Positions 1-48,361 of a stretch of 48,361 nucleotides of DNA are shown piece by piece. The stretch's first letter is position 1. Every line of letters begins with the position of its first letter. Made by a program: the position numbers and the translations under genes. Source of the stretch: Actinomycetes bacterium (GTDB lineage Bacteria > Actinomycetota > Acidimicrobiia > Acidimicrobiales > Poriferisodalaceae); the NCBI GenBank assembly GCA_024228575.1, contig JAAETH010000104.1, positions 1 through 48,361 of the forward strand. Direction: 5' to 3'. Below the pieces are notes generated by a model. The model did not search any database. It was given only the letters and a program-made list of their open reading frames with translations, and was not told the DNA's origin.

Positions 1-100
1 GCAGCACCGCAAACGCCTGCTCGGCGGTGCGAGCTGCCAGCTCGGTGTCGAAGGTTGAACGACCAACCGCCACAACACCAACCACAAGAGATTCAGCCAT
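1..100 (-). CDS. L-fucose isomerase-like protein, N-terminal fragment (cut by window edge)
   Basis: Only the first 33 codons lie in the window. An ATG at 98-100 opens a frame that stays open to base 1 and begins M-A-E-S-L-V-V-G-V-V-A-V-G-R-S-T-F-D-T. The hydrophobic strand followed by GR-x-TFD resembles the N-terminus of L-fucose/L-arabinose isomerase family proteins, but so little sequence cannot prove the family. The start overlaps the stop of the upstream sugar kinase by 8 nt (ATGGCTGA), so the two are probably translationally coupled. An isomerase beside a PfkB kinase would suit a sugar catabolic operon continuing to the left. Confidence 0.5.
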   Translation of the reverse strand, partial: MAESLVVGVVAVGRSTFDTELAARTAEQAFAVL

Positions 101-1049
101 CGATCTCGACCGTCCTTACCTTCACCTGTCCGACCAGCCCGCGAACCTCGTCGTGCGATCCTAGCTGGGTACCGGGCGCGGCCACCGTGGCAGCGCCCGC
201 GGCGACTCCGAGGAGCACCGCATCACTCATCGACCCACCATCGGAGATGACGTGGGCAATACCGGCCACCAGCGAGTCGCCGGCTCCCGTGGTGCTCACC
301 ACCTCCGCGACCCTCGGAGCGACGAAACGAATCGGCGGGCCTTCGCGCCTCACGAGCAACGCACCTCTCGACCCGAGCGACAAAACGATCGCCTCGACCG
401 ACCCTCGCTCCAGGACCGACCTGGCCGCGACAGCGAGTTGTGGATCCGAACCATCACCAATGTCGACGATCGACCCGAGCTCGTGCACGTTGGGTTTCAC
501 GATCGCGACCGAGCCGGTGACGACATCGGCGAGAACCTGGGGTTCGAGTGCATCGACGATGACCGTCGCTTCGTCGAGGCGTTCGGCGATCCGTCGGTAG
601 AAGGACACATCGAGGCCAGGCGCGAGGCCGCCGGACAAGATGACGACCGACGAGTCGCCGACAGCGCTGACGACAACATCGATCAGATGATCCGGATGAT
701 CGACAGCGGCACCCGGCACAACAATCCGGTACTGCTCGCCCGTCGTCCGGTCGGTGACCGAGAGGTTCTCGCGTGTCTGCCCATCGATCGGCACCACATC
801 GACTCGCAGACCCTCCGCCTCGACCTTCGACACCAACTCGTCGCCCGTGGACCCGCCCACCACCACGACCGTGCGAGCCCTCGACCCCAGCCGAGCAAGC
901 ATGCGCGAGACGTTGACGCCTCCCCCGCCGGGATCCCTGCGGTACTGCACGGCAGGCACCTTGATGTCGGCGACCAGGGACTCGACCTCGACCGACACGT
1001 CGAGAGCCGGGTTCACGGTCACGGTTGCGATGAGTGGGCCCCTTGTCAC
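93..1049 (-). CDS. PfkB-family sugar kinase (1-phosphofructokinase / 6-phosphofructokinase II type)
   Basis: A ribokinase-fold kinase of 318 residues, full length for the FruK/PfkB/LacC group, which phosphorylates sugar phosphates with ATP in the cytoplasm. The N-terminal strand TVTVNPALD (10-17) is typical of this subgroup. A glycine-rich GGGGVNVSR (41-49) matches PfkB signature 1, KPNVHE lies at 185-190, and the anion hole and catalytic base motif TTGAGDS is at 253-259 with D258 as the base. These features point to the phosphohexose kinase branch rather than ribokinase, but fructose-1-phosphate, fructose-6-phosphate and tagatose-6-phosphate kinases cannot be separated by eye. The 8-nt overlap with the next gene suggests an operon. 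The call of kinase family is firm and the substrate is not known. Confidence 0.88.
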   Translation of the reverse strand: MTRGPLIATVTVNPALDVSVEVESLVADIKVPAVQYRRDPGGGGVNVSRMLARLGSRARTVVVVGGSTGDELVSKVEAEGLRVDVVPIDGQTRENLSVTDRTTGEQYRIVVPGAAVDHPDHLIDVVVSAVGDSSVVILSGGLAPGLDVSFYRRIAERLDEATVIVDALEPQVLADVVTGSVAIVKPNVHELGSIVDIGDGSDPQLAVAARSVLERGSVEAIVLSLGSRGALLVRREGPPIRFVAPRVAEVVSTTGAGDSLVAGIAHVISDGGSMSDAVLLGVAAGAATVAAPGTQLGSHDEVRGLVGQVKVRTVEIDG

Positions 1050-1106
1050 CTCGCCAGGGTGCTCGCCCCGGCGGCATCGCGACAGGGCCGATGGTCACCC
1101 CGCTGT

Positions 1107-1910
1107 TCAGACGTGGATCAAGACCTCGCCGTGAGGAACGATGAACCATGCATCACGGTTCGCAGCCCAGTCGTCGAACCCCGAAGCCACCTCGATCAAT
1201 TCGGCCGCATCGGAGAAGCCGTACCCGATCGCCTGATCGGCGAACGCGGATGAAGTCACACGATCCGCCCACAGGCCACCCCACCAAGATCTCGACTCGG
1301 CGTCCGCGAAACACCAGACAGATGCAGTCGCCTCGACGTTTGCGAAACCGGCCTCGTGGGCCCACGCGAGCACGGCCCTACCGGCGTCGGGTTCGGCGTC
1401 GTTGGCCCTGGCAACCCGCTGGTAGATATCCATCCAGCGGTCGAGCCTCGGGTCACCCGGGTACCAGGTCAGGGCGTGATAGTCGGCGTCGCGCGCCGCG
1501 ACCAGTCCGCCTGGCCTCGTGACCCTGGCCATCTCGCGAAGTGCGGCCACGGGATCGGAAAGATGCTGCAGAACCTGGTGAGCATGCACAACATCGAATG
1601 AATCGTCTTCGAAGTCGAGCGAGTAGACGTCGCCGACCTCAAACCGAACGTCACTGCTCTCATCGAGCGAAGCCGTTGCCTGGGCGACGATGTCTTGCGA
1701 ACGATCGATTCCCACCGTTCGCCCCGGTGCGACGAAGCCCGCCAGATCGATGGTCAGGTTCCCTGGCCCACATCCAACGTCGAGCAACGCCATTTCCGGT
1801 CTGAGGCTAGGGGTCAGATAGGCGGCGGAGTTCTCTGCGGTACGCCAACGATGCGATCGCAACACCGCATCGTGATGTCCGTGTGTGTACGTGTCATCGG
1901 GCATCTTCAC
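1107..1910 (-). CDS. Class I SAM-dependent methyltransferase
   Basis: A 267-residue Rossmann-fold methyltransferase of the UbiE/methyltransf_11 type. Motif I, LLDVGCGPGNLT, lies at 42-53, the acidic loop end VGID at 66-69, motif II/III DSFDVVHAHQVLQHL at 103-117, and the post-motif RPGG at 132-135. The family transfers methyl groups from S-adenosylmethionine to small molecules or lipids. The substrate cannot be read from the sequence. The GTG start at 1908-1910 overlaps the TesB stop as GTGA, and GGGAG lies six bases upstream. An ATG two codons later would have a poor ribosome-site spacing, so the GTG is preferred. Overlap with the thioesterase gene implies co-translation, perhaps in lipid metabolism. 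Confidence 0.85.
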   Translation of the reverse strand: MKMPDDTYTHGHHDAVLRSHRWRTAENSAAYLTPSLRPEMALLDVGCGPGNLTIDLAGFVAPGRTVGIDRSQDIVAQATASLDESSDVRFEVGDVYSLDFEDDSFDVVHAHQVLQHLSDPVAALREMARVTRPGGLVAARDADYHALTWYPGDPRLDRWMDIYQRVARANDAEPDAGRAVLAWAHEAGFANVEATASVWCFADAESRSWWGGLWADRVTSSAFADQAIGYGFSDAAELIEVASGFDDWAANRDAWFIVPHGEVLIHV

Positions 1911-2713
1911 TCGCTGCTCCCATCAACTTCGCGGAGCAGACCCTCCTGCGCCACGGAGGCCACCAGCCGGCCATCGGCGGTGAACACATTGCCGTAGCAG
2001 ACGCCGCGATGACCCCTCAGCCCGGGGCTGCGCGACTCGTACAACAACCACTGGTCGGCCACGATCTCGCCGTGGAACCAGATGGCGTGGTCGAGGCTGG
2101 CCGACATGAAGTATTTGTCCCACTCGCCTTGGGCCGGCTTGATGGGGTGGGTGTCGGCTATCGAATCCATCGGCATCGCGTCGGAGAGGTAGGCGACCGC
2201 GGCCGCGTGTTCGAGGCGCGACAACAACGGGGCGCCATCCCAGCGGCCCCACATCGAGCAATGGCCCGATCCGTCGCCCGCCATCTCGCGACAGTCACTG
2301 TCCGACATCCATCCGGCCCGCTCGATTGTGTCGGGCGCCGGAACGATCGGCATCTCGACGTTCTGGGCATCGTGGCCAACCTCGTCGCGATGAAACGATG
2401 CGATCATCATCAAGATGTTGCCGTTCGACTGTCTGGCATGAACGGCTCTGGTCACAAACGAACGCCCATCACGAACCCGCTCGACGTCGTAGTCGATCTT
2501 CTCGGCCGAGTTGCCGGCACGAACGAAATAGGCGTGCAACGAATGAGGATGTACACCCTCTGGCACCGTCTGGCCCGCAGCCAGCAAGGCCTGCGCCACC
2601 ACGAGCCCCCCATAGATACGTCCCCACTCCGAGGCGGGGCTCGTGCCGACGAACAGGTCGCCGTCACCATGTTCCAGAGCGAGTGTTCCTAGTTTGGTCA
2701 CGGTCGGCGACAC
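1907..2713 (-). CDS. tesB: Acyl-CoA thioesterase II (TesB-like)
   Basis: A double hot-dog thioesterase of 268 residues that hydrolyses acyl-CoA to free acid and CoA. The N-terminal half has GRIYGGLVVAQAL followed by HSLHAYFVRAG, the usual TesB hot-dog core. The C-terminal half has SLDHAIWFH, containing the catalytic Asp, and VAQEGLLR, containing the catalytic Gln. The third catalytic position, Thr in E. coli TesB, falls in a Ser-containing ESRSPG segment here, a conservative change. The gene starts at GTG (2711-2713) only about 38 bp from the divergent nudC start, so promoters must be very compact or the mRNA leaderless. The downstream methyltransferase overlaps by 4 nt. Family assignment is secure; chain-length preference is unknown. 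Confidence 0.9.
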   Translation of the reverse strand: MSPTVTKLGTLALEHGDGDLFVGTSPASEWGRIYGGLVVAQALLAAGQTVPEGVHPHSLHAYFVRAGNSAEKIDYDVERVRDGRSFVTRAVHARQSNGNILMMIASFHRDEVGHDAQNVEMPIVPAPDTIERAGWMSDSDCREMAGDGSGHCSMWGRWDGAPLLSRLEHAAAVAYLSDAMPMDSIADTHPIKPAQGEWDKYFMSASLDHAIWFHGEIVADQWLLYESRSPGLRGHRGVCYGNVFTADGRLVASVAQEGLLREVDGSSE

Positions 2714-2751
2714 TACCGCCGCGAGAGTTCGATGGGCACTTGGTTTGCCCG

Positions 2752-3585
2752 ATGAGCGCGGCTATATGGTTCATGGCCATGCAGTTCGAACCGCACGTGA
2801 ACCCGCCGGACGACACAGATCACGACCATGCCCACTGGATCATCGTCAGATCTGGCCACGTGGTCATCGAGGCCGGCGCCGGATCGCTCCCGTTCGGTTC
2901 GGAGCCACCGGCTTCGGCAACCGGCCCCCACCACTTCCTCGGGCTTCTCGACGGCCGACCGGTCTGGGCCGTCGATCTGCCAGACGAGGACGAACCACAC
3001 GACTGGCACGAACTCGTCCACCTGAGGTCGCTCTACACGCGGGTTCCCGAACCGGAGTGGATGCTGGCCGGACGGGCAGAACAGATCATTCAGTGGGACC
3101 GCACACACCGCTATTGCGGCCGTTGCGGTTCCGAGACCGAACTCCACCAGAACGACAGGGCCAGGCAGTGCCCGGCCTGCGGGTTCCTCGCCTACCCGCG
3201 GCTTGCCCCCGCCGTCATCGTCCTCGTCGAACGCGACGACGGCAAGATCCTGCTCGCACACGGACGGCAGTTTCCCGGGCGGTTCTTCTCGACCCTGGCC
3301 GGGTTCGTCGAGCCGGGTGAGGGCCTCGAGACGTGTGTCGAGAGGGAGATCAAGGAGGAGGTCGGGATCGACGTGACCGACATCACCTACTTCGGCAGCC
3401 AGCCATGGCCGTTCCCGCACTCGCTGATGATCGGCTTCAACGCCCGCTACGCCGGCGGCGAGCTGGAGATTCAGGAGGAGGAGATCGTGGAGGCAGGCTG
3501 GTTCGGACCAGACGAGCTGCCGCCATGTCCTCGGGGTGCGATGTCGATAGCCGGGCGCCTCATCGACCACTGGCTCGCCAACTAG
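2752..3585 (+). CDS. nudC: NADH pyrophosphatase / NAD-capped RNA hydrolase NudC
   Basis: Cleaves NADH to NMNH and AMP, and in characterised homologues removes NAD caps from RNA. From the chosen start the protein has 277 residues. It has the NudC N-terminal domain, a zinc ribbon (YCGRCG, then CPACG about 15 residues on), and a full Nudix box beginning GFVEPGEGLE and ending REIKEEVGI. The array SQPWPFPHSLM that marks NADH-specific Nudix enzymes follows the box, so NudC is favoured over a generic Nudix hydrolase. The start is uncertain: ATGs at 2752, 2773 and 2779 are in frame, none has a clear ribosome site, and a TATATG at 2763-2768 could serve a leaderless message from 2773. The gene is divergent from tesB and convergent with rsfS. 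Confidence 0.93.
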   Translation: MSAAIWFMAMQFEPHVNPPDDTDHDHAHWIIVRSGHVVIEAGAGSLPFGSEPPASATGPHHFLGLLDGRPVWAVDLPDEDEPHDWHELVHLRSLYTRVPEPEWMLAGRAEQIIQWDRTHRYCGRCGSETELHQNDRARQCPACGFLAYPRLAPAVIVLVERDDGKILLAHGRQFPGRFFSTLAGFVEPGEGLETCVEREIKEEVGIDVTDITYFGSQPWPFPHSLMIGFNARYAGGELEIQEEEIVEAGWFGPDELPPCPRGAMSIAGRLIDHWLAN

Positions 3586-3629
3586 ACGCCGATGATCCGT
3601 GCCCTACCTGCCGAACTCCAGCGACTTGC

Positions 3630-4064
3630 CTATGCCCTCGGTGTGGTCGAAAGGCTGCGGGAGGGGGCACCAGGCCGAACGGCTGTGTCGACCCAATGGT
3701 GGCGAGGTGCCTCGCTCCACAGTCGTTCCAGATCGTAGAAGGTGCGAGATTCGGTGTGGAATACGTGGCCGATGAATGCTCCGAAGTCGAGCAGGACCCA
3801 CATTCCTTCGCGAGTACCCTCCGCCCTGCTCGTCCCGTCGCCCCCGGCACGCTTCACGTGTTCTTCCATCTCCTCGGCGATTCGCCGCACCTGACGCACG
3901 TTCGGAGCGCTGGCGATGATGAAGTAGTCGGTCACGCCGAGAATGTCGCCCACGTCGAGCACGACGATGTCGTCGGCCTTCAGCTCAGAAGCACCTTGGG
4001 CGGCAGCCTGCACCAACAACGGGAGTTCGTCGCGCTCGATCTCGGGGGAACTGCCTTGGGACAT
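3630..4064 (-). CDS. rsfS: Ribosome silencing factor RsfS (Iojap/DUF143)
   Basis: A 144-residue RsfS protein. The family binds ribosomal protein L14 on the 50S subunit and blocks joining of 30S in slow growth or starvation. The conserved core is clear: ADDIVVLDVGDILGVTDYF near residue 30, an RQVRRIAEEM helix, EGTREGMWVLLDFG, and HVFHTESRTFYDLERLW ending the domain near 122. About 20 further residues form a variable tail. It lies 20 bp downstream of the LytR_C-domain gene on the same strand, a pairing common in actinobacteria. The usual upstream partner nadD is not found here. Confidence 0.95.
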   Translation of the reverse strand: MSQGSSPEIERDELPLLVQAAAQGASELKADDIVVLDVGDILGVTDYFIIASAPNVRQVRRIAEEMEEHVKRAGGDGTSRAEGTREGMWVLLDFGAFIGHVFHTESRTFYDLERLWSEAPRHHWVDTAVRPGAPSRSLSTTPRA

Positions 4065-4084
4065 CGACTGAACGCTACCTCCGC

Positions 4085-5482
4085 CTAGCCGGCTTCGATC
4101 ACTTCGGCGGCAGTTGTCTCGATGGCAACTACCGATGCCAGGTCCGAGCCGACGACGACGGTGATGTCGACGACGTCGATCGGTTCGATCTGTTTCACGA
4201 CATCGCCCACACCGAGGGCATCACGGATGGCGACGGCCGCGCCGCGTTGTTCATCGCGGTAGTAGACCACCTGGGTCACGTCATGATCGAACCGAGCCGC
4301 ATTGTCGACCAGCTCGACCGAGGCGTACGCCGGGTTGATCAACCTGGCGATAGGAGCGGCAAGGCCTGGGATACCGACACCGTTCAGGAGTTGTACGCGG
4401 GTACGGATGACGTCGCCCTCCGACCTGCCCGGGTCGAGTCGGACGATGACATCGTCGAGGTAGTCCCTGTCGATTCCGTAGAGGTCGCCATCGCCACCGA
4501 TGAGGTCGACCTCGAGGATCCGATACTCGACCGAGTCGGCTCGTGTTGCCAACCCGTCGAGGAAATCGTCGACGTTGTCTGCGACATCGAGTTCGTCCGC
4601 GACAACCGCTGAGCGAGCATCGAGCAGCGAAACCCAGAACTCCTGGTGTCGAACGAGACGCTGCAGTTCGGTCTCGCCGATGCTGCGCCTCGCGAGATAG
4701 TCGGCGGCCTGTGAGGCTTCGAGCAAGAGGGCCCCCGCTGGATAGAGCACCTCGACGCGATCTCGATCGGTCGCCCGGTCGAGCCGGCGCGGATTCTCGA
4801 CGAGCAGAGGATCGAACGTGCGGGTCAGCTCGGTGAGATCTGCGGGAGTCAGCTCGACGACGTGATCGAACCCGACGGTCAGCAGGTTCTCCAATGCCAG
4901 GGATGAAAGATCGATTCCTCCCAAGCGGGTGGCCGAGACGAGAGTGTCGAGCCCGATGCCGGGTACCTCGATCATCAATGACGCCGGTACGAACACCATC
5001 GCGGCCTCACCCGAGTCGTGGAGCGAGATCATTGTGAATCCGACGCTGGCTCCCGAACCATCTGTTTGCACAAACAATGCCGTGGTGGCCTCGGGAGTCG
5101 CAACGCCAGCGGCGAGAGCGGGTTCGGCCGTGGGTTCGACGGCCGAATCGGCGAGATAGCGGTCGTATCCGACGTAGGCGAGTCCGGCGAGTGAGACGAG
5201 CAGGATGAGCAGCGGGACGACGATGCCGCCCCGGTTCGGGGCCTCGATCGGACGAGGCCCTGGCTGGGGTTTGCTCGACGGGTGTCTTGCGACCGAGTCC
5301 GAACGAGTGGCGATCGAGCCTCGAGCCTTTCCCAGCGGTAAGGATGTTTTGGGCGGAGGCCGCCTGCCGCCGGTCCCAAAACGCGGCAATCTCACCCTGG
5401 CGTCGGTCAGGTATCCGCCCTCGTCGCGGGCTTCCTGGTCGAAGAGACCGGCAGGTTCAAGGTGCTGCCCATCGTCGCTCAC
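4085..5482 (-). CDS. Membrane protein with degenerate LCP domain and LytR C-terminal (LytR_C) domain
   Basis: A predicted 465-residue envelope protein. Residues 1-85 are a Pro/Arg-rich cytoplasmic region, 86-108 a single membrane helix, about 133-325 an LCP (LytR-CpsA-Psr)-like fold, and 360-447 a LytR_C (PF13399-like) domain beginning RTRVQLLNGVGIPGLA. LCP enzymes attach glycopolymers to peptidoglycan through a conserved Arg-Asp after a strand. Here that segment reads VPASLMIEVPGIG and lacks the Arg-Asp, so catalysis is doubtful and a structural or binding role is inferred. The GTG start at 5480-5482 is chosen because GAGGGAG lies eight bases upstream. The frame stays open further upstream to about 5662, but that part looks less protein-like. 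It is probably co-transcribed with rsfS. Confidence 0.8.
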   Translation of the reverse strand: MSDDGQHLEPAGLFDQEARDEGGYLTDARVRLPRFGTGGRRPPPKTSLPLGKARGSIATRSDSVARHPSSKPQPGPRPIEAPNRGGIVVPLLILLVSLAGLAYVGYDRYLADSAVEPTAEPALAAGVATPEATTALFVQTDGSGASVGFTMISLHDSGEAAMVFVPASLMIEVPGIGLDTLVSATRLGGIDLSSLALENLLTVGFDHVVELTPADLTELTRTFDPLLVENPRRLDRATDRDRVEVLYPAGALLLEASQAADYLARRSIGETELQRLVRHQEFWVSLLDARSAVVADELDVADNVDDFLDGLATRADSVEYRILEVDLIGGDGDLYGIDRDYLDDVIVRLDPGRSEGDVIRTRVQLLNGVGIPGLAAPIARLINPAYASVELVDNAARFDHDVTQVVYYRDEQRGAAVAIRDALGVGDVVKQIEPIDVVDITVVVGSDLASVVAIETTAAEVIEAG

Positions 5483-5842
5483 CGCATCGACTCCCTCGTG
5501 TCGTCGGTGATGTTCAAGTCGGCATCCGACGATGCCGAATAACCCCTGTATTTCTGAGGGAGAGTGTGCAACAATGAGGAATCCGGCACGCCACGGCAGT
5601 GTACGGGTTCGCGAGGCCTCATATGGTGACGCACTCAGCTCTGAGAGCGTTGTCATCGGGCCCATATTTACTCCCCCGACTATACCTGTGACACTTTTCA
5701 CAGTGTTGTCGGGAAGGTTTTTCGGTAGCGCATCGTTGAACCAGTCACGGAGACAGGGAACAACCACCAGCCAAAGACCCGATCGGCTTAACGCCCAGAT
5801 CTCCAAATCCCCCCTTTCAGTGAGCAAGAAGTCAAGGATCCG
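5483..5842. other. Divergent intergenic control region (360 bp)
   Basis: No convincing gene lies here. It separates the LytR_C gene (leftward) from the sigma factor gene (rightward) and should hold both promoters. The main signal is the CRP-type palindrome at 5686-5703. On the minus strand a TATAGT (plus-strand actata, 5679-5684) sits directly next to the palindrome and could be a -10 element for the LytR_C gene, though a good -35 is lacking. A leader of about 190 nt would follow. For the sigma factor, AAGGA lies just upstream of ATG 5843, but no clear -10/-35 pair was seen. Confidence 0.6.
5686..5703. promoter_or_regulatory. CRP/FNR-type operator palindrome
   Basis: The 18 bp read CTGTGA-CACTTT-TCACAG, a perfect 6-bp inverted repeat with a 6-bp spacer. 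They contain TGTGA-N6-TCACA, the established consensus of CRP-family regulators including actinobacterial Crp/GlxR. It lies 143 bp before the sigma factor start and 204 bp before the LytR_C gene start. Which gene it controls, and whether it activates or represses, is inference; next to the minus-strand TATAGT it would fall between -10 and -35. Confidence 0.55.
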
Positions 5843-6685
5843 ATGAGCGATTCAGTTGGACAATACCTAAACGAGATCGGCGCGGTTGCCCTCCTCACCG
5901 CCGACGACGAGCGCATGCTCGCCCAGCAGATCGAAGCCGGTCGCGAAGCGAGAGAGCGCATCGAGAGCGGTGAAGAACTCACCGCGGCCGAAAAGCGACG
6001 CCTCCGCAAGGACGTCAACACCGCAGCCGCAGCGCGCGACCGCTTCATCCGGGCGAACCTTCGCCTGGTTGTTTCGATCGCCCGCCGCTACCCCCTGCCA
6101 CCGGCGATGGAGCTGCTCGACCTCATCCAGGAGGGAAACCTGGGACTCGAGCACGCCGTCGAGAAGTTCGACTGGCGAAAGGGCTTCAAGTTCTCGACCT
6201 ACGCGACCTTCTGGATTCGCCAGTCGATCGGCCGAGCCCTTGATCAGAAGGCCAGCCTCGTACGCCTCCCGTCCGACCGCTCGGCCAGCCTGCGCGCTGC
6301 CCTGCGAGCCAACTCAGGCGACACCGAGGCTCTCGACGACGAACACGCCTGGCTTCAGCGCATCTCGACGCCCACCTCGCTCGACCGTACGGTCGGCGAC
6401 GACGGCGACTCGACGCTGATGGACCTTGTGCCAGACGCCAAGGACGGCCCAGAGGCCGAGATCCTCGACCGCACCGAAAAGGACCTCGTCGTCGGGCTGC
6501 TCAGCAATCTCGACGCCAGGGCTCGCCGTGCCGTCGAGCAACGGTTTGGCCTCAACGACGGCGAGAAGCGCAGCTACCGCGAGGTCGGCGAAGAGCTTGG
6601 CGTCACGGCCGAAGCAGCACGTCGCCTCGTCAAGCGTGCGGTCAACGACCTGCGCCAAGACGCAGAGCGCATCGTCGCTGCCTGA
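5843..6685 (+). CDS. RpoD-like group 2 (SigB-type) sigma-70 factor with shortened region 3
   Basis: A 280-residue primary-like sigma factor directing RNA polymerase to promoters. Region 1.2 is VGQYLNEIGAVALLTADDE (5-23). Region 2 runs from about 70 to 145 with RANLRLVVSIARRY, LLDLIQEGNLGLEHAVEKFDW and YATFWIRQSIGRAL, the last close to the -10-reading helix of SigA. Region 4 includes a helix-turn-helix with YREVGEELGVTAEAARRLVKRA near 250-271. Between them, region 3 is shorter than usual and its helices are hard to recognise (S-L-R-A-A-L-R-A-N-S-G-D), unlike housekeeping SigA. There is no region 1.1. This suggests an alternative, stress or stationary-phase factor that reads SigA-like -10 boxes. 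A strong hairpin follows the gene. Confidence 0.9.
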   Translation: MSDSVGQYLNEIGAVALLTADDERMLAQQIEAGREARERIESGEELTAAEKRRLRKDVNTAAAARDRFIRANLRLVVSIARRYPLPPAMELLDLIQEGNLGLEHAVEKFDWRKGFKFSTYATFWIRQSIGRALDQKASLVRLPSDRSASLRAALRANSGDTEALDDEHAWLQRISTPTSLDRTVGDDGDSTLMDLVPDAKDGPEAEILDRTEKDLVVGLLSNLDARARRAVEQRFGLNDGEKRSYREVGEELGVTAEAARRLVKRAVNDLRQDAERIVAA

Positions 6686-6701
6686 CCCTTCACGTTTCGA
6701 T

Positions 6702-6737
6702 CGCCGCCGTCACTCCGCAAATCGAGTGGCGGCGGCG
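6702..6737 (+). terminator. Rho-independent-like terminator after the sigma factor gene
   Basis: A 13-bp GC-rich stem pairs 6702-6714 with 6725-6737 (one G-U pair) around a 10-nt loop, 16 bp after the sigma factor stop. Only a weak T run (CTTTCG) follows, as is common in high-GC actinobacteria. It separates the sigma factor gene from the DAHP synthase gene. Confidence 0.65.
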
Positions 6738-6765
6738 CTTTCGCGTCGGACACGATGAGGAGCTG

Positions 6766-8115
6766 ATGACCACTACATGGACCCCGGCGAGCTGGACGGA
6801 CAGGCCGGCGAAACAGCAGCCCTCGTGGCCCGACACCCAGTCGGTAGCCGCGGTCACCACACAGCTCGATGCCAGGCCGCCACTCATCTTCGCCGGCGAA
6901 GCGCGGTATCTGACCGAAGAACTGGGCCGAGTCGCCAGGGGCGAGGCATTCCTCCTCCAGGCCGGCGACTGTGCAGAGTCATTCGATATCGGCACGGCCG
7001 ACGCGATTCGCGACAAGCTCAAGGTCATCCTCCAGATGGCGGCCGTGTTGCAGTACTCGGGTGGCGTTCCGGTCATCAAGGTCGGGCGCATCGCGGGCCA
7101 GTTTGCCAAGCCGCGCTCCGCCGACACCGAGGTGCGAGACGGTGTTGAACTCCCGTCGTTTCGAGGTCACATCGTCAACGACATCGACTTCAGCACAGAA
7201 GCGCGGGTTCCGGATCCCGCTCGCCTCTTGCGCGCATACGACCAGTCGGCATCGACTCTGAACCTGTTGCGCGCATTCACCAAGGGTGGGTATGCCGATA
7301 TTCGTCAGGTCCATCGGTGGAACCAAGAGTTCGTCGCCGACAGCCCGGCCGGGCGTCGCTACGCACAGGTCGCCGACGGCATCGATCGGGCGTTGCGTTT
7401 CATGCAGTCGGCCGGCATCAACCTCGACGACGCAGCCATGCGCCAGGTCGACCTCTACACGAGCCACGAGGCATTGCTGCTCGAATACGAACAAGCCCTG
7501 ACGCGCCGAGATTCCATCACCGGCGATTGGTACGACTGCTCGGCTCACATGTTGTGGATCGGCGAACGAACCCGTGAACTCGATGGTGCCCACGTCGAGT
7601 TCCTGTCGGGGGTACACAACCCGATCGGCTGCAAGATCGGCCCCACGGTCGAGCCAGACGAGCTCTTGGCCCTGTGCGAGGCACTGAACCCCAGGCGCGC
7701 CGAGGGTCGGCTCACCCTCATCACACGTATGGGTGCCGGTGTACTCGGCGACCGTCTGCCTGCACTTCTCGAGGTGGTCAAGGAATCCGGCCACCCGGTG
7801 GTTTGGGCCTGCGACCCGATGCACGGCAACACATTCTCGACCGAGGACGGCACGAAGACCCGCCACCTCGACGCGATTCTGAGCGAGGTTCAGGCCTTCT
7901 TCGACGCCCATCGCGCAGCCGGTACCTGGGCCGGCGGGCTCCATGTCGAGCTGACCGGCGACGACGTGACCGAGTGCCTTGGCGGTAGCCACTCTCTCGA
8001 GGCAGACGACCTCGGCGCACGGTACGAAACGATGTGTGATCCCAGGCTCAACGGACGGCAGTCGCTCGATCTGGCGTTTCGTGCGTCGGAGGAACTCGCC
8101 CTCGCCAACCGGTGA
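6766..8115 (+). CDS. aroG: Class II 3-deoxy-D-arabino-heptulosonate 7-phosphate (DAHP) synthase
   Basis: Condenses phosphoenolpyruvate with erythrose 4-phosphate, the first step of the shikimate pathway to aromatic amino acids. The 449 residues are close to the class II (plant/mycobacterial AroG) length. Diagnostic blocks are QAGDCAESF near 65-73 with the metal-binding Cys69, VGRIAGQFAKPRS, the substrate-site region DPMHGNT, and HVELTGDDVTECLGG near the C-terminus. Class I enzymes lack these blocks. GAGGAG lies three bases before the ATG, a short spacing. The gene stands alone between the sigma factor terminator and a convergent lipoprotein gene, so it is probably monocistronic. No leader peptide or riboswitch was seen in its short upstream region. 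Confidence 0.95.
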   Translation: MTTTWTPASWTDRPAKQQPSWPDTQSVAAVTTQLDARPPLIFAGEARYLTEELGRVARGEAFLLQAGDCAESFDIGTADAIRDKLKVILQMAAVLQYSGGVPVIKVGRIAGQFAKPRSADTEVRDGVELPSFRGHIVNDIDFSTEARVPDPARLLRAYDQSASTLNLLRAFTKGGYADIRQVHRWNQEFVADSPAGRRYAQVADGIDRALRFMQSAGINLDDAAMRQVDLYTSHEALLLEYEQALTRRDSITGDWYDCSAHMLWIGERTRELDGAHVEFLSGVHNPIGCKIGPTVEPDELLALCEALNPRRAEGRLTLITRMGAGVLGDRLPALLEVVKESGHPVVWACDPMHGNTFSTEDGTKTRHLDAILSEVQAFFDAHRAAGTWAGGLHVELTGDDVTECLGGSHSLEADDLGARYETMCDPRLNGRQSLDLAFRASEELALANR

Positions 8116-8169
8116 AAGCCCAGGTCGAACACACGAGGACGCCCATCTGAACGATGCCGAGCGGTTCGC

Positions 8170-8958
8170 TCAGAGACCCGACAGCTCCAGCGTTCCGCCG
8201 CCCGAGCCCACCCCGAGCGAGGCCTGCAACTTCACAGAGGCACCATTGTGCGCCTCGATGAAGACCGCGCCGCCGATGAGGCCCGCAAACTCGAGCCCGA
8301 TCGCAATCGAATCCGACGTCGACGTTGCGAACGCCGGGTCGCCGCGTTCGTCTCCGGTCCGCCATCGACCCACGACCAGCTCGGGTACCCCGGGTGAGGA
8401 CTGCATCCCGAACCGGCCCCAATCGACCTCGATTCGCAGCACGTCGCCCTCGAGGTTCGCTAGTCCGACCACCGAGGCGTCGACGACGCCCAACAGGTCA
8501 CATGTCTGCCTGGCGCCGAGGGCCTCACATTCGATGTTGTCGACATCGAGGCGGACGACACCGTCGATCAGATAGCTGGTTGCCGTTGCGACAGCTCCAT
8601 CGTCCCCAACCGCTCCGTCGCCTGAGTTGAACGCCACCGGTTCGAGGTTCAGGAGCACGTCGGCGACGGTGTCGATCGAGAACCACTCGGTCTCGATCTT
8701 CTGAGTCCATCTCATGACCAAACGCGGGTCCGCCGAGTCGATTGGTTCGTCGGGTGCGGGCAACAACAGGACGGAAATGGGCTCAGATCGGGGCGCCCCG
8801 CTGGGTGCTGTCGTCGCTGTGGACCTGAACCGGCTTCGTTCGCGTTGGGTGATCCGCGAAAGCCCATCGCCTTCTTGCTCGAATCGCTCGGCCGCGGATG
8901 CAGGCGGTGCACACGAAGCGAGCACCAACAAGAGGACAACGATGAGGTCGCGACGCAC
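8170..8958 (-). CDS. Hypothetical lipoprotein, tandem paralogue A
   Basis: A 262-residue predicted exported lipoprotein of no recognised family. MRRDLIVVLLLVLASC is a compact signal peptide with lipobox L-A-S-C and lipidation at Cys16. A low-complexity stretch follows, then a beta-rich domain. A Cys pair in IECEALGARQTCDL and the block SVVGLANLEGDVLRIEVDWGRFG match the equivalent part of the next gene upstream (9008-9811): Y-x-x-DG, two Cys 9-10 residues apart, SV-x-G, GD-x-L, DW-x-x-x-G. The two are therefore paralogues, probably from tandem duplication, and the conserved cysteines may form a disulfide. The C-terminus is Gly-rich. The gap to its partner is 49 bp, so they are likely co-transcribed. 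Confidence 0.75.
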   Translation of the reverse strand: MRRDLIVVLLLVLASCAPPASAAERFEQEGDGLSRITQRERSRFRSTATTAPSGAPRSEPISVLLLPAPDEPIDSADPRLVMRWTQKIETEWFSIDTVADVLLNLEPVAFNSGDGAVGDDGAVATATSYLIDGVVRLDVDNIECEALGARQTCDLLGVVDASVVGLANLEGDVLRIEVDWGRFGMQSSPGVPELVVGRWRTGDERGDPAFATSTSDSIAIGLEFAGLIGGAVFIEAHNGASVKLQASLGVGSGGGTLELSGL

Positions 8959-9007
8959 CCAAAACAGGTCGACTGAGCATCGCCGTGCTCAAGGTCCGCC
9001 GGGACAA

Positions 9008-9811
9008 TCAACGGGCCAGGAGTTCGCCCTCGCCCACCGGGTTCGACGAACGGAACAACTTGTCCGGATCTCCGATGGTCAGAGGGACTCTCGAATCGAT
9101 CAGACGGGTACCGATCGAATCGCCGAGCACGGTCGACGACCGCATCGTTGTGAACCCTCTGGCATCGATGACCTCCACCTCGAGCAGGGGGAGCGCCAGC
9201 TGGGCTCCCCCCCTGCCGAGACCGAGCCAATCGAGCACGAGCACGAGCCCATCCCCATCGCGGGTCGCGAACCCGGTGACAGACCCGTGGGTCGCGTTCA
9301 CCAACCGGCAATCATCGACTTGGCCGGTCGGTTCACAACTCGAGGCGATCAGGTCGAAATCGATCGAGCCGTCGACTCGATACCACTTCGTGAGTTGAGA
9401 CGTGTCCTCCTGCGTCTCGTCGACGAGATCGAGGTCGGCGATCTGGGTGTCGGTGAGTTCGACAAGGTCGAGGCTGATGTCGGCCCGAATAGCGACCTCT
9501 CCCCCGGGAATCTGTTCGCCTGTGCTCCACCAGCCCTCGACGATCAACGCCGGATCGTCGGCTGCACGCTCGAGGTCGGCCATCTGATCGGCCCGGTCGT
9601 CGCTTTCGTCGATGACGCCGTCGACATCGGACCCATCGACAACCTCGTCATCGACGACGGTCGACGTCTCGTCGACCTCGACGGAAAGGAAACGGTCGGT
9701 TATGTCGGGTTCGCGCATCCGCTCGTCGACCCGATCGTTCAATTCACATCCCGACGCCACAAACAGGATCACCACACAAGCGGTGATCACGCGCGCTGTT
9801 GTTGTCCTCAC
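9008..9811 (-). CDS. Hypothetical lipoprotein, tandem paralogue B
   Basis: A predicted lipoprotein of 267 residues from GTG 9811. That start gives a normal 21-residue signal peptide ending L-F-V-A-S-G-C. ATGs at 9844 and 9841 or the frame opening at 9901 would add about 10-30 residues before it. After the lipidated Cys comes a very acidic segment rich in Asp, Glu and Val. A domain then shares the Y-x-VDG, Cys-x8-9-Cys, SV-x-G-x-A, GDGL and DW-x-x-x-G pattern with its neighbour (8170-8958). The function is unknown. The pair lies downstream of a CoxE-like VWA/MoxR unit on the same strand, but co-regulation with it is only a guess. Confidence 0.72.
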   Translation of the reverse strand: MRTTTARVITACVVILFVASGCELNDRVDERMREPDITDRFLSVEVDETSTVVDDEVVDGSDVDGVIDESDDRADQMADLERAADDPALIVEGWWSTGEQIPGGEVAIRADISLDLVELTDTQIADLDLVDETQEDTSQLTKWYRVDGSIDFDLIASSCEPTGQVDDCRLVNATHGSVTGFATRDGDGLVLVLDWLGLGRGGAQLALPLLEVEVIDARGFTTMRSSTVLGDSIGTRLIDSRVPLTIGDPDKLFRSSNPVGEGELLAR

Positions 9812-9933
9812 AGATGCACCCACCACGACAGAAGTCTGTCCCATCATCAAGCGCAGTGACACGTCACCAGGCGTCTTCGTTGCACAATCGTAACGAGGCA
9901 CCTGGTGTGTACTCGATCACATCAAGCTCGATC

Positions 9934-11367
9934 TCAGGCCAGATGATCAACAAAGGTCTCGAGCTGGCGGAGATTGCGGCACTCGAACACTCCGTCGCAG
10001 TGAGCGCCATAGTCGCCGATGACAGAATCGCCGGTATCCCAGTACGACCTGGGTTCGGGGTTGAGCCAGAAGACGTTGCGTGCCTTCTTGCCCGCCTCTT
10101 TCAGGATCCAGGCGTTGGTGGCGTGATAGTTGTTTCGGGCGTCGCCCAGGAACAACACCGTGCTCTTCGGATTGATCTCGGTACCCCAGTTGTCCCAGAA
10201 GACCTGGAAGGCGTGGCCGTAGTCGCTGTGTCCGTCGACCCAGATGACGTCGGCTTCGGTATTCACGCGGTGAACGGCCCTCGTTATGTCCTCCTCGCCC
10301 TGGAACAGGTGTGTGACCTCGTCGATGCCGTCGATGAACACAAACGAACGCACCTTCGAGAACTGGGCCTGAAGGGCGTACACGAGGTGCAGGGTGAAGC
10401 GGGCGAAGGCGGCGACCGAACCCGAGATGTCGGCAACGACGATGAGCTCTGGTTTGTTCGGCCGCGGATACCTGAACTTGGGTTCCGCGGGTACGCCGCC
10501 GTACGACAGCGATGCCCGAACGGTCGCGCGGAAGTCGAGCGGACCACGTCGTTTGTGCTTGCGCTTTCGGGCAAGCCGTGCCGCCAGCTTGCGGGTCAGG
10601 GGCTGGATCGCCTTGCGGATAGCAGCCATCTCGTCGCGACTTGCGTGCATGAAATCGACGTCTTCGGGGAGCGGCTTGCGGAGGGTCTTGGCCATCGCCT
10701 CGACACCTCGATCTGCAACCAGACGCCGCCGGATCTCGGCCTCGATCTCCTTCTTCAGCTCGTCGATTCGGTGCTGGAATTCTTCTCGCTCGAGCCTCTG
10801 CTCGAGGTCGGTGAGCCCTTCGGGAGCATCTTGTTGGGCCTCCTCCATGAGGCGGTCGAGCATGCCTTCGAGGTCGAGGTTACGAAGGGTGCGATACAGG
10901 TAGTAGGTGCCACCGACGGGTCGCCCCGGTTCCATGCCCGCGTATTTTGAAACAGCGGACCTGGCCATGGCGCGCATGAGCGCATCGTCGCCCTGCATCA
11001 TGGCCCTGTACAACATCTCGGCGAGCTCTTCGGGTGACATGTCGCCACCACCCGAGCCGTCGCCCTGCTGTTGCATCTGCTCCATCTGCTCTTGCAGCCA
11101 CTGCTCGAGGTCCCCATCGGACATGTTCTCGTCGGTGACGTTGTACTGCGGACCACGATGCGAGAAATAGACCTCGAAGACGGTCTCGAACGCACGCCAG
11201 TGGCTGTCGTTCTTGACCAGGGTCGCGGCGAGCGCGTACTTGAACGCGGCGCGATCCTCGATCGGGATGTGCGTCACCGCAGCCATCGCGTCGAGGTTCT
11301 CGGTGAGCGACACGGGCAGTCCCGCACGCCTCAATTCGACGATGAAACCCGACAACAGATCGAGCAT
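9934..11367 (-). CDS. VWA-domain protein, CoxE-like
   Basis: A 477-residue cytoplasmic protein of the CoxE/VWA group (PF05762-like) that works with MoxR AAA ATPases in chaperone-like assembly or metal insertion. The N-terminal helical region starts LDLLSGFIVELRRAGLPVS. The middle is charged and helical with a Gln/Met/Gly-rich segment (94-111) and a likely coiled coil (165-215). The VWA domain near 305-470 carries the metal-dependent adhesion site D-I-S-G-S at 313-317. GGAGG lies seven bases before the ATG. It is 28 bp downstream of the MoxR gene, so the two form an operon. The client is unknown; no CO-dehydrogenase genes are present, so a role in carbon monoxide oxidation should not be assumed. 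Confidence 0.88.
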   Translation of the reverse strand: MLDLLSGFIVELRRAGLPVSLTENLDAMAAVTHIPIEDRAAFKYALAATLVKNDSHWRAFETVFEVYFSHRGPQYNVTDENMSDGDLEQWLQEQMEQMQQQGDGSGGGDMSPEELAEMLYRAMMQGDDALMRAMARSAVSKYAGMEPGRPVGGTYYLYRTLRNLDLEGMLDRLMEEAQQDAPEGLTDLEQRLEREEFQHRIDELKKEIEAEIRRRLVADRGVEAMAKTLRKPLPEDVDFMHASRDEMAAIRKAIQPLTRKLAARLARKRKHKRRGPLDFRATVRASLSYGGVPAEPKFRYPRPNKPELIVVADISGSVAAFARFTLHLVYALQAQFSKVRSFVFIDGIDEVTHLFQGEEDITRAVHRVNTEADVIWVDGHSDYGHAFQVFWDNWGTEINPKSTVLFLGDARNNYHATNAWILKEAGKKARNVFWLNPEPRSYWDTGDSVIGDYGAHCDGVFECRNLRQLETFVDHLA

Positions 11368-11395
11368 GGGTGGTCCTCCGGACTCGGGTGGCTGA

Positions 11396-12274
11396 TCAGT
11401 CCGACAGTTCCTTGTAGGCCTTCTCGATATCGGTCTGGTACTTGAGCAAGATGTGGAGCGTTTCTTTGGCCTGCTCGGCGTCGATGCTCTGGATGCCCAG
11501 CAGAACGAGGGTGCGGGCCCAATCGAGCGTCTCGGACACCGATGGTGACTTCTTCAGCTCGAGCTGGCGGATCGAACGCACGATACGAGCCACCTGGTCG
11601 GCGAGGTTGTCGGTGATGCCGGCAACCTTGGTGAGGACAATCGTCTTCTCACGCTCGAGTTGCGGATAGTCGATGTGCAGGAACAGGCAGCGACGTTTGA
11701 GAGCCTCGGACAGCTCGCGGGTGTTGTTCGAGGTCAGGAACACCAGCGGGATCTGTGCCGCCTCGATCGTGCCGAGTTCTGGAACCGACACTTGATAGTC
11801 GGAAAGGATCTCGAGAAGCAGGGCCTCGGTCTCGACCTCGACCCGGTCGATCTCGTCGATCAGTAGAACCACCGGATCTTCAGCCCTGATCGCCTCGAGC
11901 AGCGGTCGCGTCATCAAAAACTCGTCGCTGAACAGGTCGTCGTGAAGCTCGTCCCAATTGTGATCCTCGCCACTCTGGGCCTGGATGCGAAGGAGCTGCT
12001 TCTTGTAGTTCCACTCGTAGAGGGCCTTGGCCTCATCGATCCCTTCATAACACTGAAGGCGGATGAGCCTGGCGCCGATCATTTCGGCTACCGACTTGGC
12101 CAGCTGGGTCTTGCCAGTACCGGCTGGGCCCTCGACCAGGATCGGCTTGTCGAGACGATCCGCGAGGAACACCACGCTGGCGATGCCTTCGTCTGCCAGA
12201 TAATCGACATCTTGCAACTGCTGGCGAACCGTCGGAACATCACCGAATCGCGGTTCGGTTTCGATCGCTGTCAT
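11396..12274 (-). CDS. MoxR-family AAA+ ATPase
   Basis: A 292-residue MoxR ATPase. Walker A VEGPAGTGKTQLAKS lies near 48-62, Walker B VVLLIDEIDRVE near 135-146, and sensor-1 LVFLTSNNTRELSEALKRRC near 175-195, followed by a short helical lid. Such ATPases pair with VWA proteins and remodel or activate client complexes using ATP. The downstream VWA gene at 9934-11367 is the expected partner. proA lies immediately upstream on the same strand with only a 42-bp gap, so some read-through is likely. The ATG at 12272-12274 has only a weak ribosome site. Family is secure, client unknown. Confidence 0.92.
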   Translation of the reverse strand: MTAIETEPRFGDVPTVRQQLQDVDYLADEGIASVVFLADRLDKPILVEGPAGTGKTQLAKSVAEMIGARLIRLQCYEGIDEAKALYEWNYKKQLLRIQAQSGEDHNWDELHDDLFSDEFLMTRPLLEAIRAEDPVVLLIDEIDRVEVETEALLLEILSDYQVSVPELGTIEAAQIPLVFLTSNNTRELSEALKRRCLFLHIDYPQLEREKTIVLTKVAGITDNLADQVARIVRSIRQLELKKSPSVSETLDWARTLVLLGIQSIDAEQAKETLHILLKYQTDIEKAYKELSD

Positions 12275-12316
12275 GAGCTGGGTCTTTCAGTATTGGGGGG
12301 GGAGGGACGGGGACGA

Positions 12317-13567
12317 TCAGCCGCGTGTGTGGCCGTCTCCACGAACGATGTACTTGATCGTCGTGAGCTGTTCGAGGCCCATGGGCCCACGAGCATGGAG
12401 CTTCTGGGTCGAGATGCCAATCTCGGCGCCGAAACCAAACTCCTCACCGTCGACGAAGCGGGTTGAGGCGTTGACGAGACAGGCGGCTGCATCGACGTCG
12501 CGGACAAAACGATCAGCCGTCGCCATGTCGGCGGTGACGATGGCTTCGCTGTGACCACTCGAAGTTTCGTTGATGTGATCGATGGCCTCTTCGAGCGACC
12601 CGACTACCTTGACCGACATCTTGTAGTCGAGAAACTCGGTGGCGAAGTCGGCTTCGGTTGCTGCGCCGATCTGGGGGGAGATGGCGACCGAGGCGGGATC
12701 GCCGACCAGTTCGACACCCTCGAGAGCTGCCACGACACGGGGGATGAACCGTTCGGCAACGTCGACGTGAACCACGAGCGACTCGGCGGCGTTGCAGACC
12801 GAAGGGCGCTGCATCTTGGCATTGGCGACGATGTTGGTCGCCATGACGAGATCGGCGGCCGCGTCGACATACACGTGGCAGTTGCCATCGCCATCGATGA
12901 CGAACGGAACCGTTGCGTTCTCGAGGATCGACTGGATGAGTGATCTGCCACCGCGAGGAATGAGGCAATCGACGTACCGATCGAGCTGCATGAACTCGAC
13001 CGCTGCTTCGCGCGAAACGTCGTCGACCAGGACCAGAGCGTCGGCGGGAAGGCCGGCCTTGACGAGGCCCTCGCGAAGAACCCCGGCGATGGCGGTGTTG
13101 GACGAGATGGCCATTCCCGACCCGCGAAGGAAGGCGACATTGCCAGACTTGAGACACAGGCCGAACGCGTCGCTGGTGACGTTTGGGCGGCTCTCGTAGA
13201 TGATGGCCACAACACCGAGGGGGACCCTGACCTGGTTGATGCGTAGTCCGTTGGGGCGCACCCACCCGCGCGGCACCGAGCCGATCGGATCTTCGAGTGC
13301 GGCGACCTGCCGCAGGCCAGCGGCCATCGCCGAGACACGTTTTTCGTCGAGCGTGAGGCGCTCGATGAGGGTCGGCGAAACACCCTCGGCCTCTGCCCTT
13401 GTGATATCGACGGCGTTCGCAGCGATGAGATCTTCCGTGCGCTCGACCAGGAGCTGGGCGCAGGCTTCGAGCGCCTCGTTCTTGACGGCAGTGCTGGCGG
13501 ACGCGAGGTGGCGCGACGACGCCTTGGCGCGCGCTCCCAACTGCTGCATCGCAGACAACTCAGCCAT
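12317..13567 (-). CDS. proA: Gamma-glutamyl phosphate reductase (ProA)
   Basis: Reduces gamma-glutamyl phosphate to glutamate-5-semialdehyde with NADPH, the second step of proline synthesis. The 416-residue aldehyde-dehydrogenase-fold protein has the usual length. Visible blocks are VPLGVVAIIYESRPNVTSDAF, the catalytic Cys in QRPSVCNAAESLVVH, and the C-terminal ASTRFVDGEEFGFGAEIGIS and RGPMGLEQLTT. Its partner ProB lies about 3.6 kb away (17127-18215) on the same strand. In many actinobacteria the two are adjacent; here a AAA ATPase, a lipoprotein and a PilZ-like gene lie between them. The gene is divergent from the AAA ATPase gene with a 66-bp gap. Confidence 0.97.
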   Translation of the reverse strand: MAELSAMQQLGARAKASSRHLASASTAVKNEALEACAQLLVERTEDLIAANAVDITRAEAEGVSPTLIERLTLDEKRVSAMAAGLRQVAALEDPIGSVPRGWVRPNGLRINQVRVPLGVVAIIYESRPNVTSDAFGLCLKSGNVAFLRGSGMAISSNTAIAGVLREGLVKAGLPADALVLVDDVSREAAVEFMQLDRYVDCLIPRGGRSLIQSILENATVPFVIDGDGNCHVYVDAAADLVMATNIVANAKMQRPSVCNAAESLVVHVDVAERFIPRVVAALEGVELVGDPASVAISPQIGAATEADFATEFLDYKMSVKVVGSLEEAIDHINETSSGHSEAIVTADMATADRFVRDVDAAACLVNASTRFVDGEEFGFGAEIGISTQKLHARGPMGLEQLTTIKYIVRGDGHTRG

Positions 13568-13633
13568 CCGGACAGCCTACCCACCTCTCCCCCGCCAGTC
13601 CCCATTCGATTCCATCCTTCACAACAGCCCGAG

Positions 13634-14947
13634 ATGTTCCGATCGAAGATCATGCAGGTCGCCACCTCCGGCGGTGCTTTCACCACCACGATCCAGCAAT
13701 TCGTCACAGATCTCGATCGACTCGGCGTCGACGCAACCAGCGACGTGTACGAGCTGTGCAGAGCGACCATCGACGTCGACGGCATGTTGACCGACGACGA
13801 GCTGCACATCTTCATCGAGACGTTCGCTCCCGACAACGCGACCCTGAGTGGGGTGACCCCGGCCGAGCTGCGCCGTCGGCGGTTCTTCCACAGGGCCCGG
13901 ACGTTCCTTCACCAGCCATCGGACCTGTTCAGACAGCTCGTCGAGTCCGACCGCCTCGACGGTGGCAGACGCGCAGCGACGTATCTGGCGCGTTCGGTCG
14001 ACCTGATGCAATCGATCGCCTCGCTCGACTCCCACGTCTCACATGTCGAACTGGCGGCCATCGACAACTTCCGAACATGTATGACCACGTGTCTCACCCA
14101 AGCCGGCCTCGACCCGAACCTTGCGCCCGAAGGCCAGGCTTCGGATCGACGCGACGAGTTGACCGACCTCGTGCTCCAGCTCGACGCCCTCATCGGCTTG
14201 GAACCGGTGAAACAGCGCGTAAGACAGCTGGGCGACCTTCTCACGATCATGACATTGCGTCGAGAACGCGGGCTGACCGTCCCGCCGATGACACATCACC
14301 TTGCGTTCGTCGGCAATCCCGGAACGGGCAAGACCACGGTCGCTCGCATCCTCGGCAAGATATACCGGGCGCTCGGGCTGCTCGAGAAGGGTCACCTGGT
14401 CGAGGTCGACCGCGCCGACCTGGTCGCCGGCTATGTCGGCCAGACGGCCGCCAAGGTCGACGAGGTCATGGCGTCGGCGATGGACGGCGTGTTGTTGATC
14501 GACGAGGCCTACGGATTGGTCAGAGGTACCGACGAGTACGGCGCCGAGGCGATCGATGCCCTGGTCAAGCGGATGGAGGACCACCGCGACCGGGTCGTCA
14601 TCATCCTCACCGGCTACCCCGAGGAGATGAATGGGCTGCTCAGAAGCAATCCCGGACTGCGGTCGCGGATAGCCAAGGTCGTGGAGTTTCCCGATTACTC
14701 GAACATCGAGTTGGTCGAGATCTTCGAGCGGATCGCCACCGAATCGGGCTACGGGCCCGGCCCCGCTCTCGACTCGGCACTTCGCTGGTTTGAGGGAGCA
14801 CCTCGGGGCCGCGAGTTCGGCAACGGACGGGCCGCTCGTCAGCTGTTCGAGGACATGATGGTCGAACACGCGTCGCGTGTTGCCCAGATCGAACACCCGT
14901 CAGATCGGCAGCTGACCGATCTGACCGGAGAAGATCTTCCACGCTAG
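13634..14947 (+). CDS. CbxX/CfqX (SpoVK)-family AAA+ ATPase with TerB-like N-terminal region
   Basis: A 437-residue protein. Residues 1-165 form a helical region with ATIDVDGMLTDDELHIF (44-60), reminiscent of TerB-like modules. Residues 180-430 form the AAA domain: Walker A GNPGTGKTT (227-235), pore-loop GYVGQT (266-271), Walker B GVLLIDEAYG (285-294), sensor-1 ILTGYPEEM (324-332) and arginine fingers near 343-345. Relatives include the Rubisco activase CbbX, SpoVK and the EccA-type ATPases of type VII secretion. No Rubisco or ESX gene is nearby, so the client is unknown. The ATG at 13634 is taken because upstream codons overlap proA. A small hairpin follows the stop. Confidence 0.88.
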   Translation: MFRSKIMQVATSGGAFTTTIQQFVTDLDRLGVDATSDVYELCRATIDVDGMLTDDELHIFIETFAPDNATLSGVTPAELRRRRFFHRARTFLHQPSDLFRQLVESDRLDGGRRAATYLARSVDLMQSIASLDSHVSHVELAAIDNFRTCMTTCLTQAGLDPNLAPEGQASDRRDELTDLVLQLDALIGLEPVKQRVRQLGDLLTIMTLRRERGLTVPPMTHHLAFVGNPGTGKTTVARILGKIYRALGLLEKGHLVEVDRADLVAGYVGQTAAKVDEVMASAMDGVLLIDEAYGLVRGTDEYGAEAIDALVKRMEDHRDRVVIILTGYPEEMNGLLRSNPGLRSRIAKVVEFPDYSNIELVEIFERIATESGYGPGPALDSALRWFEGAPRGREFGNGRAARQLFEDMMVEHASRVAQIEHPSDRQLTDLTGEDLPR

Positions 14948-14965
14948 AAACACCCGATGTGTTTC
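14947..14965 (+). terminator. Possible weak terminator hairpin after the AAA ATPase gene
   Basis: GAAACAC (14947-14953) and GTGTTTC (14959-14965) form a perfect 7-bp stem with a 5-nt loop starting at the last base of the TAG stop. The stem is AT-rich and no T run follows, so function is uncertain. Confidence 0.3.
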
Positions 14966-15001
14966 ACAGGATGAGGGCTCGGGACCGTCGTCGAGTTGGT
15001 G

Positions 15002-16429
15002 TCATGAGGTGAAACCCGTGATCACAACACCGGTCAGGCTGTAGCTCGGAGGCGGGTCTATCCGCCTGATCTTCGCACTCTCGACCTGGGCCCGGAGGAG
15101 CCGCTCGGCACCGGTTTCGAGATCGACGGCGTAGAGGTCGAAGAGAGCACCACACTCGGCGCCGTCAACAGCCACGATGAGCTCGGACGGGGTTGTGAAG
15201 CCGACGGGCCTGGCCGATCTGTTTGCCATCACGGGAAGTGGATAACCACCCGCGACAAGATCGATCACCTCGACGGTTCGTCCCGTCTCGCACGACCCTT
15301 CTGCCAGCGCAGCGTAGGTCGAGTCGCCATTCACGACGAGATCGGCGAGGGGCATCGCAGCCTCGTGCAGTGTTTCGACGCCATGTTCGGCACTCGGTTC
15401 CAGAAAGAGCTCGAGCTCGTCGCCCTCGGCCGCGGAAACCTCGACGGTCGCCGCTGCCATGTCGAGGTCGTGAAGGCGACTGGTGCCATCGAGGTGGGTC
15501 GCGACGAACAGCACCCGCGAGCCGTCGAAGGTGACATCAAGGTCCGAGATGGTCGCCTCGTCCCCAGCGAACAGGAGTGGAACCCCGTCCTCGCCCTCGC
15601 TCGTGGTGACCCACACCGAGTCGCCAGCGGAAGTCGGGTCCTGGATCACGACCAGGAGGTTCGAGCCGTCGGGGTGGTACCGCACACCGCTGACCGGAAC
15701 GCCGAGTTCGAGAACGCTGTCGAAAGCGCCGTCGATCCGCGACTTGTGCAGCTGTCCCTCAGCGATCCATATCGTGTTGAATCCGGTAGGTCTTGAGAAC
15801 TGAGCCCATTCACGAACAACACCGTCGGCGGCTCTTCCCTCCGGGTCGTCGTTCAGCGCCTTGATGCGCCCGTCGCTGAACATGACCTTGTCGGCCTGGG
15901 AACCCCAAGCGACGACCTCGGATCCTGGGTCGAGAGGCAACAAACACCCGGGTTGACCGTCGAAGCCGACTGCGAAGAGTTTGTTCTCTGCGGTGAAGGT
16001 GATCTGTGCGGGCAGGAGGGGCGAGTCGAGGCCCAGGCACTCAGAAGAAAGTGGTGCCTGCTCGATCGTCGTCGACGTCGTCGTCTCGGCGGGTTCGGTG
16101 CTGTCGACCGACGGTGACGGTTGTGTATCGCCGGGTTCGTCGTCTGTTGTCGCAGTGCTGTCGACCGATACCTCGTCGTCCTCCGAGGAATCGCCGTCGG
16201 GGAGATCCTCCGAACTCGTCGACGAATCGCCGGACGTCTCCTGTGAGCCCTCGCCATCGCCGAAGCCGACTGAACTTTCGCCCTCATCGGTCGAACACGA
16301 GGCACCAAACACAACGAACACAACAAGAACGAGACCCACGAGCCTGGGCGAGCTGGTGGATAGGGCAGGCCCGCGGTCCGAGAGTCCCGTCGACCGCGGA
16401 CCAACAAGGGCGGGAGGCGGTTTCGACAA
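15002..16429 (-). CDS. Lipoprotein with WD40/TolB-like beta-propeller repeats
   Basis: A predicted exported lipoprotein. A hydrophobic helix ends V-V-F-G-A-S-C-S, giving a lipobox, followed by about 90 Ser/Asp/Glu/Thr-rich residues that act as a flexible tether. A domain of repeated strands such as FTAENKLFAVGFDG, SGVRYHPDGSNLLVV and DLDVTFDGSRVLFVATH then resembles TolB/WD40-type propeller blades. The start is uncertain. The frame is open to ATG 16504, but that leaves only 24 bp to the divergent PilZ-like gene, so the TTG at 16427-16429 is used here (475 residues). No alternative has a strong ribosome site. The ligand is unknown; the fold suggests scaffold or binding activity at the outer face of the membrane. 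Confidence 0.7.
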   Translation of the reverse strand: MSKPPPALVGPRSTGLSDRGPALSTSSPRLVGLVLVVFVVFGASCSTDEGESSVGFGDGEGSQETSGDSSTSSEDLPDGDSSEDDEVSVDSTATTDDEPGDTQPSPSVDSTEPAETTTSTTIEQAPLSSECLGLDSPLLPAQITFTAENKLFAVGFDGQPGCLLPLDPGSEVVAWGSQADKVMFSDGRIKALNDDPEGRAADGVVREWAQFSRPTGFNTIWIAEGQLHKSRIDGAFDSVLELGVPVSGVRYHPDGSNLLVVIQDPTSAGDSVWVTTSEGEDGVPLLFAGDEATISDLDVTFDGSRVLFVATHLDGTSRLHDLDMAAATVEVSAAEGDELELFLEPSAEHGVETLHEAAMPLADLVVNGDSTYAALAEGSCETGRTVEVIDLVAGGYPLPVMANRSARPVGFTTPSELIVAVDGAECGALFDLYAVDLETGAERLLRAQVESAKIRRIDPPPSYSLTGVVITGFTS

Positions 16430-16528
16430 AACGGCATGTGGCCTATTTGTGCGACCCCTAAGAGATGAACGGCAAGATGCCGATTGCCAAGACATGCCGG
16501 ACATGTTGTCAGACCCAAGAGCCCTGTG

Positions 16529-17113
16529 ATGTTCGCTCCATGCTCCGACACCATCGCGACCGTCGAGGTCTCGTGGGGATCCGACGTGCGGCTCTTTCGG
16601 TTCACGGTTGCAGCTTCTCTCGACAGTGTCGTGCGTCTGGAGGGAGAGGACTCACTCGCCGGCGCCGACTTCGGAGCGGGCGATCAGGTTCTGCTGCGTT
16701 GGATCACCGGAGACGGGTCGTGCGCCGTTAGGGCAGTCGTCAGGTCGATGAGCCAGGGCATCTCGCCTTCACTCGTCCTCGAGTTGCCGGCGACCCCAGA
16801 ACGTCGCGTGCGCACCCGCACCGACGGAGACTGGGCTTGTCGATACAAACTCGGCGACGGAGACTGGGAAGAGGGCATCTTGCTGGAACTCGGCGTCGGC
16901 GGCACCAGGCTGGTGATCCGCGACGGCGAAGTCGGCATCGGCGATCGCGTCGAAATCCAGCTCGAAAACGTCGCGGTTGGGGGAAGAGTGGTCGGCATTC
17001 TCCACTCGCCCTCGAGCAACGACGAGCTGAGGATCAGGTTCGAGGACCTGGGTCTCGAAGACCTGATCGCTATCGGAGAACTGATCGGAAGCCCGCTCCC
17101 GCACAAACGCTGA
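16529..17113 (+). CDS. PilZ-like domain protein
   Basis: A 194-residue soluble protein with two beta-rich halves. Residues about 1-85 resemble the YcgR-type flanking domain. Residues about 88-185 look like a PilZ domain, the best known c-di-GMP receptor module. The first binding element is present as ERRVRTRTDGD near 90. The second element, normally D/N-x-S-x-x-G, reads ELGVGG here, so it is degenerate and nucleotide binding is in doubt. The ATG at 16529 is preferred over the frame opening at 16484 because it leaves about 100 bp for promoters between it and the divergent lipoprotein gene. It is convergent with proB. An HD-GYP phosphodiesterase is encoded 25 kb away in the same window. Confidence 0.7.
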   Translation: MFAPCSDTIATVEVSWGSDVRLFRFTVAASLDSVVRLEGEDSLAGADFGAGDQVLLRWITGDGSCAVRAVVRSMSQGISPSLVLELPATPERRVRTRTDGDWACRYKLGDGDWEEGILLELGVGGTRLVIRDGEVGIGDRVEIQLENVAVGGRVVGILHSPSSNDELRIRFEDLGLEDLIAIGELIGSPLPHKR

Positions 17114-17126
17114 ACCCGTACCTCGC

Positions 17127-18215
17127 TCACCGGTCGGCGAGGACCACCAGGTCATCGCGGTGGACGGTTTCGTGGACCAGACCGACCGGAAGATCACCGG
17201 TGTGCAACCCCGCCACCGAACGCAACAGTTGGGCATCTGCGCGAACGAGCCCTTTGGCGAACATCGCCCCATCGGGGCCGAGAATCTCGACAGCGGCATC
17301 GGGGCCGAAGTCGCCCCGGATCTCGATCACGCCGGCCGGAAGTAGCGAAGTCTGGCGCGACACGAGGGCGTTGCGTGCGCCGGTGTCGACCACGATCGCA
17401 CCCTCTGGGTGAACGGCAAACGCAATCCACAGTTTGCGGGCCGCGAGGCGTCGATCGTGAGCCACCACCGTTGTGCCAACACCCTGGCGTGCGTCGATCG
17501 CGTCACCGACCACCCCAGGACGAGACGCCGCCGCGATGACCGACCTCACACCCGACCATGACGCCATCTTGGCCGCGGCGAGCTTCGACGACATTCCGCC
17601 ACTGCCGTTGTCGCCCGCGCCGCCGGCCAGCGCTTCGAGTTCTCGGTCGATCTCGGAGATCTCCTCGATGAGCGACGCCTCTGTCGAAACCCTCGGGTCG
17701 GCGGTGAGAAGCCCAGGGGCGTCGGTCAGCAGCACGAGCAGGTCGGCGTCGATCAGGTTGGCCACCAGCGCGGCGATGCGATCGTTGTCGCCATAACGCA
17801 ACGCGTCGTCGGCGATGGCGTCGTTCTCGTTGATGATCGGCACAACCCCCATCTCGAGCAGACGCTCGATGGTGCCGCGTGCGTGTATGTACTGCTGGCG
17901 AACCATGAAGTCGAGCGGCGTCAACAGTGCCTGGCCGGCAACAAGCCCATGACGTCCCAGGATTTCGCGGTAGACCCGCATCAACTCGATCTGGCCAACA
18001 GCCGACACGGCCTGAAGGGTCCGAACATCTGCTGGGCGTTGCAACCCCAGCACCTGGAGGCCAGCGGTCACGGCTCCGCTGGACACGAGTACGACCTCGT
18101 TGCCCGCCCGTCTGGCGCTGACGATCTCGTTGCACAGCTTATCTATGGCGAGTGTGTTGATCTCGCCGGCGGCGGCGGTCACCGACGACGTTCCGATCTT
18201 GGCAACAACCCTCAT
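17127..18215 (-). CDS. proB: Glutamate 5-kinase (ProB) with PUA domain
   Basis: Phosphorylates glutamate to gamma-glutamyl phosphate, the first and feedback-controlled step of proline synthesis. The 362 residues comprise an amino-acid kinase domain (1 to about 255) and a C-terminal PUA domain (about 275-355). Landmarks are VVAKIGTSSVT at the N-terminus, VVLVSSGAVTAG, the substrate segment IINENDAIADD with FGDND-equivalent RYGDNDRIAALVA, and GGMSSKLAAAKMAS. The start lies 7 bp after the obgE stop, and GTGAGG overlapping that stop serves as ribosome site, so translation is coupled to obgE. The product ProA is encoded downstream, separated by unrelated genes. Confidence 0.97.
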   Translation of the reverse strand: MRVVAKIGTSSVTAAAGEINTLAIDKLCNEIVSARRAGNEVVLVSSGAVTAGLQVLGLQRPADVRTLQAVSAVGQIELMRVYREILGRHGLVAGQALLTPLDFMVRQQYIHARGTIERLLEMGVVPIINENDAIADDALRYGDNDRIAALVANLIDADLLVLLTDAPGLLTADPRVSTEASLIEEISEIDRELEALAGGAGDNGSGGMSSKLAAAKMASWSGVRSVIAAASRPGVVGDAIDARQGVGTTVVAHDRRLAARKLWIAFAVHPEGAIVVDTGARNALVSRQTSLLPAGVIEIRGDFGPDAAVEILGPDGAMFAKGLVRADAQLLRSVAGLHTGDLPVGLVHETVHRDDLVVLADR

Positions 18216-18222
18216 CGGAACC

Positions 18223-19458
18223 TCACGACTCGGACTCGTAGTCGAAGGCGAATTTGCCGATCACGACCGTGTCGCCGTCGTTGGCTCCTGCACGTGCCAA
18301 CGCCCGGTAGACACCGAGCCGTTCGAGACGGTTCTGTGCGTAGACGAGCGCATCGATGTCGGTCAGGTCGGACAGTGCGACGGCACGCCGGGCGTCCCTG
18401 CCCATGACCTCAAATGTCGTGTCGTCCAGACGTACGATCTCGACGCCTTCGGGAGCGGGTCGGTGGACCACAAAACCCTCGCCGGCCAGCGGCTCGGCGT
18501 CGCGGGCTGCGGTGACCATGGTGAGCAGCTGTTCGACAAGGCGATCGACCCCGAGGTGTGTGACCGCAGAGATCCGTTGGCCATCCCAATCCAGTTCGGC
18601 TTGATCGGTTTTTGTACCGATCGTCAGGCGGGGACGATCGAGCAGATCTGGCTGGTACGCGCCAAGCTCTGCCAACAAGGCGGCTTCCTGGTCGTCGGCC
18701 GAGCGGCCGTCGACAGGTGCCAGATCGAGCATCAACAGCAAGACCCTCGCCCGCTCGACATGACGCAGGAACTGATGCCCGAGACCTCTGCCCTCGGCGG
18801 CGCCATCGATGAGACCGGGGATGTCGGCAACGATCATCTCGCGACCCGAGCGACGTACAACACCAAGGTTCGGTGTGAGGGTCGTGAATGGATAGTCCGC
18901 GATCTTTGGTTTGGCCGCTGAGATCACCGAGATGAGGGTGCTCTTCCCGGCGTTGGGAAACCCGACGAGGGCCACGTCAGCGGTGAGCTTGAGTTCGAGG
19001 TCGTACCAGGTCTCCTGCCCGACCTCACCCTGCTCGGCGAACGACGGGGCGCGGCGTTTGTTGGACAAGAACCGCGAGTTGCCGCGACCTCCACGACCTC
19101 CCTCGGCTGCGAGCCACCGATCACCCTGCTGGGTCAGGTCGGCCACGATGTCGCCCTCCGGGCGACGAACCGTCGTGCCCTCCGGGACCGGCACCTCGAT
19201 GTCGTCGCCACGTCGACCATGTTTGCGCTTGCCTTGACCGTGAACCCCGCTTTCCCCCTTGCGGAACGGATGGTCGCGAAATGCGAGCAGGGACGAGACG
19301 TTGCGGTCGGCGACAAGCCAGACATCGCCACCGTTGCCACCATCGCCACCGTCGGGGCCGCCCCTCGGGGTGTGGGCCTCGCGACGGAACGACACACATC
19401 CCGCTCCTCCGTCACCCGCTCGCGAGTGCAGCTGACACTGGTCCACGAACTCGGCCAT
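18223..19458 (-). CDS. obgE: GTPase ObgE/CgtA
   Basis: An essential Obg-family GTPase acting in late 50S assembly and the stringent response. The 411 residues hold the Gly-rich Obg fold (1-158), the G domain (about 160-325) with G1 GFPNAGKST (166-174) and G3 DIPG (212-215), and a C-terminal OCT domain (about 335-400). The G4 element reads TKTD instead of the usual NKxD. It sits in the conserved order rplU-rpmA-obgE-proB, except that a VWA lipoprotein gene on the opposite strand (19579-21198) has come between rpmA and obgE. Consequently obgE probably has its own promoter in the 120-bp divergent gap. Confidence 0.97.
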   Translation of the reverse strand: MAEFVDQCQLHSRAGDGGAGCVSFRREAHTPRGGPDGGDGGNGGDVWLVADRNVSSLLAFRDHPFRKGESGVHGQGKRKHGRRGDDIEVPVPEGTTVRRPEGDIVADLTQQGDRWLAAEGGRGGRGNSRFLSNKRRAPSFAEQGEVGQETWYDLELKLTADVALVGFPNAGKSTLISVISAAKPKIADYPFTTLTPNLGVVRRSGREMIVADIPGLIDGAAEGRGLGHQFLRHVERARVLLLMLDLAPVDGRSADDQEAALLAELGAYQPDLLDRPRLTIGTKTDQAELDWDGQRISAVTHLGVDRLVEQLLTMVTAARDAEPLAGEGFVVHRPAPEGVEIVRLDDTTFEVMGRDARRAVALSDLTDIDALVYAQNRLERLGVYRALARAGANDGDTVVIGKFAFDYESES

Positions 19459-19578
19459 AACACCGAAGGATACGAGCGGCTGACCGCGACGGGAACCGCG
19501 GGGGCTTCGATGAACGTCTCACAGTGCGCCAAGGCTCGTCCGGAATGGCCGGTGGGCCCCAATCACAGAGGGACAACC

Positions 19579-21198
19579 GTGAAGAAGAACCTCATCCAAA
19601 TGCTGGCGGTACTCGCAGCCCTGCTGCTGGTGTTGGCAGCGTGCGGCGACTCCGACGACAGCGCCGACTCCACATCTGAAACCACCGAGATCGGGCCGCC
19701 CGACGACCGAGATTCGGAGTCTCGGTCCGGGCGTTCCGAGGCCACATCGCGGAACACGACTAGCACAGCCGCATCAGGCTCAACGCTGACGACGATCGCG
19801 ACCGCCGACACAACGGAGGCCGCAGACACAGCCGACGAGGCGGCCTCGGAGGTTGAGGTTGAGGTGGGTGACTTCGAGCGCACATCGCGCGACTCGACGT
19901 CAACATTCGGGCTCGATGTCGACACCGCCAGCTTGTCGATAACACGTCAGTGGATCGATTCGGGGCAGCTTCCGCCCGCCGACATGGTCAGGGTCGAGGA
20001 GTTCGTGAACTCCTTCGACCAGGACTACGACGCCCCTAGCCGCGACACGTTCGCCATCTACGCCGACGGGGCTCCTCACGACCTGATCGACGACAACACG
20101 ATCGTGCTGCGTATCGGCATCAAGGGTGAGGAGGTCAGCGCGCGCCGGCGTGCCGATGCCAACCTCACCTTTGTCATCGACGTCTCGGGATCGATGGAGT
20201 CGGACCACAAGCTCGACATCGTCAAGGACTCGCTGCATGTGCTGATCGACAACCTCGATCGCGATGACCGGATCGCAATCGTCGTCTACGACGACCGTGC
20301 GTGGGTGCACCTCGACCCGACCTTCGTCGATGATGAGGAGACGATTCACGACGCCATCGACGATCTGACCACCGGTGGATCGACCAACGCCGAAGCCGGT
20401 CTGAGGCTCGGCTACGAACTTGCGAGGGATACCTTCGATGAGGGGCTGATCAATCAGGTTGTGTTCGCGTCCGACGGTGTGGCCAACGTCGGCGAGACCG
20501 ACCCTGACGGCATCCTCGCAGAGATCAGCGAGGATGCCGGACGAGGTATCCAGATGCTGGCCATAGGTGTCGGATTCGGGCAGTTCAACGACGATCTTCT
20601 CGAACACATCGCAGACGCCGGGAACGGCAAGTATGCCTACATCGACACCGTCGAAGAGGCCCGCCGCCTGTTCGATGATCAGCTGCTTTCGACACTCGTC
20701 ACCGTCGCTCTCGACGCAAAGATCCAGGTCGATTTCGACGCTGAAGTGGTTCGCAGCTGGCGATTGATCGGGTTCGAGAACCGTGAGATGTCGGACCGTG
20801 AGTTCGACAACGAGGGAACAGATGCGGGCGAGATCGGAGCAGGACATTCGGTGACGGCCCTGTACGAGGTCGACCTCGTTCGTGGTGCCGACGACCGAGA
20901 CGAACTGGGAACGGTCACCCTCAGGTGGATCGACCCCGACACCCTCGACAGCCACGAACTCAAAGGTGTCGTCAGGGTGGATGTCTTGAGCGAGCGCCTG
21001 GGTTCTGCCTCGACCCATCTCCGCTGGGACATCGCTGTGGCCACAGCTGCCGAGCTACTGCGAGGCTCGCCGTGGGCAGACCACGTATCGCCTCGCGAGG
21101 TGCTGGACGAGCTGGACGCCGTCGCCAACGACCTCGATTCCGACGCGGCGTACGACTTCTCGGACATGTTCGCCGAAGCGATAGACCTCGGCCTGTAG
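19579..21198 (+). CDS. YfbK-like VWA lipoprotein (vWF_A N-terminal, VWA and DUF3520 domains)
   Basis: A predicted 539-residue surface lipoprotein. The signal peptide MKKNLIQMLAVLAALLLVL precedes lipobox L-A-A-C with Cys22. Ser/Thr/Asp-rich residues 23-95 form a linker. The von Willebrand N-terminal domain (about 97-165) has the typical FGLDVDTASLS and VRVEEFVNSFDQDY. The VWA domain (about 196-370) has an intact metal site D201-V-S203-G-S205, and a DUF3520-type C-terminal domain follows. Related YfbK/YfbK-like proteins occur widely but their function is unsettled; metal-dependent protein binding is the family expectation. The GTG start has GAGGG seven bases upstream. The gene interrupts rpmA-obgE on the opposite strand, which suggests a later insertion into the ribosomal cluster. 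Confidence 0.9.
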   Translation: MKKNLIQMLAVLAALLLVLAACGDSDDSADSTSETTEIGPPDDRDSESRSGRSEATSRNTTSTAASGSTLTTIATADTTEAADTADEAASEVEVEVGDFERTSRDSTSTFGLDVDTASLSITRQWIDSGQLPPADMVRVEEFVNSFDQDYDAPSRDTFAIYADGAPHDLIDDNTIVLRIGIKGEEVSARRRADANLTFVIDVSGSMESDHKLDIVKDSLHVLIDNLDRDDRIAIVVYDDRAWVHLDPTFVDDEETIHDAIDDLTTGGSTNAEAGLRLGYELARDTFDEGLINQVVFASDGVANVGETDPDGILAEISEDAGRGIQMLAIGVGFGQFNDDLLEHIADAGNGKYAYIDTVEEARRLFDDQLLSTLVTVALDAKIQVDFDAEVVRSWRLIGFENREMSDREFDNEGTDAGEIGAGHSVTALYEVDLVRGADDRDELGTVTLRWIDPDTLDSHELKGVVRVDVLSERLGSASTHLRWDIAVATAAELLRGSPWADHVSPREVLDELDAVANDLDSDAAYDFSDMFAEAIDLGL

Positions 21199-21207
21199 AG
21201 CGGTCGA

Positions 21208-21459
21208 TCAGGCCGAGAGCACGTCGACGAGCTTGCGGCCGCGACGCGAGCCAAACTTCACCACACCGTCCGAGGTTGCGAAGAGGGTGTCGTCGTTTCC
21301 GCGACCGACATTGTCGCCGGGATGGATGCGGGTTCCGCGCTGGCGCACGATGATGCTTCCTGCGGTGACGTTCTGGCCGTCGAACACCTTGACGCCCAGG
21401 CGCTGGGCTGTGGAATCGCGGCCGTTACGGGTTGAACCGCCGCCCTTGGTCTTGGACAT
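21208..21459 (-). CDS. rpmA: 50S ribosomal protein L27
   Basis: L27 reaches the peptidyl transferase centre of the 50S subunit. The 83 residues match the family: N-terminal [20 protein letters not shown], then [23 protein letters not shown] and [16 protein letters not shown]. The start is MSKTKGGGS, not the longer Firmicutes form that is cleaved by Prp. It lies 3 bp after rplU and is surely co-transcribed with it. Downstream is the convergent stop of the VWA lipoprotein gene, 9 bp away, rather than obgE as in most actinobacteria. Confidence 0.98.
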
Positions 21460-21462
21460 GAG

Positions 21463-21774
21463 TCAGCCCTTCGTGATCGCTGTGATCTCGACGTCGGTGT
21501 AGCGCTGGCGATGGCCAAATCGACGCCTGTTGTTGGTCTTGTTCTTGTAGGTGAACCCATCGATCTTCGGGCCCTTGACTTCGCCGAGCACCCGGCCGGT
21601 GCAAGAAGCTCCGGCGAGCTCGTCTGGAGTCGACAAGACGGCATCGCCGTCGGCCAACATGACAAGCGAGAAGGTGACGTCGTCGCCTTCTGCTGCGTTC
21701 AGCAGGTCGACGCGAACGGTTTCGCCGACCTCGACCTTTTCTTGCCGTCCGCCGGCTGAAATGACTGCATACAT
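21463..21774 (-). CDS. rplU: 50S ribosomal protein L21
   Basis: L21 binds 23S rRNA and L20 in the 50S subunit. The 103 residues start MYAVISAGGRQEKVEVGE and end in the typical basic stretch KNKTNNRRRFGHRQRYTDVEI. The ATG at 21772-21774 is chosen by family alignment over an upstream in-frame codon at 21786. The gene follows RNase E/G with a 75-bp gap that contains a 32-bp perfect palindrome (21814-21845). Transcription may therefore be reset or attenuated between rne and rplU. No L20-type leader was recognised. Confidence 0.98.
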   Translation of the reverse strand: MYAVISAGGRQEKVEVGETVRVDLLNAAEGDDVTFSLVMLADGDAVLSTPDELAGASCTGRVLGEVKGPKIDGFTYKNKTNNRRRFGHRQRYTDVEITAITKG

Positions 21775-21813
21775 ACGGCGGACCATTCTATCTGGGCTCG
21801 GGGGTGCCTACGC

Positions 21814-21845
21814 AACGCCGCACCAACAATTGTTGGTGCGGCGTT
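21814..21845 (-). terminator. 32-bp perfect palindrome between rne and rplU (terminator or attenuator)
   Basis: Sixteen bases, AACGCCGCACCAACAA, are followed directly by their exact reverse complement. In RNA this gives a stem of about 14 bp with an AAUU loop. It lies 4 bp after the rne stop and 39 bp before the rplU start. No T run follows on the minus strand, so it may be an RNase-processing or partial-termination element rather than a classic terminator. Confidence 0.6.
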
Positions 21846-21849
21846 CACT

Positions 21850-24015
21850 CTATCGAGGCAATGCGGCTTCGTCATAGGTGAGGCCCCGACCCTCGCAGAC
21901 ATCACACGCCGTGGACACCGACTCGAGAAGGCCCTCACCGATCCGTTTGCGGGTCATCTCGACCAATCCGAGATCGGTGATGTCGTAGGCCTGGGTGCGA
22001 GTCTTGTCTCTCGCCAGGGCATCACGGAAGACACGCATGACCTCGTCGCGGTGCTTCTTGACCTCCATGTCGATGAAGTCGATGACGATGATGCCGCCGA
22101 TATCTCGCAGCCTGAGCTGCTTGGCGATCTCTTCGGCAGCCTCGAGATTGTTCGAGAAGACCGTCTCCTCGAGATTTGATGAGCCGACGTTCTTGCCGGT
22201 GTTGACGTCGATGACAGTGAGCGCCTCGGTGCCCTCGATGATGAGCGAACCGCCCGACGGCAGCCACACCTTTCGGTCGACCGCTCGGCGGAACTGCTCT
22301 GCGACATGGAATCGCTCGAACAGGGGCAGGGCTTCGACGGTGGTGTCGTGGAATTCGATACGGTCGGCGAGGGCGGGAGTAACCGTCTCCATGTAACCCT
22401 TGACCTGCTCGTACAGGGCCCTGTCGTCGATTATGACGCCGCGGTACTCCTTGCTGAACTCCTCGCGGATGACCCGAACGGCCATGTCGGGCTCGCGGAA
22501 CAGCAGCGAGGGCGCCTTGGCCGATGAAGCCAGCTTCTCGATCTCGATCCACTGCTGATGCAGCCGGGTTACGTCGCGCTCGATCTCCTCGGCGGTGACG
22601 CCCTCCGAAGCGGTCCTGACGATGAGGCCGTGACCCTCTGGTTTGACCTTGTCGAGGATCGAGCGCAAACGTTTGCGTTCCTTGTCGGGGAGCCGCTTGG
22701 AGATGCCATAGGTCGAGCTGTTGGGCACCATGACCACAAAACGACCGGGAAGCGAAACCTCGGTTGTGAGCCTTGCACCCTTGTGCCCGATCGGATTCTT
22801 GGTGACCTGACAAACGATGCTCTGGCGGGCCTTGAGCAGCTCCTCGATGCGAGGTCCGTCCTTGACACGTTTGCGCGACTTGCGGCCCTTGGCCGGAGCG
22901 GGTTGACCGGCCGACGAGTCGAGATCGTCACGATCGAAGGTGACATCGCCCCGGTAGAGCACGGCATTCTTCGGGGTTCCGATGTCGACGAAGGCGGCCT
23001 CCATTCCCGGAAGCACGTTCTGGACGCGCCCGAGGTAGATGTTGCCGTGGATCTGTGCGACATCGTCGGCGGGGCGGCTGACATAGTGTTCGATCAGCGA
23101 TCGTCCCTCGAGGACTGCGATGTGTGTGACGTCCCCGTGGACGTGAACAGCCATCTGGTAGCGCCCGGCCGGTCGACCCTTGCGCTCGCGGCCCCTGCGA
23201 CGCTTCAGCTCCTTCTCGTCGAGCTCGAGGGGACTGTCGTCGACCAGGGTTGCCTCGACGGGGGAAACCTGCTTCGCCTTGCCCTGGCGCTGGCCACGCT
23301 TGTCCTTGTCGCCCGTCGATCTGGCTTCGGATTGTTTCGCCTCGCCACCTTGCCCGGTGCCGCTCTTGCCGCGGCCACGACCTCGCCCGCCTCGACGCCG
23401 ACGCTTCTGCCCCGATCCGCCAGCCTCGTTGCCCGACTGCGGCTCGTCCGACCCATCCTGTGATTCGGGTGCCGGCCGACTGTCGCCGATGCGCGGCTTT
23501 TGAGACGGTGGCGGGGGCAGCTTGGACGCAGCCGGGCCGGCATCCCCACCGGCTTGGGACCCACCGTCGTTGGTGGAGGGTCGCTTCTGCTTGCTCGAGC
23601 CCTTCGGTTGCGCGTCCTTCTTCTGTTTCGAGCCGCCGACGGTCCTGGTCCGCGTTACCGGCTTCGACCCGCCGTCGGTCTTGGGCCCCGACGGTGATCG
23701 GGTCGCCCCGTCTGCGGGCGGAGCAGCATCGCCAGAAACAGCTGGATCACCAGGGGGGACCGCACCGGCTCCAGGACTCTTGGTCTGGGCCGATGCAATA
23801 CGCCGGGTCCGTTTCTTGGCAGGTGCTCGCTCTTCTCGTTCTGGTTGCCGGTCCTGCTCGGCTGGGCTGTCTCGCTCAGCTGGGCTGTCTCGCTCGGCAG
23901 ATACAGCCTTGTCGGCCGTTTCGGTTGTGATTCGACGTCGACGGATCGTTGGTCCCGAGCCGCCTGATTCGGCGTTCGGTTCGACGACCTGTCCTGTGTC
24001 GGGAGTGTCGTTCAC
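21850..24015 (-). CDS. rne: Ribonuclease E/G family endoribonuclease
   Basis: Cleaves single-stranded AU-rich RNA in mRNA decay and rRNA/tRNA processing. The 721 residues begin with about 280 low-complexity, basic, Pro/Gly/Arg/Ser-rich residues, including an ERDSPAERDSPAEQD repeat (41-55) and an RGRGRG patch (211-216). The catalytic core follows: an S1 domain (about 285-425), the 5'-sensor and RNase H-like region, and the DNase I-like domain with active-site D603 in VIDVNTG and D646 in VIDFIDM. CDVC (704-707) is the zinc-link. Actinobacterial enzymes carry such long disordered N-terminal arms rather than the C-terminal scaffold of E. coli. It lies just before rplU-rpmA and after the radical SAM pair. 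Confidence 0.96.
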   Translation of the reverse strand: MNDTPDTGQVVEPNAESGGSGPTIRRRRITTETADKAVSAERDSPAERDSPAEQDRQPEREERAPAKKRTRRIASAQTKSPGAGAVPPGDPAVSGDAAPPADGATRSPSGPKTDGGSKPVTRTRTVGGSKQKKDAQPKGSSKQKRPSTNDGGSQAGGDAGPAASKLPPPPSQKPRIGDSRPAPESQDGSDEPQSGNEAGGSGQKRRRRGGRGRGRGKSGTGQGGEAKQSEARSTGDKDKRGQRQGKAKQVSPVEATLVDDSPLELDEKELKRRRGRERKGRPAGRYQMAVHVHGDVTHIAVLEGRSLIEHYVSRPADDVAQIHGNIYLGRVQNVLPGMEAAFVDIGTPKNAVLYRGDVTFDRDDLDSSAGQPAPAKGRKSRKRVKDGPRIEELLKARQSIVCQVTKNPIGHKGARLTTEVSLPGRFVVMVPNSSTYGISKRLPDKERKRLRSILDKVKPEGHGLIVRTASEGVTAEEIERDVTRLHQQWIEIEKLASSAKAPSLLFREPDMAVRVIREEFSKEYRGVIIDDRALYEQVKGYMETVTPALADRIEFHDTTVEALPLFERFHVAEQFRRAVDRKVWLPSGGSLIIEGTEALTVIDVNTGKNVGSSNLEETVFSNNLEAAEEIAKQLRLRDIGGIIVIDFIDMEVKKHRDEVMRVFRDALARDKTRTQAYDITDLGLVEMTRKRIGEGLLESVSTACDVCEGRGLTYDEAALPR

Positions 24016-24030
24016 TCCGCAATTCCCTTC

Positions 24031-24798
24031 TCATAACACACGCACCATCGCGTGCGGAGCGAGCGTCGCGTCACAAGAGATCGGCTCTTGATGCGCGCCT
24101 GCCTGCTCTTTCCATTGGTGGGTGCGTCTCGCATGGACGAGTTCTCCGTCCGGAGCGAGAACCTGAACGAGTTCCGATGGACGCACGACACGCGGTTTCG
24201 CCGACAGATCGGCCTCCAACCACGTGCCCCAGTCCCCCGGACCAACGACCACCAGGCGAGTGATCGCCGGTCGGAGGTCGTCGGTGCGTACAGCACCCTT
24301 GTGTTCTCGTGTCGTCGGTAGCGACAACAAATCGAGGACCTCTTTCACCCTTTCACGGGCGAGATGAGGATCGAGACCCGCAATCTCGAAAGCCCATCCG
24401 CACCTGACGACCTGCTCTTGGAGCGATTCGCCACGTGTGGTCAGCACCTCGACAGCCTGGACATCGATCCCTTCGGGCAGTGCTCTCGACAGTAGGTCGG
24501 GGAGCTGATCCACGTCGAAACGTCGACCGCTCGCGTATCCGACACCGTCGAACATGCCGTCGCCTTCGCTCGATGGCGACGCGATGATGTCCAGGTATTC
24601 GCCGGCCGATTCGTAGCCGGTTGGCAAGGCCAGGCCGAAGCCGAGCCTTGGTCGGGGTGAAAATCCCTCGCTGAAGACAACGGGAATTCCCACCCTTCGA
24701 AGCGTTCGCTCCCAGATGCGAGCGACGTCACGATGACTCGTGAAACGTATCTTGCCCAACTTCGAGTAACGAATACGCAGAATCGAGTTCCCCGTCAC
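24031..24798 (-). CDS. Radical SAM-linked protein (TIGR03936/DUF2344)
   Basis: A 255-residue member of the DUF2344 family. The N-terminal LRIRYSKLGKIRFTSHRDVARIWERTLRR, followed by PVVFSEGFSPRPRLGFGLALPTGYES, is the family signature. Its molecular function is not established. In many genomes it is fused to, or lies next to, a TIGR03960 radical SAM protein, as here. The GTG start at 24796-24798 overlaps the stop of that gene as GTGA, which implies coupled translation and equal amounts of both products. The rne gene follows after 15 bp. This conserved linkage to RNase E and ribosomal protein genes hints at an RNA- or translation-related modification, but that is inference. Confidence 0.92.
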   Translation of the reverse strand: MTGNSILRIRYSKLGKIRFTSHRDVARIWERTLRRVGIPVVFSEGFSPRPRLGFGLALPTGYESAGEYLDIIASPSSEGDGMFDGVGYASGRRFDVDQLPDLLSRALPEGIDVQAVEVLTTRGESLQEQVVRCGWAFEIAGLDPHLARERVKEVLDLLSLPTTREHKGAVRTDDLRPAITRLVVVGPGDWGTWLEADLSAKPRVVRPSELVQVLAPDGELVHARRTHQWKEQAGAHQEPISCDATLAPHAMVRVL

Positions 24799-26744
24799 GT
24801 GGTTGCCCCCAGATCGGGGACTACGACGGGCACCAGAACATCGGGGGACGTGTCTTGCCCCGTCCCCTGGCTCCCCCCGGCCGGTGGCACCGGCGACGCG
24901 ACAATATGTTCGACGCCGTACTCGGTGCATGCACCACAGTCGTAGCAGGGAGTCCACCGACAATCGGGGATTCCGTGTCCGTCGAGTGCGTCCTGCCAGT
25001 CCTGCCACAAGAAATCTGCGTGCAGGCCCGCATGGATGTGCTGCCACGGAAGTACCTCGTCTTCGTGGCGATGTCGTGTGACGACATGTTCGATCGAGAT
25101 ACCTTCGGCCTCACACGACTGAACCCACAGGTCGTAGTCGAAGTACTCGCCCCACTCCTGGAAGACGCCACCACTGCGCCACACACGTTCGACGACTCGT
25201 CCGAGTCGACGATCGCCACGGCTGACGAGCCCATCGATCGTCGAGGCCTTGGGGTCGTGCCACTTGAGGTTGACCCTGTTGTTGCGGCGGCTGGCATCTC
25301 GCAACAGCCCGATCTTGCGGCCCAGCTCCTGGGCCGAGTTCTGACCGAACCACTGGAAGGGTGTGTGCGCCTTGGGCACGAAGCCACCCAACGAGACCGT
25401 GACCGAAGCCTTCTTGTTGTATTTGCGCCCGAGCTCGACACAATTCTGGGCCAGCTCGTAGATGCCGAGCGTGTCCTCGTCCATCTCGGAAGGCAGCCCT
25501 GTGAGGAAGTACAACTTCATGCGTGGCCAGCCCTGGCTGTAGGCCGATTCCACCGCCCCGTACAGATCTTCGTCGAGCACCAGCTTGTTGATGATCTGGC
25601 GCATTCGCCAGGTGCCGGCCTCTGGGGCGAAGGTCAGACCCGATCGCCGAGCGTTGGCCACCTTGGCGGCGAGGCCAACGGTGAAGGTGTCGACGCGCAG
25701 GCTCGGAAGCGAAATCGACGTCTGCCCACACGTAGCGGGATCGTCGACAATGCCCTGCACGACCTGCTCGATACCGGAGAAGTCGGCCGTGCTGAGGGAG
25801 GTGAGGGCAACCTCGCCGTAGCCGGTGCGAGCCAGGCCCTCGCCGATCATCGTGCGAACCTGTTCGGCGGGGCGTTCGCGCACCGGGCGGGTGATCATGC
25901 CCGCCTGACAGAAACGACAGCCCCGCGTGCAGCCGCGGAAGATCTCGACGTTGAGACGGTCGTGGACGACCTCGGTGAGTGGCACCAGCTGGTTCTTCGG
26001 ATAGGGCCAGTCGGCGAGGTCGGCGACAGTGCGCTTTTGCACCAGGTCGGGCGCTTCGGGGGCGTTGGGTTCGATCGAGATGATGTCGTCGCCGTCGTAG
26101 GTGACGTCGTAGAGCGACGGGACGTAGCAACCCTGGACCTTCGCGAGTTCGCGCAGGAGCTGCCGTCGCGAACCCTTGGGTTTGCCCGATGCCTTCCACT
26201 GCGACACGACCTCGGTGATGTCGCCGACCAGCTCCTCACCATCGCCGAGCGCGAAGACGTCGACAAAATCGGCCATCGGTTCGGGGTTGTAGGAAGCGTG
26301 ACCGCCGACGACGACGACGGGGTGGTCGTCGTCGCGCTGCGCCGCGTGGATGGGAATGCCGGCCAGGTCGAGGGTCTCGAGGACGTTCGTGTAGATCAGT
26401 TCGGTGGCGAGATTGAAGCCGACGACATCGAACTCGTCGGCAGCGCGGTGGGTCTCGATCGAGAACAGCGGGATGCCCGCCGTTCGTAGCTGAGCGGCCA
26501 TGTCGGGCCACGGCGTATAGGACCGCTCGGCTACGGCGTCGTCGCGTTCGTTGAGAATCTCGGCGAGGATCTGGATGCCCTGGTTGGGAAGTCCGATCTC
26601 GTAGGTATCGGGGTAGACGATCAACCAGGCGACCTTGCCCGGAGCATGTTGGGGTGAGGCCATGCCGTCTTCGCCACCCACGTAGCGCGCAGGTTTCTGA
26701 ACGCGCAACAGAAGGGGTTCGAGACGCGTCCAGAGTGCCGACAT
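24795..26744 (-). CDS. B12-binding-domain radical SAM protein (TIGR03960)
   Basis: A 649-residue radical SAM enzyme of uncharacterised function. The N-terminal part (about 37-180) resembles a cobalamin-binding Rossmann domain, with VYPDTYEIGLPNQGIQIL and VVVGGHASYNPEPMADF. The radical SAM cluster motif C-x3-C-x2-C is at Cys272, Cys276 and Cys279 (EIFRGCTRGCRFCQAGM). The C-terminus has a further cysteine array at 595, 600, 603 and 606 (CRWTPCYDCGAC), which could hold a second iron-sulfur cluster or zinc. Its stop overlaps the start of the DUF2344 partner. The pair is widely conserved near rne-rplU-rpmA, which supports a joint role. It lies downstream of rodA with a gap of about 106 bp and may belong to the same transcript. 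Confidence 0.93.
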   Translation of the reverse strand: MSALWTRLEPLLLRVQKPARYVGGEDGMASPQHAPGKVAWLIVYPDTYEIGLPNQGIQILAEILNERDDAVAERSYTPWPDMAAQLRTAGIPLFSIETHRAADEFDVVGFNLATELIYTNVLETLDLAGIPIHAAQRDDDHPVVVVGGHASYNPEPMADFVDVFALGDGEELVGDITEVVSQWKASGKPKGSRRQLLRELAKVQGCYVPSLYDVTYDGDDIISIEPNAPEAPDLVQKRTVADLADWPYPKNQLVPLTEVVHDRLNVEIFRGCTRGCRFCQAGMITRPVRERPAEQVRTMIGEGLARTGYGEVALTSLSTADFSGIEQVVQGIVDDPATCGQTSISLPSLRVDTFTVGLAAKVANARRSGLTFAPEAGTWRMRQIINKLVLDEDLYGAVESAYSQGWPRMKLYFLTGLPSEMDEDTLGIYELAQNCVELGRKYNKKASVTVSLGGFVPKAHTPFQWFGQNSAQELGRKIGLLRDASRRNNRVNLKWHDPKASTIDGLVSRGDRRLGRVVERVWRSGGVFQEWGEYFDYDLWVQSCEAEGISIEHVVTRHRHEDEVLPWQHIHAGLHADFLWQDWQDALDGHGIPDCRWTPCYDCGACTEYGVEHIVASPVPPAGGSQGTGQDTSPDVLVPVVVPDLGATT

Positions 26745-26850
26745 TGTTTCGTCATGTTAACTGGCCTAAACACGGTTCATTCGAGATCGGGGAGATAGGC
26801 GCCGGAGGCTCGTTGCCGCGTCGCCCTGCATGGCGATGAACTCGCAGCGA

Positions 26851-28008
26851 CTATTCCGCGTAGCGGCGGGACCGGACATTGATAACCAGTCCGATGGTGA
26901 CGAAGGCGGCGATGACCGACGACCCGCCGTGACTCATGAACGGCAGCGGGATACCGGTGATGGGCATGATGCCCATGGTCATTCCGAGGTTCTGGAAGAT
27001 CTGGAACAGGAGCATCGACAGCACACCTGTGCACACGAGGGTGCCGAACATGTCCCTCGATAGCTGGGCCGCGCGCAGGATGCGCCACACGAGCAGCAGG
27101 TAGGCGCCGAGCAGTGGCAAGGCGCCGAACAGGAACCCGAGCTCCTCGCCCGCTGCGGTGAAGATGAAGTCGGTTTCCTGAGCGGGTACCAGGTCGAGGT
27201 TGGTTTGGATACCGTTCAAATAGCCGCGCCCGGTCAGCCCACCCGAACCGATCGCGATCTGTGACTGCTGGAGGTTGTAGTTCGCTACGTCGAGGTCCGA
27301 CTCCTGATCGAGGAACGCCGTCAGCCGCTGCTCTTGAGCGGCACCGATCAATTCGATGCCGGTGACGTCGTCGAACTGGAACAACACGGTGGCCGCGATG
27401 ATGCCAAGCAACGTCATGACCACGATGTGACGGATGCGGGTGCCGGCGACGAACAGAATGCCCATCATGATGGCGACGTAGACGAGCATGGTTCCAAGGT
27501 CGTTCTGAAGGAACACGAGCGACATCGGGACGCCGACGATGAGCAGCGAGTTCAAGAGCTTGTCGAGCCGGAAGTCGCTGCTGTGGCTTGCTGCGAACGC
27601 CGCCAGCGCCGTGATGGCAGCCACCTTGCCGAACTCGGAAGGCTGTATCTGGATGCCGCCAGGAAGCTGGAACCATGCCTTGGCACCGTTCACCTCCTTG
27701 CCCACGAACAGGACGGCCACCAGGACGGCCAGCGTGATCAGGTAGATCTGTGGGGCGAACTCGCGAAGGACCCGGTAGTCGATGAGGGAGGTGGCGATCA
27801 TTGCCGCAATACCGAAGACGACGAACACGGCCTGACGCCGGGCGAAGGTGTAGGGGTCGTCTCCGTTGAACTGCTGAAGCCGCCAGGTGGCGCTGTAGTT
27901 CATGAAGATCCCGAAGATGCTGATGGCGATGGCCGTCAGCGGTAGCAGCCAATCGACGTATCGAACCGGTGAACGCAGGTCGCGTCGTACCGGAAGTGAG
28001 GTGATCAT
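26851..28008 (-). CDS. rodA: Rod shape-determining glycosyltransferase RodA (SEDS family)
   Basis: A SEDS-family peptidoglycan polymerase of the elongasome that works with PBP2. The 385 residues contain about ten membrane helices. Conserved segments include GAKAWFQLPGGIQIQPSEFGK (GxxxW and QPSE), LQNDLGTMLVYV, and the late GIPLPFMSHGGSSVIA. The start is ATG 28006-28008, overlapping the mrdA stop as ATGA with GGAGG eight bases upstream. A GTG two codons earlier is badly spaced from that site. It is the last gene of the mreB-mreC-mreD-mrdA-rodA operon. The SEDS fold includes RodA and FtsW; context with mreBCD and PBP2 makes RodA the better call. Confidence 0.96.
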   Translation of the reverse strand: MITSLPVRRDLRSPVRYVDWLLPLTAIAISIFGIFMNYSATWRLQQFNGDDPYTFARRQAVFVVFGIAAMIATSLIDYRVLREFAPQIYLITLAVLVAVLFVGKEVNGAKAWFQLPGGIQIQPSEFGKVAAITALAAFAASHSSDFRLDKLLNSLLIVGVPMSLVFLQNDLGTMLVYVAIMMGILFVAGTRIRHIVVMTLLGIIAATVLFQFDDVTGIELIGAAQEQRLTAFLDQESDLDVANYNLQQSQIAIGSGGLTGRGYLNGIQTNLDLVPAQETDFIFTAAGEELGFLFGALPLLGAYLLLVWRILRAAQLSRDMFGTLVCTGVLSMLLFQIFQNLGMTMGIMPITGIPLPFMSHGGSSVIAAFVTIGLVINVRSRRYAE

Positions 28009-30269
28009 CGGCACCGCCTCCTGCGGCTGCCTCCAACTACAACCCCACCGAACGCGGCGGCCATGCCGAGGCTGGCTGCCGATGAATCGGGGCCGGCGCT
28101 CTCGGGCAGCAGGCCGAGCGACTGCTCGTCGGTGTCGGGTTCACCGGTGACCACAGGAGTCGGGATGCCGTAGGGGCAACCCTCTGGTACCCGCAGCTCG
28201 ATGCTGGGGTCGCGCAACACGGTGATCGGAATCTCGTCGCACTGAGGGCCATCGGTTGTGGTCGCCTCGAGGGGGAGGTCCTCTGGTTCCTCCCAGGTCT
28301 GTTCGAAGCGGCGCAAGGCATCGAAGATGTTGACGGCGACAGGTGCCGCAGCAGTGCCGCCGAACCCGGCTTCTTCCATCAGGACCACGACCGCATAACG
28401 GGGATCTTGTGTGGGCCCGTAGCCGACGAACACGGCTGTGTCTTCCTTGTCGCGAGCCAACGTCTTGTTGACACCGTCGTTCTCGGCCGTTCCCGTCTTC
28501 CCGGCGATGCCGTACGACCGGTGCTCCCAGCCCACCTCGTAGAAGGCATCGAACGCCGTCCCCTCGGTGGGTCCGAACACGGTGTTGCGGAACTTGGTCA
28601 CACCGTCGAGCCCTTCGCGGATGACATCGACGGGCACTCCGGAAAGGTCGGTTTGGCGCAGGATGCGGGGATCGAAGTTCTGGACTACCTCACCAGAGGT
28701 CTCTGGGGACCGCGACAGGGCCTTGTCGACGATGTTGGGCTGGAACAGGGTCCCGCCGTTGGCAAATGTGGCGTAGGCGTTGACCAGTTGGAGCGGGGTG
28801 ACGGTGAGGAACCCCTGCCCGATGGCCATATTGATGGTGTCGCCGGGAACCCAGATGATGGCATTGTCGGCAGCCAGGTAGATCTCGGGTGCGGCCTCGA
28901 AGAGTGCCTTCTTGATGTCGCCATCTGGAACACGGCCACTGCGCTCGTAGGGCAACTGCACACCGGTCGGGCTTCCGAATCCGAAGTCCCTGGCGACCTC
29001 CTGAATCCCCCACTGATCATCACCCCCCAGCGCGTACACCTCGTACGCCGCGGAGTAGAAGTAGACGTCGGAGGACTCGGTGATCGCCTGGGCCAGGTCG
29101 AGTTCCTCGTAGACCGCGTTTCCAGCGTTGTAGTGGGTGCTGCCACCTTGCACCGGCACCGTGTAGTAGCCGGGGTCGTAGAACCATTCGCGGGCACTGA
29201 TGGCGTCGTACTTCGTGGCGGCCATGGCCGTGATCAGCTTGAAGACCGAACCGGGCGAATAGAGCCCCTGAACGGCCCTGTTGTTCAACCGGCCGGGGAT
29301 GAACGGATCGTTGAAAGTTGCGTCGTACACCGATGAGGTGATGCCCCCGACCAACCAGTTGGGGTCGTAGGTCGGGAACGAGGCCATCGCCAGAACGTCG
29401 CCGTTACGAACGTCGAGCACCACAGCAGAGCCGGCGTAGGCGGGATAGTTGTATCGCGGGTCGTCGGCCGACGACCGGCCCTGGGCCTCGGTCAGCCCTT
29501 TCTGGAGGAAGAACTCGACGGCGCGCTGCAACTCGAGATCGATGGTGAGCACGATGTCTTCGCCGTCGATCGGTGGCTGCTCGCCGAACTCGCGAACGAC
29601 GTTGTTCTCGCGGTCGACCTCGATCTTGCGGATGCCCGCCGTCCCGCGAAGGCGCTCTTCGAACAACCCCTCGATGCCCGCCCTTCCGATGTCGTCGGAG
29701 GGCATGTAGCGGTCGTCTGGGTGGTCCTCGAGCCAGTCTGCTGGCTGGGCGCCCACATAGCCGACCACGTGGGCGGCCGCGCTCTTCTGCGGGTAGGCCC
29801 TGACCGCCTCCCAATCGGCGGTGACGCCGGGCAACGCACGCTCAGAAATGACCTCGAGGATGTCCTCGCTCATGCCCGTGGCCACGATGCGAGGAGCGAA
29901 GAAACCTTCAGAATCGTCGGCGAGACGTTCGACGAGATCGGCCCTTGGAACCCCGGTCAACAGCTCGAGTTGGTGGAGGACCAGCTCGGTGTCCTCTTCG
30001 GTGTGCTGACTCGTCTCGACACGAACCACCCCGGTGAAGACGTTGTCGGCGAGGATCTCGCCGTTGCGATCGAGGACACGACCACGCGTAGGCGGCAGCG
30101 TAACAAGACGCACCTGGTTGGTCTCCGCCTGGACCTGGAAGTCTTCGGTCGCCAGAACCTGCAAGAACCAGATGCGGCCGAACAAGGCCGAAAACAGCGC
30201 TATGACAACTATCCCCATGAACGCGAGGCGTATGCCGGTGTTCGCTGCCTTGGTGGGTTCGTCGTTCAT
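28005..30269 (-). CDS. mrdA: Penicillin-binding protein 2, elongasome transpeptidase
   Basis: A class B PBP that cross-links peptidoglycan during side-wall growth. The 754 residues comprise a short cytoplasmic N-terminus, one membrane helix (about 13-36), a dimerisation/pedestal region, and the transpeptidase domain (about 275-655). Active-site motifs are S341-V-F-K344, SSD (399-401) and K591-T-G. About 95 extra residues follow the catalytic domain, ending LPESAG (721-726), a weakly hydrophobic Ala/Gly/Val stretch and a basic SRRRRCR. This resembles a sortase signal in layout but is not a canonical LPxTG and would be odd on a protein with an N-terminal anchor. The start ATGA overlaps the mreD stop, and its end overlaps the rodA start. 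Confidence 0.95.
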   Translation of the reverse strand: MNDEPTKAANTGIRLAFMGIVVIALFSALFGRIWFLQVLATEDFQVQAETNQVRLVTLPPTRGRVLDRNGEILADNVFTGVVRVETSQHTEEDTELVLHQLELLTGVPRADLVERLADDSEGFFAPRIVATGMSEDILEVISERALPGVTADWEAVRAYPQKSAAAHVVGYVGAQPADWLEDHPDDRYMPSDDIGRAGIEGLFEERLRGTAGIRKIEVDRENNVVREFGEQPPIDGEDIVLTIDLELQRAVEFFLQKGLTEAQGRSSADDPRYNYPAYAGSAVVLDVRNGDVLAMASFPTYDPNWLVGGITSSVYDATFNDPFIPGRLNNRAVQGLYSPGSVFKLITAMAATKYDAISAREWFYDPGYYTVPVQGGSTHYNAGNAVYEELDLAQAITESSDVYFYSAAYEVYALGGDDQWGIQEVARDFGFGSPTGVQLPYERSGRVPDGDIKKALFEAAPEIYLAADNAIIWVPGDTINMAIGQGFLTVTPLQLVNAYATFANGGTLFQPNIVDKALSRSPETSGEVVQNFDPRILRQTDLSGVPVDVIREGLDGVTKFRNTVFGPTEGTAFDAFYEVGWEHRSYGIAGKTGTAENDGVNKTLARDKEDTAVFVGYGPTQDPRYAVVVLMEEAGFGGTAAAPVAVNIFDALRRFEQTWEEPEDLPLEATTTDGPQCDEIPITVLRDPSIELRVPEGCPYGIPTPVVTGEPDTDEQSLGLLPESAGPDSSAASLGMAAAFGGVVVGGSRRRRCR

Positions 30270-30811
30270 CGGTGATCCTGCGCCCGCGCAGTTCGTCGCC
30301 GACGCCCCGTGTCCCACGGGAGCCGGTCCATTCCATAACCCCACGCCACGGCCTTCATGGCCAGCGGCGAAAGAATTGTTCCGCCCAGCGACACCGTAGC
30401 CACAACGGGAACAAGATCTACGTCGGCCAGGAATTCCTGCCCGATGAGCCTCCCCACGACCACGAAAGTGACGGTTCCCACCGCTAGTGCCATCGCGACG
30501 GTGATCCACCTGAACAGGCGACCGCTGCCGATGAACGATCCGTAGACCATGCCTACGCCGTAGCCGGTCAGGGTGCCGGCGAGGGCCCACATCCCGAACG
30601 GCGTCTGCACTACGAGGTCGGTGCCAACCCCGGCGAAGAAACCGACGGTGGCACCGTTCTCGGGGCCGCCGACCATGCCGGCTGCGACCGCCAGCAGCAA
30701 CATGACATCGAGGATACGACCGTGATATCCGATGTGGGGGACGATCGACGTCTGTACGACGAGGCCGACGACGAGCACCAGGGTCATCCGGACTCGGGCA
30801 CCCGACAACAC
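30266..30811 (-). CDS. mreD: Rod shape-determining protein MreD
   Basis: A small membrane protein that links MreB filaments with MreC, PBP2 and RodA. From GTG 30811 it has 181 residues with about five or six predicted helices. Features include LVLVVGLVVQTSIVPHI at the N-terminus, GRILDVMLLLAVAAGMVGGP, and GFFAGVGTDLVVQTPFGMWAL, which matches the family's conserved G-x-x-x-D-x-x-x-x-x-P-x-G pattern. GAGG lies five bases before this GTG and is read from the end of mreC. An internal ATG at 30787 is the alternative. It overlaps mrdA by 4 nt and is 7 bp after mreC. MreD proteins diverge rapidly, so position in the operon strengthens the call. Confidence 0.92.
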   Translation of the reverse strand: MLSGARVRMTLVLVVGLVVQTSIVPHIGYHGRILDVMLLLAVAAGMVGGPENGATVGFFAGVGTDLVVQTPFGMWALAGTLTGYGVGMVYGSFIGSGRLFRWITVAMALAVGTVTFVVVGRLIGQEFLADVDLVPVVATVSLGGTILSPLAMKAVAWGYGMDRLPWDTGRRRRTARAQDHR

Positions 30812-30818
30812 GGCGGCC

Positions 30819-31994
30819 TCAACCCTCTGTCGAGGAGGTCGTGGTGGCTGCGGTCGTGGCGGTCGCCTCGGCGGCACTGGTAGTCGTCACGGCAGCCGTG
30901 GTGGTCGTCGCCTCGGCGACGCTGGTAGTCGTCGTGGCTGCGGTCGTGGTCGTGGCGTCCGGAACGGTGCTGGAGGTCGTCGTGGTGGCAGTTGTCGTGG
31001 TCGCGGAAGGCGCCGCACTCGTGGTGATGGCCACCGTTGTGGTGGTGACATCGGCCGTCGACGTGGTGGGGCGAGGGATTGTCACCACCGGTGTTGTGGT
31101 CGAAGTGCTCGTCGTCGTCGGCGGATTGCCCCGGTTGTCGATGAACACCGGTTCGTACAACACGACCTGGACGAGATCGAGCCGCTCAAGATCGGCTGCG
31201 GGCGCCACATCGACTTCCTGGCTGCCGGTGACCGGGTCGGCCCTGGCCGTCACAACGGTGCCCACGACCAGACCCGCCGGGAACACAGACCCTTCGAGTC
31301 CCGAGGTGACGACCGTCTCGCCCGGGATGACCACTGTTTCGAGGTCGATGAACTTGGTCGTCAGCAGCTCGCCAGACCCACTGCCCTCGATGACGCCTGC
31401 GTCGCCCGATCGCACGAGCCTGACCCCTGCCCCAAAAGCGGGATCGGTCAGCAGCTCGACTCGCGACCGGCTGTTCCCCACCTGCACAACCCGGCCGACC
31501 AGGCCAGATCCAGATTCGACGGGCATTCCGACGGTGACACCATCAGAGCTGCCCACATCGATCTCGATGGTGCGCTCGAAGTTCGAGAGTGGTGCATCGA
31601 TGACCCTGGCCACAACCCGCGGGGCACCGGACTCGGTTCCACGCACCTCGAGCAACATCTCGAGAGCTCGCAAGTGGCGCTGAAGTTCGGCGACTTCGAG
31701 ATCCTCGCCCCGTACGGCGTCGAGTTCTGCGCGCAACCGGGCGTTCTCGGTTTCCAGCTCGTCGTAGTCGGCGATGCCCCGCCACCCGTTCTGGAACGGT
31801 GACAGCACCCATCCCACCGCCGATCTGACCGGACCGAGAACGTCGAGAGTGCCGTCGCGAGCGGTTCCGACCGCCCCATCTCCCGAGCTTCCATAGTCGA
31901 GTGTGATCAGGGCGAGCGCTGTGATGATCAGGAGGAGGAGACGGACCCGCGTTCTACTGCCACGCCGTCGCGGCTCACGTGGTTGTGACAGCAC
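30819..31994 (-). CDS. mreC: Rod shape-determining protein MreC with Thr/Ala-rich C-terminal tail
   Basis: A bitopic membrane protein of the elongasome. The 391 residues comprise a basic N-terminus, one membrane helix (about 18-33), a coiled coil (about 76-118, DELETENARLRAELDAVRG), and the MreC beta domains (about 124-290) with RVIDAPLSNFERTIEIDVGS and GVTVGMPVES-GSGLVGRVV. Residues 291-391 form a Thr/Ala/Ser-rich tail made partly of imperfect 15-18-residue repeats. This tail is outside the usual MreC fold and should lie in the wall space. The start is GTG 31992-31994. It follows mreB by 18 bp. Confidence 0.93.
   Translation of the reverse strand: MLSQPREPRRRGSRTRVRLLLLIITALALITLDYGSSGDGAVGTARDGTLDVLGPVRSAVGWVLSPFQNGWRGIADYDELETENARLRAELDAVRGEDLEVAELQRHLRALEMLLEVRGTESGAPRVVARVIDAPLSNFERTIEIDVGSSDGVTVGMPVESGSGLVGRVVQVGNSRSRVELLTDPAFGAGVRLVRSGDAGVIEGSGSGELLTTKFIDLETVVIPGETVVTSGLEGSVFPAGLVVGTVVTARADPVTGSQEVDVAPAADLERLDLVQVVLYEPVFIDNRGNPPTTTSTSTTTPVVTIPRPTTSTADVTTTTVAITTSAAPSATTTTATTTTSSTVPDATTTTAATTTTSVAEATTTTAAVTTTSAAEATATTAATTTSSTEG
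30822..31124 (-). repeat. Thr/Ala-rich coding repeats in the mreC tail
   Basis: Codons 291-391 of mreC are nearly all Thr, Ala, Ser and Val. Three imperfect units of about 15-18 residues are visible: SSTVPDATTTTAAT, SVAEATTTTAAV and SAAEATATTAAT, each preceded by a Thr run. On the plus strand this appears as GTCGTC/GTGGTC-rich sequence with a near-repeat of GCCTCGGCG about 57 bp apart. Confidence 0.75.
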
Positions 31995-32012
31995 GGGGAC
32001 TCAGCGTAGACG

Positions 32013-33053
32013 TCACCGGTCGGTCGAAGAGGAGAACAACACCCCGCGCAAGGTTTCGAACTCTTCGAGCGATTGACCCGAGCCGCGCACGACGGCGTTC
32101 AGCGGGTCTGCGGCTATGACGATCGGCATACCGGTCTCCTCGTGCAGCCGCACGTCGAGACCGCGCAACAATGCCCCACCACCGGCGAGGACGATGCCTT
32201 GTTCCATAATGTCGGCGGCCAGCTCGGGGGGCGTCTGGTCGAGGGTGACCTTAACGGCGTCGACGACGGCCGCCACAGGCTCTGCCACGGCTTCCTCGAT
32301 CTCGGCCGAGCTGATGACGATGGTCTTGGGTAGCCCACTGATGAGGTCGCGACCCCTGATCTCGGCATAAAGCTCTTCGGGAAGCGGGTGCGCAGAGCCG
32401 ATCTGCAGCTTGATGTCTTCGGCTGTGCGTTCGCCCAGTGCGAGGTTGTATTCCTTCTTGACGTATTGGATGATCGACTCGTCGAGCTCGTCGCCGCCGA
32501 TGCGCGCCGACTGGCTGGCCACGATTCCGCCGAGGCTGATAACGGCAACCTCGGTGGTACCACCGCCGATGTCGACGATCATGTTTCCGGTCGGTTCCTG
32601 CACAGGGAGGCCGACACCGATGGCTGCGGCCATCGGTTCCTCGATGATGAACGCCGGGCGGCGGGCACCCGCGTACTCGGCGGCCTCCTGAACGGCGCGC
32701 TGCTCGACACCGGTGATGCCCGACGGCACACAGATGACCATGCGGGGCTTTGCCCAGCGACGGTTGTGGACCTTCTGGATGAAGTAGCGCAACATCTTCT
32801 CGCAGATGTCGAAGTCTGCGATGACACCATCCTTGAGAGGGCGGATGGCCTGGATATGGCCCGGTGTGCGACCGATCATCCGCTTGGCTTCGAGGCCCAC
32901 GGCAAGGGGGCGACCGTCGAGAACATTCACGGCGACCACGGACGGTTCGTTCAAGACGATGCCGCGACCACGAACGTAGACAAGAGTGTTCGCCGTGCCG
33001 AGGTCGACAGCCATGTCGCGCCCAACAAATCCCGTGAACATCGAGTCTGCCAT
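32013..33053 (-). CDS. mreB: Rod shape-determining actin homologue MreB
   Basis: A bacterial actin that organises the elongasome at the membrane. From ATG 33051-33053 it has 346 residues, the normal length. Nucleotide-binding motifs are [14 protein letters not shown] (phosphate 1), [20 protein letters not shown] (phosphate 2) and [15 protein letters not shown] (adenosine). The short N-terminal [13 protein letters not shown] precedes them. GGAAGG lies five bases before this ATG, whereas upstream in-frame codons at 33182 and 33269 would add residues unlike MreB. It leads the mreB-mreC-mreD-mrdA-rodA operon, so a promoter is expected in the 166-bp gap to ndk. Confidence 0.98.
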
Positions 33054-33219
33054 GCGTGCCTTCCGAGGTGCACCCGCTGACCCGAGCCTAGGGCCTGGAG
33101 TGTTGCTGCTCAAGCCACCCTCGACCGACGCGCGCGCATCGCTCTGGTGGTGCTGATACCCCGAAGGGGACTGACCATTCATTGTTGATGCCTCTCGCCT
33201 CAGCCTGGGATGACCCGGC

Positions 33220-33636
33220 TCAGCCGAAGAAGATGCCGATCTCGCGTTCGGCGGATTCGTTGGAGTCACTGCCGTGTACGAGGTTTTCTGTCACGACGAG
33301 TCCGAAGTCGCCCCGGATGGTGCCCGGAGCAGCAGTGGCCGGGTTGGTCGCACCCATCATGTTGCGGACGATGGCAAACACGTCGTCGCCGGCATCGGAG
33401 GGACCTTCGAGAACCATCAGCATCGAGGGGCCCCGGCTGATGAAGGCGAGCAGGTCCTCGAAGAAGCCCTTGCCCTCGTGTTCTGCGTAGTGGAGTGTGG
33501 CGGTCTCGCGGTCGATAACCCGCAGCTCGGCGCGGGCAAGGGAAAGGCCCTTGGCCTCGAAACGGCCGATGATCTCGCCGACGAGGCCACGCTCGACGGC
33601 GTCGGGTTTACACATGACGAAGGTCTGCTGCGACAC
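33220..33636 (-). CDS. ndk: Nucleoside diphosphate kinase
   Basis: Transfers the gamma phosphate of ATP to nucleoside diphosphates through a phosphohistidine. The 138 residues include [20 protein letters not shown] at the N-terminus, ending in the acid-loop region. The catalytic His lies in [20 protein letters not shown], the family signature at the C-terminus. The start is GTG 33634-33636 with GGAG eight bases upstream; the open frame extends further left but that part is not Ndk-like. It lies between folC and mreB on the same strand. In several actinobacteria ndk follows folC, consistent with this order. Confidence 0.97.
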
Positions 33637-33790
33637 GAGGAATGCTCCGGTTCTGGGCTGGTGTTGCCCGAGGTCAGATGAGAAAGATGGAACTGAACGC
33701 TCCAAGCGCGACTCGCCCACCCACAGTGGCACAGCTCGCCAGAGCGCGCAAGACTCTATCTCTTCGCTGCCGGTTCACACTCGCGGGTTG

Positions 33791-35095
33791 CTACAACAGA
33801 TGTCCACGGGCTTCGCCGACGACGTAGAGCGAGCCGGTGACGAGGATGACCCCGTCCTCACCGGCCATCTCGATCGCCCGATCGACGGCATCGGCGACAG
33901 ACGGGATCCACACGACGTTCTCGACACCCGCCAAGGTGGCCTCTTCGGCCACGCGGTCGGCCGAAAATGCTCGTGGCCAGTCTGCCGCGGTGGCCACGAC
34001 CGCTGCGGCAGACGTCGCCCTCAACGCATCGAACATCTCGCCGAGATCGCGAGGAGCGTTGAACCCGACCACGAGGACGGGTTTGTGGTCGGTCACGAAG
34101 TCGTCGTAGAGGGTGCGGGACGCTGCTGTTGCCGCCGCTGGATTGTGGGCTCCGTCGAGGGCGATCAAGGGGCGACGTCTCACCACCTCAAATCGCCCGG
34201 GCACAACAACTGTGCCGAACGCCTCATCGACGATGTCGCGCGGAATCTCTCGATCGAAGAAGGCCTCGACGGCCGCCAGAGCGACAGCGGAGTTCGAGGC
34301 CTGGTGTTCGCCGTGCAGCCCCAGGAAGAGGTCGTCATAGGTCGCGTACGAAGTCGTGATCGAAACACTTCGCCCACCGACGGCTTGCTGATTCTTGGTG
34401 ATCAGGAGGTTGTGACCGAGGCGAACCGGATCGCCCTCGCTGGGCTGTTCGAAGACGATGTCGGCCAGCTCGTCGTCGAGTTCGCCGATCACGAGGCGCG
34501 ACCCCGCCTTGATGATGCCGGCCTTCTCACGGGCGACGTCGGCCAGCTCGGGCCCCAACGTCGCCAGGTGATCCTCTGCGATGGTCGTGATGACGGCGAC
34601 CTCGGCCTCGACGACGTTGGTGGCATCCCAGAGCCCACCCATGCCGACCTCGAGAACCCTGACATCCACGGGGGCCATCGCCATCCATCCGAGGGCGGCG
34701 GCGGCAAGGATCTCGAAGAAGGTCGCTTCTCGGTCCCATCTGTCGCCACAGACCACCTCGGCCGCCGCGACATCGGCGATCGCCTGGGCGAAGTCATCAT
34801 CGTCGAGCGGCTCACCGTCGGAGATGATTCGCTCGTTGACCCGCTCGAGGTGGGGCGACGTGTATCCACCAACGTGCAGGCCGTGCGCCATCAACAATGC
34901 GGTGATGATCCGCATCGTCGATCCCTTGCCGTTGGTGCCCGTGACGTGGATGGTCGGAAGACCGAGGTGGGGATCGCCCATGGCCTCGACGAGGTCGACC
35001 ATACGCGAGAGGTCGGGAGCGGTGGCCCTGGTCGCCGGATACAACTCGAGGCTGTAGTGCTGCTCGATGTGTTCGAGCGCGGCGGCATAATCCAT
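33791..35095 (-). CDS. folC: Bifunctional folylpolyglutamate synthase / dihydrofolate synthase
   Basis: A Mur-ligase-fold enzyme that adds glutamate to dihydropteroate and to folates using ATP. The 434 residues contain MDYAAALEHIEQ at the start, the P-loop HVTGTNGKGSTM near 49-60, SPHLERVNERI near 80-90, the Mg2+ and ATP region EVGMGGLWDATNVVE, and the hinge/C-terminal RPLIALDGAHNPAAATAA. These match FolC rather than Mur enzymes. The start ATG at 35093-35095 lies 42 bp after the clpX stop. valS, which commonly precedes folC in actinobacteria, is not in the window; clpX takes that place. Confidence 0.96.
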   Translation of the reverse strand: MDYAAALEHIEQHYSLELYPATRATAPDLSRMVDLVEAMGDPHLGLPTIHVTGTNGKGSTMRIITALLMAHGLHVGGYTSPHLERVNERIISDGEPLDDDDFAQAIADVAAAEVVCGDRWDREATFFEILAAAALGWMAMAPVDVRVLEVGMGGLWDATNVVEAEVAVITTIAEDHLATLGPELADVAREKAGIIKAGSRLVIGELDDELADIVFEQPSEGDPVRLGHNLLITKNQQAVGGRSVSITTSYATYDDLFLGLHGEHQASNSAVALAAVEAFFDREIPRDIVDEAFGTVVVPGRFEVVRRRPLIALDGAHNPAAATAASRTLYDDFVTDHKPVLVVGFNAPRDLGEMFDALRATSAAAVVATAADWPRAFSADRVAEEATLAGVENVVWIPSVADAVDRAIEMAGEDGVILVTGSLYVVGEARGHLL

Positions 35096-35137
35096 TTGAA
35101 CCTCGCAGAGAACAGGCTGAGAAGTAGAAACTTCAGA

Positions 35138-36409
<1,272 letters not shown>

Positions 36410-36512
36410 GTTTGTGTCCTGCCTCCGGTGGGTGGATACGAGTCAGCTCCGCAACATTCCAGTATGTCGCGTCCGCCGTCGACGCGCTCGACCTGCGGAT
36501 ATTCCAATGCCG

Positions 36513-37130
36513 CTAGGCGGCGCGGATCGGTCCGTCGGTTACATCACCACGGTTTGAGATGACCTCGTCGATAATGCCGTACTCGAGTGCTTGGGGAGCG
36601 TCCATGACGAAGTCGCGATCGGTGTCGACGTGGATCTTGTCGACCTCTTGGCCGGTGTGCTGAGCGAGGATCTCCTCCAACAGAGAACGCATGCGCCCTA
36701 TCTCGCGGGCGGCGAGCTCGACATCGGTGGCCTGGCCCATCGCCTGACCATATGGCTGGTGCAACAAGATGCGTGCGTGGGGAAGAGCCAGGCGCTTTCC
36801 GTTGGTGCCAGCGGCGAGCAGCACGGCGGCTGCCGAAGCGGCCTGGCCAAGACACATGGTTGCGATGTCGTTCTTGATGTACTGCATCGTGTCGTAGATG
36901 GCGAACAGCCCCGTGATGTCGCCACCAGGGCTGTTGATGTAGATGTTGACGTCACGGTCCGGGTTCTCTGACTCGAGGTGCAGAAGTTGCGCACAGACGA
37001 CGTTGGCAACACCATCGTCGATCGGTGTGCCGAGGAAGATGATGTTCTCCTTCAGCAACTTCGAATACAGGTCGTACGAGCGCTCGCCCCTGTTGGTCTG
37101 CTCGATCACACTCGGGATGATGTAGCTCAT
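36513..37130 (-). CDS. clpP: ATP-dependent Clp protease proteolytic subunit ClpP
   Basis: The serine protease that forms the double-heptamer chamber. It has 205 residues. The catalytic triad is visible: Ser in [15 protein letters not shown], His in [13 protein letters not shown], and Asp in [20 protein letters not shown]. The N-terminal [19 protein letters not shown] is typical. The residues after the catalytic Ser (A-A-A-V instead of the common M-G-A) are slightly unusual but keep small side chains. Many actinobacteria carry two clpP genes; only one is present here, and a second could lie elsewhere. It is 64 bp after tig. Confidence 0.97.
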
Positions 37131-37194
37131 TGTTCAACCTTCGCCTTCTGGCTCGCTGACGCTCGCACCGTGCGGCTCATTGCCTTACCTTCGC

Positions 37195-38559
37195 CTACTC
37201 GTCGTCTGAGGTGTCGGTCGGCTCGACCTCGGGTTCGTCAAGCAGTGATCGCTCGATTGGTTCGCCGGACTCGTCATCGACGATAGCGACGTGATCCGTC
37301 AACCACTCCAGAGCGGAGCGCTTCTTGAGGTCGGCGACCACCGACATCAGGCCGTCGGACTCGTCGAGCCTCTGACGTACTGCTGCGGGCTTGTCACCGA
37401 GCTGAACTGCGATGCGCTCGATCTCCTCGTCGATGTCGGTGTCGTCGGGATCGAGACCCTCGGCTGTCGCGATGGCCCGCAGAGCCAGGTCGACCCTGGC
37501 CGATTTGGTGGAACCCTCGCGCAGGTCTTCGGCGAACTCCTCTTGCGATTTGCCGTTGAACGCCAGCCACTGCTCCATCGCGAGGCCTTGGGCCTGAAGG
37601 CTGTAGCCGAGATGCTGGATCTGTTCGGTCATCTCGGCATCGACGAGAGCCTCGGAGACGTCGCCATCGATGAGATCGCCGGCAGCTCCGGCAGCCTCCT
37701 CGCGCAGAGCCTGGGACGCCCTCGTGCGGGCGGCATCGACGAGACGCTGGGTGATGTCGGAGGTCATCTCGTCGACGGTCTCGAAGTCGGTGTTCTCGTC
37801 GACCCACTCGTCGGTCAACTCGGGGAGCACCTTTTCCTGTACGACCTTGACATCGACATGGAAGTCGATGACCGTGTCCTCCTGGACCGGGTGATCGGAC
37901 GAGAAGTCGAGCACGTCGCCCGCCGATGCACCCTCGAGATTCTCGTCGAGTTCCTCACCGACGACGCCGGTGCCCACCTCGTAGGAGTAGTCCTCGGCAT
38001 TGAGCCCTGGCAGCGGTTCGCCGTCGACGGTTCCTTCGATGTCGATAGTGACGAAATCGCCGGCCGTGGCCGACCGCTCGATGTCCTCGAGCGACGCTGA
38101 TCGACCCCTGATGTTGTCGATCTGTTGCTGAACGTCATCATCGTCGATGACGGGTGAGGGGATCTCGATGGTCAGATTGTCGTAGCCGCTGATCTCGACC
38201 GAGGGCCTGGTCTCGACGGTGGCGGCGAAGGTGAGGGGTCCATCCTCCTCACCACCGGTGATGTCGATGTCGGGGCGGCCGATGACATCGACCTGCTCCT
38301 GGCGAACCGCGGCGGCGTAGTAGACGCCCATCGATTCTTCCATCGCCTCGGCCCTGGCGTAGGAGACGCCGATGCGGGCCTCGAGCACCTTCCGCGGGAC
38401 CCGTCCATGGCGGAATCCGGGGATGCGCACCTCGCGGGCGATCTTCTTGAAAGCGCTGTCGACGGCGACGTCAAACGTCTTCTCGTCCACCTCGACGCTG
38501 AGCTTGATCATGTTGTCGTCGAGGGTCTCGACAGAGGAAGTCACGGTAGGGATGTTCAC
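37195..38559 (-). CDS. tig: Trigger factor (ribosome-bound chaperone / prolyl isomerase)
   Basis: Binds L23 at the ribosome exit tunnel and guards nascent chains. The 454 residues have the N-terminal ribosome-binding domain with the signature GFRHGRVPR in VRIPGFRHGRVPRKVLEARIG near 45-65, a PPIase-like middle domain (about 155-245), and a helical C-terminal domain. The tail is strongly acidic (EPEVEPTDTSDDE), as often seen. The start is GTG 38557-38559: alignment to known trigger factors needs residues before the internal ATG at codon 17, although no clear ribosome site precedes the GTG. It leads tig-clpP-clpX. Confidence 0.96.
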   Translation of the reverse strand: MNIPTVTSSVETLDDNMIKLSVEVDEKTFDVAVDSAFKKIAREVRIPGFRHGRVPRKVLEARIGVSYARAEAMEESMGVYYAAAVRQEQVDVIGRPDIDITGGEEDGPLTFAATVETRPSVEISGYDNLTIEIPSPVIDDDDVQQQIDNIRGRSASLEDIERSATAGDFVTIDIEGTVDGEPLPGLNAEDYSYEVGTGVVGEELDENLEGASAGDVLDFSSDHPVQEDTVIDFHVDVKVVQEKVLPELTDEWVDENTDFETVDEMTSDITQRLVDAARTRASQALREEAAGAAGDLIDGDVSEALVDAEMTEQIQHLGYSLQAQGLAMEQWLAFNGKSQEEFAEDLREGSTKSARVDLALRAIATAEGLDPDDTDIDEEIERIAVQLGDKPAAVRQRLDESDGLMSVVADLKKRSALEWLTDHVAIVDDESGEPIERSLLDEPEVEPTDTSDDE

Positions 38560-38860
38560 AAGCGAGAAAGTCTATCCAGTTGCCACGAGCTCGCGCGGCT
38601 GCAAAACAGACTCAGCCCCGCCGAAGCAGGGCTGAATCCGGTGTGTGTGGCAATCGCAGTTGATGCGTTGGGTCCGCGTCTCTCGGACCAAGGTTCTAGT
38701 CGCCCTCGATCAGCACAAGTTGAGTGAACATTCATAATTGAGCGAGAGTTTTACTGCCGGTGGCAGTGTCCATCGGTGACTTCACCCTCAGTGAGCAGAT
38801 TCGAGGACGTCTACCGAACGGTGGGAAGGACCGCTAGGCCCCTTAACCCAGTCGATTGCG
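38560..38860. other. Intergenic region between tRNA-Gly and tig (301 bp)
   Basis: No protein gene is seen. A strong terminator hairpin (38612-38635) ends leftward transcription from tRNA-Gly. Upstream of it are a smaller hairpin, GGTCCG (38671-38676) with CGGACC (38684-38689), and a short ACTGCC/GGCAGT stem (about 38754-38768), neither followed by a T run. The tig promoter should lie between the terminator and 38559, leaving only about 50 bp, or transcription may read through. Confidence 0.6.
38612..38635 (-). terminator. Intrinsic terminator after tRNA-Gly
   Basis: On the minus strand a 10-bp stem (TCAGCCCTGC with GCGGGGCTGA, one G-U pair) closes a UUCG tetraloop, which is exceptionally stable, and is followed by GTCTGTTTTGC. 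It lies 226 nt downstream of the tRNA 3' end and 52 nt upstream of the tig start. Confidence 0.78.
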
Positions 38861-38932
38861 AGCGGGTGACGAGAATCGAACTCGCATAACCAGCTTGGAA
38901 GGCTGGGGCTCTAGCCATTGAGCTACACCCGC
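38861..38932 (-). tRNA. tRNA-Gly (anticodon TCC)
   Basis: A 72-nt cloverleaf on the minus strand. The acceptor stem pairs GCGGGTG with CACCCGC, followed by a T discriminator. The D arm has AGCTC-AATGGCTA-GAGC, the anticodon stem CCAGC/GCTGG encloses the loop CTTCCAA with anticodon TCC, and the T arm reads GCGAG-TTCGATT-CTCGT. CCA is not encoded. It reads GGA (and with wobble GGG) codons. It stands alone, with a UUCG terminator downstream before tig. Confidence 0.96.
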
Positions 38933-39031
38933 GATGGGTGATGATGGTAGCGGGAGATTCGGCGCGAACGACAAACAGTGGGGACCGATGTCTCGGGGAG
39001 CCGTCCGTCGCGAAACAAGACGGGAAACATT

Positions 39032-40087
39032 TCAGTTGTGTGCGACGGCCGGCAGGCTGACCGCTACCTCGCCGCCCGGGCCACGACCGATCTCGATCGA
39101 CCCGCCGTGAGCCTCGGTGACCCCCCTCACGATCGCCAGCCCAAGTCCAGCACCACCCCTCGAGCGGTCGCGGCTGGCGTCGGCACGCGAAAAGGCCTCG
39201 GTCGCCTTGTCGATGAAGCCTGCAGGAAAGCCAGGACCGTCGTCGAGGACGGTGACAACCACCTCTGCTATCGGCGATCCGGGGTCGACGCCGACAGTAA
39301 CGGTGACAACCCCCGGAGCGCCAGCGTGACGAATTGCGTTGTCGAGCAGGTTTCGCACGACCCGGCCGAGATGATGTGAGGTTCCCCGGACGACGGTGCT
39401 CGCACCCGGATCGATCGCTACCACGACGTCGAGTGAAACCCCTCTGGCGGCAGCGCTGGGCAATAGTGCCTCGGCAGACTCGTCGACCACCTCGGCGACG
39501 TCGACGAGGTCGCGGCCGACCTCAAAACGCCCCGCATCGATCTGGGCCAACAAGAAGAGGTCCTCGGTGAGGCGACCCAGGTGTTCGGCTTCGCGACCGA
39601 TGGCCACCAGGTAGCGAGCAGGGTCGGGGGCAACACCATCCTGGAGTGCCTCAACGGCAGCGCGTATGGCCGCCAAGGGAGTCCGAAGGTCGTGGCCGAC
39701 CGAAGCGAACAGAAGCCGCCGCTCGGCTTCCTCTGCTTCGCGCCTGCGCTCGGCGAGCTCGAGACGGCCGACCATCTCGTCGAACGAGCGAGCAGTGGCC
39801 CCGACCTCGTCGCGGCGCTCCACACCGGAACGGGCGCTCAGGTCGCCTGCCGCAACCTGGCGGGCCGCCGAGGCGAGCTGATCGAGGTCGTCGACCAGTG
39901 GTCGGCTGACCCGGACGGCGACGAGGACCGCAAGTCCGAAAGCAGCGACGAGCACCACCAACATCAGGTTGCGTTCCGAACCCGACAGCCACATGGCCTC
40001 GGCCGCGACGAACACGGCCGCCAACGCTGTCGCAGTGGCGGCGACCGCGCCGGCGAGGATGAGCCTTCTCACGCTGCTGTTGGTCAT
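39032..40087 (-). CDS. Two-component sensor histidine kinase
   Basis: A 351-residue membrane kinase. Two helices (about 9-30 and 40-58) enclose an external loop of only some ten residues, so the sensor site is probably within the membrane or in an accessory protein. A HAMP domain (about 58-113) leads to the H box ASVGHDLRTPLAAI with phospho-acceptor His132. The ATPase domain has N box NLLDNAIRHAG, G1 VLDDGPGFP and G2 GGAGLGLAIV. It overlaps the response regulator stop as ATGA and is co-translated with it. The upstream spondin lipoprotein on the same strand is a candidate target or sensor partner. HAMP plus minimal loop fits the intramembrane-sensing kinase class. Confidence 0.93.
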   Translation of the reverse strand: MTNSSVRRLILAGAVAATATALAAVFVAAEAMWLSGSERNLMLVVLVAAFGLAVLVAVRVSRPLVDDLDQLASAARQVAAGDLSARSGVERRDEVGATARSFDEMVGRLELAERRREAEEAERRLLFASVGHDLRTPLAAIRAAVEALQDGVAPDPARYLVAIGREAEHLGRLTEDLFLLAQIDAGRFEVGRDLVDVAEVVDESAEALLPSAAARGVSLDVVVAIDPGASTVVRGTSHHLGRVVRNLLDNAIRHAGAPGVVTVTVGVDPGSPIAEVVVTVLDDGPGFPAGFIDKATEAFSRADASRDRSRGGAGLGLAIVRGVTEAHGGSIEIGRGPGGEVAVSLPAVAHN

Positions 40088-40776
40088 GAGCTTGTCCCTG
40101 GTTCGAAGCGATAGCCGATACCCCACACGGTCAGAAGGTGTTTTGGTGAATCGGGGTCTGTTTCTATGCGGCGCCGCAACCGCCTTATGTGCACGGTAAC
40201 CGTGGATGGGTCCTGCCAATCGGGCGACGACTGCCAGACGGTCTCGAGCAGCTCGGCCCGGGAGAACGCTCGACCGGGGTGACGAGCCATGAAGGCGAGC
40301 AGATCGAACTCTCGAGGTGTCGTCTCCACCGCCTCGCCGTCGATCCTGATCTCTCGAGCCGGCTCATCGACGACAATTCGGCCCAGATCCATGACGGTGC
40401 CTCCACTGTCTGACCTGACCCGCCTGAGCACCGAACGCACTCGCGCTGCCAATTCTCTCGGAGAGAATGGCTTGACGACATAGTCGTCGGCGCCAAGGTC
40501 GAGCCCGGCAACCCGCTCGCTCTCACCGGTACGCGCCGTCAACATGATGACGGGGAGGTCGCCGGTCTCACGAATTCGGGCGAGAACGCTGAACCCGTCC
40601 AGTTCGGGGAGCATGACATCGAGAACGACCAGGTCGGGCCTGTCGGTGCCGACGACCTCGAGTGCCCGACGTCCATCGCCGACTTCGGTGACACGCGCGC
40701 CGTCCTTGCGGAGATACTCGGCCACCACGGCTCGAACGGTGGGCTCGTCGTCGACGACGAGAACATGGGCAGTCAT
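40084..40776 (-). CDS. OmpR/PhoB-family response regulator
   Basis: A 230-residue DNA-binding regulator. The receiver domain (1-120) has the acidic pair D9-D10, phospho-acceptor D53 in LVVLDVMLP, T80 and K102. The winged-helix effector (about 130-228) has TPREFDLLAFMARHPGRAFSRAELLE and STVTVHIRRLRRRI, with the end GYRFEP. The ATG at 40774-40776 aligns with the family. An in-frame ATG at 40815 would place the three GGATCAG repeats inside the coding sequence. It overlaps the kinase gene by 4 nt. The target promoters are unknown; the spondin gene upstream is the nearest candidate. Confidence 0.95.
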   Translation of the reverse strand: MTAHVLVVDDEPTVRAVVAEYLRKDGARVTEVGDGRRALEVVGTDRPDLVVLDVMLPELDGFSVLARIRETGDLPVIMLTARTGESERVAGLDLGADDYVVKPFSPRELAARVRSVLRRVRSDSGGTVMDLGRIVVDEPAREIRIDGEAVETTPREFDLLAFMARHPGRAFSRAELLETVWQSSPDWQDPSTVTVHIRRLRRRIETDPDSPKHLLTVWGIGYRFEPGTSS

Positions 40777-40781
40777 CTTCT

Positions 40782-40802
40782 CTGATCCCTGATCCCTGAT
40801 CC
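40782..40802. repeat. Three perfect 7-bp tandem repeats at the response regulator start
   Basis: CTGATCC is repeated three times without change at 40782-40788, 40789-40795 and 40796-40802. On the coding (minus) strand this reads GGATCAG three times, ending only five bases before ATG 40776, so the repeats cover the ribosome-binding region. Confidence 0.9.
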
Positions 40803-40899
40803 CGTTCGACACCATCGGTCCATTGTCGACACTCGCGGGCTCTGGTGCCACCCAGAACCCGCAGAGTTCCGAATTCGTTCAGCTCTTCTGTGAGAACCG

Positions 40900-41709
40900 T
40901 CAGCCGTCCTCGTCCATTTCTGCGTCGCCCATTCCCGACATGTCGTCGTTCATCATGTCGCCGGCGTGGATGGTGACCTTGACCAGGCCGGTGGCAGGAC
41001 CCACGAGGCGCACGGTCTCGTCAGGATCGTCGGCACCGGTACCCGGAGCTGTCTGACGAGGTGCCTGATCGGCTCCTTCGCCAATGGGTTGATCGATCTC
41101 CGTGCCGGCGTCGTAGATCATGACGTACTCGCTGATGTCGCCATCGAGTGGCATGCCGCCCGAGAACAGGGCAAGGGTGTCGATGGCGAGGAACCAGTCG
41201 TTCGACTGGACGTACATGAAAGCGAGGCTCAGCGAGTCGCCCTCGTGGCCCTCGACGGTGAGGAGGTAGCCGTCGCCTGGGAATGCAGGACCACCCATGG
41301 CGTCATCGGAACCAGCGACGCTGTCCGGCACAGCTGCGACCACACCGTCCACGGTGAGTACGAGTTCGGACGGGTCGCCGTCCTCGGCCAGCTGCTCGAG
41401 ACCGACAGCCTTCATGGAATCGCCGACAGCAAAGATCGGATTCGGACCGTGTCCGGTCACGGCGACGACCGGAGCGAAGGGCGTTGGTGTATCAGAACCG
41501 TCGGACACGTTCTCGACGTGGACGGTGAAGGTGGTGCCCATCATCGCCATCTCGTCGTCGACCATCTCGTCAGCCATCTCGTCGCTCTGAGCGGCCGCAA
41601 CGCTGGTCGACGGGTTCGATTCGGCATTGGTCTGGTCGGACGAATCGCCACAAGCAGCGGCTAGCAGCGCGAGAGCTGCTGCCAGCGCAAGAGTTCTGAA
41701 GATAGTCAT
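40900..41709 (-). CDS. Spondin_N-domain lipoprotein with Met-rich ends
   Basis: A predicted 269-residue lipoprotein. The signal MTIFRTLALAAALALLAA leads to lipobox A-A-A-C with Cys20. The spondin_N domain (about 58-245) shows FTVHVENVSDGSDTPTPFAPV, PNPIFAVGDSMKAVGLEQLAEDG, MYVQSNDWFLAID and the end region EGADQAPRQTAPGTG, all typical of bacterial members. The segments flanking it are rich in Met, Asp and Glu: DEMADEMVDDEMAMMG before and GDMMNDDMSGMGDAEMDEDG after. Met clusters of this kind can bind copper(I) or silver, but that is inference. The ATG has GGAGAG five bases upstream. It precedes the response regulator by 123 bp and is divergent from the HD-GYP receptor gene. Confidence 0.9.
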   Translation of the reverse strand: MTIFRTLALAAALALLAAACGDSSDQTNAESNPSTSVAAAQSDEMADEMVDDEMAMMGTTFTVHVENVSDGSDTPTPFAPVVAVTGHGPNPIFAVGDSMKAVGLEQLAEDGDPSELVLTVDGVVAAVPDSVAGSDDAMGGPAFPGDGYLLTVEGHEGDSLSLAFMYVQSNDWFLAIDTLALFSGGMPLDGDISEYVMIYDAGTEIDQPIGEGADQAPRQTAPGTGADDPDETVRLVGPATGLVKVTIHAGDMMNDDMSGMGDAEMDEDG

Positions 41710-41910
41710 GGGTCTCTCCCTGTACTGGGCCGACCTCGACTGATCGGCGTGCACACAGGAAAGACCCGAGACAACCCGAATCAGTCCGTTTCGGGCGACT
41801 GTTAAGCCTTCTACAAGGGTCCTTACGGAATCCTTTCCGGCCCGCACGCGACGCGAGAAGTGCCCCTGGCGAACCCTTGTTTTCGCCCGTCCTCGACCGA
41901 CTGGGAATGA

Positions 41911-44900
41911 GTGCCGTCCGCTGGTCCGACAAAAGGCGCAGAGCGTCACACTGCCAAGGTCGAGCAGTGGCAGGCGCATCCCAACGTCGCGCGGGTCATG
42001 CGCGCCGCCATCTTTGTGCTGCCGATCATCACGGCTGCGACCTTTGTCTGGACCGCCAGCCGTCTGGTTCCACCCGCGAAGCTGGGGCTGAACCGCTGGA
42101 TTTGGACAGCGCTGATGTTCGTGGTGGCGAACCTCATCGTCCACGGCCTGACCAAGGTGCTGAGGCGATTCGCCCCCCTGGTCGCGCTGATGAAGCTGAC
42201 GCTGGTGTTCCCGGACCACGCACCGTCCAGGTCGAGGGCCTCGCTGCGAAGTTCGAACTCGAGGGCGATGCTGCGGTCTATCGAAGAAGCGGCTGCGTCC
42301 GGCGAGCAGACACCCGAGACACTACATGGCGAGTACCTCGTCCAGTTGCTGAAGGAGATCAACGAGCACGACAGGCTCACACGAGGCCACTCCGAGCGGG
42401 TCAGGGCCTACTCCGAGTTGATCGGTGAGGAAATTGGCTTGTCGGATGAGGACTTGAGCCGACTTCGGTGGGCAGCGCTGCTGCACGACGTCGGCAAGCT
42501 GACCGTGCCCTCCGAGGTCTTGAACAAGGATGGCCGACCCACAGAGGAGGAATGGGCCGCCATCGCGAGCCACCCGACCCACGGCATCCGCTTCCTCGCT
42601 CCGCTCCGGGACTGGCTCGGCGAGTGGATCCACGCGGCAGACCAGCACCACTGCCGCTGGGACGGTGCGGGATACCCGCAGAAGCTGGCCGGACAGGAGA
42701 TCTCGATCGCGGGTCGCATCGTCGCTGTCGCAGACGCCTACGACGTCATGACCAGCGCTCGTAGTTACAAGAAGGCGCTGTCACCCGAAGCCGCTAGACA
42801 GGAGCTGACCGAGTGCTCTGGCGGCCAGTTCGACCCTGCGGTGGTTCGTGCTTTCCTGAACGTCAGCCTCGGTCGGGTTCGAGCGGTGGGTGGACCGCTG
42901 GCGTGGCTGGCCAACTTCCTTGGAACAGCACAGGGCCAGGTTCCGCTGGTCAGCACGGTGGCGTCGGCGGGCTCGACCGTGGCCACCGCAACCGGAGTCG
43001 CCGTAACCGTGGTGACGGGCGTCGTACCCGAGGTGGCGCCGGTGGCGGCCGCCGAAGCACTTTCGGTCATCGAGGTCATCGACGTTGGCGCCGAAACGCT
43101 CGAAGACGTCGCAACCGCTGTGGTCATCGTGGTCACAGCGGGCGAGGAGACACCTTCTCTGAGGTTCGCCGATCCCGAACATGGCGAGTTTCTGGCCGAG
43201 GGCGATCCCACATCTCTCGGCGATGGCAGATGGGAGCTCACCGGCCGCTACACACCCGAAGGTGACTTCAATGGGACCGACCAGTTCTCGTTCGATGCCT
43301 GCCTACCCGACGGGACCTGCCAGAGCGCTTCTGTCCAGGTGTCGATCGCTCCCGTCAACGATGCGCCGGTGGCCGGCGCCGACCGAGTGGCGGTCTTGCC
43401 CGGTGGTGTTGCGACTCTCGATGTCGTCGCCAACGACACCGACGCCGATGGCGACGAGCTCGAACTCGAGGATGTGAGCAGTCCCGAAAGCGGGACAGCC
43501 CGAATCGAGAACAACCGCATCGTGTATGAGCCCGAAGACGGCTTTGTCGGGACCGAGACCATCGAGTACACGATCGTGGATGGAGACGGAGAGCGATCGA
43601 CAGCTCGCGTCACCATCGACGTCGTGGCTCGGCCGACGACCACGGTAACCGGGCTCCCCCGAGCAGAAGAGTCAACAACCACAACAACAACAACAACGAC
43701 GACAACCACCACAACAACGGCACCCACAACAACAACCACCACCACAACGGCACCCACAACAACCACCACCACCACCGCAACAACGGCACCTACCACGACG
43801 ACGGCCGCGCCGCCGAACGAATCACCGACGGCCAACGACGATTCGGCCGACGTCGACGAGGACGGCATCGTCGATATTGATGTGCTCGAAAACGACACCG
43901 ACCCAGACGTAGATGTGCTCTCGATAGTCGAGGTGTCATCTCCCGACCACGGATCGACCTCGATCATCGATGGCAAGGTCAGATACACACCCGACACCGA
44001 CTACAGCGGTGCCGACGAGTTCCAGTACTCGATCAGTGACGGCGTCAATTCGGTTGTCGACGCAACGGTGAACATCATCGTTGCAGCTGTCAACGACCTA
44101 CCGACCATCTCGATCCCCACGGCGGTGGCGACGCTGGAGACAGCGGCAATCGGCACCGAGGTCGCCGTCGTGACCTTCGGCGACGTCGATGGTGACGACC
44201 TCGTCTTGTCGATAGTTGCGGGCAACGACGACGACAGTTTCCAGATCGATCAGGGAGGGTCACTGAGGATCGGAAACCTGCTCGACCACGAGACGACACC
44301 AACCTACGTACTCACGATCCAGGCCTCGGACGCGGCTGCCCAGGTCACCGCCCAGACGACCATCACCGTGGGAAATATCAATGAGCAACCAGTGACCCAG
44401 GACGACTCGGGAACGGGCTTCACCACGGCCGAAGACCAGGATCTGCTCACACCGTCGATCATCGGCAACGACACCGACCCCGAGGACGGGACAATCGACC
44501 CGGCGAGGATCACGATCATTGCACCTCCCATGCTCGGAGATCTGACCAATCACAACGACGGAACGTTCACCTACGCCCCACTGTCGGACTGGAGTGGTAC
44601 TGACGGATTCACCTACAGGGTGGCCGACAGCGGCGGGCTCGAGTCCGAAGAGGCGACGGTGACAATTGTCGTCACCCCTGTGAACGACGCACCCGAGGTC
44701 ACGAACCCCGGAACACAGGAGGCCGCCGAACTGACACCGTTCGGTCTTGCGATCGATGCATCCGACCCCGAAACAACAAACCCGACCTACTCGGCCATAG
44801 GTCTGCCTGCGGGACTGGACATCGACTCGGACGGTGTCATCGACGGAACTCCAACTGCCGGCACGTCCGGGACCCACACCGTGCGCGTAACCGTCACCGA

Positions 44901-46920
44901 CGACGCGACACCCGCGAAGTCCACCTCGGTGACGTTCGACCTCGAGGTTGGTTTGTACCTGTTGTCTCCGAGCACCGATGACATCGTGGTCAATGAACTG
45001 CTGCCCAGCCAGAACACGTCCGACACATTCGAGTTCGTCGAGCTGTTCAACACATCGGCTGAGCCGGTCAGCCTTGTCGGATGGCGAGCCCTCGACGACG
45101 ACTTGAAGGGGCTGCACGACGGCCAGCTCGACTTCACCATCCCCGCGACAGACGAGCGCGGGGCGGCTTCGTTGCTAGGCCCTGGCCAGTACGCCGTGCT
45201 CTGGCTGAATCGGGCGCCCGGATCGGCCCTCGTGGTCGACACCGACGGCGTGCTCGAGTACATGGTCGGAAACACTGGCGGCACGTTGTCCAGCGCTGGC
45301 GACGACATCTGGCTTCTCGACGCCGAAACCCGATTGGTCGACTACATGAGCTTCGGAACCGGAATGGAAGTGGACCCACCGCCGGTCGGCCTCGGGATCT
45401 ACGACGACACACACAGACCAGGACTGAACGCGAACCCCGAGTCGTTGGCGCTGACACCCAACGGCCACGATGGTCACACGAGCGCATGTTGGGAGCCGAC
45501 GGGATCTGACGAGGCCAACGGACGTTGTGCGAGCGCCCAGCCAACATTCGACCAGGGCAGGATCGTGGGCAGGTTGAGCAGCGTCGGCTTCAACAACAAC
45601 GCACCCGCGCCCAATGCCGGCGGCCCATACCCCATGTCCGAGGGTGACGACCTGGTGCTGGCGGGTTTCGATGCCGACCCGCTGAGCACGTGGGAATGGG
45701 ACCTGAACAATGACGGATCACCCGACGTCGTGGGGCAGAACCTCAGCGTTTCCTGGGCCACCCTCGAGGGCCTCGGCCTGGACGACGACGCCGTCTATCC
45801 GATCACGCTCACCGTCGAAGGCGTTTCGGATACAACCTCGATCTCGATGGACAACACGAGGCCCGATCTGGTGATCGCAGGCAACACATTCGCCGACGTG
45901 GGCGTCCCCTACTCGATGAATCTCAGCTCGACCGATCCCGGGGCCGACACCATCAGCCAATGGACCGTGAATTGGGGCGACGGACACTTCGACACATATG
46001 TCGGAGCGACACCGACGGCTACACACACCTTCAACCTCGCGGAGATGTCGCACGGCATTTCCGTGGCTGCCATCGACGAGGACGGCACCACTTTCGAGAA
46101 CGATCTGCTCGTTGCCAACTACGACGCGAACAACTTCCTCAGGTTCGAACCCGTGACCGGAGCATTCGTCCAATCGATACCCACGGGCGCTGCCCCCGTT
46201 CAGCCGATCTTGGGCCCCGCTGGCACGATCCTCGTGAGTGGCGAAGGTGCCAACAACGTCACTGCCTATCAAGCAGACGGAACACCGTTGGGTGAGTTCG
46301 TCACCGCTGGCGCCGGAGGCCTAGCAGACCCTGCGGGCCTAGCGTTCGGTCCTGGTGGAAACCTGTGGGTAGCCAGCTCGGGCGACGGGCGGGTCCGGAT
46401 CTACGACGCACTCGGCACCTACTTGAGCACCTTCACGACGCTGGCACCGGACTCGTACGCCATCCTCTTCGATGCCACCGGCCACATATTGATCGGCAGC
46501 TACGACAGCCACTCCATCCTTCGGTTCGACGTCTCGGACGGAGGGGTCGCTCATACCTTCGTCACGCCGACCTCTGGCGGTCTCGACAGCCCCGAGCAGA
46601 TGGCATTCGGTCCGGACGGGAACCTCTACGTCGCAAGCCTTGGAAAGGGTGAGATCCTTCGATTCAACGGCTCGACCGGTGCGTTCATCGGTGTCTTCGT
46701 CGCTGCCGGGGGACCAGCAGGGTTGACCAGCCCGAGTGGCATGGCATTCGGCCCAGACGGCCATCTCTATGTCGCAGACTACGCAGACGGAACCATCAGC
46801 CGCTACGACGGAGACACCGGGATCTACCTCGGCGAGTACGTGGCACCTGGAACAAACGGCCTGGCCGGCCCAGGCCTGATGGCCTTCGCCCCCGACCTGA
46901 TGGTCTTCGTCAACCCGTAA
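41911..46920 (+). CDS. Giant HD-GYP phosphodiesterase fused to a multi-domain ectodomain
   Basis: A 1,669-residue predicted transmembrane receptor. Two helices (about 32-53 and 63-84) with flanking basic residues are followed by an HD-GYP domain (about 148-320), whose family cleaves c-di-GMP. Putative metal ligands H160, H192-D193, H221, H246-H247 and D275 are present and the GYP element is D-G-A-G-Y-P (251-256); the usual HHE reads HHC. A third hydrophobic segment (about 344-383) probably returns outward. Outside are Ig/cadherin-like repeats (about 415-573 and 637-1013) around a poly-Thr stalk (588-632), a lamin-tail domain (about 1022-1150), a PKD-like region (about 1230-1395) and six NHL-like blades (about 1397-1669). 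No sortase signal was seen. GTG 41911 has a weak site; an ATG at 41998 is the alternative. Confidence 0.88.
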   Translation: MPSAGPTKGAERHTAKVEQWQAHPNVARVMRAAIFVLPIITAATFVWTASRLVPPAKLGLNRWIWTALMFVVANLIVHGLTKVLRRFAPLVALMKLTLVFPDHAPSRSRASLRSSNSRAMLRSIEEAAASGEQTPETLHGEYLVQLLKEINEHDRLTRGHSERVRAYSELIGEEIGLSDEDLSRLRWAALLHDVGKLTVPSEVLNKDGRPTEEEWAAIASHPTHGIRFLAPLRDWLGEWIHAADQHHCRWDGAGYPQKLAGQEISIAGRIVAVADAYDVMTSARSYKKALSPEAARQELTECSGGQFDPAVVRAFLNVSLGRVRAVGGPLAWLANFLGTAQGQVPLVSTVASAGSTVATATGVAVTVVTGVVPEVAPVAAAEALSVIEVIDVGAETLEDVATAVVIVVTAGEETPSLRFADPEHGEFLAEGDPTSLGDGRWELTGRYTPEGDFNGTDQFSFDACLPDGTCQSASVQVSIAPVNDAPVAGADRVAVLPGGVATLDVVANDTDADGDELELEDVSSPESGTARIENNRIVYEPEDGFVGTETIEYTIVDGDGERSTARVTIDVVARPTTTVTGLPRAEESTTTTTTTTTTTTTTTAPTTTTTTTTAPTTTTTTTATTAPTTTTAAPPNESPTANDDSADVDEDGIVDIDVLENDTDPDVDVLSIVEVSSPDHGSTSIIDGKVRYTPDTDYSGADEFQYSISDGVNSVVDATVNIIVAAVNDLPTISIPTAVATLETAAIGTEVAVVTFGDVDGDDLVLSIVAGNDDDSFQIDQGGSLRIGNLLDHETTPTYVLTIQASDAAAQVTAQTTITVGNINEQPVTQDDSGTGFTTAEDQDLLTPSIIGNDTDPEDGTIDPARITIIAPPMLGDLTNHNDGTFTYAPLSDWSGTDGFTYRVADSGGLESEEATVTIVVTPVNDAPEVTNPGTQEAAELTPFGLAIDASDPETTNPTYSAIGLPAGLDIDSDGVIDGTPTAGTSGTHTVRVTVTDDATPAKSTSVTFDLEVGLYLLSPSTDDIVVNELLPSQNTSDTFEFVELFNTSAEPVSLVGWRALDDDLKGLHDGQLDFTIPATDERGAASLLGPGQYAVLWLNRAPGSALVVDTDGVLEYMVGNTGGTLSSAGDDIWLLDAETRLVDYMSFGTGMEVDPPPVGLGIYDDTHRPGLNANPESLALTPNGHDGHTSACWEPTGSDEANGRCASAQPTFDQGRIVGRLSSVGFNNNAPAPNAGGPYPMSEGDDLVLAGFDADPLSTWEWDLNNDGSPDVVGQNLSVSWATLEGLGLDDDAVYPITLTVEGVSDTTSISMDNTRPDLVIAGNTFADVGVPYSMNLSSTDPGADTISQWTVNWGDGHFDTYVGATPTATHTFNLAEMSHGISVAAIDEDGTTFENDLLVANYDANNFLRFEPVTGAFVQSIPTGAAPVQPILGPAGTILVSGEGANNVTAYQADGTPLGEFVTAGAGGLADPAGLAFGPGGNLWVASSGDGRVRIYDALGTYLSTFTTLAPDSYAILFDATGHILIGSYDSHSILRFDVSDGGVAHTFVTPTSGGLDSPEQMAFGPDGNLYVASLGKGEILRFNGSTGAFIGVFVAAGGPAGLTSPSGMAFGPDGHLYVADYADGTISRYDGDTGIYLGEYVAPGTNGLAGPGLMAFAPDLMVFVNP
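43672..43806 (+). repeat. Poly-threonine codon tract (ACA/ACC/ACG) in the HD-GYP receptor gene
   Basis: Residues 588-632 are almost all Thr, broken by Ala-Pro. The DNA is a near-perfect trinucleotide array of ACA, ACC and ACG, with TTTAPTTT units repeated. Such arrays change length by slippage or recombination; all changes by multiples of three keep the frame. Confidence 0.9.
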
Positions 46921-46967
46921 TACCGGCCACGACACCGAACATGACAGCGCCTAAGCGCGACCCGACG

Positions 46968-48361
46968 TTAGCTACACAATGCTGCGAGCCTGGAAGCAGC
47001 GATTGTTTCAGGGTCCGGGTCGTATCCGGCAAGTCTGGTGGCCGTCACGGCATGGTCACCCTCGAAGACGGGCTCCGGTGGGGCGAGGATGGGATCCCCG
47101 CAGGGGAGTCGCCTGTTGTCCACGTCGAACACGAGCGTGCCGCCCTCCGGGATCGCATAGGTGGCGCCTACGCCGCCACCGAAGTCGAAGCACCGGTTGC
47201 CAAGATCACCCAGCGGATCGCCGACGTCGGGGTTGTACGGCACAATCGTGGTGTCGACCGTCTCGTCGCCATCGGTGTCGATTTGCCACAACGGCGACCA
47301 TGCCGGTCGAAGGTTGCGTTCGCAGATGGTGTAGGTGAGTGCCGGATCCAGCTTGAAGCCGTCGAACTCGAGCACACCATCAGCATCGCCATAGGTACTG
47401 CTGCTCGCCAAGACGCTGTCGCGGAACCCATCGGGTCCGAGGTACAGCTCGAATGTCCAGTTGACCGCAGAGTTCAGCTTTCCGTTCGTGAGCTTGAAGA
47501 GCTTCACCAAGCTCTTCTCGTAGTTCCCGAAATCGCTACCGGCCAGGGCGTCGCCCGCCTCGAAGGTCACGTCGTGGGTACAGGAGCTCGGATAGGAACA
47601 GATCCAATCGGTCGACAGCTCCTCGCTCACGCTCCACGTGCCGGGGGAGATGCCGGTGATTGAGTACGAACCGTCAGCAGCGGTCACGCCAGAGGGTTCG
47701 CTCGCATCGAGTTCACCATTGCCGTCGTAGTCGACGTAGATGGTCCAACCCGCGAGACCGAGCTCGTCTGCCTCGCGCGGCTGGCCGTCGAAGTCGGCGT
47801 CATGGAACTTCATGCCCGACAGGGTCGCCGGGAGGACCCCGAAGTAATGCGACGGATCCTCGTCACTGACCTCGTTGTCCCCAGGATCGGTGCCCACAGC
47901 GGTACCGATATTGGCGTACTGACCCTCCACCGCAACACCACTGGCCGTACAAGTCATCGATTCACCCACGGCCAAGGCGCTACCGGGACAGATCACCGTC
48001 ACACCCTGATCGTCGATCACCGACACATCAGTGAGATCCACTTCGCCTGTGTTCGTGACCAAATATTCCCAGGTCACCTCTTCGCCAACCAGGATCTCGG
48101 GCCCAGTCTCGGTGTCAGCATCCTCACCATTGGTCGCCTTCTCGATATCGATCGAAGGCACAACCCCGAAGTAATGCGACGGATCCTCGTCACTGACCTC
48201 TGTGCCATCAGGATCGAAACCAACAGCGGTACCAACGTTGGCGTACTGACCCACCGCCGCCACACCACTGGCCTCACAGACCATCGACTCACCCACGACC
48301 AAAGTGGTGCCAGGACAGTCCACCGTCACACCCTGATCATCGGTCACCGACACATCGCCGA
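46968..48361 (-). CDS. DUF11/SdrD B-like repeat surface protein, C-terminal part (cut by window edge)
   Basis: About 464 codons of the C-terminal part of a large exported protein lie in the window; the start is beyond the right edge. From the N-terminal side there are two tandem DUF11/DUF7507-like repeats of 109 residues, each with DDQGVTV, CPG, VGESM, ASGVA, GQYAN and SDEDPSHYFG. A SdrD B-like domain follows (SGMKFHDADFDGQPREADE, then GYDGNGE-like VDYDGNGELDASE), a prealbumin/SpaA-type fold common in adhesin stalks. A C-terminal domain with several Cys ends at the stop, and no LPxTG motif or membrane anchor is visible. It is convergent with the HD-GYP receptor gene (47-bp gap). Role in adhesion or surface layer is inferred. 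Confidence 0.8.
   Translation of the reverse strand, partial: GDVSVTDDQGVTVDCPGTTLVVGESMVCEASGVAAVGQYANVGTAVGFDPDGTEVSDEDPSHYFGVVPSIDIEKATNGEDADTETGPEILVGEEVTWEYLVTNTGEVDLTDVSVIDDQGVTVICPGSALAVGESMTCTASGVAVEGQYANIGTAVGTDPGDNEVSDEDPSHYFGVLPATLSGMKFHDADFDGQPREADELGLAGWTIYVDYDGNGELDASEPSGVTAADGSYSITGISPGTWSVSEELSTDWICSYPSSCTHDVTFEAGDALAGSDFGNYEKSLVKLFKLTNGKLNSAVNWTFELYLGPDGFRDSVLASSSTYGDADGVLEFDGFKLDPALTYTICERNLRPAWSPLWQIDTDGDETVDTTIVPYNPDVGDPLGDLGNRCFDFGGGVGATYAIPEGGTLVFDVDNRRLPCGDPILAPPEPVFEGDHAVTATRLAGYDPDPETIAASRLAALCS
47837..48361 (-). repeat. Tandem 327-bp DUF11 coding repeats
   Basis: Two adjacent units spaced 327 bp (109 codons) apart. A 37-bp stretch is identical at 47837-47873 and 48164-48200, and flanking sequence is closely similar. 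The second unit continues past the right edge, so more copies may follow. Confidence 0.9.

Follow-up and report, generated by a model that had tools for sequence, protein, structure and literature searches.

The 48,361-nucleotide stretch of DNA that we analysed (the window) contains a single gene that joins a membrane-anchored HD-GYP phosphodiesterase with its catalytic residues to a very large C-terminal tail, and we lean towards the view that its product is a single-chain outside-in receptor phosphodiesterase, built like PknB. The original prediction had placed both halves in one protein, and this was borne out. The 1669-codon frame at 41911-46920 (+) opened with GTG at 41911, closed with a stop at 46920 and had no internal stop, and a frameshift splitting the halves into separate genes was looked for and was absent. 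A GPTxG motif just 3' of the GTG start was conserved among the closest homologs, while a promoter scan over 41500-47100 gave no match. The features of the gene are as follows.

41911..46920 (+): whole receptor gene, a single open frame of 1669 aa with a GTG start
42004..42195 (+): two-helix membrane module, aa 32-95 (TM1 about 32-52, TM2 about 62-84, helix on to 95)
42208..42369 (+): juxtamembrane FPDxAPSR box (aa 100-107) and lead-in helices to aa 153 (AF2 helices 106-153)
42355..42843 (+): HD-GYP phosphodiesterase domain, aa 149-311 (Pfam HD_5, 5.9e-35)
42868..42921 (+): GPLAWLAN juxtamembrane helix, aa 320-337, after the HD-GYP end (AF2 helix)
42943..43059 (+): third hydrophobic segment, aa about 345-383, weak in the window copy (no K/R at about 325-417)
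43069..43620 (+): first Ig-like/Big_9 domains with the Cys464-Cys470 pair, aa 387-570 (AF2 beta-sandwich; Big_9 483-569)
43675..43806 (+): poly-Thr stalk, aa 589-632 (from the sequence; tandem DNA repeat 43673-43784)
43816..44937 (+): cadherin/Ig-like repeats and He_PIG, aa 636-1009 (Pfam)
44968..45354 (+): lamin-tail (LTD) domain, aa 1020-1148 (Pfam, 5.6e-13)
45583..46077 (+): PKD-like region, aa 1225-1389 (homology to a region of the relative L043 that matches PKD)
46099..46905 (+): six-bladed NHL beta-propeller, the putative outer tip, aa 1397-1665 (Pfam NHL, 1.8e-11)

The fusion was also observed in a second genome of the same genus, where the enzyme module was 80% identical and carried the same tail, and where the neighbouring genes (lipoprotein, response regulator, kinase, trigger factor and ClpP) matched those of the window by sequence. 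Because this ortholog shares both the fusion and the synteny, a chimera in the window was ruled out. With one frame and a recurring fusion and gene order, a frameshift, a gene-fusion artefact and an assembly chimera were all rejected. The ortholog (L093) contained a single in-frame TAG within an Ig domain, near 2211-2213 of the first 9 kb (-) in L037 coordinates, after which the frame stayed open up to the contig edge; the TAG could reflect a nonsense mutation or an error in the sequencing of this MAG.

Upstream of the receptor gene we observed a divergent lipoprotein-like frame at 40903-41709 (-), Asp/Met-rich and without a Pfam match, adjoined by a response regulator/histidine kinase pair at 39032-40851 in an order kept in the same-genus genome. 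A two-component pair near the receptor gene was seen in the window and, by eye, in L055 and L056, and no obvious conserved neighbours were found outside the genus. The convergent neighbour at 46968-48353 (-), a DUF7507/SdrD_B-type surface protein, ran past the window end, and two large surface proteins thus adjoin at this locus.

The enzyme domain matched HD_5 with 121 bits against a cut-off of 27.2. Its PDB relatives were 5z7c, 4mcw and 4r8z, and Foldseek matched it to 9rbz, 4r8z and 4mcw, with the HD-GYP domain of DvhD as the top match. Site mapping against PmGH (PMC4159591) showed that seven of the eight metal ligands were kept (H160, H192, D193, H221, H246, H247 and D275), together with the HD and HH motifs, the GYP motif (G254-Y255-P256) and the catalytic D/K pair D154/K196, equivalent to D183/K225 of PmGH; in PmGH numbering, the positions kept were H189, H221, D222, K225, H250, H276, H277, D305, D183 and GYP. 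Eight of these residues (H160, H192, D193, K196, H221, H246, H247 and D275) were conserved in 46 of 46 family members checked, and the mapped positions as a whole were invariant or almost invariant. The predicted HD-GYP module with its presumed metal ligands was therefore upheld by the HD_5 match and the seven PmGH ligands, and a degenerate HD-GYP domain was rejected since the catalytic ligands are intact. The eighth ligand, E185 of PmGH, was replaced by L156 in the window protein and by L, R, K or A in most members. This replacement sets the enzyme outside the E/D-T-G subgroup with its three-metal centre, yet still within HD-GYP, and suggests a two-metal centre in the window enzyme. A change from HHE to HHC beside the metal-site histidines was observed in one clade (7 of 46 members, window included), the cysteine of the window protein being C248 (codon 42652-42654). 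Domain matches in the genome numbered 23 for GGDEF, 11 for EAL and 4 for HD-GYP, with 3 for PilZ above cut-off; the presence of a GGDEF/EAL/PilZ set makes c-di-GMP a plausible substrate, and cGAMP may be in play as well.

Hydrophobic segments had been predicted at about residues 32-53, 63-84 and 344-383. The first two were recovered as AF2 helices (24-52 and 62-95, pLDDT mostly >90) with predicted dG of -0.3 and 0.1, while the third was hydrophobic but marginal. The AF2 model of the N-terminal part, built on a 26-sequence alignment, was confident for both helices and the HD-GYP domain, left aa 335-385 around segment 3 unmodelled (pLDDT <50) and resumed with a beta-sandwich from 387. Insertion energies were computed with a re-implementation of the Hessa 2007 scale, for which poly-Leu and Ala/Leu peptides served as a sanity check. 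On this scale segment 3 of the window protein had a dG of 4.0, the weakest among 73 family members measured and a value reached by 10% of ectodomain tiles. Across the family, segment 3 was the most hydrophobic stretch past the enzyme (median dG 1.9 vs 5.6 for 246 ectodomain tiles), and none of the 246 tiles had a dG as low as 1.9; in several short-tailed members the GPLAWL region itself was the best hydrophobic stretch. Comparison of 46 members showed W20, P38, P89 and L93 to be invariant, as were P105 and R107 of the FPDxAPSR box, and in the GPLAWLAN helix, which carries a conserved GPLxWLA box, G328 was conserved in 40 and W332 in 34 of the 46. The region 41911-42354 (aa 1-148), which holds the conserved two-helix module and the FPDxAPSR box, belonged to no Pfam family.

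A cytoplasmic HD-GYP domain and an extracytoplasmic tail, the topology originally predicted, are strongly supported by the family, in which cysteine parity, K+R content, the charges flanking the membrane segments and domain content agree. Tails had an even number of cysteines in 39 of 76 members, an odd number in none and no cysteine in 37, while 27 of the 76 enzyme halves had an odd count, these being related sequences that are not independent of one another. Such even-only counts give the tails the look of disulfide-bonded extracytoplasmic domains; the pairs in the window tail are C464/C470 and C1193/C1206. Median K+R content was 13.0% in enzyme halves vs 3.2% in tails, and the enzyme half exceeded the tail in 59 of 60 members. 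Mean K/R in the family was 3.0 before TM1, 0.8 in the TM1-TM2 loop and 2.5 after TM2, then 2.6 before and 0.8 after TM3, a distribution that agrees with the positive-inside rule. Two family members terminate in a PASTA domain, a type of domain that PknB carries on its extracytoplasmic side (PMC3145798, PMC6428115). The main caveat is the third crossing in the window copy, which is marginal and rests on the family evidence and on the character of its tail. An outside placement of HD-GYP, the lack of a third segment and a frameshift had been named beforehand as findings against the prediction, and none of them was found.

The tail after segment 3 comprised about 1,270 residues with Ig/cadherin domains, a poly-Thr stalk, LTD, a PKD-like region and an NHL propeller. 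Pfam matched Big_9 six times (4.7e-60), Cadherin_5/4, Cadherin (742-819) and He_PIG (928-1009). The propeller was modelled by AF2 with pLDDT of 75-91 over about 1400-1665 and about 24 strands, and its Foldseek matches were six-bladed NHL propellers, TRIM2 NHL and Pizza6; LTD was modelled with low to moderate confidence. Pfam, the sequence itself, AF2 and Foldseek together confirmed the Ig/cadherin, poly-Thr, lamin-tail and six-blade NHL parts of the original prediction, whereas its PKD-like region held in part. Pfam did not call PKD in the window protein itself; in L043, whose tip is 47% identical, the equivalent stretch matched PKD_4 (4.4e-6) and PKD (6.9e-5). AF2 with three sequences yielded no usable model of this region.

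A search for homologues collected 76 related proteins, a lower bound on family size, with a 2TM-HD-GYP-TM module from Acidimicrobiia and other Actinomycetota, nearly all with C-terminal tails. Full-length N-terminal matches were found across the order, and named relatives included Acidimicrobiales MAGs (module identity 52-64%) and one Actinomycetes MAG (48%). Among 296 genomes sampled from the class, a 26-sequence profile found the module at E <= 1e-90 in 30, and among 396 sampled from the phylum it did so in 18. Two paralogs were present in the window's own genome, C65 (1262 open codons, cut by a contig end) and C122 (664 aa). Tails ranged from almost nothing to >2,200 residues, with whole proteins of up to 2,600 aa, and contained Big_9/cadherin, LTD (up to seven), FG-GAP, NHL, bacterial surface Ig or PASTA domains, or no Pfam match; the shortest were Thr/Pro-rich ends or single PASTA or Ig domains. 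The two PASTA-terminated HD-GYP proteins, each with one such domain, were L083 and L087, and no paper in the literature searched mentioned HD-GYP together with a PASTA domain. Receptor gene copies were in tandem in L041, L042 and L075, which suggests that local duplication may supply new ectodomains.

The LTD-PKD-NHL tip occurred in 3 of 99 genomes and was never unfused there, the third tip-bearing genome being that of the same-genus ortholog, in which the tip lies 3' of the in-frame TAG. In the enzyme-module tree the window protein fell among its HHC relatives (seven proteins with support 100/95, including an inner group of six at 100/99), and L043 grouped with the C65 paralog (100/99). L043 and the window protein thus share the tip (47% identity) across two enzyme clades, while L056 and L058, close enzyme relatives of the window protein, have FG-GAP repeats in its place. 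Since the same tip sits on two enzyme clades, ectodomain tips have probably moved between paralogous receptors, with ancestral presence followed by many losses as the alternative. A wider reading, to which we give about even weight, is that these are receptor phosphodiesterases scattered through Actinomycetota. One conserved 2TM-HD-GYP-TM engine would then carry interchangeable ectodomains (propellers, Ig stalks, LTD or PASTA) that directly set c-di-GMP turnover from the cell exterior, with tips traded between paralogs.

In the receptor mechanism that we favor, the two N-terminal helices and the third segment would fix the chain in the cytoplasmic membrane with HD-GYP between them, facing the cytoplasm, and the Ig/cadherin domains and poly-Thr stalk would carry the six-bladed propeller outward. 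Binding or pulling at the tip would act through the third segment on the GPLAWLAN helix, next to the last HD-GYP helix, and the HD-GYP dimer may then shift between more and less active states. Membrane-near c-di-GMP would be removed or spared on surface contact or with a soluble ligand, the signal direction and ligand identity being what we infer. In DvhD the splay of the stalk helices in the HD-GYP dimer changes with nucleotide state (PMC13090378), so mechanical coupling would be possible in either direction, and the HD-GYP domain might instead read c-di-GMP and alter how exposed or sticky the ectodomain is, in the way that LapD and DvhD act via their periplasmic domains. DvhD is itself an inside-out c-di-GMP switch of the HD-GYP type (PMC13090378) and provided the top Foldseek match, and the window tail looks adhesin-like. 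However, metal ligands lost in DvhD (HD to SQ, HH to MN; PMC13090378) were kept in 46 of 46 members, and a search of the genome (97% complete) for a LapG-type protease (PF06035) gave nothing. Given the catalytic residues in place and the failure to find such a protease, we prefer outside-in control and regard inside-out signalling as unlikely here.

The tail may also be purely structural, an adhesin attached to the enzyme's membrane module, which would leave a constitutive phosphodiesterase near the site of attachment and carry no transmembrane signal. Its likeness to surface adhesin repeats (Big_9, Cadherin, tandem-95) and the hydrolytic residues in place would fit, but very varied tails on one conserved module fit exchangeable sensors better and a conserved GPLAWL box joins the enzyme to the third segment, and we consider this explanation improbable. 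Much more doubtful is a shed ectodomain, where segment 3 would serve as an internal signal peptide cut after VAPVAAAEA and a two-helix HD-GYP enzyme would remain. In the window protein the weak segment 3 runs into an AxA-type stretch, and several members have Ala-rich ends, both of which point that way, but these ends had no consistent motif when judged by eye, and the conserved fusion argues for joint action of the two halves.

Outer input is known to reach c-di-GMP enzymes mostly through N-terminal periplasmic sensor domains or through separate adhesin/receptor/protease systems. HD-GYP enzymes, membrane HD-GYP proteins (HdgA, PMC6205966) and HD-GYP receptors (DvhD) are already known. PmGH and the phosphodiesterases 4mcw, 5z7c and 4r8z share the catalytic fold, HD, HH, GYP and the D/K pair with the window protein; PmGH has E185 where the window protein has Leu, and all four are without a C-terminal ectodomain. 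DvhD from Desulfovibrio (PMC13090378) is likewise a membrane protein with a cytoplasmic HD-GYP and an outer domain, but this dCache domain lies N-terminal to HD-GYP, whereas the outer domain of the window protein is C-terminal and its TM1-TM2 loop has about 10 residues. In addition, DvhD has lost its catalytic ligands and has the protease DvhG as partner, in contrast to the kept ligands and missing PF06035 match here. Streptomyces HdgA/HdgB (PMC6205966) are also membrane-bound HD-GYP proteins of Actinomycetota, but with six helices and no described ectodomain, and the HdgB domain is degenerate. LapD/LapG/LapA similarly link surface adhesion to c-di-GMP, but as separate proteins with an inactive GGDEF-EAL receptor that works inside-out, whereas the window protein is one chain.

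In the portion of the literature searched, which took in few subscription journals, we found no HD-GYP family that keeps its catalytic residues and has the order enzyme-TM-large C-terminal ectodomain, and the HD-GYP matches for Acidimicrobi- concerned leptospirilli, as far as their abstracts tell. The domain order thus stands as undescribed in this literature, but the window protein is not a one-off, since its family has 76 or more members. PknB-type PASTA kinases (PMC3145798, PMC6428115) have the order cytoplasmic enzyme-TM-outer sensor, and PASTA itself occurs on two family members. The domain order of the window protein corresponds to this and the topology evidence of the family agrees, with a weak third segment and a putative sensor role. 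The PASTA kinases carry a kinase and no N-terminal two-helix module, whereas the window family has a phosphodiesterase with that module, and no protein kinase domain was matched by Pfam in the window protein. PknB-type kinases cross the membrane once. If ligand control is true, the family would offer a direct way to study how c-di-GMP in Actinomycetota is set by surface contact or, for the PASTA members, by cell-wall fragments, and the tip swaps that occur in nature hint at exchangeable parts for chimeras. Here a phosphodiesterase that has its catalytic residues shares one chain with a giant, exchangeable ectodomain, arranged as in a PASTA kinase.
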